From: Candidatus Faecaligallichristensenella faecipullorum
GTDB taxonomy: Bacteria > Bacillota > Clostridia > Christensenellales > Aristaeellaceae
Reading direction: 5' to 3'
Length of the DNA stretch: 42,488 nt
NCBI GenBank assembly: GCA_018716505.1
Contig: DVJW01000139.1
Span: 1-42,488 of the forward strand
Shown: one piece after another, positions 1 to 42,488 of the stretch
How positions within the stretch are numbered: the stretch's first letter is position 1
Layout of the letters: each line of letters starts with the position of its first letter
The notes under the pieces: generated by a model
What the model was told of the DNA's origin: nothing
The model's input: only the letters and a program-made list of their open reading frames with translations
Databases searched by the model: none
Program-made: the position numbers and the translations under genes

Positions 1-273
1 CTTTTGACCGTGGCCAACGATGGCGCAAACAGCATCTTCCGCGCCCTGCGGGATAACACGGACGGGGCGCAGGACAGGTTCCTTTCAGAGATCGTCCGCA
101 TCATGGAGAAATATCCCTGGTGTGACGGCATCGACATCGACCTGGAGCGTGGGGACGGCTATTCCACCCATACGGAGTCCACGGCGATGTTCTGCAACAT
201 CTACAATATACAGGTGCTTTTGCCTGAAGATTCGGTGAGTCTGATCCAATTGACCCCGCAAAAGGCAGATTGA
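1..273 (+). pseudogene. Partial glycoside hydrolase family 18-like fragment, open at the 5' window edge and apparently truncated at the 3' end
   Basis: WCDGIDIDLERG matches the GH18 catalytic signature DGxDxDxE. After CNIYN the protein becomes non-GH18-like and stops within about 20 aa. Confidence 0.5.
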
Positions 274-282
274 TTGACAAAG

Positions 283-317
283 ACCGTCCGGAGCGGCGTT
301 GAGCCGCTTCGGACGGT
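283..317. terminator. Perfect-arm stem-loop, candidate terminator
   Basis: ACCGTCCGgAGCGGC-gttga-GCCGCTtCGGACGGT. Confidence 0.5.
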
Positions 318-395
318 TCAGCCCCCCGGGGTAAGCGAACATACGGGAACCTCCCCCTGGCCCCTCCATAAAAAAACCTCCCCGCCAGGGGATCA

Positions 396-418
396 GGGTG
401 TTGACTTTGTCAACACCC
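396..418 (-). repeat. Solo terminal hairpin of the ~223-bp stem-loop element family (copy E)
   Basis: GGGTGTTGACTTTGTCAACACCC is the same as the terminal palindrome of copies C and D, and lies 2 nt from a terminator hairpin. Confidence 0.6.
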
Positions 419-420
419 AG

Positions 421-454
421 AAAGCGCCATCCGTCAAAAAACGGATGGCGCTTT
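421..454 (-). terminator. Rho-independent-type terminator of the response regulator gene
   Basis: 14-bp perfect stem AAAGCGCCATCCGT-caaaaa-ACGGATGGCGCTTT just downstream of the stop codon at 469. Confidence 0.75.
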
Positions 455-468
455 ACAAATCCCGGCGG

Positions 469-1935
469 CTATTCCCCAACAGTCCCATACTTCGCCCGGT
501 ATTGGGAAGGGGTGAGCCCGGTCTTTTTCTTGAATACCCGGTAAAAATAGGCGGCGTCGTGATAACCCACCGCGCTGCCGATCTCGGCCGCGGCCACGGC
601 GGAGTTCTTTAAGGCCTCGCAGGCATAATCGATTCTCAGGTCGGTCAGGTATTCCACCACGGTGGTGCCGTACTGCTTTTTAAACAGGGTGACGATATAG
701 GGCGCGCTCAGGGAAAACTGCTCGCTGATGGCGCTCAGGGTGACGTCCTCGGTAAAATGCGCCTTCAGGTAATCCCGGATCATCCGGGCCAGATCCTCCT
801 TTCCGGAATGGTGGTGGTGGTTGTTCTGGCTGTAAACTTCGCCGATCAGTTCCGTGATTCCGGCCACCAGTTGATCCAATGAGGCCATGTCGCTAAAGGA
901 AATGCGCGACAGCTCGGTCAGCCACCGGGCCTTGTCCAGAATTTCGTCCTGGCGGGTAAAGCTGAGAAACGCGGTGTGCAAAACCTCCAGATAGATATCC
1001 CCCGCGCAGCCCTGGCCGGAATGCAAAAGCTCCAAAATCATGGCCCGGATGGCCGAAAGATCCCGGTGTTGAAGCAGGATCTGAAGCCGGGTGGCCTGAT
1101 CGCCCCGCAGGGGATTGGGAAGGATGGACTGGGCGGAAAAAATGGCGTTTTCCCGATTCTGAAGCCGCAAAGACAGCGCGCGGGCGGCCTGACGGTAGAG
1201 CACGGTCTGGGGAGCCGGGCCGCAGGCGCTGATGCCTGCGCGAAAGGAAACGCCCTGTTTTTGAAGCCCCCGGAGCGCCCCGGTGGCCGATTCCAGAATC
1301 TGAAGGCTCTTTCCGGCGATTAAAAAGTTGACTTCGCCCTTTTGAGGGGCATCGCTCAGATACTCCACCTTAAACGGCATCTTTTTTAAGCCCCAGATCA
1401 GTTGACTTAAGGCGTCCGGCCCCAACTCGCAGGCCGAGACCACCAAAAAGAGCTTGTCCCCGGGGAACAGGTGGTGGCTCTGGCGATAGGCTTCCAGCCC
1501 CGGCTGGGCGGTGAGCATCATTTGAAGCAGAACCTGGGCGGGCTTGAGCGCTTCGGATTTCTCCCGGCGCCTCAAGTCGGCCTGCAATACCGCGTCTCTG
1601 AGCTTTTCCTTGGTTACGGGCTTGAGCAGGTATTGGTCCACCCCCAGGCGCATGGCCTGTTGGGCATAGGAAAACTCGGCAAAGCCGGACAGGATGATGA
1701 ATTCGGTATGGTCGTTGGTCTTGCGTACCTTTTCGATCAGGTCGATGCCGGACATGGGGCCCATCCTGATATCGGTGAGCACCACGTCGAATTCCTTTTG
1801 CTGGAGCAGCTCGTAGGCCTGTTCGGCGGAAGAAGCGAAATCAATGCTGGAAATGGGCAAATCGGTCTGCCTGAGCTTGGCCTGAATGCCCTTGCCGATC
1901 AGCAGTTCATCCTCTACGATCAGTATCCGCAACAC
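469..1935 (-). CDS. Response regulator with N-terminal REC and C-terminal AraC-type HTH (YesN-like)
   Basis: MLRILIVEDE...DVVLTDIRMGPMSG receiver motifs; C-terminal AISEQFSLSAPYIVTLFKKQYG...VGYHDAAYFYRVFKKKTGLTPSQYR. Confidence 0.93.
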   Translation of the reverse strand: MLRILIVEDELLIGKGIQAKLRQTDLPISSIDFASSAEQAYELLQQKEFDVVLTDIRMGPMSGIDLIEKVRKTNDHTEFIILSGFAEFSYAQQAMRLGVDQYLLKPVTKEKLRDAVLQADLRRREKSEALKPAQVLLQMMLTAQPGLEAYRQSHHLFPGDKLFLVVSACELGPDALSQLIWGLKKMPFKVEYLSDAPQKGEVNFLIAGKSLQILESATGALRGLQKQGVSFRAGISACGPAPQTVLYRQAARALSLRLQNRENAIFSAQSILPNPLRGDQATRLQILLQHRDLSAIRAMILELLHSGQGCAGDIYLEVLHTAFLSFTRQDEILDKARWLTELSRISFSDMASLDQLVAGITELIGEVYSQNNHHHHSGKEDLARMIRDYLKAHFTEDVTLSAISEQFSLSAPYIVTLFKKQYGTTVVEYLTDLRIDYACEALKNSAVAAAEIGSAVGYHDAAYFYRVFKKKTGLTPSQYRAKYGTVGE

Positions 1936-3736
1936 CTTTCGCTCCTTTCTTGGCCTTTTTTTCCTTCTCCAGGGGGAAGCGCAGGGTGAAGGCGCTGCCT
2001 CGGTCCGGATGGGTGGTAAAGCTCAGCCCGCTCTTGGGGCCGTAAGCCAGTTTCAGCCGGGCGTTGACATTGGCCAAGCCGATATGGCGTTTTTTATCCG
2101 TAAACAGCGCTTCGGGCGAGAGCTTGAGCTCTTCGCGCAGTGCCTGCGCCTTGTCCTCCGTCATGCCCAAACCGTTGTCCGATACCGTGATTTCACCCCA
2201 GCCGTCCCGCTCGCGCATGCTGATCTTCAAGACGCCCTCGCCCTGCAGGCCCACAAAGGCATGGGTAAAACAGTTTTCCACCACCGGCTGAAGAATAAAC
2301 CGGATAAAGTTGTAATGCAGGCAGCGCTCCGGGATGGCGATTTCGATTCGGATTTTGTCGCCAAAGCGCAGGCGCTGGATGGCGAGATAATTTTGCACGC
2401 TGGACAGCTCCTGCTCCAGGCGCACCGGGCCTTCCCTGTCGCTGCCCAGATTGTACCTTAACAGTTCGCCCAGGCTGGCCGCCGCGTCCGCGGCCTTTTC
2501 ATTTTCCCCGATGAGCGCCAGATCGCTCACGGTTTCCAATGAGTTATACAGAAAATGGGGGTTGATCTGGGTGGTAAGCGCCCGGAATTCGGCCTCCCGG
2601 GCCAGGGCCTGCTGAAGATAGTTTTCCTGAACCAGCTGTTGAATGCGCTCGATGAGCTCGGAAATGTGCTGATCCACCAGCGCGATTTCGTCCTTGCCCT
2701 CGATGGGCGGAGCGCTGTTCCATTGATCCGGGGCTTTGGAAAGATCCAGGTGATCCAGCTTGTAAACCAATAGGCCGAACCGCCGGGACAGCTTTTTCGC
2801 CAGCTGAAGGCCCAGAATCAATATGGCCACTGTGGCCATCACCATGGTCAGGGTCATGCGAATGGTGGAGGCCAACTGATAGCGGCGGATGGATTCATTG
2901 GGCAGATACAGCACCCCATACAGCCCGTTGGCGTTGGAATTGCTGACCACAAACCGGCCCTCCGAGGTGGTCATCACATGGTTGCCCATGTTCATCAGCG
3001 AATCAAACTGCTTGTTGCTCAAAAAGCGGTTGCTCAGGGCCACGTTGTTGGTATAGGCCACATTGCCCTTGGAATCGATGAGGAAGATATCCTTGATTTT
3101 AAAATAATCGTTATAGGTTAGAACCCGAAAGATTCTGGAAGGGAACAGTTCCATTTTGAGTATGCCCACCATTTCCTGCTCCTGCAGGTCATAGATGGGC
3201 AGCGCCAGCGCCAGTATCTGATAGCCCATTTCGCTCTTGGTGTACATCTCAAACTGGCGGGGTTTTTGACTCAGGTTGCGATACCAGGGCTGGCTTTTTT
3301 CCTTTTCGGTGAGCGGGGCCAGATACCGGTCCTGGGCAAAGTCGTTGCGGGAGATTGGGTAAATATTCAATTTATTGATATGGGTGAAGTTAATGCTCTG
3401 GATGGATTTGGTCATGGTTACGATTTCCTGGGAGAAAGCCTCAATCTCTGCCTCATCCATTTGGGCAAAATTCGAAAGCCCCTCGCGCAGCTGGGCATTG
3501 CTGGAAAGATTCACGCAGGCCGAGGAATAGACCTGGAGTTTATAGCGCGCCCCGCTGATATATAAATCCAGCATTTGTTCAAAGGAGGAGCTGAGGTTTT
3601 CAACCAATACCATGTTTACATGGCGGTTGGCGGTATAGATGACAATGGCCGAAAGGGTGAGCGCGGTTAAGACGATTCCGCACATGAGCTGTTTGGCCAA
3701 GGTCACCGGCAGAAGACGGTTTAAAAGTTTTTTCAT
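1907..3736 (-). CDS. Sensor histidine kinase (YesM-like, HisKA_7TM/His_kinase plus HATPase)
   Basis: TTQINPHFLYNSLETVSDLA phospho-acceptor motif, VVENCFTHAF and DNGLGM ATPase motifs; overlaps the response regulator start. Confidence 0.93.
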   Translation of the reverse strand: MKKLLNRLLPVTLAKQLMCGIVLTALTLSAIVIYTANRHVNMVLVENLSSSFEQMLDLYISGARYKLQVYSSACVNLSSNAQLREGLSNFAQMDEAEIEAFSQEIVTMTKSIQSINFTHINKLNIYPISRNDFAQDRYLAPLTEKEKSQPWYRNLSQKPRQFEMYTKSEMGYQILALALPIYDLQEQEMVGILKMELFPSRIFRVLTYNDYFKIKDIFLIDSKGNVAYTNNVALSNRFLSNKQFDSLMNMGNHVMTTSEGRFVVSNSNANGLYGVLYLPNESIRRYQLASTIRMTLTMVMATVAILILGLQLAKKLSRRFGLLVYKLDHLDLSKAPDQWNSAPPIEGKDEIALVDQHISELIERIQQLVQENYLQQALAREAEFRALTTQINPHFLYNSLETVSDLALIGENEKAADAAASLGELLRYNLGSDREGPVRLEQELSSVQNYLAIQRLRFGDKIRIEIAIPERCLHYNFIRFILQPVVENCFTHAFVGLQGEGVLKISMRERDGWGEITVSDNGLGMTEDKAQALREELKLSPEALFTDKKRHIGLANVNARLKLAYGPKSGLSFTTHPDRGSAFTLRFPLEKEKKAKKGAKGVADTDRRG

Positions 3737-3884
3737 TATAATAAACTCCTGAAATCAAAAAAGGGCGGCTCCCCACTCAACCGCGCCCTATCCTCCCAAA
3801 TAGCATGATACCATAAACCCGATTAAATGGGAAGAGGGATTTGACCAGGAAGGCGGAGGGAATATTTCCATAAAGCAAAATCCC

Positions 3885-3912
3885 TTGTTTTTCAGAAGAA
3901 TTTCAGTATAAT
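3885..3912 (+). promoter_or_regulatory. Candidate sigma-A promoter for the SDR gene
   Basis: TTGTTT, 16-nt spacer, TATAAT. Confidence 0.5.
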
Positions 3913-3961
3913 GGGATAGACCAGATTTGGGATTGCAATCAAAAAATAAGGAGATTGAGTT

Positions 3962-4792
3962 ATGAACAAATGTGCGGTGGTAACCGGAGGAAGCGGAAAT
4001 ATAGGCAGCGGCATTGCGGTGGTGTTGGCCGAACACGGGTATGATCTGGCCATTACCTATGCGGGCAACCGGGAAGGGGCGGAAAAGACGCGCCGGCAGG
4101 TGGAGGCCGTGGGCAAACGGTGTTTTGTCTATCAGGCCAGTTTGGAGAAACCCGAGGTGCCCGCCCGGGTCATCGCCCAGGCCCATAGGGATCTGGGGCG
4201 GATTGACCTTATGGTATGCAACGCCGGGCGCGACGCCAGGAACAGCGTGCTCACCGCCACGGCCGAGGATTTTGACAGGCTGTATACCGCCAACTTTCGG
4301 GCCTATTGCCTGTGCGCTGGCGCGGCGGCCCGGCATATGGTCAAGGACAACATTCAGGGCAGCATCATTATGATTTCCTCCACCCGCGGGGAACAGGCCT
4401 ATCCGGACGACTTTATCTACGGCGGACTCAAGGCCGCGGTCAACCGGGCCTGCCGTTCCATGGCGTTGGATCTTTCCCAATATAATATCCGGGTGAACTG
4501 TGTGGCCCCGGGCGCCACCTGGCCCGAGGACAGCCGGCATATCGATACCCCCTTTGTAAAGGAATCCATCCCCTTGCACCGGGTGGGCAACGCCCGGGAA
4601 AACGGCGAGGCGGTGGCGTTTTTGGCCAGCGAGGCGGCTTCCTATATTACCGGCGTCACGCTTCGGGTGGACGGCGGGCTGATTTTGCCCGGCATGATGG
4701 AGCGGGCGGAAAAGACCGAATGGGTGCGCGAATCCTGGCGGGAGGAACAGAGAAAGAAAGCCATGGACATGCTGGATGACCAGATAGATTAA
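3962..4792 (+). CDS. SDR-family NAD(P)-dependent oxidoreductase
   Basis: TGGSGNIGSGIA cofactor motif, NAG, and YGGLKAAVNR (YxxxK catalytic motif). Confidence 0.92.
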   Translation: MNKCAVVTGGSGNIGSGIAVVLAEHGYDLAITYAGNREGAEKTRRQVEAVGKRCFVYQASLEKPEVPARVIAQAHRDLGRIDLMVCNAGRDARNSVLTATAEDFDRLYTANFRAYCLCAGAAARHMVKDNIQGSIIMISSTRGEQAYPDDFIYGGLKAAVNRACRSMALDLSQYNIRVNCVAPGATWPEDSRHIDTPFVKESIPLHRVGNARENGEAVAFLASEAASYITGVTLRVDGGLILPGMMERAEKTEWVRESWREEQRKKAMDMLDDQID

Positions 4793-4910
4793 AATTGTAC
4801 AGCACAATAGAAAATTTTGTGCATGGTTTTGACAAAATGAATTGTGCTATAATGTTCATTACAGACAGTCGACAAAATACGACTGAAAATTTTATCAGGA
4901 GGGTTTAAAC

Positions 4911-6245
4911 ATGAAAACGCGTTTTACCCGTTTCATGGCGGCTGCTTTGGCCTTGACCTTGGTGTTGAGCCTGGGCGGAATGGCTTCCGTCGGCTCGGCC
5001 GAAGGCTCGACCGAAGGGGAAAAGACCAAGCTGGTGCTGGTGCAGTACCTGGGCAACGACCAGCGCGATCAGCTGATCCAGGAAATCGCGAGTCAGGTGC
5101 CGAATATTGAGCTGGAGATCATTTCTCCGCCCACCGAGACCGCGACCCAGAAGATCATGACCATGATGCAGGCCGGCGAGCAGATCGACCTGGTCGAGGT
5201 CGGCGCGGTGAATCAGGACTACATCAACAACGGTTTCATCATCCCGCTGGATAAGTATGTTGCCGAGTGGGACGAATGGGCGACCGTGAGCGAGAACCTG
5301 AAGGAACTGAGCAGCTCCCAGGACGATCAGACCTGGCTGATCCCCTACGGCGTGTATGAGCGCGCTCTGTTCTACCGCAAGGATTGGTTCGAAGAGGCCG
5401 GCCTCGAAGTGCCCACCACCTGGGACGAGCTGTATGAGACCGCCAAGCAGCTGACCGATCCCAGCCAGAACCGCTATGGCTATTCCTTCCGCGGCGGCTC
5501 GGGCACCGGCGGATTTGCCGAAATGACCATCCTGTCCTTCATTGATCCCTCTTTGGTGAGCATCGGCTGCATGCCCATGACCACCGACGGCAAGACCATG
5601 TTCGAGCAGGAAGGCGCCCTGGAGGCCGTTGAGTTCTACAAGAAGCTCTACACCGACTGCGCGCCCGCCGATTCCATCGGCTGGGGCTACAACGAGATGG
5701 TTGAGGCCTTCTATTCCGGTGTGACCGCCATGCTGATTCAGGACGCCGAGGTGATCGCGACCTGCGAACAGTACATGGAAGAGGGCACCTGGGCCACCGC
5801 GCCCCTGCCTGTCGGCCCCCACGACACCGTGGCCTTCCCGGGCGGATTCGCCGGCTGGTCCATTGGCTCCAATTCGGTGAACCCGGATCTGGCCTGGGAG
5901 CTCTTGAAGACCCTGTCCAGCGAGGAGAACAACACCTACTTCTGCAAGCAGAACGGCAATATCCCGATCCACACCACCGCGCAGGAAGATCCCTATTTCG
6001 CCGAAGGTCCGTACAGCTGCTACATCACCATGCATCAGCAGCCCGAGAAGTACATCGCCTTCATCGACTTCGGCAGCAACAACTTTGCGCCCTATGAGGA
6101 TCAGGAAAAGGCCAAGGTGTACGGCGACACCCTGCGTGACACCGGTATGCAGGAAGTGCTGATGGGCACCAAGGACGCCCAGACCTGGCTGGATGAGTGC
6201 GCGGCCGCCTATAGCCATATGGTAGGCGCCGACTGGATTAAGTAA
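4911..6245 (+). CDS. Extracellular solute-binding protein (family 1, carbohydrate ABC transporter)
   Basis: N-terminal signal peptide; YERALFYRKDWFEEAGLEVPTTWDELYETAKQLTD; RBS aggagg; followed by two permease genes. Confidence 0.93.
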   Translation: MKTRFTRFMAAALALTLVLSLGGMASVGSAEGSTEGEKTKLVLVQYLGNDQRDQLIQEIASQVPNIELEIISPPTETATQKIMTMMQAGEQIDLVEVGAVNQDYINNGFIIPLDKYVAEWDEWATVSENLKELSSSQDDQTWLIPYGVYERALFYRKDWFEEAGLEVPTTWDELYETAKQLTDPSQNRYGYSFRGGSGTGGFAEMTILSFIDPSLVSIGCMPMTTDGKTMFEQEGALEAVEFYKKLYTDCAPADSIGWGYNEMVEAFYSGVTAMLIQDAEVIATCEQYMEEGTWATAPLPVGPHDTVAFPGGFAGWSIGSNSVNPDLAWELLKTLSSEENNTYFCKQNGNIPIHTTAQEDPYFAEGPYSCYITMHQQPEKYIAFIDFGSNNFAPYEDQEKAKVYGDTLRDTGMQEVLMGTKDAQTWLDECAAAYSHMVGADWIK

Positions 6246-6274
6246 TCCGGCTGTCCGTTCATTGTTCTTTAACA

Positions 6275-6318
6275 GGCCTGTGCGGGCCAACGCAGTAGCA
6301 CTGCCGCCTGCACAGGCC
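6275..6318. promoter_or_regulatory. Intercistronic stem-loop between SBP and permease genes
   Basis: GGCCTGTGC...GCACAGGCC perfect 9-bp arms with additional inner pairing. Confidence 0.65.
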
Positions 6319-6343
6319 CTACTTTACACCGGAGGCTGATACA

Positions 6344-7279
6344 ATGCAGAACCAGTTAAAAGATTTTAAAAAGTCATTCGGCGGGGCAGGAAGAGCGTCC
6401 GGTAAATCCAATTATCCGCTCATCGCGCTGTTTCTCCTGCCCAGCGTGTTGCTGGTAGGCGTATTTGTCTACTACCCCGCGATTCGGGGTATCTTCATGG
6501 CGTTTCAGGATGTAAAATCCTACAACATGTTCTCCACCGAATGGTGTGGACTGGACAACTTCAGGACGCTGTTTAAAACCGCGGGTTATGTGACCCAGTG
6601 GAAAAATACCTTTATCTGGATGATCGGCTGCGTGGGCGGCGAGTTGATTTTGGGCTTTGGCCTGGCGCTGCTGCTGCAAAAATCCTTTAAGGGCAAGGGA
6701 CTCTACGAGGGCATTGTGTATATGCCCTGGGCGCTTTCCGGTTTTATGGTCGGTATCATGTGGAAGTGGATTTTCAACGGATCGGGCGGCGTGCTCAATG
6801 ACCTGCTGATGCGCCTGGGCATCATTTCCGCGCCCGTGAACTGGTTGACCACCCCGGGCCTCAACCTGAACGCCATTATCGTGGCCAAGGTCTGGACCGG
6901 TTTGGCTTTCTTCGCGATTATCTCCTCGGCGGCCTTGAAGACCGTGCCCAGGGAGTTGTATGAATCCGCGGAGCTGGACGGCGCCAACGCCTTCCAAAAA
7001 TTCCGCAATATTACTTTACCCGGAATCAAGACCATCATGTTGATGACCATTTTGCTGAGGGCCATTCAAACCTTCGGCTCTCCGGACCTGATTTACTCCA
7101 TGACCCAGGGCGGCCCGGCCAACAGCAGCCAAATCGTGACCAGCTTCATTTACCTGAACGTCATGAAGGGCGGCGACTACGGCATGATTTCCGCGGCCAG
7201 CCTGATTATGTGGGTGTTTATCATGGTTTGCTCGGCGATCTATATTAAAGCGACGAATGCGTTAAAGGCGGGTGATTAA
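6344..7279 (+). CDS. Carbohydrate ABC transporter permease (MalF/UgpA-type)
   Basis: YESAELDGANAFQKFRNITLPGIK EAA motif and hydrophobic segments. Confidence 0.94.
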   Translation: MQNQLKDFKKSFGGAGRASGKSNYPLIALFLLPSVLLVGVFVYYPAIRGIFMAFQDVKSYNMFSTEWCGLDNFRTLFKTAGYVTQWKNTFIWMIGCVGGELILGFGLALLLQKSFKGKGLYEGIVYMPWALSGFMVGIMWKWIFNGSGGVLNDLLMRLGIISAPVNWLTTPGLNLNAIIVAKVWTGLAFFAIISSAALKTVPRELYESAELDGANAFQKFRNITLPGIKTIMLMTILLRAIQTFGSPDLIYSMTQGGPANSSQIVTSFIYLNVMKGGDYGMISAASLIMWVFIMVCSAIYIKATNALKAGD

Positions 7280-7281
7280 TT

Positions 7282-8160
7282 TTGAATACGGCGGCGAAGC
7301 CCATTTCGGCTGTTTATAAAAAGAAAGTCACCCCCAAAAAGGTGGTTGGCAAGACCCTGTGGGTGCTGGTGCTGGCGGCGTTTTTAGTCTTTTCCCTGTT
7401 TCCCTTCGTGTGGATGTTCATCACCTCCATCAAGGACAGCAAGGAGATCTTTACCTTCCCGGTTCAGTATTGGCCCAGTGAGGTCTATTGGGGCAATTAT
7501 ATCGAGGTTATTACCGAAGGCAACTTCTTTACCTACTTTATCAACAGCGCGGTGATGTCCATCTCGGTGGCTGTGCTGGTGGCGATTATCGTGGCCATGG
7601 CCTCCTATGTGCTCTCGCGCATGCACTTTAAGTTTAAGCCCGCGGTGTTCGCCTTCTTTATGATGACCCAGATGCTGCCCGCCGCTTCGGGCGTGGCGCC
7701 GGTCTATCAGTTGATGAGCAGGTTGGGCATGATCGACAACATGCTGACCGTAATCATCATCCTGACCGCCAGCAACATCTCGTTTAACGTGATTCTGCTT
7801 CTGGGCTTCTATAGCTCGGTGCCCAAGGAGGTTGAAGAGGCCGCCTATGTGGACGGCGCCAGCGAGACCACGACCTTCATCAAGATCGTGCTGCCCCTGG
7901 TGATTCCGGGCGTGATGACGGTTATGATCATGACCTTCCTGGCCGCGTGGAACGACGTGGTGACCTCGGTGCTGTATATCAACAGCAGGGACAAGATGAC
8001 CCTGCCCGTGGCGATTTATTCCATGATCGGCAAGTACAACATCGCCTGGGGTTCGCTGTCGGCTTCCACCTTGATGGCCATGCTGCCCGCAGTGGTGCTG
8101 TTCGCGTTCCTGAAGAACTTCTTTGTGGAGAATCTGGCCGCCGGCGCGGTTAAAGGATGA
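7282..8160 (+). CDS. Carbohydrate ABC transporter permease (MalG/UgpE-type), TTG start
   Basis: EVEEAAYVDGASETTTFIKIVLPLVIPG EAA motif. Confidence 0.94.
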   Translation: MNTAAKPISAVYKKKVTPKKVVGKTLWVLVLAAFLVFSLFPFVWMFITSIKDSKEIFTFPVQYWPSEVYWGNYIEVITEGNFFTYFINSAVMSISVAVLVAIIVAMASYVLSRMHFKFKPAVFAFFMMTQMLPAASGVAPVYQLMSRLGMIDNMLTVIIILTASNISFNVILLLGFYSSVPKEVEEAAYVDGASETTTFIKIVLPLVIPGVMTVMIMTFLAAWNDVVTSVLYINSRDKMTLPVAIYSMIGKYNIAWGSLSASTLMAMLPAVVLFAFLKNFFVENLAAGAVKG

Positions 8161-8171
8161 GTGAATCATAA

Positions 8172-9083
8172 ATGGGTAAGACCGGGTTTATTTTCAATAT
8201 TCAGCGCGGCTCGGTTTACGACGGTCCCGGCTTTCGCACCGTGGTGTTCTTTAAGGGATGCCATTTGAGGTGCCGCTGGTGCCACAATCCTGAATCCTGG
8301 AACATGAAGCCCGAACTGGAGCTAAACGCGGAAAAATGTATCGGATGCGGCGACTGCTTCCGAAATTGCCCCCAAAAGGCCCACGGCATGGACGAAACGG
8401 GCGCGCATATCATCGACCGGTCGCTTTGCACCGGCTGTGGGATCTGCGCCCAGGGCTGCTGTACCCGGGCGATCACCATGGTGGGTGAGGCGGTTACGGC
8501 CGAATATGTGGAAAGGGCGATCCTGGCCGACAAGGCCTATGGCACCCTTTCCGGGGGCGGGGTTACCTTTTCAGGCGGGGAATGTATGCTCCAAATTGAC
8601 TTCCTGAGCGAGCTTTTGCACTTTTCCAAACTAAATGGACTGCATACCGCGGTGGATACCTGCGGGGACTTGCCATGGAGCGCTTTTGAGCGTATACTTG
8701 GGGATACCGATTTGTTCCTTTACGACATCAAGGCCGCGGATCAAGAGGTTCATCGCGCGCTCACCGGGGTGAGCAACGAGCGGTTGCTTCAAAACCTGAA
8801 AAAGCTTCATGAGCTGGGCAAAAAGGTCATAATCCGCGTGCCTTATATTCCGGGTGGGAACGACGGCGAGGTGGACGGCATTGGACGCATTCTCTCGCAG
8901 TACCCGGATTACCCGGTGGAGCTGTTGGGCTATCACCGGATGGGCGAGGGCAAATACCGGTCGCTCTCTTTATCGGGGGTTGAGTTCACGCCTCCGGATG
9001 AGGACGAGCTCAGGAGGGTTTTGAACAAACTGGTTTCCTATGGTCTAAACGCAACCTGCACAAGTGTAAAAGAAGGGAAATAA
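8172..9083 (+). CDS. Glycyl-radical enzyme activating protein (radical SAM)
   Basis: FFKGCHLRCRWCHNPES (CxxxCxxC) plus two ferredoxin-like CxxCxxC clusters (CIGCGDCFRNC, CTGCGICAQGC). Confidence 0.95.
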   Translation: MGKTGFIFNIQRGSVYDGPGFRTVVFFKGCHLRCRWCHNPESWNMKPELELNAEKCIGCGDCFRNCPQKAHGMDETGAHIIDRSLCTGCGICAQGCCTRAITMVGEAVTAEYVERAILADKAYGTLSGGGVTFSGGECMLQIDFLSELLHFSKLNGLHTAVDTCGDLPWSAFERILGDTDLFLYDIKAADQEVHRALTGVSNERLLQNLKKLHELGKKVIIRVPYIPGGNDGEVDGIGRILSQYPDYPVELLGYHRMGEGKYRSLSLSGVEFTPPDEDELRRVLNKLVSYGLNATCTSVKEGK

Positions 9084-9088
9084 GGGCT

Positions 9089-11251
9089 ATGAATACTGAG
9101 ATGGTTAAGCTCTCGGAATTGACCCGCAAACGGATTCAGAACCTGCATGACACCAAGATCCGGATCAACAGCGACAAGATCAAACACTTGGGCAATCTGG
9201 ATATTGACGACCACGGTTTTATCCATTTTCCGGATTTTAAATTCGACCCCAAGGTGGAGGATGAATCCGGTATTCTCTACGGCATGGTGCCCATCGGCAA
9301 GACCTTCAGGCGGCTGCTGAACGAAATGCCCCGCTATATCCATCCGGACAGCGCTTTGGCCACCTGCTGGGTGGGTCCCTTCCCGGCCAAGCTGGGCTAT
9401 GGCCCCAAGGATCAGCCCACCCACCTTCAGGGCGTGATCGACGAATACCACATTCTGCAATCGGGCAATCAGGGCATGAACCACCTTTGCCCGGATATGC
9501 GCATCGGCCTGGAGCTGGGCTGGGGCGGAATCCTCAAAAAAATCCGCCATTACCGCGAGGAGCTCAAGCCCGCGGATACCAGCTTCTTCGACGGCGAAGA
9601 GGAGTTTGTGCTGGGCATCCAGGAATGGGTGGCCGACTATGTGCGCTACGCCCGGGAGATGGCCGAAAAGGAGACCGACGAAATCCGCAGGGCCAATCTC
9701 CTGGAAATCGCGGATATGAACGAATGGCTGGTGGAAAACCCGCCGCGCACCCTGCGCGAGGCCTGCCAATTCCTGGCCCACTTCCAGTGCGTGGACCGCA
9801 CCTATGTGGCCGGCGGCGCCATGGGCCCGCTGGATGAATATCTGCGTCCCTACTACGAGCGGGATACCGAAAAGGGCATCCTGACCGATGAACAGGCGGT
9901 TTGGTACATCGCCAGCCTGTTCTTCAACGACACCCACTACGCCCAGATTGGCGGCCTGATTCCCGACGGCAGCCGGGATGTGACCAGCCGGATGTCCTTT
10001 ATCATCCTGGACGCCATGCATGTGCTGCATATCCCCGCGAACGTGGCCCTGTCGGTGAACGACAAGATGAACGAAGAGCTCTTTGAGCGCGCCCTTCAGT
10101 ACACCCTGGAGGACGGCTCGGGCGTCTGCTATTCCCTGAGCAACGGCAACATGCGCTATACGCAAAACGGCTACACCATCGAGCAGGCGCGCATGCGGGT
10201 CAAATCGGGCTGCAACTGGACCGCGATCCCGGGCTACGAATATCCCCTTCAGGACGTGACCCGCTGCAACATGGCCGTGGCCCTGACCCATGCCCTGGAT
10301 GACCTGAAGGGCGACGAGGAGCTGGATCTGGAAAAGCTCTTCAAGCGCTTCTTCGATCATCTGAAGATCATGCTGGACTGCATCAAGGAAGGCTATGACT
10401 GGCATTATGAGCATATTTCCGACAATATGCCCGAAATCGTGCTCAACCTGTTCATGCACGGCCCCATTGAGCGCGGCCTGAACGTGGCCCAGGGCGGGGT
10501 GGATATCCGCAGCTGCTGCATCGACGGCATTGCCCTGGCCACGGTGGCCGATTCCTTCGGCGCGCTGGAGGAGCGGGTTATCAACGAAAAGCGGCTCAGC
10601 TGGAAAGAGGTTGCTCAGGCCCTGGAGGCCGACTTTGACCCGGACCGCTACGAAAAGACCCGGCTGATGCTGAAAAACATCCGCCGGCTGGGCGACCCGG
10701 ATTCGCCCTCGCTGAAATGGGCCAAGCGCATCCGCGACGCCTTTGTGGGCTATGCCAGGATTCCCACGCCCAAGCATCACTTAAAGATCATTCCGGGCAT
10801 GTTCTCCCATGGCGACGTGGTGATGTACGGCAAGGTGACCCCGGCCACCCCCAACGGCCGCCGCGCCGGCACCCCGATTTCCCATTCCAACGAGCCGGAC
10901 GACGGATTTGCCATTGGGCTGAACACCTTCTCGCCCACCCTGAAGGCCAATACCGTGGCCGAGCTGCAGCCCGGGCTGGGCAATTCCTCGCCGCTGCACC
11001 TGGATATCGATATGGCGCTCATCGAGCACAACGGCGGCATCAACGCGCTTAAGGCGCTGATTCGGGTCCATAACGAGATGGGCGGCACCTTGATCAACCT
11101 GAATTGCCTGAACAAGGACACCCTTTTGGCCGCCCATGAAAATCCGGACGCCTATCCGGATCTGGTGGTTCGGGTGACCGGTTACTCGGCGTTCTTTGCC
11201 TCTCTGTCCAAGGAATACCGCCAGCAGGTGGTGGACAGGTTCTTACAGTAA
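9089..11251 (+). CDS. Glycyl-radical enzyme, PFL-like, non-canonical active-site subgroup
   Basis: C-terminal glycyl loop VVRVTGYSAFFASLSKEYRQQVVDR; VKSGCNW thiyl Cys loop; adjacent to its activase. Confidence 0.94.
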   Translation: MNTEMVKLSELTRKRIQNLHDTKIRINSDKIKHLGNLDIDDHGFIHFPDFKFDPKVEDESGILYGMVPIGKTFRRLLNEMPRYIHPDSALATCWVGPFPAKLGYGPKDQPTHLQGVIDEYHILQSGNQGMNHLCPDMRIGLELGWGGILKKIRHYREELKPADTSFFDGEEEFVLGIQEWVADYVRYAREMAEKETDEIRRANLLEIADMNEWLVENPPRTLREACQFLAHFQCVDRTYVAGGAMGPLDEYLRPYYERDTEKGILTDEQAVWYIASLFFNDTHYAQIGGLIPDGSRDVTSRMSFIILDAMHVLHIPANVALSVNDKMNEELFERALQYTLEDGSGVCYSLSNGNMRYTQNGYTIEQARMRVKSGCNWTAIPGYEYPLQDVTRCNMAVALTHALDDLKGDEELDLEKLFKRFFDHLKIMLDCIKEGYDWHYEHISDNMPEIVLNLFMHGPIERGLNVAQGGVDIRSCCIDGIALATVADSFGALEERVINEKRLSWKEVAQALEADFDPDRYEKTRLMLKNIRRLGDPDSPSLKWAKRIRDAFVGYARIPTPKHHLKIIPGMFSHGDVVMYGKVTPATPNGRRAGTPISHSNEPDDGFAIGLNTFSPTLKANTVAELQPGLGNSSPLHLDIDMALIEHNGGINALKALIRVHNEMGGTLINLNCLNKDTLLAAHENPDAYPDLVVRVTGYSAFFASLSKEYRQQVVDRFLQ

Positions 11252-11359
11252 TCCGTTTTTTTTCGCGGCGTTGCGCAGGAATTGGGCGCGGCGCCGCGAA
11301 TTCTTTCAGGGCATCAAAGCCTTATGGGAACTACGTGAAAAAGAGGAGGATATTTTTCC

Positions 11360-12577
11360 ATGTCCGACGTCAAGATTACCTCGGTGCGCGCCATCGCCAC
11401 CGCGCCCCAGGGCTCCAACCTGATTATCGTGCGCATTGACACCAATCAGCCCGGGCTGTATGGCTATGGATGTGCCACCTATACCCAGAGATTCACCCCG
11501 GTTCTCACGGTTATCAACGACTACATGGGCAAGTTGCTCATCGGCCATGACGCCCTGAACGTGAACGACGCCTGGGAGCACATGATGAACTCCTCCTATT
11601 GGCGCAACGGCCCGGTGCTCAACAACGCGATTTCGGGCTGCGATATGGCCCTGTGGGATATTATCGGCAAGGCGGCGAATATGCCGGTTTGGCAGCTTTG
11701 GGGCGGCAAGGTGCGCCAGGCCGTGCCGGTCTACCGCCACACCGCCAGCACCGACTATAAGGAGCTGGACGAGCAGATTCAGAATTTCCTGGATCAGGGC
11801 TATCAGTATATCCGCATTCAGGCCGGCAATTACGGCGGAAACCATATCTATCTCAATACCCCCGAGGGCAGCCCGGATCCCAAGGATGTGAGCTATTTTG
11901 ATCCGCTGAAGTACATGCGCGAGGTGCCGGATATGTTCGAGCATGTGCGAAGCGTGTTCGGAAACGACGTGGAGCTTTTGCACGACGTGCACGAGCGGCT
12001 CACACCGGTAAACGCCGCGTTCCTGGCCAAGTCCATCGAGCAGTACCGGCCCTTCTTCCTGGAGGACGCCCTGGCCCCGGAGCAGGGCTACGGCTTCAAG
12101 CAGCTGAGGGAGGCCTCCACCACCCCGCTGGCCATGGGCGAACTGTTCAACAATCCCATGGAATGGATGCCCCTGGTGGAAAACCGCTGGATTGACTTCA
12201 TCCGCTGCCACATCTCCCAGATCGGCGGGGTCACCCCGGCCCGCAAGCTGGCCGCCTACTGCGCGCCCTTTGACGTGCGCACCGCTTGGCACGGCCCGGG
12301 CGACGTTTCGCCCATCGGGCACATGGCCAATGTGCACCTGGATCTGACCACCGTGAACTTCGGCATCCAGGAATGGTGCGGCATGGAGGAAGATCCGCTG
12401 GTTCAGGATATGTTCCCGGGCTGCGCGCGCATCAAGGACGGCTTTGCCTGGGCCAACGACAAGCCCGGCTGGGGCATGGAGGTCGACGAGGAGCTGGCCA
12501 GGAAGCACCCGCCGGTGATCCACGAATATGACCTTTGGAAATTCCGCACCCCGGACGGAACCTCGGTAAAGGGATAA
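11360..12577 (+). CDS. Enolase-superfamily mandelate racemase/muconate lactonizing enzyme (ManD/RspA-like sugar-acid dehydratase)
   Basis: DMALWDIIGKAANMPVWQLWGGK, FLEDAL, AWHGPGDVSPIGHMAN, and the C-terminal W.F.TPDGT ending typical of ManD-like proteins. Confidence 0.9.
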   Translation: MSDVKITSVRAIATAPQGSNLIIVRIDTNQPGLYGYGCATYTQRFTPVLTVINDYMGKLLIGHDALNVNDAWEHMMNSSYWRNGPVLNNAISGCDMALWDIIGKAANMPVWQLWGGKVRQAVPVYRHTASTDYKELDEQIQNFLDQGYQYIRIQAGNYGGNHIYLNTPEGSPDPKDVSYFDPLKYMREVPDMFEHVRSVFGNDVELLHDVHERLTPVNAAFLAKSIEQYRPFFLEDALAPEQGYGFKQLREASTTPLAMGELFNNPMEWMPLVENRWIDFIRCHISQIGGVTPARKLAAYCAPFDVRTAWHGPGDVSPIGHMANVHLDLTTVNFGIQEWCGMEEDPLVQDMFPGCARIKDGFAWANDKPGWGMEVDEELARKHPPVIHEYDLWKFRTPDGTSVKG

Positions 12578-12582
12578 CATTT

Positions 12583-12612
12583 CGCCCCCCGCACAGCAGT
12601 GTGCGGGGGGCG
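12583..12612 (+). terminator. GC-rich stem-loop after the enolase-superfamily gene
   Basis: CGCCCCCCGCAC-agcagt-GTGCGGGGGGCG; 12-bp perfect stem but no clear T-tract. Confidence 0.6.
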
Positions 12613-12720
12613 CTGGACTGAGCCTAATGATTTGAGGGATACATAAAATCTCCGAAGTCCCTTCATATTTGCGCCCCGTACCCACGGCGGCCTTTAGGCC
12701 GGAACGCTGCAATGTACCCA

Positions 12721-13368
12721 TTAGCCGCATGTCAGGGAGTCGATCATATTTTCTAAATTTTGAACAAATTGTCCCACAGAATAGCCATCGATCAGCCGAT
12801 GGTTTACATCAAGGGTGATGTTAATCAGATATCTGCCGTTGTGCTCTGTATATTTTCCCCAAACCAGAATTGGGGCGGTATCATCTTTCAATTTTGGATC
12901 CTGATAATCGCGTTCATTGGAACACATGGTGATATCTGCCCATGGGATACAGGAATAAATAATCTGGGGCCGGCCCAATCCCTCCAAGGCATTCACCGGC
13001 AGGGGATTGTTAAGACTTTCCTCCCGGGCCCGGGCCGCGAAGTCAAGGAGGCTGCCCTCACATGGAAGGGAAACCATGTGAAAGGTGGTGGAGCCCTTTT
13101 TTAAATCGGTGAAACAAGGTATCCGAGCATCAATTTTAAACACCTTATCGTCCTCGATTTCCAGCAGAAATTCATCGATTTTGTTCAACGACTGCGTACA
13201 CAGGTAGATCAAGGAGTAATAAAACGAAATATGGTGCCGTCGCGTGTATTGCAGCAAGTTCGTAATGTCGATATTGAATGCTACACAGTAATGTGGGGTT
13301 GATATCTTGGAATAGTATTCAAAATGTTGTTTTCTTTCCCAACGAGTCAGATCGATTTCTTGTCTCAT
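12721..13368 (-). CDS. Chloramphenicol acetyltransferase-like (CAT type A family) acyltransferase
   Basis: VNHRLIDGYSVGQFVQNLE matches the HxxxDG catalytic motif; MRQEIDLTRWERKQHFEYY N-terminus. Start trimmed to the ATG preceded by AGGGAGGAATT. Confidence 0.88.
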   Translation of the reverse strand: MRQEIDLTRWERKQHFEYYSKISTPHYCVAFNIDITNLLQYTRRHHISFYYSLIYLCTQSLNKIDEFLLEIEDDKVFKIDARIPCFTDLKKGSTTFHMVSLPCEGSLLDFAARAREESLNNPLPVNALEGLGRPQIIYSCIPWADITMCSNERDYQDPKLKDDTAPILVWGKYTEHNGRYLINITLDVNHRLIDGYSVGQFVQNLENMIDSLTCG

Positions 13369-13483
13369 TTTGAATTCCTCCCTGAATAAAGTGTGGCGAA
13401 GCGCCTTGACGTTAAATTGCTGAAAGAATATCATAAAATGCCCGGCTTGTCCATAGCATATTACGGGGAATTACAGGGAGGTT

Positions 13484-14287
13484 TCAGACCATCTGGCGGA
13501 ACCGGCCCGGCGTCATGCCGGTGGCCTTGCGGAAATAGCGGATCAGATAATTGGCGTCCGAAAATCCGGCGCGCTGGGCCACCTCCTCCAGGGGCAGGCC
13601 CATGAGCAGCAGCTCCTTGGCCTTTTCAATGCGAAAATTCAGCAGATAGGCGATGGGCGGCTGGCCATACACCTGGGCAAAGGCGCGCCGGAAACTGCCT
13701 TCGCACATGCCGCAGCTTTGGGCCATTTCCTTAAGGCTCAGGGCCTCGCTGTAGCGCGCCTCGATCATGCGCTTGGCGGGCAAGGTGCGGTTATAGGCCC
13801 CCAGGTCCAGGTTTTGGGTCATGCTTTCCAGGAGATAGTCGGCCAGCAGGGTGAGCAGCCGGGCCCGGGCCTGCATCCGGTACCCGGCCCGCATCCGGCC
13901 CCAGACCTTGACCAGCTCCTCCAGGCGCGAAAGATACATGGACAGATCCTTGGGGCGCAAAATGTGCATCTTGCTCCGGGCCGCCCATTCGGGCAGGCTG
14001 TCGCGCTCCAAAAGGAAGTTCACGGTGTAATGCTCAAAGGGGGCATTGTCCGCGGCCCTGACCCGGTAGGCGGCCTCGGCCGGAATCAGGGCGATTTCCC
14101 CGGGCATCAGCCGCACGCGGGTCCGGTCCGGGAACTCATATTCGCCCCCGCCCGTTATGGGGCAGACCAGGCCGTCCATGCCCCGGCCCTGGAGATAGCC
14201 CTCCATATCGTGCCGGGGCTCCATGATAAAATGGTGGGCCAGCAAAACCCGCTCGATCCTCACATCAAAATCCATGGGCGCGCCCAT
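13484..14287 (-). CDS. AraC-family transcriptional regulator (cupin sensor plus HTH)
   Basis: LKEMAQSCGMCEGSFRRAFAQVYGQPPIAYLLNFRIEKAKELL...AGFSDANYLIRYFRKATGMTPGRFR. Confidence 0.93.
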   Translation of the reverse strand: MGAPMDFDVRIERVLLAHHFIMEPRHDMEGYLQGRGMDGLVCPITGGGEYEFPDRTRVRLMPGEIALIPAEAAYRVRAADNAPFEHYTVNFLLERDSLPEWAARSKMHILRPKDLSMYLSRLEELVKVWGRMRAGYRMQARARLLTLLADYLLESMTQNLDLGAYNRTLPAKRMIEARYSEALSLKEMAQSCGMCEGSFRRAFAQVYGQPPIAYLLNFRIEKAKELLLMGLPLEEVAQRAGFSDANYLIRYFRKATGMTPGRFRQMV

Positions 14288-14404
14288 GCCACCGCCTCCC
14301 CAAACTATTTGTGCATATAGTGCTATTTTAAGCCGGTTTGTGCCTTGTGCGCAAGGGGGATTTCTGCTATATTTTTTCTAACATTGCATGGGAGGTCGAT
14401 TCCT

Positions 14405-15838
14405 TTGATTCGCAAACCGGTTATTGCCATTGTGCCCTTGGGCCATTGGATTTATTTTCAGCAGTTTCCCGGACTGTTTGAGGAGCTGAATAAAAAATCC
14501 CAGGAGTTCGCCGGGTATTTTGAAGATTCCTCTGAGATCATTATTACCGAATATGTGGACACCGTGGACAAGGCCTTTCGGGTGGTTCAGGACTTAAAGG
14601 CCAAGGATGTGGATGGAATTTTTATGCTATTGACCACCTATCTGCCCTCGGCCCTGGCCGCGCCCTTCGCCCGCTATCTGGAAGCGCCGCAGATTCTGGT
14701 GGGCATCCAGCCGTTGAACCACCTGGATTACGGAAAGTGCACCACCTTTATGCAGCTGGTCAACGACGACGTGTGCGCCATGCCCGAGATCGCCGGGGTG
14801 TACCCGCGCCTGGGCCGGAAGATGCCGCCCTGCCTGGTGGCGGCCGCGGGCCAGAAGGAGCGGATCCAGCAAAAGGTGCGCGCCTATCAGCGGGCCATCG
14901 CGGCCAAAGCGGCCTTTAAGTATGCCCAAATCGGCTATCTGGGCCATACCTATGAGGGCATGTACGACATGCACACCGATCCCACGGCCTTTTTCGGAAC
15001 CTTTGGCGCCCATGTGAAGATGCTGGAGATGTGCGAGCTGGCCAAATGGGCCGAACAGGTCACGCCCGCCATGATCGAGGAAAAGATCCAGCGGATTCAG
15101 GAGACCTTTTCCATTCAGGATCCCTCGGTGGATCCGCTCACCGACTATGTGCAAAAGGAAGATTTGGAATGGTCGGCGCGCATGGCCTGCGCCCTGGACA
15201 GGCTGGTTCAGGAGAACAACCTGACCGCGCTGGCCTATTACTACAAGGGCGAGGACAATAACCTGTACGAGCGCATGGGCGCGGCCCTGATCATCGGCAA
15301 CACCTTGCTGACTTCCTCGGGCATTCCGCTGGCCGGCGAGGCGGATTTAAAGACCGCGGCCGCCATGTTGATCATGAACCGCATCGGGGGCGGCGGCTCC
15401 TTTGCCGAGCTGCATCCCTTTGACGTGGAGGGCAACTGTGTGCTGGTGGGCCATGACGGGCCCCACAATATCGCCATCAGCCAGGGCAAGCCGGTGCTGC
15501 GCAAGCTCAAAAAGTATCACGGCAAATCCGGCAGCGGCATCGGGGTGGAGTTCAGCCTGAAGGCCGGGGAGATCACCATGCTCAGCATAAACGTTCAGCA
15601 AAACGGCCGCTTTAAACTCATTGCCGCAGCCGGCATTTCCCAGGCCGGGGCCATTCCCCAGACCGGAAACACCAACACCCGGGTCATTGTTCCGGGCATG
15701 GAGATCACCGATTTCCTGGCCAAGTGGTGCGAGGCCGGCCCCACCCATCACCTGGCCCTGGGCGTGGGCAATCATTTGGAGGAGATTCGCTGCTTTGCGC
15801 GGCTCATGGATCTGGATTTGGAAATTGTGGGCAATTAA
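14405..15838 (+). CDS. L-fucose/L-arabinose isomerase-like family protein, TTG start
   Basis: IRKPVIAIVPLGHWIYFQQFPGLFEEL...YAQIGYLGHTYEGMYDMHTDPTAFFGTFGAHVKMLEM and a C-terminal THHLALGVGNH. Confidence 0.78.
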   Translation: MIRKPVIAIVPLGHWIYFQQFPGLFEELNKKSQEFAGYFEDSSEIIITEYVDTVDKAFRVVQDLKAKDVDGIFMLLTTYLPSALAAPFARYLEAPQILVGIQPLNHLDYGKCTTFMQLVNDDVCAMPEIAGVYPRLGRKMPPCLVAAAGQKERIQQKVRAYQRAIAAKAAFKYAQIGYLGHTYEGMYDMHTDPTAFFGTFGAHVKMLEMCELAKWAEQVTPAMIEEKIQRIQETFSIQDPSVDPLTDYVQKEDLEWSARMACALDRLVQENNLTALAYYYKGEDNNLYERMGAALIIGNTLLTSSGIPLAGEADLKTAAAMLIMNRIGGGGSFAELHPFDVEGNCVLVGHDGPHNIAISQGKPVLRKLKKYHGKSGSGIGVEFSLKAGEITMLSINVQQNGRFKLIAAAGISQAGAIPQTGNTNTRVIVPGMEITDFLAKWCEAGPTHHLALGVGNHLEEIRCFARLMDLDLEIVGN

Positions 15839-15859
15839 AGGAACAGGGGGAAGGCCGAA

Positions 15860-18859
15860 ATGCTGGAACAGGATTTTTTGACGCCGCCGGATTCCTGCCG
15901 GGGCACGGATTTCTGGATGCTCAACGATGAGCTGGAGGAGGGCGAGCTCAGGCGCCAGCTGCGCTCCATGCGCGATCAGGGGGTGGCGTCGGTCATTGCC
16001 CGCACCTATATCGGGCTCAGGTCCGACTATCCGGGCAAAGATTGGATGAAAAAAATGCATGTGGTGGTGGACGAGGCCAAGAAGCTGGGCATGACGGTTT
16101 TCATGCAGGCCGGTTACATGCCCGAGGCCGTGCTGGGCCTGCCTGAGGAATTCTCTTTGGGCGAGGTGCGCGCCTGTCCCGCGGGTCAGGGCCAGGGCCG
16201 GGTGTTGGATTCCTTTAACGGGGTGGACTATTGTTTAACCAGCTCCAGGACCATATTGGATATGCTCAGCCCCGAGGCCTGCGCCTTTTATGTGAAACAG
16301 AGCTATGAGGAGATGTGGAAGGAATTTAAGGACGAGTACGGCAAGACCATTGTGTCCATGTGGGTGGACGAGCCCAGCTTTGCCAAGGTGGCGTTGCCCT
16401 GGACCAAGGGGCTTCCGGCGGCCTATGAGCGGCTCTGGTCCGAAGCCTTTCCCATGGAGCAGCTGCACCTGTTGTTCGTGGACGGCCCGGGGGATGGGTT
16501 CTTTAGGCTGAAATATTGGCGCACCGTGCTGGAACTGATGAAAAACGCCTATTTCAAGACGGTGCGCGACTGGGGACGCGCCAATCACATCCGCTTTAGC
16601 GGCCACCTGATGGAAGAAGACACCATGGAGCGCCAAATCCGCGCCACCTGCTTCACCATGCCCATGTACAAATACTTTGATATTCCGGGCATCGACTACC
16701 TGACCGCGGAAATGGATTGGGTGCATGGGGAGATCAAGCCCGAAAAGCCCTTCGACGAGCGGTGGAGCCATTACGCCCGCTACAATACCCCGCTGCAGTG
16801 CAGCTCCGCCGCCCATCAGGCCGGGCAAAAGGTGATCCTGGCCGAGATGTACGGGGTGAGCACCGAAAACCTGAACCTCAGGGATCAAAAGCAGATGTTC
16901 GATCATTTCGCCTCGCTGGGCATCAACCACCGCAGCGTACACGGCATCTTTTATTCGCTGCGCGGCCGGGGCAAGCGCGCCTATCCGCCCCATGTGAGCG
17001 ATTATCAGCCCTATTGGCCCAAATACCATCTGCTCACCGACGCCCTGGCCCGGGAGAGCGCCTTTTTGCGGGCCGGAGAGCCGGCGCGCGACGTGCTGCT
17101 CCTGCATCCCATGGAGACCGCCTTCAGCCTGTATCGGGCCAGGAATGAGCGGGGCGTTCAGCACAACCCGGAGCTGGGACGTGCCGACGCGGCCTTTAAC
17201 CAGACCATCCTGGCCCTGATGGGCATGGGGGCCAACTTTGAGCTGGGCGACGAGGACACCATCGCCGAAATGGGCGCGGTGGACGCGGACGGCGCGTTTG
17301 TGGTGGGCAAGATGCGCTATCGAACCGTGATTTTGCCGGATATGCGCTTTATCCGCCGCAGCACCTTGGCCTTGCTTCAAACCTTCATGAGCCGGGGCGG
17401 CCGGGTGGTGATTTACGGAAAGCGCCCGGAATTTTTGGACGACGGAAGCGCGCTAAACGAAGGGGCGCTGGAGGGCGCGCAAAGGGCGGACTCCACCCGC
17501 GAACTGGAGGAATATCTGAAAAAAGCGCCCCAAACCTATCGCTTTGAGGCCAGAAACGGCGAGGCCTGGGTGCAGATCTACGCGCAGCGGAAGGGCGATG
17601 AGCGCCTGTTCTTCCTGACCAACGCCAATTGCCGGGAGCGGGCAGCGGGCAGCCTGGTGGTGCCCGGGCAAATGGAGTGCCATTGCTTTGAGGCGCTGGA
17701 TGGATCCGTTTCGCCCTATCCGGTCCGGTCAGAGGACGGTTTTACCCGGGTAGAGGTGGAATTGGAGGCCGGGGGCAGCCTGATGCTTCGCCTTCGCCCG
17801 GGCCAGGGGCAAACCGCCGTTCCATCCGGGCCGGAGGTGGTGCTGCCCCTCAAACCCAAATGGCGCATCCGCCGGGAGGACCCCAACGCGCTGGTGCTGG
17901 AGATGTTCCGCTTTGCCAGGGACGGCCAGGCGATGAGCGGTCAGGCCTATCCCATACTGGCCATACAGGATGAGCTGCTGAGTCAGGGATTTACCGGCGA
18001 ATTGACCCTTGAAACCGGGTTTGAGAACGAAATTCCCCTGGAAAACCTGCGCCTGGCCCTGGAATATCCAAAGCAGCAGCGCCTGGAGCTGGACGGCGTT
18101 CCCCTTTTGAATGACCCCACGGGCTGCTACCGCTGTTTTGCCTTTGAGACGGTTGCGCTGCCCCGCCTGGAGCCGGGCCGCCATACGTTGACCATTCGGC
18201 GGCATTTTGAGCCCATGCGCAAGCCCACCTCCACCGTGACCTCGCTGTTTGAGAATTTGGGCGGGGTGGATTTGGAGCCCATGCTGATTCTGGGGGATTT
18301 CGCGGTGCGCTCGGCCATCGAGCCCGGGGTGCGCGGCTGCGTGCGGATGAGCGAGGATTTTGTGCTCACCCGGGAAACGGAATGGGCCGGGGAAGAGCTG
18401 GTCTCCCAAGGCTATCCCTTCTATTGCGGAGTCATGGAGATGACGTGCGAAATTCAGCTGCCCGATGGGGCAAAAGAGGCGCGCCTGACCCTGGACGGGC
18501 TGCTGGCCGCCGAGGCCGAGGTGCGGCTGAACGGCGAATCCTGCGGGGAAATGACCTGGGCGCCCTACAGCGTACCCCTTAAAAATTTGCGCCCGGGCAA
18601 GAACGACCTGACCCTTCGGCTGCACGGAACCTTGCGCAACCTGCTGGGCCCCTGGCACCGGCCGGTGGGGGAAATCGGGGCTTGCTGGGCCGGATATGAC
18701 GCGCCCAATCAGCCCTGGCAGGGATGCTTTGCCCATGAGGACGGCCGCACCTATCCCGATTGGGCCCAGCGGCGCAGGCCCGACAAGCCGGGCTGGACCG
18801 AGTCCTATCTGCTGTTGCCCCTGGGGTTGGCAGGCGCGGCGCTGCGGTGGAAAATCTGA
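15860..18859 (+). CDS. Large (999 aa) glycoside hydrolase-like protein (TIM-barrel N-terminus, beta-sandwich C-terminus)
   Basis: SDYPGKDWMKKMHVVVDEAKKLGMTVFMQ resembles GH106/GH2-like rhamnosidase-type barrels; C-terminal jelly-roll-like ARLTLDGLLAAEAEVRLNGESCGEM. Confidence 0.65.
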   Translation: MLEQDFLTPPDSCRGTDFWMLNDELEEGELRRQLRSMRDQGVASVIARTYIGLRSDYPGKDWMKKMHVVVDEAKKLGMTVFMQAGYMPEAVLGLPEEFSLGEVRACPAGQGQGRVLDSFNGVDYCLTSSRTILDMLSPEACAFYVKQSYEEMWKEFKDEYGKTIVSMWVDEPSFAKVALPWTKGLPAAYERLWSEAFPMEQLHLLFVDGPGDGFFRLKYWRTVLELMKNAYFKTVRDWGRANHIRFSGHLMEEDTMERQIRATCFTMPMYKYFDIPGIDYLTAEMDWVHGEIKPEKPFDERWSHYARYNTPLQCSSAAHQAGQKVILAEMYGVSTENLNLRDQKQMFDHFASLGINHRSVHGIFYSLRGRGKRAYPPHVSDYQPYWPKYHLLTDALARESAFLRAGEPARDVLLLHPMETAFSLYRARNERGVQHNPELGRADAAFNQTILALMGMGANFELGDEDTIAEMGAVDADGAFVVGKMRYRTVILPDMRFIRRSTLALLQTFMSRGGRVVIYGKRPEFLDDGSALNEGALEGAQRADSTRELEEYLKKAPQTYRFEARNGEAWVQIYAQRKGDERLFFLTNANCRERAAGSLVVPGQMECHCFEALDGSVSPYPVRSEDGFTRVEVELEAGGSLMLRLRPGQGQTAVPSGPEVVLPLKPKWRIRREDPNALVLEMFRFARDGQAMSGQAYPILAIQDELLSQGFTGELTLETGFENEIPLENLRLALEYPKQQRLELDGVPLLNDPTGCYRCFAFETVALPRLEPGRHTLTIRRHFEPMRKPTSTVTSLFENLGGVDLEPMLILGDFAVRSAIEPGVRGCVRMSEDFVLTRETEWAGEELVSQGYPFYCGVMEMTCEIQLPDGAKEARLTLDGLLAAEAEVRLNGESCGEMTWAPYSVPLKNLRPGKNDLTLRLHGTLRNLLGPWHRPVGEIGACWAGYDAPNQPWQGCFAHEDGRTYPDWAQRRRPDKPGWTESYLLLPLGLAGAALRWKI

Positions 18860-18871
18860 TCAACAAGAAAA

Positions 18872-18897
18872 AGGGTCCGGGCGCAATTCCCGGACCC
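18872..18897 (+). terminator. Terminator hairpin, copy 1 (left flank of element A)
   Basis: AGGGTCCGGGCGCAATTCCCGGACCC, preceded by an A-tract; identical to 19121-19146. Confidence 0.75.
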
Positions 18898-19120
18898 AGC
18901 GTGTCGAAAAAGTCGACACGCTGTCAGGAAAATGAATACTTCATTTTCCTGAGTTGCATCATTTTCTTGCTGCCTTCGGCAGCGGCCAGAAAATGATAAA
19001 GGAAGCGGCCACCTGGGCCGCTCCTCGCGGCGTACACGCCGCCGCTGCGGATTGAATATGAAGGGGCCCCAGCCCCTTCATGCATCCCCAAGGAAATAAT
19101 TAAGGTTTTTTGACAGCCTG
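18898..19120 (+). mobile_element. ~223-bp stem-loop-array element, copy A
   Basis: Shares ordered hairpins with copies B (26735), C (37943, minus) and D (42252); flanked by 26-bp perfect direct repeats. Confidence 0.8.
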
Positions 19121-19146
19121 AGGGTCCGGGCGCAATTCCCGGACCC
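19121..19146 (+). terminator. Terminator hairpin, copy 2 (right flank of element A)
   Basis: Same 26 bp as 18872-18897, here followed by the T-tract TGATTTTT. Confidence 0.78.
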
Positions 19147-19154
19147 TGATTTTT

Positions 19155-20372
19155 CTATGGAACGGCGTTCATCCGCATATATTCCGCATAGGGCAAGGCG
19201 GCCGAGGTGGCGTATACGCATCCGCTGTAGCGGGACATATCCCGATTGATGAATTCAAAGGGCGCGCCCAATTCCCGATGGCGCCAGGTGTGCCGGATAA
19301 ACTCCTCCATCAGCGCCTGGGCCAGATCCGGAGCCTGGGGCTTTAAAGCCGCGTAGTACCATCCGGTGGGGGTGGACCAATAGTCCTCGTTTTGATAGCC
19401 GCCGCCCGGGCCCTTGCTCTGCCAATAGGGCGGATCGCAGCTGAGCGGCAGTTGGCGCACATAGCCGTGTTCCACCGCGGTGCGGCGGATATAGGCGGTT
19501 TCCAGCGCCTTGCGGGTGCGTTCCAGCGCCTGGGTTCGCCCGTCCAACACCCCGATGGAAACCGCGTAGGCCGTGCTCCATACGTCCCACTGGCGGCAGA
19601 TTCGGCTGGCCGAATAGAACCACCCGCTTTCCGGGTCATATAAATTGGATAGAATGGATTCGTCGATGCGTTGGGCCCGGGCCGTTCCGTCCCCCATCAG
19701 CCCCATTTCCTGCAAAGCCAGGGCGGCCTGCCGCCTGAGCAGCGAGGGCATCAGCATCAGGCCCGACTTATGGATGGAATCACAGAAGCCCCAATCCACC
19801 ACATACCGGCGGTCGTCCCCGGTGCAAAGGCCGGTTTTGGGATCAATGCAGTAGCCTTCCCAGGCGCGCGTCAGCCGCTCGCCCAGCGCCATGCCCGCAT
19901 AGTCCCGCCGTAAAACCGCCCTGTCGCCGGTTTGGCGCACATATTGGGCAGCCATCAGGATAAACCAATAGTTGTCGTCCAGCGGGGGATAGAAGCCAAA
20001 GGCGCCCTGTCCCTGGTCGTCCCCGTCCGAATAAGTGCCCGGAAAGAACACCGGGCGCCCGTTGTAGTTGATATGGTCGGCCACCGCAAAGGGCGGAACC
20101 CGCAGGGCATGCTGAAGCGCCCGGGGCTCAGGCCCGTTTTGGCCGCACAGGGCGATGTATTCGATATAGTGCAGCAGGTCGTCGTCGGCCATGAGTCCGC
20201 TCAGCGAACTCATGGCGCAGTCGCGCACCCAAAAGCTGGGGTATTTGTCATCCCCGGCGGGCAGAAACACCGGAAGCCGCCGCTCTGCGCCATAATAGCG
20301 GCAGTCCTTTTCAAAGCGGCAGGCGGCCAGGGTGCTTTGGGCGATTTCAAGAAGATGTGAAGCGCATTCCAT
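19155..20372 (-). CDS. Six-hairpin (alpha/alpha)6 glycosidase-like protein
   Basis: FWVRDCAMSSLSGL, YPPLDDNYWFILMAAQYVRQTGD, NEDYWSTPTGWYYAAL repeat-helix glycosidase patterns. Confidence 0.65.
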   Translation of the reverse strand: MECASHLLEIAQSTLAACRFEKDCRYYGAERRLPVFLPAGDDKYPSFWVRDCAMSSLSGLMADDDLLHYIEYIALCGQNGPEPRALQHALRVPPFAVADHINYNGRPVFFPGTYSDGDDQGQGAFGFYPPLDDNYWFILMAAQYVRQTGDRAVLRRDYAGMALGERLTRAWEGYCIDPKTGLCTGDDRRYVVDWGFCDSIHKSGLMLMPSLLRRQAALALQEMGLMGDGTARAQRIDESILSNLYDPESGWFYSASRICRQWDVWSTAYAVSIGVLDGRTQALERTRKALETAYIRRTAVEHGYVRQLPLSCDPPYWQSKGPGGGYQNEDYWSTPTGWYYAALKPQAPDLAQALMEEFIRHTWRHRELGAPFEFINRDMSRYSGCVYATSAALPYAEYMRMNAVP

Positions 20373-20452
20373 GGATTGATCCCTCCGCCAGGCGTGTTTG
20401 GTGTTGACTCCATTATAACCCCTGGGCGCGCCCGGTGGAAGGGGGATTCGCG

Positions 20453-21244
20453 CTATTCGGCGCTTAGCAGCATTTCATAGGTAAACCGCGTCATGGATTT
20501 TTTCAGCAGGATCCAGGCCAGCAGCGCGCAAAGCGCGCCCAGTCCCAGCAGGATCCAGGCGTTTAACAGCATCGCGCCGGTAAACTGCCCGGCCATCAAC
20601 AGCACGACCGGAATGATGAGAAACACCGCGCTCTGCTGGGATTCCTCCACGCTCTGCGCCTTGGCCGAACCCCGGACGATCAAGGTCACCGCGATCAGCG
20701 AGATGGCCGGAGAAACCAAAAGCAGAATCACCAGCCAGTTGACATCCGGGCGCAGAAGGCGCCCCATGAGCAGGAAGGTTTCCAATTCCAGCACCAAAAC
20801 CATGGCGCAGAAGGAAATCAGCGAGACCATCATGCTCAGCAAAAAGGAGGCCATGACCTTGGCGCGAAAGATTTGCTTTACCGACAGGGGACAGTACAAA
20901 AGCGTCTCCAGGGTGTGCTTTTCCTTTTCGCCCACAAAGGCGCTGGCCGCCATGATGGAGGCCGTCATGATGGGGATAATCAAAAAGAACGACGGAAGGA
21001 TATAGTTAAAGATCAGCCCCACCGCCGAAAGCTCCAAACTGGCGGTCTGTGCCGCCGGGGGCAAGAGGGCCAGGAGCTTTTGAAAGTCCGGGTCGTCCGG
21101 TGTGAAATGGATGGCCAACACAAAGATGGACGGCATGATGATGGTGAGCGCCAGCGGAACCACCAGCAGGGCGGTGAGCAGCCGCTTGTTGGATGTGACC
21201 CCGCGAAAATCTTTTTGGATAATGGCCAGCATTGCGGTTTTCAT
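20453..21244 (-). CDS. ABC-2 type transporter permease
   Basis: MTASIMAASAFVGEKEKHTLETLLYCPLSVKQIFRAKVMAS is the typical ABC-2 permease core. Confidence 0.9.
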   Translation of the reverse strand: MKTAMLAIIQKDFRGVTSNKRLLTALLVVPLALTIIMPSIFVLAIHFTPDDPDFQKLLALLPPAAQTASLELSAVGLIFNYILPSFFLIIPIMTASIMAASAFVGEKEKHTLETLLYCPLSVKQIFRAKVMASFLLSMMVSLISFCAMVLVLELETFLLMGRLLRPDVNWLVILLLVSPAISLIAVTLIVRGSAKAQSVEESQQSAVFLIIPVVLLMAGQFTGAMLLNAWILLGLGALCALLAWILLKKSMTRFTYEMLLSAE

Positions 21245-22155
21245 GGGTTGGTCTCCTTTCCCCTGGCGGTGAGCGCAAAGTAAATGTCCTCCAGGCTGGG
21301 ATATTGGGCCGAAACGGCGTAAATCTGCCCGCCGCCTTCCACGATGCGGCGGACCAGGGCGGGAATTTCTTCTTCGGATTGGATGCCCATTTCGTATTGG
21401 TCTGCGTGGCCCTTTCGCAGCGGAAGCCCGATGGGCAAGCGGGCGGCCCGGATCTGGAGCGTCAGGCCGGAAAAGGCCCGCTTCCGCAGCTGCTCCAGGG
21501 TTCCGGCGGCCAGCAGCCGCCCCTCCTCGATCAGGCCGTACCGGGTGCAGATCTCCTGGGCGTATCTGAGCTGATGGGTGCAGAGGAAAACGGTGATCCC
21601 CTCATTTTGGGCCAATTCCCGAATCATCCGGTTGACCCTTTGGGCGCTTTCTGGGTCCAGGCCCGAGGTGGGCTCATCCAGAAAGAGCACCTGGGGCCGG
21701 TGAATCAGCGCCCGGGCCAGGGACAGCCTTTGGCGCATGCCGGTGGAATAGGCGGCCAGCTTTCGATCCCGGGCCTCCATAAGATCCAGCCGGCCCAGCA
21801 GGGACTCCGCCTGCGCCTTCGCCTGATCCTTGGGCATGCCAAAGACCGAGGCATAAAAAATCAGGTTTTGCATGCCGGTCATGTGGTCGTACATCTGGGC
21901 ATGCTCGGTGACCACCCCGGACAGGGCGTGAATTTTTTCGGGTTGTTTGGCCGGATCCAAACCCAGCACCCGGATTTTTCCCTGGGAAGGGGCGAGCATT
22001 CCGTTTAACAGCTTGACCGTTGTGGTTTTTCCGGCCCCGTTGGGCCCCAAAAAACCGAACACTTCGCCCTGCTCCAAAGAGAGGGAAATCTGCCGGAGCG
22101 CCTGTTTCCCGCCGGGATAGGTCTTGGAAAGGTCCTGTAAAACCACGGTGTCCAT
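21241..22155 (-). CDS. ABC transporter ATP-binding protein
   Basis: Walker A FLGPNGAGKTTTVKLLNG, signature YSTGMRQRLSLARAL, Walker B VLFLDEPTSGLDPES. Confidence 0.97.
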   Translation of the reverse strand: MDTVVLQDLSKTYPGGKQALRQISLSLEQGEVFGFLGPNGAGKTTTVKLLNGMLAPSQGKIRVLGLDPAKQPEKIHALSGVVTEHAQMYDHMTGMQNLIFYASVFGMPKDQAKAQAESLLGRLDLMEARDRKLAAYSTGMRQRLSLARALIHRPQVLFLDEPTSGLDPESAQRVNRMIRELAQNEGITVFLCTHQLRYAQEICTRYGLIEEGRLLAAGTLEQLRKRAFSGLTLQIRAARLPIGLPLRKGHADQYEMGIQSEEEIPALVRRIVEGGGQIYAVSAQYPSLEDIYFALTARGKETNP

Positions 22156-23280
22156 TTATGTGTCCTCCTCGTTGTGCCGTAAACGTGCCACCATGCCCTG
22201 AAAGCGCGGGTCTTCCCGCAAGGCCGAAAAGGCCGGATTTTCTGAAAGCGCCTGGGTCATGCTGCGGCGGATGACGGATTCCTCCCTGGGCGGATGATCG
22301 CCCAGGGGCAGGGCCCGCTCAATCCATCCCTCCAGCAGGGTAAAAAAGCCGTCCCCATGCAGCCGAAGCGGATAGATATCGCCGGTGGCCAGGCGGGTGT
22401 ACCGCTCCAGAATCTCCAGGGCCCTCTCCGGTTCTCCCCGGGCGGCCCATGCCTGCGCCAAATCGATATAGCAGGTCAGCAGGATGCCGGGATGCAGGGT
22501 TTCCAGGTGAAAGGCGTCCGACAGGGCCTGCAGGCGCGCGCGGGCCCCGTCAAACCCGGCGGGGTCGTCCTGGGTCAGGCCGATATAGGAAGACAAAAGG
22601 CCGCAAAGGGAGAGCATTTCCCGGTAAATGCCCACCTGCAAAATCCGCTTGGCCTCCGAAGTGTTGCCCATCCTTTTATGGGCCGAGGACAGCAGCGTCT
22701 CGGCGGGGCCGATCCCCATCCGGTCTTCATCCAACAGGTCGAACACCTCCGCCGGGCGGTTGAGGGCCAACAGGCAGTAGGCCGCCATCTGCTGGGCCTC
22801 TTTGGCCAGGCTGGGGTCGCCGGTGCCCTCTTTTACCCGGAGGAAGAGCGCCTGCGCCTCCTCAAGCACCTGTTCGGACGCCGGGACGGTTCCGGCCATC
22901 GTGCAATGGTTGACCAGCAAAGCGCCAACCTGAAACAGCAGCGGATAGCAGGAATAGTATTTCCTGGCCGTTTCCCGGCAATGCTTGAGCGGGACATCAA
23001 AGGGAAGGGTGGAGAATTCCCCGGCGGTTCGCTCATACCACTGGCGGATCTCCGCCTTTTCCATCTGCGGCTCATAGCCCATGAGCGCATCGATGCTGAT
23101 GTCGAAAAAAGAGGCCAGTTTGGGCAGCATGAAGATATCCGGATAGCTGGCCCCGGTCTCCCACTTGGAAACCGCGGCTTTGGAAACGCCCAAATGTTCC
23201 GCCAATTGATCCTGGGTCATTCCGCGCCGGCGGCGGTTTTCCGTCAGCACCCGGCCCAGGTTGATTTCCTTCATGGCCAT
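22156..23280 (-). CDS. XRE-family HTH transcriptional regulator with helical C-terminal region
   Basis: RRRRGMTQDQLAEHLGVSKAAVSKWETGASYPDIFMLPKLASFFDISIDALMGY. Confidence 0.94.
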   Translation of the reverse strand: MAMKEINLGRVLTENRRRRGMTQDQLAEHLGVSKAAVSKWETGASYPDIFMLPKLASFFDISIDALMGYEPQMEKAEIRQWYERTAGEFSTLPFDVPLKHCRETARKYYSCYPLLFQVGALLVNHCTMAGTVPASEQVLEEAQALFLRVKEGTGDPSLAKEAQQMAAYCLLALNRPAEVFDLLDEDRMGIGPAETLLSSAHKRMGNTSEAKRILQVGIYREMLSLCGLLSSYIGLTQDDPAGFDGARARLQALSDAFHLETLHPGILLTCYIDLAQAWAARGEPERALEILERYTRLATGDIYPLRLHGDGFFTLLEGWIERALPLGDHPPREESVIRRSMTQALSENPAFSALREDPRFQGMVARLRHNEEDT

Positions 23281-23408
23281 CGCCTCGCTTTCCTCCTATG
23301 ATTGTATGGCGTTTTGGGGCAAAATACAATGGAGCCGCGCTCAACTCCCGTTGAAAAAATCAACGGACAGGAAACTTGAGCGGTTGAAATCCGAGATGGA
23401 CACAAGAA

Positions 23409-23447
23409 AACCCGCGGGCCTCGGTTTTTTATCGAAGCACGCGGGTT
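23409..23447 (-). terminator. Terminator-like stem-loop downstream of the M24 peptidase
   Basis: On the minus strand AACCCGCG...CGCGGGTT followed by TTCTT. Confidence 0.65.
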
Positions 23448-23462
23448 GCGATAGATGTTTCG

Positions 23463-24677
23463 TTATTCCCCAATGATCCAAATTTCCTCCTGCGGACGGC
23501 CCAGGATGCGGCCGCGCTGGGGTCCGACGCAGACCACATCCTCGCGGCAGACGCGCCCCCTGGAGGTCAGAATGGCCGGTTCAAGGGTAAAGGTCATGTT
23601 TTCCAACAGGGTGGTATTTTGCCCGTCGTTGGCGGAGTGCATACCGGCGCCAATGCCGCCGTTGTGGGCAAATATGCCGATTTCGTGACCATAGCTCCGG
23701 ATTTGTTCCGAATAGCCGCATTCCGCCATGGTGTCAATGCCGATCTGCCCCAGGGCATTGGAATCGGCGCCCACCTTCATGGCTTCCGCCACCCGGGTGT
23801 TGATGAGCTTCAGGGTTTCGAAGGCGTGCTGAACCTCCTCGGGCACGCCGGATTCCCCGCCGGCGGCATAAAAGGTGCGCTGATTATCCGAGGCAAATCC
23901 CCTTGTGCGCACCCCGAAGTCGACATTCACCACATCGCCGGGTTGGATATACACATCCGAAGGCGGCATCTTGCAGTTATAGCTGGAGCGCGGGCCGACG
24001 GAAACGTAGGGATTGTAGCGGCTGTCCCACGAAAATCCCAGTCCCGCCTCCAGGACCAGGCGCTGGAAGAGAAGCTGAACTTCTTTTCCGGACATGCCGG
24101 TTTTGAGCTGCGGACGCGCCCGGTCGTATATATCCATGGCACAATTCACGGCATGTTCAATGGCCGCGACCTCTTCCGCGCATTTGTGCGCACGAACCTC
24201 GCGCATGATGTCATACGACGAGACGATGGAGCCCGTAAACCCAATCCGCTTCATGATATCGGAGAGGAGCAGGTAATCCGAATGGGAAAGACCGTCCGAG
24301 GTGGCGTCCAGCGGCGAGGTGTTGAGGGCGATCGTTCCGTTTGCCGGCGTGCATCCGGCCAGGATATCCTGAAGTTTGCGCTCAAATTCGGCGCGCCCCC
24401 GGTATATCGCCACCTCAGTGTAGACGCCCGCGGCCTCCAATTCCTCCGCTTCCACCGGGGCGCAGAGGATGATGCGCTTGCCCCCGGCCGTGAGCACCAG
24501 GGCAGTGCGCGTGAATACCAGGCAGGGCGTAAGAAAGATGAGCGACGGTTCGCCCAAGAGATGGGTTTCCCGCCCCGTGGAGATCCAAACGTCAATGTTT
24601 GACTTCCGCATTGCGCCGCAGGCGCGGATAAGCCGTTTTTCAAGGATGATTTTGTAATCGTCAGCCTGATGGGTCAT
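23463..24677 (-). CDS. M24-family metallopeptidase (Xaa-Pro peptidase-like)
   Basis: VNVDFGVRTRGFASDNQRTFYA, RSYGHEIGIFAHNGG, MTFTLEPAI. Confidence 0.9.
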   Translation of the reverse strand: MTHQADDYKIILEKRLIRACGAMRKSNIDVWISTGRETHLLGEPSLIFLTPCLVFTRTALVLTAGGKRIILCAPVEAEELEAAGVYTEVAIYRGRAEFERKLQDILAGCTPANGTIALNTSPLDATSDGLSHSDYLLLSDIMKRIGFTGSIVSSYDIMREVRAHKCAEEVAAIEHAVNCAMDIYDRARPQLKTGMSGKEVQLLFQRLVLEAGLGFSWDSRYNPYVSVGPRSSYNCKMPPSDVYIQPGDVVNVDFGVRTRGFASDNQRTFYAAGGESGVPEEVQHAFETLKLINTRVAEAMKVGADSNALGQIGIDTMAECGYSEQIRSYGHEIGIFAHNGGIGAGMHSANDGQNTTLLENMTFTLEPAILTSRGRVCREDVVCVGPQRGRILGRPQEEIWIIGE

Positions 24678-24917
24678 GCTGTTTTCCCTCTGCTTTCAGA
24701 GTTTTTGCGCGAGCCAACGAACGGGATGATTCCAAAGGTTGCTTTTGTATACTAAAAGCTAACGATATTATAATGCGCGCGCAACAATGCGTCAATATGA
24801 AGAATGGCGATAGGGAATTGGGATTTTCTTGCCGGTCTCCGAAATCAAAAAATGCGCCGCCGTCTCCGCGCGGGGCGATTTCGTAAGAAACCTTTGGATT
24901 TCAGGAGAATAAAAGAA

Positions 24918-24948
24918 ATCCACCGGCTTTATATCAAAACCGGTGGAT
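24918..24948 (-). terminator. Terminator of the tRNA pair
   Basis: Minus strand ATCCACCGG...CCGGTGGAT followed by TTCTTTT. Confidence 0.75.
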
Positions 24949-24952
24949 GATC

Positions 24953-25027
24953 TGGTACCTCCAAGGGGACTCGAACCCCTGTTTTCGCCGTGAGAGGGCG
25001 ACGTCTTGACCGCTTGACCATGGAGGC
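24953..25027 (-). tRNA. tRNA-Glu(CTC), CCA encoded
   Basis: GCCTCCATGGTCAAGCGGTCAAGACGTCGCCCTCTCACGGCGAAAACAGGGGTTCGAGTCCCCTTGGAGGTACCA; anticodon loop CCTCTCA. Confidence 0.93.
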
Positions 25028-25032
25028 TTATA

Positions 25033-25106
25033 TGGCAGCGGAACTAGGATTCGAACCTAGACAATACGAGTCAGAGTCGTAGGTGCTGCCGTTACACCAT
25101 TCCGCT
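25033..25106 (-). tRNA. tRNA-Gln(CTG), CCA encoded
   Basis: AGCGGAATGGTGTAACGGCAGCACCTACGACTCTGACTCGTATTGTCTAGGTTCGAATCCTAGTTCCGCTGCCA. Confidence 0.93.
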
Positions 25107-25299
25107 ACACAGCGTCGTTTGTGGGCTTGCCTTTCGGCGCCGCTCAACCGACGAATGATATTATATCGAAAAGCACAGAACTTGTCAAGGCTTTTTTCAA
25201 AAAAAGGGAAACTTTTTTGAACGCGCCTGCAGGGTGGCTTGTGAAACCCGATTGGCGTCCATTTATTTTTTAAAATATGAGAAAATCGCGCCAAATCCC

Positions 25300-25328
25300 T
25301 TGAAAAATTGCTGGGACGGCGGTAATAT
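25300..25328 (+). promoter_or_regulatory. Candidate sigma-A promoter of the HPr-like gene
   Basis: TTGAAA, 17-nt spacer, TAATAT. Confidence 0.5.
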
Positions 25329-25374
25329 TATCATATAGCGCCCATGCTGCGTATGAAAGAGAGGGATTTTGTTT

Positions 25375-25605
25375 ATGAGAGCTGTAAACATTAAGCTGAG
25401 TTTGGCAGAGAATGTTAAGACCTTCGTGAACATCGTGAACCGTCATCCTTATGACATTGATCTGCGCGCTGGCCGGCATGTGGTGGATGCCAAGTCCATT
25501 TTGGGCATCTTCAGCCTGGATCTGTCCAAGCCGATTACCTTGGAAGTATATGATGATAACTGCGACGACCTGATGGAGGAGATCAAGTCCTTCATCATCG
25601 GCTGA
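25375..25605 (+). CDS. HPr-like phosphocarrier-fold protein without the HPr active-site His
   Basis: RHVVDAKSILGIFSLDLSKPITLEVY aligns with the HPr Ser46 region; the GIHARPA region is replaced by AENVKTF. Confidence 0.8.
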   Translation: MRAVNIKLSLAENVKTFVNIVNRHPYDIDLRAGRHVVDAKSILGIFSLDLSKPITLEVYDDNCDDLMEEIKSFIIG

Positions 25606-25626
25606 TTGGCGGATATTTGAGTAAAG

Positions 25627-25660
25627 CCGGACGTCCTGTTTGGGGGCGTCCGGTTTTTCT
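25627..25660 (+). terminator. Terminator of the HPr-like gene
   Basis: CCGGACG...CGTCCGGTTTTTCT. Confidence 0.85.
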
Positions 25661-25756
25661 TTTTGGAATCATGGAACTATTTTCCACGCGGACCGTCTTA
25701 ATGGCATAAGCGGCGCTTTAGCTTGGTAGCGCGCCGCAATAAAGGAGGATGGAGCG

Positions 25757-26722
25757 ATGAAAAGAGTACTGAGCGCATTGGTTGCGGCGATTTTGAGCGT
25801 GTTTTGGGCATCCGCCGCTTGGGCGGACAGCGCGTCAACCCCCATTTCCGACGATTCCGCGGCGCGCAGGGACAATATCGCCCTGGCCGCGGCCTCCATA
25901 AACGGATTGGTGCTGGAGGACGGGGATAGTTTTTCCTTTAACGATATTGTGGGGGGCCGAACCCGGGAAAACGGCTTTAAGACCGCGCTCAACGGCCGGG
26001 GCGTTCGGGTTGTGGGCGGCGGAGTGGCTCAGGTGGCCACCACCTTGTACCTGGCGGTGCGCGATATGGAGGGCGTGGAAATTGACGAGCGCCATACCTA
26101 CGGCGGCCGCTTCAGCGGCGGATATGTGGATTCGGGGAATTTGTCGGTGGCGGTGGACGACGGGGAGGGACTGGATTTCCGCTTTACCAACCAAACCGGC
26201 GGGCGCATGACCCTGTATGTAAGCGTTTCGGATGAAAACGTGGCCTGCTGGGTGGAGGAGAGCCGGAGCATGCTGTCCAGCGCCTATACCTATGTCTTTG
26301 ACGGTTCCGACGCCATGCTCAACAATTTGAGCCTGTGCGCCCAAAGCATCAACGCCACGGTGATTCCGGCCGGGGGGACCCTGTCCTTTAACGAGCTGGT
26401 GGGCGCGCGCACCGAGGATCGCGGCTATGAGGTCGCGCCCAATGGCCGCGGGGTCAACGTGGTGGGCGGCGGGGTGGCTCAGGTGGCCTCCACCTTGTAT
26501 CTGGCCGCGCTGGAGGCCGGCGGGTTGGAAGTGACCGAGCTGCACACCTATGGCGGCCGATACACCGGCGATTATGTGGACAGCGGCGATCAGGCGGTGC
26601 TGGTGGATTACAACTCGGATCTGGATTTTAAAATTCAAAACAACACCGGGGAAGACGTGGTGGTCTATGTGGGCCTGAGCGAGGATGCCGGGCGCGTGAA
26701 CTGCGAATTCTGGGTGGGTTGA
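25757..26722 (+). CDS. Secreted protein with two tandem VanW-like domains
   Basis: Two copies of [I/A]N-G/P-x-V/L...FSFND/NELVGxRT...GRGVxVVGGGVAQVA[T/S]TLYLA...HTYGGR; N-terminal signal peptide. Confidence 0.85.
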   Translation: MKRVLSALVAAILSVFWASAAWADSASTPISDDSAARRDNIALAAASINGLVLEDGDSFSFNDIVGGRTRENGFKTALNGRGVRVVGGGVAQVATTLYLAVRDMEGVEIDERHTYGGRFSGGYVDSGNLSVAVDDGEGLDFRFTNQTGGRMTLYVSVSDENVACWVEESRSMLSSAYTYVFDGSDAMLNNLSLCAQSINATVIPAGGTLSFNELVGARTEDRGYEVAPNGRGVNVVGGGVAQVASTLYLAALEAGGLEVTELHTYGGRYTGDYVDSGDQAVLVDYNSDLDFKIQNNTGEDVVVYVGLSEDAGRVNCEFWVG

Positions 26723-26734
26723 ACGACTAGATTC

Positions 26735-26957
26735 AGCGTGTCGAAAAAGTCGACACGCTGTCAGAAAAATGAATGTTTCATTTTCCTGAGTTGCATCATT
26801 TTCCTGTCACCTTCGGTGACGGCCGGAAAATGATAGAGGAAGCGGCCACCTGGGCCGCTCCTCGCGGCGTACATGCCGCCGCTGCGGATTGAATATGAAG
26901 GGGCCGCGGCCCCTTCATGCATCCCCAGAGTACCAAACTGGGTTTTTTGACAGTCCG
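26735..26957 (+). mobile_element. ~223-bp stem-loop-array element, copy B
   Basis: Same ordered hairpins and length as copy A; ends AGCGTGTCGAAAAAG...GGTTTTTTGACAGTCCG. Confidence 0.78.
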
Positions 26958-26986
26958 AGCGATTAGATGATAAAGAGGTTTCTCAT

Positions 26987-27021
26987 ATGCGCCGGGCGCG
27001 ACGGTCCGGCGCATTTTTTAT
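26987..27021 (+). terminator. Terminator downstream of the VanW-like gene/element B
   Basis: ATGCGCCGG...CCGGCGCATTTTTTAT. Confidence 0.8.
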
Positions 27022-27040
27022 CCCCATTCCGCCGGATCCA

Positions 27041-27069
27041 TTGACAGGAGCCGGAGCCGGGCGTATAAT
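27041..27069 (+). promoter_or_regulatory. Consensus sigma-A promoter
   Basis: TTGACA, 17-nt spacer, TATAAT; upstream of the HAD-DHS-like-PfkB operon. Confidence 0.85.
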
Positions 27070-27125
27070 GCCATCAAATTCATGGATGGGCACGGCGCCC
27101 AAAGGTTCTAAAAAGCGCAAAGAGG

Positions 27126-27932
27126 ATGTTGAAAATGGAGATTTTACGGGCACAGGCGCAGCGGCCGCCGAAAATCCGCGCGGCCCTGTTTGATTTTGAC
27201 GGCACCATTTCCACCCTGCGAACCGGCTGGGAAGCGGTAATGCGCGAATTGATGCTCAAATGGCTGAGCGGCGGCCGGACGCCAACGCGGGCGCTATGCC
27301 AAGAGGTGGACGGTTACATAGACGAATCCACCGGCATTCAGACCATTCATCAGATGAAATGGCTGGCGGCCAAGGCGCACGCCCTGTGGCCCGAGGCCCC
27401 CGAAGATCCCTGGTTTTACAAGGCGGAGTATAACCAAAGCCTGATGGAAAATGTGGCCAGGCGGCGGGACGGCGTCGCTTCGGGGCAATTGAACCGGGAG
27501 GATTTTCTGATCTCCGGGGCCGAGGCATTTCTGCGGGCGCTCAAGGAAAGGGGCGTGCGCCTGATGGTGGCCAGCGGCACCGACCATCCGGACGTGTTGC
27601 GGGAGGTGGAGGCGCTGGGCCTGAAGGATTACTTTGACGGGGTGTACGGCGCGCCGGTGGGGGAAGAGAGCTGCTCCAAGGAAAGGGTGATCCGGCAGCT
27701 TTTGCGGGAAGAGAACCTGCCCGGAAGCCAGTTGGCCGTGGTGGGGGACGGCAAGGTGGAAATCGCCCTGGGCCGGGAGGCCGGGGCGCGCACCCTGGGC
27801 ATGGCCACCGACGAAAAGGCCCGGCGCGGGGTGAGTCCCGTCAAGCGTGAACGGCTGATTCGCGCGGGCGCCGAGGCGCTCGCGGGCGATTTTACCGAAC
27901 TGGAAGCCCTGCTGGATTTTTTGGGCCTGTAA
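27126..27932 (+). CDS. HAD-family hydrolase
   Basis: LFDFDGTISTLRTGWE motif I, VASGTDHPD motif II, VVGDGKVEIALGREAGARTLGM motif IV. Confidence 0.9.
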   Translation: MLKMEILRAQAQRPPKIRAALFDFDGTISTLRTGWEAVMRELMLKWLSGGRTPTRALCQEVDGYIDESTGIQTIHQMKWLAAKAHALWPEAPEDPWFYKAEYNQSLMENVARRRDGVASGQLNREDFLISGAEAFLRALKERGVRLMVASGTDHPDVLREVEALGLKDYFDGVYGAPVGEESCSKERVIRQLLREENLPGSQLAVVGDGKVEIALGREAGARTLGMATDEKARRGVSPVKRERLIRAGAEALAGDFTELEALLDFLGL

Positions 27933-27965
27933 TCCATGCGCCGAACATAAAGGAGGAAAAACATC

Positions 27966-28940
27966 ATGGGCATTTCGAAGCCAAATCCTCAACTGGATTT
28001 TTCCGGCATTCAGACCTATTCCGCCGCGGGACGCACCAATCTGGTGCGCATCGATACCCTGAAAATCCCGGGCGTTACGCCTTTTGAAGACTATCCGGCC
28101 CCGGAGCTGGACGAGCTGGCCGGCCGCATTGCCCTGGCCCGGCAAAACGGCCGCCCGGTGATTTTATCCATGGGCGCCCATGTCATCAAGTGCGGCCTGT
28201 CCAGATACCTGATTCAGATGATCCGGCGCGGGATCATCACCCATCTCTCCGGCAACGGCGCGTGCAGCATTCACGACTTTGAGCTGGCCTATTTGGGGGG
28301 CACCTCGGAGTATGTGCCCACCGCCATAGAGGACGGCTCCTTCGGCATGTGGGAGGAGACCGGCCGGTGGATGAACGAGGCCATTTCCCGGGGCGCGGAG
28401 GAGGGCTTTGGCTATGGCGAGGCCCTGGCCCGGTATATCCATCAAAACCCGGATAAATTTCCATATCGGGAGGACTGCGTGCTCTATCAGGCCTATTTGC
28501 ACGATGTGCCCGCCACCTATCACATAGCCCTGGGCACGGACATCATTCATCAGCATCCCATCGCGGACTTTTCCGCCATTGGCCGGGCCAGCGGGGTGGA
28601 TTTCCATACCTATTGCGATTCGGTTTCGCGCCTGGACGGCGGGGTGTTTATGAACTTTGGCTCCGGGGTCATCGGGCCGGAGGTGTTCCTGAAGGCCCTG
28701 TCCATCGCCCGGAATCTGAAATATCCCACCTTCAATATTACCACCGCCAATTTCGACCTGATCGACCTGGGCGATTACCGCAAAAATATCGGTTATGACG
28801 ACCCGAACTATTATTACCGGCCCAGGAAAAACATCGTCAACCGGCCGGTGAGCCGCGGAGGCAAGGGCTGGCATTTCTGCGGGGATCATCAGACGACCTT
28901 GCCCAGCCTGTATGAGCGGCTGCTCAAGAGGGGGTTGTGA
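27966..28940 (+). CDS. Conserved uncharacterised protein, possibly with a deoxyhypusine synthase-like fold
   Basis: VILSMGAHVIKCGLSRYLIQMIRRGIITHLSGNGACSIHDFELAYLGGTSEYV; located between HAD and PfkB genes. Confidence 0.5.
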   Translation: MGISKPNPQLDFSGIQTYSAAGRTNLVRIDTLKIPGVTPFEDYPAPELDELAGRIALARQNGRPVILSMGAHVIKCGLSRYLIQMIRRGIITHLSGNGACSIHDFELAYLGGTSEYVPTAIEDGSFGMWEETGRWMNEAISRGAEEGFGYGEALARYIHQNPDKFPYREDCVLYQAYLHDVPATYHIALGTDIIHQHPIADFSAIGRASGVDFHTYCDSVSRLDGGVFMNFGSGVIGPEVFLKALSIARNLKYPTFNITTANFDLIDLGDYRKNIGYDDPNYYYRPRKNIVNRPVSRGGKGWHFCGDHQTTLPSLYERLLKRGL

Positions 28941-29974
28941 GCGTGCAAACCGATTTCATCCGGGGAAAGGCCGGGCTGACCGGCATTTTGGAGGGCATAT
29001 CCCGGGCCCGGATCGGCCTGATCGGGGATCTGTGCCTGGATATGTACATGGATGTGGATATGCGCCTGAGCGAACTGTCCCGCGAGGTGCCCAATTATAC
29101 GCTGCCCGTGGTGGGCGAGCGGGTGTCCCCGGGCGGCGCGGGCAATGTGGCGGCCAATCTGGCGGCGCTGAAGCCCAAGGCGCTCAGGGTGCTGGGGGTG
29201 CTGGGCCGGGATTGGCGCGGAGGGCTGCTGAAAGAGGCGCTGAAGGCGCGGGGCGTGCCCGCGGATGAGCTGATTGTAAGCCCAAGGGCCACCACCAACG
29301 CCTACATAAAGCCCGTCCGCCGGGGCTATTCGGATCTGCTCTACGAGAGTCCCCGCCTGGACTATGAAAACCGCGAAGCGCTTTCCGACGGGGATGAGGC
29401 GGCGCTCATGGAGGCGCTGGAGCGGGCGGCTCGGGAGGTGGACGTGCTGTGCGTGTGCGACCAGCTGAAAAACGGCTGCGTCACCGGGCGCGTCCGCCGG
29501 CGGGTGTGCGAGCTGGCCCGGGATGGGCTGCGCGTCATCGTGGACAGCCGCGACCGCATTGGGGAATATCGGGATGTGATCGTAAAGCCCAATGAGATGG
29601 AGGCCATGCGCGCCCTGAATCTGAACGGGGCGGTCACGCCGGAGCGCATGGCCCAGGCGGCCCTGGCGCTCAGTGAGCGCAGCGGACGGCCCGCCCTCAT
29701 TACCCTGGGGGAAAACGGCTGTTTGGCGGCGGAAGACGGCCGGGTGACCCATATCCCGGCGCGGCGGGTATCCGGGCCCACCGATATCTGCGGGGCGGGC
29801 GACAGCTTTCTCGCGGCGCTGGCCTGCGCCCTGGGCGGCGGGGCGGATATACGGGCGGCCGCGGCCCTGGGCAATCTGGGGGCCTCGGTCACCATCGCCA
29901 AGCTGGGCGAGACCGGCACCGCCTCCCGGGCGGAGCTGATGCGCGCCTTTGAGGACTGCTGCGGCGGGATATAA
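28937..29974 (+). CDS. PfkB-family carbohydrate kinase (RfaE/HldE N-domain-like)
   Basis: IGLIGDLCLDMYMDVDM, SPGGAGNVAANLAAL, GPTDICGAGDSFLAALACAL. Confidence 0.88.
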   Translation: MSVQTDFIRGKAGLTGILEGISRARIGLIGDLCLDMYMDVDMRLSELSREVPNYTLPVVGERVSPGGAGNVAANLAALKPKALRVLGVLGRDWRGGLLKEALKARGVPADELIVSPRATTNAYIKPVRRGYSDLLYESPRLDYENREALSDGDEAALMEALERAAREVDVLCVCDQLKNGCVTGRVRRRVCELARDGLRVIVDSRDRIGEYRDVIVKPNEMEAMRALNLNGAVTPERMAQAALALSERSGRPALITLGENGCLAAEDGRVTHIPARRVSGPTDICGAGDSFLAALACALGGGADIRAAAALGNLGASVTIAKLGETGTASRAELMRAFEDCCGGI

Positions 29975-30148
29975 GGGCCGGCCTTTGGTTATTTTATAAT
30001 AACAGGGTGCGCGTATCCCATAAACGTTCGGATTGGACCCAAATTAATGAAGATTGCCTTGAAGCGGGGCATGATTTGGGCTACAATATTTTATACGATA
30101 TTTTGCACCCCGCGGCCCTTGGCCGGAAGGGGATTGGGAGGATAAAAG

Positions 30149-31054
30149 ATGAAGCCCAGTTTGTGGCGGATAAAGGCCAAGGCGGGCCGTTTTTTTGGCC
30201 AGGGGGGACAGCTCATCAGGCGGGCCTGGGCTCTGTTTGTGGCCGACGGGCCGGCCGTTTTGGCGTTGGGCCTGGTGCTCATGGCCCTGCCGGGCATCTT
30301 AAAGACCTGGTTAATGGGGGACGTGGCCACCATGAATGTGGAGGCCCTGCTCAGCGGCCTCATGAACGGACGCTATGTGGGCATGAATTCCACCCCGGGC
30401 TGGCTTTTGGAAATTGCCACCGCGATCTTGTTCGTGCCCGCCATGTATGGGTGCTTGAGCCTTTTGTTCAGCGGCCGGTGGGAGGGCTCGCCCCGCAGCC
30501 TGGTTTCCGCGCTGCAAACCGTGCGCATCAAGCTGGGCAAGGTGGTGCTATCCGGCCTGTGCGTGTATCTGGCCTGCAGCCTGCTGGACATCCTGCCTTC
30601 GCTGGCCAATTCGATTTTGGGCCTGGTTCAGATGCTGGTGGGCTGGATCCCGGTGGTGGGCGTCCTAACCGGCGCGCTGATCTACCTGATTTTGTTTCTC
30701 ATCCAGACCGCCATTGACCTTTTGAACCAGGTGGTCATGGTGTTTGCCATGATGGCGCTGTTGGGCGAAGGGCTTTGGGGCAAGCCGCTCGTCATGCGCG
30801 CGGCCTCCATGCTCTGGGGCGGGCGCACCGATGGGCTGCCCGCGCTGGGCTTTATGCTGCTCATCTGGTTTGTGGCCGGGCTTTTGGGCCAGGGCATAAA
30901 CGTTGCGATGCTTTCCATGGGCGCCAGCCTGATTTCGGCCAGCGTGGTAACCGGCATATTGGACGCGCTGGGGTCCTGTTTTTCGGCGGCCATGGCCGCG
31001 GTGTTGTATCTTTCCGAGCGCGACCGGGTGGAAGGCATCCATGTGAGCGCCTGA
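30149..31054 (+). CDS. Integral membrane protein of unknown function
   Basis: Multiple hydrophobic segments; preceded by GGGAGGATAAAAG RBS. Confidence 0.7.
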   Translation: MKPSLWRIKAKAGRFFGQGGQLIRRAWALFVADGPAVLALGLVLMALPGILKTWLMGDVATMNVEALLSGLMNGRYVGMNSTPGWLLEIATAILFVPAMYGCLSLLFSGRWEGSPRSLVSALQTVRIKLGKVVLSGLCVYLACSLLDILPSLANSILGLVQMLVGWIPVVGVLTGALIYLILFLIQTAIDLLNQVVMVFAMMALLGEGLWGKPLVMRAASMLWGGRTDGLPALGFMLLIWFVAGLLGQGINVAMLSMGASLISASVVTGILDALGSCFSAAMAAVLYLSERDRVEGIHVSA

Positions 31055-31141
31055 CGAGGGCGCTCACCCGCCCGAAATGGTTGTTTTTTTCTTTTTAAAA
31101 AAGTCCTGGGGCTAAAACGTTAAAGGAGGAGCCGGAGATTT

Positions 31142-31411
31142 ATGAAGGCGATTATTACGGTGCTGGGCGCCGACCGCACGGGCATTATTGCCAAGGTCAG
31201 CGGAAAGCTCTTTGACAATGGGGTCAACATCCTGGATATTTCCCAAACCATCCTTTCGGGCTATTTTACCATGGCTATGCTGGTGGATCTCAGCGAAATG
31301 AGCTGCAGCTTTCCGGAGATGGTGGGCGCGCTGAATGAGCTGGGCAGCGAGCTGGGCGTGCAGATTCGCATGCAGCGCAGTGAAATTTTTGATGCCATGC
31401 ATCGCATGTAG
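31142..31411 (+). CDS. ACT domain-containing protein (UPF0237-like)
   Basis: MKAIITVLGADRTGIIAKVSGKLFDNGVNILDISQTIL; next to UPF0210. Confidence 0.92.
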   Translation: MKAIITVLGADRTGIIAKVSGKLFDNGVNILDISQTILSGYFTMAMLVDLSEMSCSFPEMVGALNELGSELGVQIRMQRSEIFDAMHRM

Positions 31412-31423
31412 AGGGAGAACGCC

Positions 31424-32776
31424 ATGTTAAACACATCGGAAATTATGGCCACCATCAAAATGATTGAGGAGCAAAAGCTGGATATCCGCACCATCACCAT
31501 GGGCATTTCCCTCCTGGACTGCATTGCGGACAGCGAGGACGCCACCTGCCAGAAGGTGTACGACCGCATCACCCGCCAGGCCCAGAATCTGGTCAAGGTG
31601 GGCGAGGATATCGAGCGGGAATTCGGCATTCCCATCGTCAACAAGCGGGTTTCCATCACCCCGGCCGCCCTGCTCTGCGGCAATATTCAAAACCCGGTTA
31701 AGCTGGCCAAGGCCCTGGATCAGGCGGGCAAGGCCATCGGGGTCAACTTCATCGGCGGGTTCAGCGCCCTGGTTCAAAAGGGCGCCACCGCGGCCGACCT
31801 GCGCCTGATGCGCGCCATTCCCCAGGCCCTCTCCGAGACCGACATTGTGTGCTCCTCGGTGAACGTGGCCTCCACCCGCGCGGGCATCAACATGGACGCG
31901 GTGCGCATGGTGGGGGAAATCATCAAGGAGACCGCGGAGCTCACCCGGGATAAGGACGGCTTTGGCTGCGCCAAGTTTGTGGCCTTTGCCAACGCGGTGG
32001 AGGACAACCCCTTTATGGCCGGCGCCTTCCACGGGGTGGGCGAGCCGGACGCCATCATCAACGTGGGGGTCAGCGGCCCGGGCGTGGTCAAGCGCGCCCT
32101 GGAACAGGTCAAGGGCCAGCCCTTTGACGTGGTGGCCGAGGTCATCAAAAAGACCGCCTTCCAGGTCACCCGCATGGGCCAGATGGTGGCCCAGGAGGCC
32201 AGCAAGCGGCTGAATGTGCCCTTTGGGATCGTGGACCTTTCCCTGGCGCCCACCCCGGCCATGGGCGATTCGGTGGCCCATATCCTGGAGGAAATGGGCC
32301 TTGAGCGCACCGGCCAGCACGGAACCACCGCGGCCCTGGCGCTGCTCAACGACGCGGTGAAAAAGGGCGGGGTCATGGCCTCCTCCTCGGTGGGCGGCCT
32401 TTCGGGGGCCTTTATCCCGGTGAGCGAGGATATCGGCATGATCGAAGCCGCGGCCCAGGGCACCCTGGGCCTGGATAAGCTGGAAGCCATGACCTGCGTG
32501 TGCTCGGTGGGCCTGGATATGATCGCGGTGCCCGGGGATACCCCGGCCTCCACTTTGTCCGCCATACTGGCCGACGAGGCGGCCATCGGGGTTATCAACA
32601 CCAAAACCACGGCCATCCGGCTGGTTCCGGTGCCGGGCAAGGGCGTGGGCGAATGGGTGGAGTTCGGCGGCCTTTTGGGCCGGGCGCCCATTGTGCCGGT
32701 GCATACCGAGTCCGCGGAGGATTTCATCGCCCGGGGCGGACGGATTCCCGCGCCGCTCAACAGCCTGAAGAATTAG
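31424..32776 (+). CDS. UPF0210 (DUF711) family protein
   Basis: [28 protein letters not shown] and typical C-terminus; ACT neighbour. Confidence 0.9.
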
Positions 32777-32817
32777 AATGGCCTAAAATTTCATTATATC
32801 AAGGGGGATTTGGGAGA

Positions 32818-34608
32818 ATGAAGCGAGGGGAAATGGATCAGGCCTTCCAGTGGAGCCTGGAAGATCTGGTCAAGGACAACGAGCAATGGGAGGCCGAATT
32901 TCAGCGCCTGACCATGCGCATTTCGGCCCTTGAAGGCTTTCAGGGCCGCCTGGGCGCGGAGGATGCGCTCAAGGAGGCCCTGGACAACCTGTTCGAGGCC
33001 GACTATTTGAGCTCCAAACTCTATGCCTATGCCCATATGCGGCGGGATGAGGACAACACGAAATCCGAATATCAGGCGCTCACCGACCGGGCGCAGGCCG
33101 CGGCGGTGCAGCTTTCCTCGGCCGGGGCGTACATCACCCCGGAACTGCTGGCTCTGCCCGAGACGTATCTGGCCCGGGTCATGGAAAGGCCGGAGTTTTC
33201 GGATTACCGGGTGTTTTTAAAGGACATCCAGCGCCGCAGGCCCCACACCCGTTCGGCCGAGGCCGAGCAGATCGCGGCCATGACCGGGGAGATGGGCGCG
33301 GCTCCGGACACCATATACAGCATGCTTTCGGACGCGGACATGCGCTTTCCCATGGTGAAGGACGGCAAGGGGGGCGAGGTGCGCCTCACCCACGCCAACT
33401 ATATCCCGCTCATGATGAACCGGGACCGTGAGGTGCGCAAGACCGCCTTTGAGGCCATGTACACCACCTATAAGCAATATGAGAACACCATTCCCGCCAT
33501 CTACAGCGCCTCGGTTAAATCCGACCTGTTTTACGCCCGCACCGCCCGGCATCCAAGCGCCATCGAGAGCGCGCTGTTTCCGGACGAGATTCCCCTTTCG
33601 GTGTATGACAATTTGATCGAGGCGGTTCATGCCCATCTGCCGGCCCTTCAAAAGTACCTTTCTTTATGCGCCAAGGCCAACGGGCTGGATGATCCGCATA
33701 TGTACGACATTTATCTGCCCACGCCCGGGGAGTTTGAGCTCAATTTGCCCTTTGAAGAGGCCTATGAGCTGGTGATCGACTGCTTAAAGCCCCTGGGCGA
33801 GGCGTATCAGCGGCAGCTCAGAACGGCCCGGAAAGAGCGGTGGATGGACGTCTATCCCAACGAGGGCAAGTCCTCTGGCGCCTATTCCTGGGGGGCCTAT
33901 GGCTGCCATCCCTTTGTGCTGCTCAACTATCACGAGGATTTGGACGGCCTGCTCACCGTGGCCCATGAGATGGGCCACAGCATGCACAGCTATTACAGCA
34001 ACGCCGCCCAGCCCTATCCCACCGCGGACTATTCGCTGTTCGTGGCCGAGGTGGCCTCCACGGTGAACGAGGTGTTGGTGCTCATGGAGCTCATGGAGCG
34101 CCATCCCGAGCCCCAGGCCCGCCGCTATCTGTTGGGCAACCTGCTGGATTCCTTCCGCACCACGGTGTTCCGCCAGACCATGTTCGCGGAATTCGAGCGC
34201 GAGAGCCACCGCATGGCCGAGGCCGGCCAGGCCCTGACCGGCGAGGCGTTGAATGCGGTGTATGCCCGCTTGAATACCCTGTATCATGCGCCGGCCATCC
34301 ATCAGGACGAGCTCATTGCCCTGGAGTGGATGCGCATTCCCCATTTCTATCGGGCCTTCTATGTGTATAAATACGCCACCGGTTTTTCGGCGGCCATGGC
34401 TTTGGCCGCGGGCATCCGCCGGGAGGGCGAGGGCGCGGTTGAGCGCTACAGGAAATTTTTGAGCGCGGGCAGCAGCGTAAGCCCCATAGAGGCGCTTCGG
34501 CTGGCCGGGGTGGATATGGAATCTCCCGCGCCGGTCAATCAGGCTCTGGATGAGTTTAGCCGGATGGTGGATGAGTTTCAGGGGTATTTGGAGGGGAAAC
34601 AGGAATGA
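32818..34608 (+). CDS. pepF: Oligoendopeptidase F (M3B metallopeptidase)
   Basis: TVAHEMGHSMHSYYSN (HExxH), WSLEDLVKDNEQWEAEF N-terminus. Start trimmed to the ATG at 32818. Confidence 0.92.
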   Translation: MKRGEMDQAFQWSLEDLVKDNEQWEAEFQRLTMRISALEGFQGRLGAEDALKEALDNLFEADYLSSKLYAYAHMRRDEDNTKSEYQALTDRAQAAAVQLSSAGAYITPELLALPETYLARVMERPEFSDYRVFLKDIQRRRPHTRSAEAEQIAAMTGEMGAAPDTIYSMLSDADMRFPMVKDGKGGEVRLTHANYIPLMMNRDREVRKTAFEAMYTTYKQYENTIPAIYSASVKSDLFYARTARHPSAIESALFPDEIPLSVYDNLIEAVHAHLPALQKYLSLCAKANGLDDPHMYDIYLPTPGEFELNLPFEEAYELVIDCLKPLGEAYQRQLRTARKERWMDVYPNEGKSSGAYSWGAYGCHPFVLLNYHEDLDGLLTVAHEMGHSMHSYYSNAAQPYPTADYSLFVAEVASTVNEVLVLMELMERHPEPQARRYLLGNLLDSFRTTVFRQTMFAEFERESHRMAEAGQALTGEALNAVYARLNTLYHAPAIHQDELIALEWMRIPHFYRAFYVYKYATGFSAAMALAAGIRREGEGAVERYRKFLSAGSSVSPIEALRLAGVDMESPAPVNQALDEFSRMVDEFQGYLEGKQE

Positions 34609-34943
34609 TGGAACAATATGACAAGCAGGAAGCCGTGCGCTTTATGCTGAAAAACATGGATGACAGCGCCTTCAAGCCGCTGTCGGGCCGGGCGGAAGCG
34701 CTGTTTGCCCAGGCGGTGGAGGCGGATATCGCCTATATGCGTTCGGCCGGGGTGATCGATGAGGAGGGCATGTCCGGCCAGGCGTATTATGACGACGACG
34801 ATGCCTTTGAGTTTTTGCTGGATGCCCTCAAATGGAAGGGCATGCGCAACAAGGACGAGGAGATGCTGGCCGCCTTCATTGATGAGTATATGGAGCTTCA
34901 GCAGCGCTATATGGAAGAAAAAGGGCTGGTGGAATGGGATTGA
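34605..34943 (+). CDS. Small acidic hypothetical protein
   Basis: 112-aa ORF overlapping the pepF stop by 4 nt (ATGA-type coupling). Confidence 0.65.
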   Translation: MMEQYDKQEAVRFMLKNMDDSAFKPLSGRAEALFAQAVEADIAYMRSAGVIDEEGMSGQAYYDDDDAFEFLLDALKWKGMRNKDEEMLAAFIDEYMELQQRYMEEKGLVEWD

Positions 34944-34987
34944 GCGCCCATAGGGCGCATTTTGGGGCCAAATTTTGTTTAAGATTT

Positions 34988-35019
34988 GACCGAATCTTGA
35001 CTTCTGTTAAGATTCGGTC
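34988..35019 (+). terminator. Rho-independent-type terminator
   Basis: GACCGAATCTT...AAGATTCGGTC followed by GATTTTT. Confidence 0.85.
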
Positions 35020-35050
35020 GATTTTTGAAAAATAAATGGGGCAATTTCCC

Positions 35051-35079
35051 TTGACGAAAGACTGTTTTGTGCATATAAT
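35051..35079 (+). promoter_or_regulatory. Sigma-A promoter of the AAA-type ATPase gene
   Basis: TTGACG, 17-nt spacer, TATAAT. Confidence 0.8.
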
Positions 35080-35102
35080 CGAAGGAGTATAAGCGGTTAT
35101 TT

Positions 35103-35129
35103 GCCCGGCCGGTCGCTTCCCGGCCGGGC
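35103..35129 (+). promoter_or_regulatory. GC-rich 5'UTR stem-loop
   Basis: GCCCGGCCGG-tcgcttc-CCGGCCGGGC; perfect 10-bp stem between promoter and RBS. Confidence 0.7.
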
Positions 35130-35153
35130 CTAAACTTCAAAGGAGGCATTTGG

Positions 35154-37679
35154 ATGTCGCTACCGGGAAAGCTTTCCATAGGCTTTCTTCAGGAAGATAA
35201 CCCGGCGAAATATTTTTTCCGTCTTCGACCGATCCTGGTAAAAGAGGATGAGGGGTTTCAAACGCTGGATAACCTGAACGAACGCTACCCACAGGATGGA
35301 TTTATCCGCATTGTGCCGGATAAGAACGAGATCAGCCATTTTAAAGCCAGGATGCGCGCCCTGGGCCGCTACTGCATGCTCAATTTGACGCGCCATCCCA
35401 ATGAAAACGATAAAATTCGTCCCAATAAAAATTTTGCCATGGTGAGCACCGAACGAAACGCCAATATCGTCTATTCGGACGTGGTGGCCAAGCTGCCCGC
35501 CACCATGGTGGCCGAGGTGGTGGCCGCTCCGGAGGGGGAGATTTTGCCCCAATTGCCGGGCACGGCCTTTGTGGTGCTGTCAGATGAAGAAAAGTTCTAT
35601 GGCCCCTTTCTTTGGGAAGAGACCGGGGAAGGCGAGGGAAAGGCGCGCCTGATCCCGGCGGCCCAGCGCTTTGAGCTTACCCGGGAGGCGGCCCAAAACC
35701 GGCTGTTTGAGGTGGAGCTGGAGGAAGATCTGAAGGTCAGGTTGATGACCGGCCTGGACGAGTTGGGCGTATTGGAACCTTCGGAGGAAATTACCATAAA
35801 GGAAGAAGCGCGCCCGGTTCCGGCGGCCGGCTTGGAAAAGGGCGAAGTTCAAATGGAGGCCGCCTCGGAGGAGAGCCCGGAGGCCAAACTGGAAAGCCCG
35901 AAGTCTGCCCCCGAAGAAGCGCAAAAGCGGGAAAATGTGCCGGCCGGCCCGGAAAAAGCGGCGTCTTTCGAGGATAAGCCCTGGCTTCAGCGGGTCAGCC
36001 CCCAGGTTCAGCGGCTGATGAATACCCGCTCCATCTACAAGGACGCCTCGCTTCAGGCCCAGAGCGGACTCAATCCCCGCCGGGGCCGCAGCCTGCACGA
36101 CGTGGTGGACGAGCAGTGGCGGCAATCCCGATATGACCAATTGGGCCACCCGGTGTTGGCCGACGTGATGGGCAAGCCGGTGGTGGGGCCCATTGAAAAG
36201 GTCAATCTGGCCATTCAGCAGGCCATGGAGCTGCCCGAGGCCCAGGACGCCCTGGCCGAATTGCTGCTCAAGCAGCCCGTGGTGGCCGATGAGCTGGAAA
36301 AGCGGGTTCAACGGGAGATGGGCCGCGATCAGCGCGCTGAAATGGAACAGCCCCTGAATGAATTGGAGGCCGAGCGCCTCAAGCTGATGGGGGAAATCGA
36401 CGAGCTGAGGCTCAAGCATACCGACAAGCGCAACGAGCTTTTGGATGAGCTCCGGCGGAATTATCAATCCGAAATGGGCAAGCTGGAGGGACAGAACCAG
36501 GCGCTCAAGGCCCGGGTGGATCAGCTCAGGGCCGAGGCCCAGGATGCCCGCCGGGTGGCGGATGACGCAAAGGTTACGCTCCAGCGCGCGGTGGAAAAGG
36601 ATTTCGACCAGCGGATGATGGATCAACTGGCCGACCGGCGCGCCTATGGGCTGATGGTGGCCCTGTCCAGATCGGCGGATTTTGCGCCCGTTCAGCCGGT
36701 GAGCCTGCGCGAGCCCAGCGCCGGGGAACTGGTGAGCGAGCTCAGGGTGTATTTTGAGCAGAACGGCTGGGCGCTCAGCAACGACGAGGCGGTCAATATC
36801 TTGATTTGCCTGGCGCACAGTCCCCTTACCCTGGTTTCCGGCCCGGCGGGCAGCGGAAAGAGCCGCCTGATCCGGCTTTTGGCTCAGGCCATCGGCATTT
36901 CCCGGCCCGAAAACGCCCGGTTTTATGAGCTTCAGGCCCAGTGCGGCTGGGATAGCCTGAAAAAAGTGCTGTTCCGGGAGCTGCCCGACGGCATGACCAT
37001 CCCGGATGATCCGGCGCTCAAGCGGATGCTGGACATCCAGGATCAGCTGACGCCCACCATTTTGATGATTAACGACGCCAATGTGGCGCCCATCGAGCGC
37101 TATGCGGGCGAGCTTTTGGGCCTTTGTGACAAGGGCGCGCCCCGCACCCTTGGGGCGGGCAGCGAAAAAATCAGCTTCAGCCCGTCGCTCAGGGTGATGA
37201 TGAGCGTATTGGACGCCCCCGACGCCCAACCCCTTTCGGCGCGGGTGCTGGATCGCGCGTTTATGATCCGGCTGAACCCCGTTTCCCTGGACGCGCCCTG
37301 GAAACCCGCCGGGGAACAGGCGGTCTTGCCCGAAGGCGCGCTGTCCATGGCCGCGCTCAAGAGGATTTTCACCCCCACCCGGGAGGTGCCCGGGGAATTG
37401 GAGCAGCGGCTCAAGACCCTGCGCGAAAAGCTGGCCCGGCTGGGCGTGCTGCTCAACCGGCGCACGTTGGACGACCTTTGGGTCTACTGCGCCACCGCCG
37501 TGCCCATGATGCAGTGCTCGCCCATGAAGGTGCTGGATCTGGCCCTGGCCCAGCGCGCGCTGCCCACGATTTTGGCCAGCGCGTCCATGGAGGCATTGCA
37601 CGAGCTGCCGGATCTGTTGGCGGATATGCCCGCCTGTCTGGAGCTCATGGCCGCGCCCATCGCCTGGCCCGCGCTGTAA
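35154..37679 (+). CDS. Uncharacterised P-loop/AAA-type ATPase with central coiled coil
   Basis: LVSGPAGSGKSRLIRLL Walker A; TILMIND candidate Walker B; long charged helix RNELLDELRRNYQSEMGKLEGQNQALKARVDQLRAEAQDARR. Confidence 0.75.
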   Translation: MSLPGKLSIGFLQEDNPAKYFFRLRPILVKEDEGFQTLDNLNERYPQDGFIRIVPDKNEISHFKARMRALGRYCMLNLTRHPNENDKIRPNKNFAMVSTERNANIVYSDVVAKLPATMVAEVVAAPEGEILPQLPGTAFVVLSDEEKFYGPFLWEETGEGEGKARLIPAAQRFELTREAAQNRLFEVELEEDLKVRLMTGLDELGVLEPSEEITIKEEARPVPAAGLEKGEVQMEAASEESPEAKLESPKSAPEEAQKRENVPAGPEKAASFEDKPWLQRVSPQVQRLMNTRSIYKDASLQAQSGLNPRRGRSLHDVVDEQWRQSRYDQLGHPVLADVMGKPVVGPIEKVNLAIQQAMELPEAQDALAELLLKQPVVADELEKRVQREMGRDQRAEMEQPLNELEAERLKLMGEIDELRLKHTDKRNELLDELRRNYQSEMGKLEGQNQALKARVDQLRAEAQDARRVADDAKVTLQRAVEKDFDQRMMDQLADRRAYGLMVALSRSADFAPVQPVSLREPSAGELVSELRVYFEQNGWALSNDEAVNILICLAHSPLTLVSGPAGSGKSRLIRLLAQAIGISRPENARFYELQAQCGWDSLKKVLFRELPDGMTIPDDPALKRMLDIQDQLTPTILMINDANVAPIERYAGELLGLCDKGAPRTLGAGSEKISFSPSLRVMMSVLDAPDAQPLSARVLDRAFMIRLNPVSLDAPWKPAGEQAVLPEGALSMAALKRIFTPTREVPGELEQRLKTLREKLARLGVLLNRRTLDDLWVYCATAVPMMQCSPMKVLDLALAQRALPTILASASMEALHELPDLLADMPACLELMAAPIAWPAL

Positions 37680-37689
37680 AATCAAAATG

Positions 37690-37721
37690 GAGCCCTTTCT
37701 CCGCCCATCGGAGGAAGGGCT
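37690..37721 (+). terminator. Terminator hairpin, copy 1 (left flank of element C)
   Basis: GAGCCCTTTCTCCGCCCATCGGAGGAAGGGCT, no T-tract here; identical to 37944-37975. Confidence 0.75.
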
Positions 37722-37943
37722 CAGACCATTGACAAACCTATTTTTCCCGTTTGGGGATGCATGAAGGGGCCGCAGCCCCTTCATATTCAATCCGCAGCGG
37801 CGGCATGTACGCCGCGAGGAGCGGCCCAGGTGGCCGTTTCCTTTATCATTTTCCGGCCGTCACCGGAGGTGACAGGAAAATGATGCAACTCGAAAAAATG
37901 AAAAATTCATTTTTTCGAAGGGTGTTGACTTTGTCAACACCCT
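37722..37943 (-). mobile_element. ~222-bp stem-loop-array element, copy C (inverted)
   Basis: Reverse complement shares all hairpins with A and B; flanked by 32-bp perfect direct repeats. Confidence 0.8.
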
Positions 37944-37975
37944 GAGCCCTTTCTCCGCCCATCGGAGGAAGGGCT
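37944..37975 (+). terminator. Terminator hairpin, copy 2 (right flank of element C)
   Basis: Identical 32 bp, here running into the T-tract (GGGCTTTTGA). Confidence 0.78.
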
Positions 37976-38096
37976 TTTGAATTGCAATCCGGGCCGTATA
38001 GTGGTAAACTATTGTAAGAAAATTCCCACGGCCAACTAAGGGGCAATTTCGGGATGCCGCGCCTTGTCTGCCGGGGATCATGTGGGAGGATATGAC

Positions 38097-39083
38097 GTGC
38101 AGCCGATTCGGGTGGGTATATTGGGCCCGGGCAATATTGTCCGGCGAGTGATGACGGATTTTCATCGGGCCGAGCGGGTGGTGTTGAGCGCGGTGGCCTC
38201 CAGGGATGGCGAGAAGGCCCAAAAGGCCGCCCGGGCATACGGCGCGCCCCTGGCCTTTGACAGCTATGAGGCCATGGCCAGGAGCGGTCAGGTGGACTTG
38301 GTCTATCTGGCCACCCCGCACAGCCTGCACTATGAGCAGGCCATGATGTGCATGAAAAACGGCAAGCATGTGCTGTGCGAAAAGCCCATGGTGGTGAATG
38401 AGGCTCAGGCCCTGAGCATGGCCCAATGCGCCCGGGAAAACGGGGTCTTTTTGATGGAGGCCATGTGGAGCCGGTTTTTTCCGGCCGCCCATAAGCTCCG
38501 GGCGCTTTTGGAAGCGGGCGCGATTGGGGATATCTGGCATATTACCGCCAATTTCAGCTCCCGTTCCGGCTATGACCCGGCCAGCCGGCTGTACCGGATG
38601 GATCTGGCCGGGGGTTCGCTATTGGATATCGGGGTGTATCCGCTGATGGCGGTGACCGGCATTTTGGGCTGGAATCCGCAAAGGGTGCAAGGCCTTTGCG
38701 TCCGCCATGCCTGCGGGGTGGATGTGCATGAGAGCGTGCAGCTGCAATATGAAAGCGGCGCCACCGCCCAGATTTTCAGCGGGCTCATGGCCCCGTCGGA
38801 TCAAAAACTGACCGTTTTCGGCAGCAAGGGGCGCATTGAAATGCCCGGGTTTTGGCATCCGGTGAGCCTGAGTTTGTTTGAAACCGGAAAGGAAGAGGAG
38901 CGGTTTGCCTTCCCCGCGGAAAACGAGGGCTTTTATCACGAGTTTGACCATGCCGCCCAGTGCATTGAGCAGGGGCTTATCGAGTCCCCGCTGATGACCC
39001 ACGCGGAATCCGCGGCCGTGGCCCGGATCACCGAGGGGCTGCGCAGGGAATGGGGCGTGCTGTATCCGGGGGAGGAAGCGTAA
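38097..39083 (+). CDS. Gfo/Idh/MocA-family oxidoreductase, GTG start
   Basis: IRVGILGPGNIVRR, CEKPMVVNEAQAL, EAMWSRFFPA; RBS GGGAGGA. Confidence 0.92.
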   Translation: MQPIRVGILGPGNIVRRVMTDFHRAERVVLSAVASRDGEKAQKAARAYGAPLAFDSYEAMARSGQVDLVYLATPHSLHYEQAMMCMKNGKHVLCEKPMVVNEAQALSMAQCARENGVFLMEAMWSRFFPAAHKLRALLEAGAIGDIWHITANFSSRSGYDPASRLYRMDLAGGSLLDIGVYPLMAVTGILGWNPQRVQGLCVRHACGVDVHESVQLQYESGATAQIFSGLMAPSDQKLTVFGSKGRIEMPGFWHPVSLSLFETGKEEERFAFPAENEGFYHEFDHAAQCIEQGLIESPLMTHAESAAVARITEGLRREWGVLYPGEEA

Positions 39084-39818
39084 GTGCCCAAGTTGGAGGC
39101 GTATCATAAAAAACTGGACTATTCCTATGCCCTGGGCGTGTTTCCGGCCCTGAACCTGTTGGAAAGCAGGCCCCAGTGCGCCCGGCGGCTGCTGCTCAGC
39201 CCTCAGGGCCTGGGCAACGAGGGCGTGGAACGGCTCAGGGAACGGTGCAGGGCTCTGGGCATCCGGGAGGAAATGGCCGAGCGGGTGCTCATGCGGGAGG
39301 CCCATAAGCAAAATGTGTTCGCGGCCCTGGTGTTTGAAAAATTTCAGGATCAGCTTCGGGATGAAGGGCCCCATGTGGTGCTCTGCCAGATCTCGGACGG
39401 CGGGAATTTGGGCACCGCCCTGCGCGCCTGTCTGGGCTTTGGGGTCAAGGATGTGGCGGTCATCAAGCCCGCGGTGGATGCCTTTGAGCCCAAGGTTATC
39501 CGGGCCTCCATGGGCGCGGCGTTCCGGCTCAGGCTGCATGTGTACGAGCATTTTGATGAATACCGCGCCCAATTCCCGGCGCGCAACCTCTATCCCTTTA
39601 TGTTGGATGGGGCCGTTGAGCTGGAACAGGCGGTGGCCCAAAAGAAGCAGCCCTTTACGCTGATCTTTGGGAACGAGGCCAGCGGCCTGCCCCCCGAGTT
39701 CGCCCGGATGGGACAGAGCGTGCTGATTCCCCAGACAAATGAGGTGGATTCCCTGAACCTCTCGGTCTCGGTGGGCATTGGGGTGTATTCCTTTATGCGC
39801 GAGGTACCCAAGCGATAA
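39084..39818 (+). CDS. TrmH/SpoU-family RNA methyltransferase, GTG start
   Basis: QISDGGNLGTALRACLGFGVKDVAV, LIFGNEASGLP, IPQTNEVDSLNLSVSVGIGVYSF. Confidence 0.92.
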   Translation: MPKLEAYHKKLDYSYALGVFPALNLLESRPQCARRLLLSPQGLGNEGVERLRERCRALGIREEMAERVLMREAHKQNVFAALVFEKFQDQLRDEGPHVVLCQISDGGNLGTALRACLGFGVKDVAVIKPAVDAFEPKVIRASMGAAFRLRLHVYEHFDEYRAQFPARNLYPFMLDGAVELEQAVAQKKQPFTLIFGNEASGLPPEFARMGQSVLIPQTNEVDSLNLSVSVGIGVYSFMREVPKR

Positions 39819-39842
39819 TTTTTTCATGGGAGATGGGAGAAG

Positions 39843-40880
39843 ATGGAAAAGCAGTTTCGGGTGGGCGTGATCGGCTGCGGCGGCATCAGCCGGGTGCATC
39901 GAAAGGCCCTGAGCCATATGCCCAATGTTCAGATCGTGGCGGTGGCCGACATCGTGCCCGGGCGCGCCCGGGAGGCGGCGGAGGAATGTCAGGCCCAGGC
40001 CATGACCGACTGGCGCGAGATGCTGAAAATGGAAGAAATCGACGCGGTGCACATCTGCACCCCCCATTATCTGCACGCCCCCATGGCCGTGGAGGCGCTG
40101 CGCGCCGGCAAGCATGTGCTCACCGAAAAGCCCATGGCCACCAGCAACGAGGCGGCCATGGAAATGATTCGCGCGGCCGATGTCCCGGGCGCGCCCATGC
40201 TGGGCGTGGTGTTTCAAAACCGCTACAATCCCTCGGTGCAAATGGCCCTTCAAATGATTCGCTCCGGGGAAATGGGCGCGTTCAAAGGCGCGCGCGCCTC
40301 GGTGTGCTGGCATCGGGAGGGCGCCTATTACACCGAAAGCGGATGGCGGGGCAGGATGGCCACCGAGGGCGGCGGGGTGCTCATCAATCAGGCCATTCAT
40401 ACCTTGGACTTGATGAGCTATTTGGCCGGCCCCATCGACCGGGTCAGGGGCCATGTGTCCACCGATCTGTTGGATGATATCAACGACGTGGAGGACAACG
40501 CCCATGCGGTGGTGGTGTATAAAAACGGCTGCCATGGGGTGCTGTATGCCACGGTCAACTATGTGGCCGACGCGCCCATCGAGCTGGAGCTGGCCTATGA
40601 AAAGGGTTCGCTGAAGTTGGTGGGCGATAAGCTTTATAGAATCCAGGGGGATGAGGCCGCGCTGCTGTGCGATGGCCAGCCCCCCATGGAGGCGGAAAAG
40701 GCCTATTGGGGCGCCAGCCACCAGACCTTGATCGAGGATTTTTACCGGGCGCTGGCCGGGCATAAACATTTTTGGCTGGACGGACGGCAGGGATTTGCGG
40801 CCTTTAACCTGGTGATGTCGATCTTTGAATCCTCGAAGAGCGGTCAATGGGTGAAGCTCATGGATCCCAGCGAGATTTGA
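39843..40880 (+). CDS. Gfo/Idh/MocA-family oxidoreductase
   Basis: RVGVIGCGGISRVHRKAL, HICTPHYLHAPMAVEALRAGKHVLTEKPMA. Confidence 0.95.
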   Translation: MEKQFRVGVIGCGGISRVHRKALSHMPNVQIVAVADIVPGRAREAAEECQAQAMTDWREMLKMEEIDAVHICTPHYLHAPMAVEALRAGKHVLTEKPMATSNEAAMEMIRAADVPGAPMLGVVFQNRYNPSVQMALQMIRSGEMGAFKGARASVCWHREGAYYTESGWRGRMATEGGGVLINQAIHTLDLMSYLAGPIDRVRGHVSTDLLDDINDVEDNAHAVVVYKNGCHGVLYATVNYVADAPIELELAYEKGSLKLVGDKLYRIQGDEAALLCDGQPPMEAEKAYWGASHQTLIEDFYRALAGHKHFWLDGRQGFAAFNLVMSIFESSKSGQWVKLMDPSEI

Positions 40881-40892
40881 CGGAGGATAGTT

Positions 40893-41456
40893 ATGCGGGA
40901 ATTGGAAAAAATTCGGCAGGAAGTAAAGGGCGCAGTGGGCGAGCTTTTGGATATGGACCGGGCGGACTTCCGGCCGGTCAGGCTTCTGGTCATTGGTTGC
41001 AGCTCCAGCGAAATTTTGGGCGGCCAAATCGGGAAGGCTTCCAGCCCCGAGGCGGGCGAGGCCGTATCCCAGGCCATTCTGGAGGTGTGCGCGGCCCGGG
41101 GGATTGCGGTGGCCTTCCAATGCTGCGAGCATTTGAACCGGGCGCTGGTCATGGAGCGCGCCCAGGCCGAACAATACGGCTATGAGGAGGTTTGCGTGGT
41201 GCCCTGGCCCAAGGCGGGCGGCTCGTGCGCCTCGGCCGCCTATCGTTTGATGAAGGATCCGGTGGTGGTGGAGCGGGTTCAGGCCGACGCCGGGCTGGAT
41301 ATCGGCAACACCATGATCGGCATGCACTTAAAACCCGTGGCCGTCCCGGTGCGGCTGAGTGAAAAGACCATCGGCCAGGCGGCTTTGGTTTGCGCCCGCA
41401 CCCGGCCCAAGCTCATCGGCGGATCCCGCGCCCATTACGCGCTGGATCAGGCATAA
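40893..41456 (+). CDS. TIGR01440/UPF0340-family protein
   Basis: LLVIGCSSSEILGGQIGKASSPEAGEAV...AFQCCEHLNRALVMER...GSCASAAY...IDIGNT-like MIGMHLKPVAVPVR. Confidence 0.9.
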   Translation: MRELEKIRQEVKGAVGELLDMDRADFRPVRLLVIGCSSSEILGGQIGKASSPEAGEAVSQAILEVCAARGIAVAFQCCEHLNRALVMERAQAEQYGYEEVCVVPWPKAGGSCASAAYRLMKDPVVVERVQADAGLDIGNTMIGMHLKPVAVPVRLSEKTIGQAALVCARTRPKLIGGSRAHYALDQA

Positions 41457-41481
41457 AATCAACGACAGGGAGGAGATTCGT

Positions 41482-42252
41482 ATGACCAGCTTTCTGATTG
41501 GCGCGCAGCTCTTTTCCATGCGCGACCGCACCCAGACTCCGGAGGATCTTTTGGCAACGCTCAAGGCGCTCAAGGCCGTGGGGTATAACAGCGTCCAGCT
41601 TTCCGGTCAGGGCGCCATGCCCGACGAGCAGATTGCCGGGATGCTCAAGGAGACCGGCATGATCGCCCCGGCCACGCACATTTCCATGGACATGTTCGAA
41701 AATCACCTGGACGAGACGATTCGCCGTCATAAGCTGTGGGGCAGCGAATATCCCGGCCTGGGCGCCATGCCGGACAAATACCGCAGCGCCGAGGGATACA
41801 AGGCCTTTGCCAGGGAGATCAGCCTGATCGCCAAAAAGCTCAAGGACAATGGCCTTCAATTTATCTATCACAACCATGCCTTTGAGTTTGCCCAATACGA
41901 CGGGGTGACCGGGTATCAGATCCTGCTGGACAACGCCAGCGAGGATGTGCAGTTTGAAATGGATACCTATTGGGTTCAGGCCGGCGGCGGCGATCCGGTG
42001 GAATGGATTGAAAAGCTCAAGGGCCGGATGGACGTGGTGCATTTCAAGGATATGACCGGATGCAACGAAAACCGGCCGCTCATGGTTCCGGGCGGCACCG
42101 GCAACATGAATTGGAAGCGAATTTTTGAGGCCTGCGAGAAGATCGGGGTCAAATACGCCTTTATCGAGCAGGACAACGCGGTGGAAACCGATTCTCTGGC
42201 CTGCATGACGCAAGCCATCAAGAGCATGAGCGCGCTGGGCGGAAGGTTTTGA
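41482..42252 (+). CDS. Sugar phosphate isomerase/epimerase (xylose isomerase-like TIM barrel)
   Basis: GLQFIYHNHAFEF, VQFEMDTYWVQAGGGDPVEWIEKLKGRMDVVHFKDM, RBS AGGGAGGAG before ATG 41482. Confidence 0.93.
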   Translation: MTSFLIGAQLFSMRDRTQTPEDLLATLKALKAVGYNSVQLSGQGAMPDEQIAGMLKETGMIAPATHISMDMFENHLDETIRRHKLWGSEYPGLGAMPDKYRSAEGYKAFAREISLIAKKLKDNGLQFIYHNHAFEFAQYDGVTGYQILLDNASEDVQFEMDTYWVQAGGGDPVEWIEKLKGRMDVVHFKDMTGCNENRPLMVPGGTGNMNWKRIFEACEKIGVKYAFIEQDNAVETDSLACMTQAIKSMSALGGRF

Positions 42253-42488
42253 GTGTGTTGACAAAGTCAACACCCTTCGAAAAAATGAATTTTTCATTTT
42301 TTCGAGTTGCATCATTTTCCTGTCGCCTTTGGCGACGGCCGGTCGGAGGCCGCGTTTACGCGGCTGGAGGTTCGAGGACGGCCCAAAGGGCCCCGCAGAA
42401 CCGGAACCCCAACCCGGCGAAGCCGCGGTTGGGGCGAGAAGGAAAATGATAGAGGAAGCGGCCACTTGGGCCGCTCCGACGGCGCGGC
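42252..42488 (+). mobile_element. Stem-loop-array element, copy D, with a 100-bp internal insertion and cut by the window end
   Basis: Shares the hairpin series with copy C up to GACGGCC and resumes at GGAAAATGATAGAGGAAGCGGCCAC. Confidence 0.75.

Follow-up and report, generated by a model that had tools for sequence, protein, structure and literature searches.

How a short, gene-less element came to lie exactly between two copies of one terminator hairpin is the question raised by this locus, which is found in a 42,488-nucleotide stretch of DNA from Candidatus Faecaligallichristensenella faecipullorum that was analysed as a whole (the window). A sequence-only reading had claimed that the element is bracketed by a perfect 26-bp duplication of the host hairpin that directly abuts it on both sides. 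We reproduced these coordinates: AGGGTCCGGGCGCAATTCCCGGACCC occurs at 18872-18897 and 19121-19146, no further copy was present in the window even when three mismatches were allowed, and the repeat occurred 0 times in 100 dinucleotide shuffles, which excludes chance. The repeat may be counted as 25 or 26 bp because the left copy ends in a C that doubles as the first base of the terminal CAG of the element. The locus is best written as a 224-bp element at 18897-19120 (CAG...CTG), a 25-bp duplication and one shared C, the limits of the element being set by CAG...CTG ends as in nearly all of its relatives.

The hairpin sits between two convergent genes (Table 1). An A-tract is retained beside its left copy and a T-tract (TGATTTTT) beside its right copy, just as had been read from the sequence, and after insertion a hairpin followed by a T-tract is present in both directions. 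A terminator scan predicted one terminator on each strand, the right copy on the plus strand and the left copy on the minus strand.

Table 1. Features of the window at the duplicated hairpin and at two further copies of the element.
Feature	Position	Strand	Description
Host gene	15860..18859	+	Ends 12 bp before left hairpin copy; weak alpha-L-rhamnosidase (GH106) match
Left hairpin copy	18872..18896		25 bp (26 with shared C); 3' of A-tract; predicted minus-strand terminator
MITE	18897..19120	+	224 bp, CAG...CTG, no ORF, chain of hairpins; compensatory changes across 18 aligned copies
Left terminus	18897..18923		Inverted-repeat end, then the same end in inverted form: CAGCGTGTCGA-AAAAG-TCGACACGCTG
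Internal hairpin 2	18924..18952		TCAGGAAAATGAA...TTCATTTTCCTGA
Internal hairpin 3	18958..18997		ATCATTTTCTTGCTGCC...GGCAGCGGCCAGAAAATGAT; several compensatory pairs
Internal hairpins 4 and 5	19001..19046		One of the two swapped as a module between copies
Internal hairpin 6	19058..19081		ATGAAGGGGC...GCCCCTTCAT
Right terminus	19104..19120		Reads inward CAGGCTGTCAAAAAACC; resembles IS1182-type ends CAGCCTGTCAAAAAAGG (L100) and CAGACTGTCAAAAAA (L146)
Right hairpin copy	19121..19146		Followed by TGATTTTT; predicted plus-strand terminator
Convergent host gene	19155..20372	-	No Pfam or NCBIfam match
Third in-window MITE copy	26734..26957	+	Exception: no hairpin duplication; imperfect 9-bp repeat CGACTAGAT / CGATTAGAT
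Second in-window hairpin, copy 1	37691..37721		31 bp, unlike the hairpin at 18872
Second in-window MITE copy	37722..37944	-	Variant ends CAGGGTGTTGACAAAG / CAGACCATTGACAAACC
Second in-window hairpin, copy 2	37945..37975		Exact 31-bp duplicate of 37691..37721

The element itself is short, non-coding, multi-copy and bounded by terminal inverted repeats (CAGCGTGTCGAAAAA / CAGNCTGTCAAAAAA), as expected of a MITE: no ORF of at least 80 aa was found inside its 224 bp, and about 40 related places were located in the 2.93-Mb draft genome to which the window belongs. The ends come in two variants, CAGCGTGTCGAAAAAG / CAGNCTGTCAAAAAACC and CAGGGTGTTGACAAAG / CAGACCATTGACAAACC, some copies being mixed. 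This stretch folds far more strongly than shuffled sequence (z = -11), and alignment of 18 full copies resolved about six hairpins in a chain, in which 12 pairs have both partners altered in one copy or more. No Rfam family scored above threshold in 18600-19500, where one sub-threshold chance match was returned.

In order to see what flanks the other members of the family, we surveyed the 27 MITE copies of which both ends could be paired. The same hairpin was found on both sides in 17 of them, over lengths of 19-39 bp and letter-perfect in 11, and the sequence of the hairpin was specific to the locus, differing among the 17 sites; these copies thereby also carry the flanking target-site duplications of a MITE. 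The second in-window copy (duplicate hairpins at 37691-37721 and 37945-37975) belongs to the 17. Two further copies (L011 and L021) showed an apparent duplication with a small indel. About one third of the paired copies had no clear hairpin duplication (e.g. L007, L023 and L027), the remaining copies being degenerate, nested or flanked by a repeat of 7-9 bp only (L007, L023, L027 and L030, the last with 8 bp). A copy from another genus of the same family (L043, genome G031) has the same architecture, CAGTCTGTCAAAAAAGC ... with a palindromic CAGGGTGTCAAAAA end; as only about half of its target hairpin is repeated, it was not counted as a duplication. The claim that insertion had duplicated the whole target stem-loop is thus supported by the presence of the same element between different duplicated hairpins at many other loci. 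The accompanying view that such a duplication is unlike the short ones of ordinary elements was right, but it drew no connection to IS1182, for which the targeting of hairpins was already known.

Several individual copies showed peculiarities. A terminator-like hairpin lies about 30 bp beyond the third in-window copy (26734-26957). At L126 (G000:C222, element at 677-899 of the locus) the flanking hairpins are identical except for an inverted 4-base loop (TTAT vs ATAA), which perhaps arose by flipping of the hairpin or by two mutations, while at L012 the two flanking copies differ by one compensatory pair change, suggesting arm-to-arm correction inside a hairpin. Longer MITE copies have a mosaic middle of extra hairpin modules, and some copies are nested in or abut others. 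Seven elements (L028, L021, L062, L071, L075, L078 and L079) are mosaics of many small hairpin modules with the same ends, suggesting that they grew as hairpins were repeatedly inserted into or exchanged.

We then set out to identify the enzyme that could mobilise a gene-less element of this kind. No IS1182 transposase (match to PF13751, PF05598 or NF033551) was found in the window's own genome, but this is an 84%-complete draft of 236 contigs in which repeats are lost at contig ends, so that the absence counts for little; the mobiliser was therefore deduced from ends and behaviour. A search of 151 related genomes revealed a candidate partner IS in a relative of the same bacterial family, Eubacteriales bacterium OttesenSCG-928-N13 (L100, the same locus as L144). 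This 1.5-kb IS encodes a 449-aa transposase of the IS1182 family (NF033551, 409.9 bits against a cut-off of 270 bits; the transposase of the plasmid copy L203 scored 461.5 bits). Its ends CAGCCTGTCAAAAAAGG, also given as CAG-CTGTCAAAAAA, and those of a second IS, L146 (CAGACTGTCAAAAAA), match the MITE end CAGNCTGTCAAAAAACC, and the end GACCATTGACAAACC of L106 matches the variant MITE end. On both sides of L100 lies a AAACTGCCCAAGGGCAGTAA hairpin, a 20-bp duplication.

Scanning genome contigs with the L100 transposase gave 56 loci; in 26 elements CAG ends could be recognised and the flanks could be read. A whole hairpin of 20-33 bp was duplicated in 17 of these 26, L100 included, their other hosts being Lacrimispora, Mogibacterium, Tetragenococcus, Enterococcus, Streptococcus, Alkalithermobacter, Thermoflavimicrobium and Halalkalibacter. 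Three more cases were provided by the ISEfa7-type plasmid copies L202 and L203 and by an IS of the alphaproteobacterium Aminobacter (L212), so that L100 and 19 other ISs combine CAG ends with hairpin duplication; these candidate mobilisers of the IS1182 family thus have hairpins as their targets. At its left end ISEfa7 has a palindrome, CAGACTGTAGACA...TGTCTACAGTCTT, in which the end is joined to an inverted copy of itself, as is also seen on the left of the MITE. Left and right hairpins differ in the four ISs L106, L146, L184 and L186.

In a tree of 21 transposases, the CAG-ended, duplicating lineages formed one group (support 89/87). L106, with the variant MITE end and flanked left and right by hairpins that differ from each other, was sister to that group, and L146 was placed in it by its ends despite its unlike flanking hairpins. 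ISs with other ends (L101, L102, L112, L113 and L213-L216) fell outside and, in this small sample, showed no whole-hairpin duplication. Two of these IS1182-type elements, L112 and L113 (RCCTGTTGACAAA ends), apparently lie at the centre of a palindrome that they do not duplicate, a placement reminiscent of the replacing mode published for IS1272. Overall, the mobiliser of the MITE is likely to be a clade of IS1182-family ISs with CAG...CTG ends.

Sites that hold no element were then compared with their filled counterparts. In the Enterococcus faecium plasmid pELF_AA94 an IS lies between two copies of AAACGATGCCTATTTAGCATCGTTT, of which pELF_AA96, AA55, JHP80 and AA290 each have one. The records of pELF_AA94 and AA96 differ by 1561 bp, that is 1536 + 25, and when the flanks of AA94 are joined they match AA96 over 2,744 bp with 1 mismatch. 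Similarly, the empty site of E. raffinosus L209 carries a single TGGTATATCCATCGGATATGC hairpin where L202 is filled. For the MITE a paralogous empty site is available. The hairpin into which copy L004 is inserted belongs to a repeated module, and in about ten occurrences of this module that are not interrupted only one hairpin is present. The full-length ISs with the same ends thus behave as the MITE does, and their two empty sites lend further weight to the proposed duplication of the whole stem-loop.

The geometry of the duplications was examined in 36 MITE and IS cases, with the expectation taken from windows of the same length placed randomly in the same sites. The centre of the duplication fell on the dyad of the hairpin exactly in 28 of the 36 and to within 1 bp in all 36 (2.6 expected). 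Its length correlated with the span of the stem-loop (r = 0.60 for all cases; 0.80 without two A/T-extended stems), and at least five T within the next eight bases followed on at least one side in 30 of the 36. A fixed stagger would not produce such a pattern; cuts at the feet of the hairpin do, and the cut position seems to be set by the shape of the DNA and not by its sequence.

These results bear on several other ways in which such a locus might be formed. Since the hairpins directly abut the ends of the element, they might belong to it, as a terminator-like stem-loop carried at each end, but the hairpin varies from locus to locus while the element ends stay constant, and the empty sites already hold one copy; this reading is refuted and retains next to no credibility. 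Very improbable, too, is insertion between pre-existing tandem hairpins, or a second copy created by misassembly. The genome is indeed a fragmented draft, but the arrangement recurs at many loci, including unrelated finished genomes and plasmids, the empty sites are single-hairpin, and the difference between pELF_AA94 and AA96 is accounted for to the base by one IS and one hairpin copy. A further possibility is that the transposase recognises a sequence or a helical distance and makes a wide staggered cut there, hairpins being hit only because intergenic DNA is rich in terminators. Most targets are terminators with A/T-rich flanks, and the A/T-to-G/C boundary could therefore be the insertion signal, but lengths of 19-39 bp follow the size of the stem-loop, the duplications are centred on the dyad and the hairpins have no common sequence; we regard such a cut as unlikely.

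Two further alternatives concern the agent of insertion. RNA-mediated insertion, like that of group IIC introns, which home to terminators, would suit both the targets and the strong structure of the element, but the locus has no Rfam match and the element no ORF (the scopes being 18600-19500 and ORFs of at least 80 aa, as above), so that nothing of a group IIC intron or retroelement was found; the terminal inverted repeats are those common to a DDE transposon and the target duplications are long. We consider it extremely improbable. The sole DDE_Tnp_1 transposase found in the genome belongs to a multi-copy IS of the ISAs1 family (L080) that is present in at least three places and could on that count be proposed as the mobiliser, but its own end CACGGAAATCAATTTTC differs from the MITE ends; it was rejected as the partner and has almost no probability of being so. 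This IS (L080, L091 and L093; G000:C49, C97 and C145), with CACGGAAATCAATTTTC as its left end, breaks the assembly, and one of its copies lies inside an apparent further CAG-ended element, next to the palindrome ACAGGCCGGCCTGT. Replacement of the IS1272 type, in which the hairpin is removed and no duplication arises, does not describe these loci either: the hairpin is duplicated and the empty sites have one copy.

We conclude that, with high probability, a non-autonomous MITE, most likely moved by transposases of the IS1182 clade with CAG...CTG ends, entered a bidirectional intrinsic terminator between convergent genes and duplicated its whole stem-loop. This conclusion is carried by the duplication, which is exact at this locus and recurs at many unrelated hairpins, by its centring on the dyad and a length that follows hairpin size, by the single hairpin at two IS empty sites, and by the near-identical ends and the same behaviour of full-length IS1182-clade elements. 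As for the mechanism, we have fair confidence in a model in which the CAG-end IS1182 clade and its MITEs would recognise the target by its form, a four-way junction or an extruded hairpin, with both element ends becoming joined at the 5' feet of the stem-loops, the duplication being set by DNA shape and not by a fixed stagger. Once the hairpin or cruciform is extruded and recognised, the two 3' ends of the element would be attached to one stem-loop each, in both cases at its 5' foot. Gap repair or fill-in of both single-stranded hairpins would then leave one hairpin copy per side. The terminator would in this way be rebuilt on both sides and, as a complete hairpin stays on the A-tract side as well as on the T-tract side, both genes would keep a working terminator and the insertion would be nearly neutral or harmless.

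In the textbook case target duplications are all of one length, from which the stagger of the transposase can be read. The length found here is variable and tracks the palindrome, as would be expected of a transposase that recognises cruciforms. The proposed mechanism would explain how ISs repeatedly colonise terminators without breaking termination. A large natural dataset with clear empty sites also becomes available for testing structure-guided transposition, which for IS1272 is only a model. In addition, hairpin-flanked repeats in draft genomes may be true insertions rather than assembly errors.

Among small dispersed repeats, REP/REPIN, RUP and NEMIS resemble the window MITE in being palindrome-rich and intergenic; they differ in that they are not known to have target duplications other than short ones, if any. 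For IS1182, ISfinder may already list long palindromic direct repeats.

That IS1182 elements target terminator hairpins is known from published work. IS1272/TnSha1, of the IS1182 family in staphylococci, has terminator hairpins as its targets and shows no preference for a primary sequence (PMC4923244, PMC5678879); TnSha1, which contains IS1272, targets them with partial deletion (PMC4923244). For IS1272, Wan et al. 2017 described replacement of the hairpin, with whole-hairpin duplication given only as the hypothetical pathway b (PMC5678879, Fig. 13), and it is to this pathway that the mechanism proposed here would correspond. The outcomes are opposite: in IS1272/TnSha1 the hairpin is replaced or partly deleted with no target duplication, while here the whole hairpin is duplicated. 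ISCbo5 (IS1182 family, Clostridium) shares the gene-end targets, all of its insertion sites but one being hairpins at gene ends according to the main text, which is silent on hairpin duplication (PMC3098183). More generally, insertion by IS1182-type transposases sometimes duplicates the target and sometimes does not, and a structure in the target may be what these enzymes recognise (PMC12056078). In the open literature, with the main IS reviews and ISfinder outside this scope, we found no text that expressly describes duplication of the whole hairpin as the norm for a clade, or MITEs that use it. Among the closest known systems are the CAG-ended IS1182 ISs (ISEfa7 of Enterococcus and those of Streptococcus, Tetragenococcus and Lacrimispora), which are like the MITE in their CAG-N-CTG-T...-CAAA ends, their intergenic hairpin targets, the duplication of the whole hairpin and, in ISEfa7, the palindromic left end, but which are about 1.5 kb long and encode a transposase, whereas the window element has 224 bp and no gene.

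Follow-up and report, generated by a model that had tools for sequence, protein, structure and literature searches.

A high-copy miniature element of Clostridia with IS1182-type ends that lies between duplicated hairpins

The repeat family that recurs in a 42,488-nucleotide contig of Candidatus Faecaligallichristensenella faecipullorum is, with a probability that we put at about 0.9, a non-autonomous MITE that a DDE transposase of the IS1182 family mobilises in trans and that inserts at hairpins able to extrude from the DNA. The evidence observed directly consists of the ends of the element, its copy number, the hairpin duplications around it, a pair of filled and empty sites, and IS1182 elements of the autonomous kind that share these ends and leave the same type of duplication. 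Throughout, the window means that whole contig (C35), which belongs to a 2.93-Mb assembly (G000) of 236 contigs that is 84% complete.

The original prediction, made from the letters of the window, described three full copies (A, B and C) with common boundaries and a common order of hairpins, and both were seen in the window sequence (Table 1). Its further copies D and E are partial, the former being cut by the contig end and the latter a solo left end. No ORF explains the copies and their ends recur genome-wide, which bears out the proposed mobile, ORF-less family with fixed ends. The termini were also said to change jointly between subfamilies; this holds in the main, AGCGTGTCGAAAAA occurring mostly with TTTTTTGACAGTCTGA and GGGTGTTGACAAAG with GGTTTGTCAATGGTCTGA, but some copies are mixed. 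What the prediction lacked was the most telling feature, the duplication of the target hairpin. Copy A carries AGGGTCCGGGCGCAATTCCCGGACCC on either side and copy C carries GAGCCCTTTCTCCGCCCATCGGAGGAAGGGCT on either side. Copy B is without a hairpin duplication and has only an imperfect 9-nt repeat, CGA[C/T]TAGAT (26724-26732 and 26961-26969), and the left side of copy D is without a hairpin.

Table 1. Copies of the MITE and adjoining hairpins in the window (P2 to P6, helices of the element; TIR, terminal inverted repeat).
Feature	Positions	Strand	Basis
Copy A, full 223-bp MITE	18898-19120	+	sequence, genome matches
Terminator hairpin duplicated around copy A, left copy, 26 nt	18872-18897	+	
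Terminator hairpin duplicated around copy A, right copy, then TGATTTTTCT	19121-19146	+	
Copy A, left-terminal palindrome AGCGTGTCGAAAAAGTCGACACGCT (left TIR and inverted copy)	18898-18922	+	G052 IS1182 left end has the same layout
Copy A, hairpin 2 (P2), TCAGGAAAATGAA/TTCATTTTCCTGA	18924-18952	+	
Copy A, P3 stem ATCATTTTC/GAAAATGAT, with GCC bulge and inner hairpin	18958-18997	+	
Copy A, P4 hairpin GGAAGCGGCC/GGGCCGCTCC	19001-19024	+	
Copy A, P5 hairpin CGCGGCGTACACGCCGCCG	19026-19045	+	
Copy A, P6, GGAT/ATCC around ATGAAGGGGC/GCCCCTTCAT, most conserved part	19049-19088	+	
Copy A, right TIR GGTTTTTTGACAGCCTG	19104-19120	+	
Copy B, full-length MITE, 223 bp	26735-26957	+	
Copy C, 222-bp MITE, TTGACAAA-ended subfamily	37722-37943	-	
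Duplicated terminator hairpin of copy C, right-end side, 32 nt	37690-37721	-	
Duplicated terminator hairpin of copy C, left-end side, 32 nt	37944-37975	-	
Copy D, extended variant, extra hairpin module in P3, ended by contig end	42252-42488	+	
E, remnant: left-terminal palindrome alone, immediately following a terminator hairpin	395-420	-	
Terminator hairpin adjoining solo end E	421-454	-	

Pattern searches, exact and degenerate, put the number of left ends in the G000 assembly at about 95 and that of right ends at about 85. Among the left ends, 55 were exact matches to GTGTTGACAAAGTCAACAC and 25 to CGTGTCGAAAAAGTCGACACG; the reversed patterns used as controls returned 0 and at most 4 matches, and the counts are far above chance. 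A BLAST search with copy B gave 67 matches in the same assembly, the full-length ones reaching E = 3e-113. Since many of its contigs stop within copies, the MITE fragments the G000 assembly, and it may account for fragmented assemblies in these Clostridia. Of 151 related genomes, 30 also contain matches to copy B, among them members of other families within the order. In a relative assembled into three contigs (G026), most of about 40 copies examined were flanked by duplicated hairpins, and the same arrangement between hairpins was found in other genera. Named records bearing the core pattern were mainly Clostridia MAGs, including Candidatus Avichristensenella; a few matches in other phyla may be due to chance. 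A match on a viral contig (L359) was set aside as probable chance, the other parts of the element being absent from it. Searches of the window and of the large variants against Rfam, at gathering and at relaxed thresholds, gave no credible match to the elements, as had been expected; the only Rfam matches in the window were two adjacent tRNA genes (24956-25106, minus strand). Solo left-end palindromes without the rest of the element were seen at L052 (E), L104, L111 (3077-3105), L112, L265 and L266, several of them directly after terminator hairpins.

Nearly all right ends and the majority of left ends adjoin a stem-loop, and complete copies carry on both sides an identical stem-loop that is specific to the locus and is mostly a Rho-independent terminator. 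When left and right flanks of 28 two-ended copies were compared, about 20 gave Smith-Waterman scores of 33-74, whereas none of 756 mismatched pairs scored above 27. Of the 52 paired-end copies of G000 and G026, 33 carried ungapped duplications, 16-39 nt long with a median of 27. In 30 of these 33, both feet of the predicted stem lay within 2 nt of the ends of the duplication, and in 28 of the 33 at least four T residues followed within the next 8 nt, as is expected of Rho-independent terminators. The remaining 19 of the 52 showed no ungapped duplication under this strict test; some of them have indels, nested neighbours or mis-paired ends. With regard to the A/T tracts, 11 of the 33 were T-richer after the right copy, 11 were A-richer before the left copy and 11 were ties. 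The MITE thus has no preferred orientation relative to transcription, which is the expectation for DNA transposition into a symmetric target.

One locus provides both states of a target. At L002, a copy has inserted into the hairpin GGCCGCGCTTTGCGCGGCT of another repeat, and when its flanks are joined with a single copy of the hairpin they align without gaps to about 20 uninterrupted copies of that repeat. Identity to these empty sites is 91% over 88 nt for L115 and 94-96% over 72 nt for L076, L098 and L141. The pair shows that the duplication arose on insertion and that a hairpin suffices as target, a terminator not being required.

The ends and the insertion behaviour place the family, which the original prediction could not match to a named repeat family, with the IS1182-family insertion sequences; the autonomous relative that the prediction had envisaged, sharing the termini and encoding a transposase, was found in related bacteria as elements of this family. 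Pattern searches for left and right ends in G026 uncovered, by way of a right end, a decayed IS1182 transposase gene bordered by MITE-type ends and hairpins, and a family scan recovered intact IS1182 transposases in other relatives. The G052 transposase matches NF033551 at 443 bits, above the cut-off of 270, and contains the Pfam domains DUF772 and DDE_Tnp_1_6. A hairpin immediately precedes its element, which opens with TCAGACCGTTGACAAACCTCGTCAACGGTCT, has the left-palindrome layout of the MITE and ends on the right in GGTTTGTCAATGGTC, of which 15 nt are identical to the right end of copy C. The left TIR of this element and the right TIR of copy C are identical at 18 of 19 positions. The match of the A/B-type ends is less close, at best 14 of 19 positions among the IS1182 ends compared, and the nearest in type is the TGTCAAAAAA-ended element of G024. 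The same ends were also found in G033, G080 and G424, and the left-palindrome layout again in the G033 element. G052 holds an intact IS1182 element together with a near-identical MITE left end. The family scan detected no IS1182 match in G000 itself, an assembly that is incomplete and breaks inside repeats, so that a multi-copy insertion sequence could be missing from it.

The autonomous elements leave the same kind of target duplication as the MITE copies in nine of the ten IS1182 elements examined. Whole hairpins are duplicated around those of G024 (21 nt) and G157 (20 nt), and around seven named plasmid elements (18-25 nt) from Sphingobium, Salinivibrio, Vibrio, Klebsiella, Aminobacter, Rhizobium and Alkalihalophilus (ISBspe1). 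ISfinder lists direct repeats of 0-60 bp for IS1182. The tenth element, L418 on the Clostridium estertheticum plasmid NZ_CP086241.1, has complementary hairpin arms on either side without a clean whole-hairpin duplication, perhaps an IS1272-like outcome. The G052 element carries different hairpins on its two sides, which counts against the proposed explanation. Whole-hairpin duplication is the usual outcome for this clade.

We propose that the IS1182-family transposase would recognise terminal inverted repeats of the TCAGACCRTTGACAAACC or TCAGNCTGTCAAAAAA type and insert the MITE at inverted repeats capable of extrusion as stem-loops, the target being chosen by its structure. Targets would mostly be Rho-independent terminators and at times hairpins within other MITE copies. 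As the whole terminator is copied and the right-hand hairpin retains its T-run, termination of the gene should persist and insertion should do almost no harm; this would account for the large number of copies. Mobilisation in trans, the strand and cleavage chemistry, extrusion of the target and neutrality are the parts of this scheme that we infer.

Some features of the family would also suit a SINE-like retroelement, in which reverse transcription of a structured RNA takes place at a nick next to the terminator and leaves duplications of variable length. Duplication length does vary, the interior is RNA-like with compensatory changes, and a left-truncated copy in G112 (L209) has a perfect 28-nt hairpin duplication with short microhomology at the point of truncation, a structure that is hard to explain by simple TIR transposition. 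However, the TIRs at the two ends recur in an element that encodes a DDE transposase, IS1182-family DNA elements yield the same duplications, and there is no orientation bias with respect to the T-tracts. Truncation moreover affects either end of the element, usually with loss of the hairpin on that side. We accordingly regard such an origin as very improbable. A reading without transposition, in which the family is a structured RNA of the ordinary kind or a repeat associated with terminators and has spread as terminators recombined with one another, draws on the position of copies at terminators and the conserved interior fold. It fits poorly with fixed ends, a locus-specific duplication at each site and unrelated flanks, is contradicted by the filled and empty sites at L002, and is the least credible of the explanations considered.

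A different mobiliser was sought in an IS30-family element, whose intact transposase (NF033563, 283 bits) lies within hairpin 2 of several copies and in one case between two inverted left ends, the position that prompted its consideration. This element has ends of its own (...AAGTGCAACAG), without the terminal repeats of the MITE, and sits in hairpin-2 loops of differing sequence. We take it to be a passenger and rate its role as mobiliser even lower than the retroelement origin. The insertions in hairpin-2 loops, with a 328-aa transposase, are at L110 (431-1417, minus) and L111 (3161-4147, minus), on contigs C163 and C177 of G000; on C163 the element stands between the two inverted left ends as if it had inserted into a double-ended copy. 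The IS1202 family, which reportedly makes long duplications, was also considered, and no ends matched.

Apart from its IS1182-type ends, the MITE has an interior that folds. The helices P3-P6 are common to 19 copies from several genera, with 95.5% of cells paired, and 13 of the 42 pairs are changed on both sides within this alignment. The covariation score of P3-P6 was 0.218, against 0.086 for shuffled and at most 0.095 for slid versions, the slid control leaning in favour of the structure because the latter was taken from the same alignment. P2 varies in its letters but forms a hairpin in all of the sequences. The interior fold is kept across genera with compensatory changes, which is unusual for a MITE. 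Conserved unpaired letters, namely the GCC bulge in P3, CTGCGGATT and GCATCCC, suggest a possible role as RNA or in protein binding. It is conceivable, though we think it unlikely, that the transposon carries in its interior a structured RNA that is functional and is transcribed into the 3' ends of dozens of mRNAs; such transcription would follow because the copy lies between a hairpin without a T-run and an intact one. In that event, the IS1182 transposase would be distributing an RNA domain, ready for use in 3' UTRs, across these genomes. Extra hairpin modules take some copies past 400 nt. Certain modules, e.g. GAGGACAGCGC...GCGCTCCGCAG...CCGTACCC, recur at differing positions of the fold in two genera; they are found in the P3 and P4 loops of L078, L084, L250, L252 and L255 and, in the window, at 42343-42440 (copy D).

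REP/BIME, RUP, Correia and ERIC are short intergenic palindromic repeats, whose ends are unlike those of the MITE; none of them is known to duplicate a whole target hairpin. The IS1182 family (NF033551) resembles the MITE in that named examples have CAGACTGCTGACAAAC-type TIRs next to a whole hairpin, 18-25 nt long, that is duplicated. The MITE differs in its lack of a transposase gene, its size of about 223 bp, its very high number of dispersed copies and its conserved multi-helix interior, not seen in the insertion sequences. Within that family, IS1272 and TnSha1 likewise target hairpins, mostly terminators, by structure and not by sequence (PMC5678879, PMC4923244). IS1272 replaces the stem-loop, removing the target in part or whole and leaving no duplication, and a duplication of the whole hairpin was drawn only as a hypothetical pathway b (Wan et al., PMC5678879); for TnSha1/IS1272 of Staphylococcus, hairpin targeting was likewise accompanied by deletion and no duplication (Furi et al., PMC4923244). 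In the MITE, by contrast, the stem-loop is not deleted and is present twice. The mechanisms of IS1182-type elements are little known, and outcomes with and without target duplication have been listed (2025, PMC12056078). MITEPye1 of Paracoccus yeei is also a MITE with IS1182-family TIRs that can fold into stem-loops; the excerpted part of its description differs in giving 4-bp direct repeats and 1-3 copies per chromosome, and reports no hairpin duplication (PMC11578231).

IS1182 MITEs and hairpin-targeting IS1182 elements are already known. Our literature search found neither a high-copy MITE of the IS1182 type whose fold is conserved nor a documented duplication of whole hairpins over many insertions; ISfinder curation may already list long repeats for this family. 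Target duplications of fixed size are the rule in most transposons; here the size tracks the secondary structure of the target. Tens of MITE insertions and nine IS1182 elements now support an outcome that was only hypothetical in the IS1272 work. With ends, targets and transposases well defined, structure-guided transposition is directly testable.

A second short family, with another interior and the same terminal repeats, was seen at L116 (about 1250-1520; G000 contig C79 near 5400-5669). It likewise lies between duplicated hairpins (AAGCGGTTCCGAAGC...), which suggests that several MITE families use one transposase.

Follow-up and report, generated by a model that had tools for sequence, protein, structure and literature searches.

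The window, by which is meant the whole stretch of 42,488 nucleotides that was analyzed, contains near its right end a 223-bp noncoding element, hereafter element C, with one copy of a terminator-like hairpin abutting each of its ends. Element C belongs to a family of MITEs with other members in the window. Their positions, strands where applicable, and terminal inverted repeats (TIRs) are as follows.

395..420, plus strand: solitary right-end hairpin of the MITE family; it adjoins an ordinary terminator hairpin (~421-454), and the remaining element is lost or degenerate
18872..18896: left hairpin copy at element A; 25 bp (26 with the shared base)
18897..19120, minus strand: element A, MITE type 2; 224 bp; opposite orientation; TIRs CAGCGTGTCGAAAAA / CAGGCTGTCAAAAAA
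19121..19145: right hairpin copy at element A; followed by a T-rich tract
26734..26957, minus strand: element B, MITE type 2; 224 bp; site without a hairpin; degenerate short direct repeat CGACTAGAT / CGATTAGAT
37691..37721: proximal hairpin copy at element C; 31 bp (32 with the shared G at 37690); without a T-tract; perfect match to 37945-37975
37722..37944, plus strand: element C, MITE type 1; 223 bp; left TIR CAGACCATTGACAAA, right TIR (reverse complement) CAGGGTGTTGACAAA; from the sequence and the genomic copies
37945..37975: distal hairpin copy at element C; followed by a TTT(T) tract
42250..42488, minus strand: truncated type 1 copy; extra inner hairpin module; its right end adjoins a stop codon, and the contig ends within it

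Element B was absent from the earlier entry on element C; its degenerate repeat measures ~9-11 bp. Two neighboring tRNA genes lie on the minus strand at 24956-25106.

The first-pass annotation had described a 32-mer, GAGCCCTTTCTCCGCCCATCGGAGGAAGGGCT, repeated exactly at 37690-37721 and 37944-37975 and adjoining element C, and this was confirmed from the sequence. Comparison with other copies sets the element boundaries at CAG...CWG. The first G of the 32-mer also belongs to the terminal CTG of the element, which leaves 31 bp (37691-37721 and 37945-37975) as the true target duplication. The unit duplicated is the stem-loop AGCCCTTTCTCCG-CCCAT-CGGAGGAAGGGCT. Chance is excluded as the source of a perfect 31-bp repeat at both ends of a multicopy element. 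As had also been noted, a T-tract (GGGCTTTTG) follows only the distal hairpin copy, the hairpin differs in length from that at element A (31 bp, or 32 with the shared G, versus 25/26 bp), and elements A and C are inserted in opposite orientations relative to their upstream plus-strand genes. RNA from the C locus is predicted to fold far better than shuffled sequence (z -10.7), with the 5' arm of the first hairpin copy paired to the 3' arm of the second and the element in between. No empty site was found for element C.

The assembly of the window's own genome comprises 2.93 Mb in 236 contigs and is 84% complete. Within it, the anchor GGGGATGCATGAAGGGGC has 106 matches, with up to two mismatches allowed, and a right-end anchor has 85. 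The elements are short, multicopy, and noncoding, with TIRs and flanking direct repeats, and they meet the criteria for MITEs. The family is a hairpin-rich mosaic with imperfect 15-bp TIRs: type 1 ends in CAGACCATTGACAAA / CAGGGTGTTGACAAA and type 2 in CAGACTGTCAAAAAA / CAGCGTGTCGAAAAA, and hybrids of the two exist. Internally the elements consist of successive hairpins whose modules are interchangeable, and their lengths run from 223 to ~420 bp. Numerous copies stop at contig ends because the assembly broke at these repeats. When all CAGA-type TIRs in the genome were listed, most led into the MITE anchor; the solitary ones that were fetched belonged to no transposase element and were chance matches, degenerate MITE ends, or ends of other MITEs. 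Copies of the element were not found in plasmid and phage collections, nor did the exact core pattern have a match in the genome collection. Additional MITE types in the same genome (L154, L155, L160, L162, L164) combine similar ends with other interiors, and several of them carry hairpin repeats. Some MITEs adjoin, or lie inside, the terminal hairpin of another MITE copy (L063, L074, L083, L091, L096).

It had been proposed that what is duplicated follows the local terminator, a rule that would be refuted if the majority of copies lacked hairpin duplications. This was not the case, and the rule holds throughout the genome and beyond it. The target hairpin is present on both sides in 25 of the 33 fully assembled two-ended copies, as a direct repeat in 23 and with one copy inverted in two (L007 and L092; the loop in L007 reads TCTTATGA versus TCATAAGA), and the hairpin repeats range from 19 to 39 bp. 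The inverted second hairpins are not explained by simple gap repair or by staggered-cut repair. Four of the 33 copies show 6-8 bp repeats (AAAACTT, TAAATT, TAGTAAA, AGGCCCCT) at sites without a duplicated hairpin, one (element B) has only the degenerate short repeat, and three have none. Eleven additional pairs of contig-end halves join through an identical hairpin; having been selected by hairpin match, they do not constitute independent support, but they are included in the set of 34 long direct repeats referred to below.

In all 34 long direct repeats, a single hairpin takes up 80% or more of the length (dG of -5 or lower); the same applies to 811 of 5000 (16%) length-matched random windows. 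With respect to the anticipated one-to-one relation between repeat and hairpin length, what stood was its symmetry: the repeat is centered on the hairpin dyad, no more than 1 bp off, in 33/34. Regressions against stem span were weak (r = 0.39 and 0.11) and are uninformative, the automatic measures of stem span being inflated by flanking A/T tracts. The relation is better put as dyad symmetry than as a regression on stem length. A hairpin adjoins the left end of the element in 54 of 69 cases and the right end in 55 of 73; the corresponding figures are 4.4% for random positions and 6.6% for positions located 20-100 nt past open reading frames. An unbiased scan of 638 kb of the genome yielded nine palindromic direct repeats 19 bp or longer; each of the nine flanks such an element, and none was found elsewhere in the sequence scanned. 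An A-tract lies outside the left copy at 25/34 sites and a T-tract outside the right copy at 26/34, which is the pattern expected for intrinsic terminators. Both tracts are present at 20 of the 34 target terminators, and thus the orientation of insertion is often undefined; the claim that insertion is independent of orientation is supported by elements A and C within that limit.

Similar elements are found in other genomes. Those of Clostridiales bacterium SIG374 (G006) display the end CAGTCTGTCAAAAAA, unrelated interiors, and hairpin repeats of 21-35 bp, and those of RUG12722 (G012) and RGIG6474 likewise combine hairpin repeats and similar ends with unrelated interiors. The elements of a further genome, G024, also adjoin hairpins. 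The central hairpin module is common to many related Clostridia MAGs from the gut and rumen, Christensenella sp. UBA4379 and Candidatus Avichristensenella among them. It often occurs in repeats without hairpin duplication, and thus the rule goes with the element ends and not with the module. It belongs, that is, to the IS1182-family transposase, and it is not peculiar to the window's genome. In the form CTCCTCG-(hairpin)-CTGCGGAT, the module was seen in otherwise unrelated repeats of many related Clostridia MAGs (L250-L329).

A complete 1.5-kb insertion sequence with a 449-residue transposase is located on contig C139 of G024. Its layout is AAACTGCCCAAGGGCAGTAA / CAGCCTGTCAAAAAA, the transposase, and TTCTTTGACAGGCTG / AAACTGCCCAAGGGCAGTAA, the outermost sequences forming a 20-bp hairpin repeat. 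The TIRs are CAGCCTGTCAAAAAA / CAGCCTGTCAAAGAA, and CAGCCTGTCAAAAAA agrees with the type 2 MITE end, CAGACTGTCAAAAAA, at 14 of 15 positions. The transposase carries PF13751 and DUF772 and belongs to the IS1182 family according to NCBIfam NF033551 (409.9 bits, cut-off 270). No IS1182 transposase was found when the window's own genome, 84% complete and in 236 contigs, was searched with PF05598 and PF13751. The putative link between transposase and MITEs rests on TIR similarity and a common target rule, across different species of the same bacterial family; that an IS1182 transposase moves these particular MITEs is an inference. No relatives of the transposase were found among viral contigs. An IS1182-like transposase in G012 (L142) was rejected as the mover on account of its different ends.

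Plasmids carry relatives of this transposase (36-57% identity) whose TIRs are close to CAGACTGTAGACAAA and which, in 13 cases, are flanked by hairpin repeats of 18-35 bp. The hosts belong to the Bacillota, Fusobacteriota, and Proteobacteria, and the repeat lengths are as follows: Cetobacterium 22, Sutcliffiella 30, Bacillus 19, Peribacillus 24, Acetoanaerobium 24, Cytobacillus 35, E. casseliflavus 19, S. simulans 27, Lactococcus 20, S. arlettae 21, E. raffinosus 22, Providencia 18, and Aminobacter 25 bp. Four copies (L351, L353, L355, L362) have a different hairpin on each side, best read, by inference, as recombination between copies. The flanks of ISEfa7 (L358) are unequal, for L361 the element ends could not be located, and the record of L346 starts within the element. 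Distant members of the IS1182 family, ISCfr1 among them (~26% identity), fall into a clade of their own with a support of 1.0, and no hairpin repeat was found at them.

Two of the plasmid insertions have empty counterparts. The occupied site on the Providencia IncC plasmid contains two copies of AGGCGGCCTAAGCCGCCT. Its flanks, when joined with a single hairpin, match 949 plasmid records, 879 of them at 99% identity or higher (IncC-type), and among the matches listed are examples identical over 258/258 bases. For the Aminobacter NyZ550 site, four empty relative plasmids (95.5-99.6% identity) contain a single hairpin. Since the plasmids free of the insertion sequence carry one hairpin, the insertion creates the duplication.

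We consider element C to be an IS1182-family MITE inserted at terminator-like hairpins, with the target duplication being the hairpin itself as a result of strand transfer at its 5' foot, and place the probability of this reading at roughly 0.83. The hairpin duplication, its tie to the end sequences, the IS1182 element of a related genome with the same ends and duplication, and the empty sites for two plasmid IS1182 insertions are matters of observation. As to mechanism, the IS1182 DDE transposase would act on CAG-type TIRs and place the MITE into a terminator-like hairpin, with the two strand-transfer points, one per strand, placed in symmetry at the 5' feet of the hairpin. Given such symmetry, gap repair would copy the whole stem-loop and leave one hairpin on each side of the element. 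The probable cause, inferred and not demonstrated, is that the transposase attacks the base of an extruded cruciform; the attack points, although 19-39 bp apart in sequence, would then likely be near one another in space. Joining of the element 3' ends to the 5' foot of each cruciform arm would yield exactly the product observed. At targets lacking a hairpin an ordinary 6-8 bp stagger would apply; that this is the usual stagger of the enzyme is suggested by the repeats of that length found where no hairpin was duplicated. Insertion is probably nearly harmless, as inferred from the retention by each flanking transcript of a hairpin beside its own U-tract, by which termination would be preserved. 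With less assurance, but still on the favorable side, we extend this proposal to the IS1182 clade of the Bacillota, Fusobacteriota, and Proteobacteria together with its MITEs: these would read DNA secondary structure, joining at the 5' feet of an extruded cruciform, with no fixed duplication length and with both terminations kept.

The inverted second hairpins in L007 and L092, which staggered-cut repair does not predict, leave room for a different use of the same IS1182 transposase, namely copying of the hairpin through replication slippage, or through processing of a hairpin in a single-stranded target such as may exist on the lagging strand, with no cutting of a double-stranded cruciform. 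We regard this as unlikely, though it cannot be dismissed: nearly all of the duplications are direct and perfect, and both the TIRs and the short duplications (6-8 bp) seen where no hairpin exists are features typical of transposition by a DDE cut-and-join reaction. Those same 6-8 bp repeats at four copies, and the plasmid copies with different hairpins per side, could instead be taken to mean that a fixed short target is duplicated, the flanking hairpins reflecting selection for harmless terminators and later gene conversion or recombination. Such an explanation is highly improbable. At independent sites of different sequence, the repeat matches the stem-loop to the base; where an occupied plasmid site has two hairpins, its empty counterparts have one at precisely that position; and selection is unable to set both breakpoints at the feet of a stem.

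Nearly as improbable is movement of the MITEs, with hairpin duplication, by another transposase of the genome. The ISAs1 and IS30 families are each represented by several copies, and IS30 copies lie inside MITE ends. The ISAs1 element, however, has the end sequence CACGGAAATCAATTTTC, and none of its three copies lies at a duplicated hairpin, whereas the IS30 copies have their own ends and differing junctions inside the inner palindrome of the MITE end, as nested passengers would; none of the ISAs1 or IS30 copies seen so far has duplicated terminator hairpins. By their ends and junctions, both ISAs1 (L185-L189; contigs C49, C97, and C145; at least three copies) and IS30 (L161, L171, L179-L184) were ruled out, and the IS1182-family transposase remains the preferred mover. 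The IS30-family elements are situated at the center of the MITE inner palindrome (TCGAAAAAATGAAA / TTTCATTTTTTCGA) with differing junctions in L171, L179, L181, L183, and L184 (contigs C163, C177, C119, C18, and C71), where the MITE hairpin serves as the target of an insertion sequence.

Reference tables list direct repeats of 0-60 bp for IS1182 elements. Palindrome targeting by the family is already known: some members target palindromes according to Siguier et al., as cited in PMC5678879. The IS1182-family insertion sequences recognized by NF033551 (Bacillus, Enterococcus, Staphylococcus, Providencia, and Aminobacter plasmids) share with the window elements TIRs that start CAGNCTG, insertion at terminator hairpins, and direct repeats of hairpin length; the window elements differ in being noncoding MITEs of 223 to ~420 bp with ~100 copies and interchangeable hairpin modules. 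The staphylococcal members IS1272 and TnSha1 also target stem-loops and terminators without a primary sequence preference, but they delete or replace the hairpin with no target duplication (PMC4923244, PMC5678879), hairpin deletion having been reported for TnSha1 (PMC4923244). The window MITEs, in contrast, keep the hairpin on both sides and do not meet the replacement criterion. Membership in the IS1182 family alone is thus not predictive of the outcome. In Figure 13 of PMC5678879, IS1272 takes the replacing pathway a, and pathway b is drawn as hypothetical; it is this hypothetical pathway that the stem-loop duplication in the window matches. The occurrence of both duplication and replacement within IS1182 suggests a difference in the foot that is attacked.

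To our knowledge, no hairpin-length duplication has been described for the insertion sequences that target REP palindromes. These resemble the window elements in having structured palindromic targets but differ in that their REP targets are sequence-specific (PMC1525189). RUP, SPRITE, and QMITE are, like the window elements, short, multicopy, noncoding, and rich in stem-loops, with TIRs, but the passages of PMC10969869 that were consulted describe no duplication of a whole terminator for them. A statement that the duplication equals the stem-loop was not found in the literature searched, nor was an empty-site demonstration or a MITE family with this behavior; subscription papers were outside the search.

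The length of a target-site duplication is usually near constant and set by the geometry of the transposase. Here it is set by the fold of the target and not by the enzyme. The insertions thus provide a direct genomic assay of hairpins that are extruded or recognized in living cells, and a testable model of structure-guided integration. The hairpin left beside each U-tract would explain how ~100 insertions in 3' regions are tolerated, and a tool for safe-site insertion at terminators could be developed from the system. The hairpin repeats can also be used to join contigs broken inside such elements. Contig ends inside MITEs that can be paired through the duplicated hairpin include L017/L140, L016/L102, L020/L134, and L082/L118, among others.
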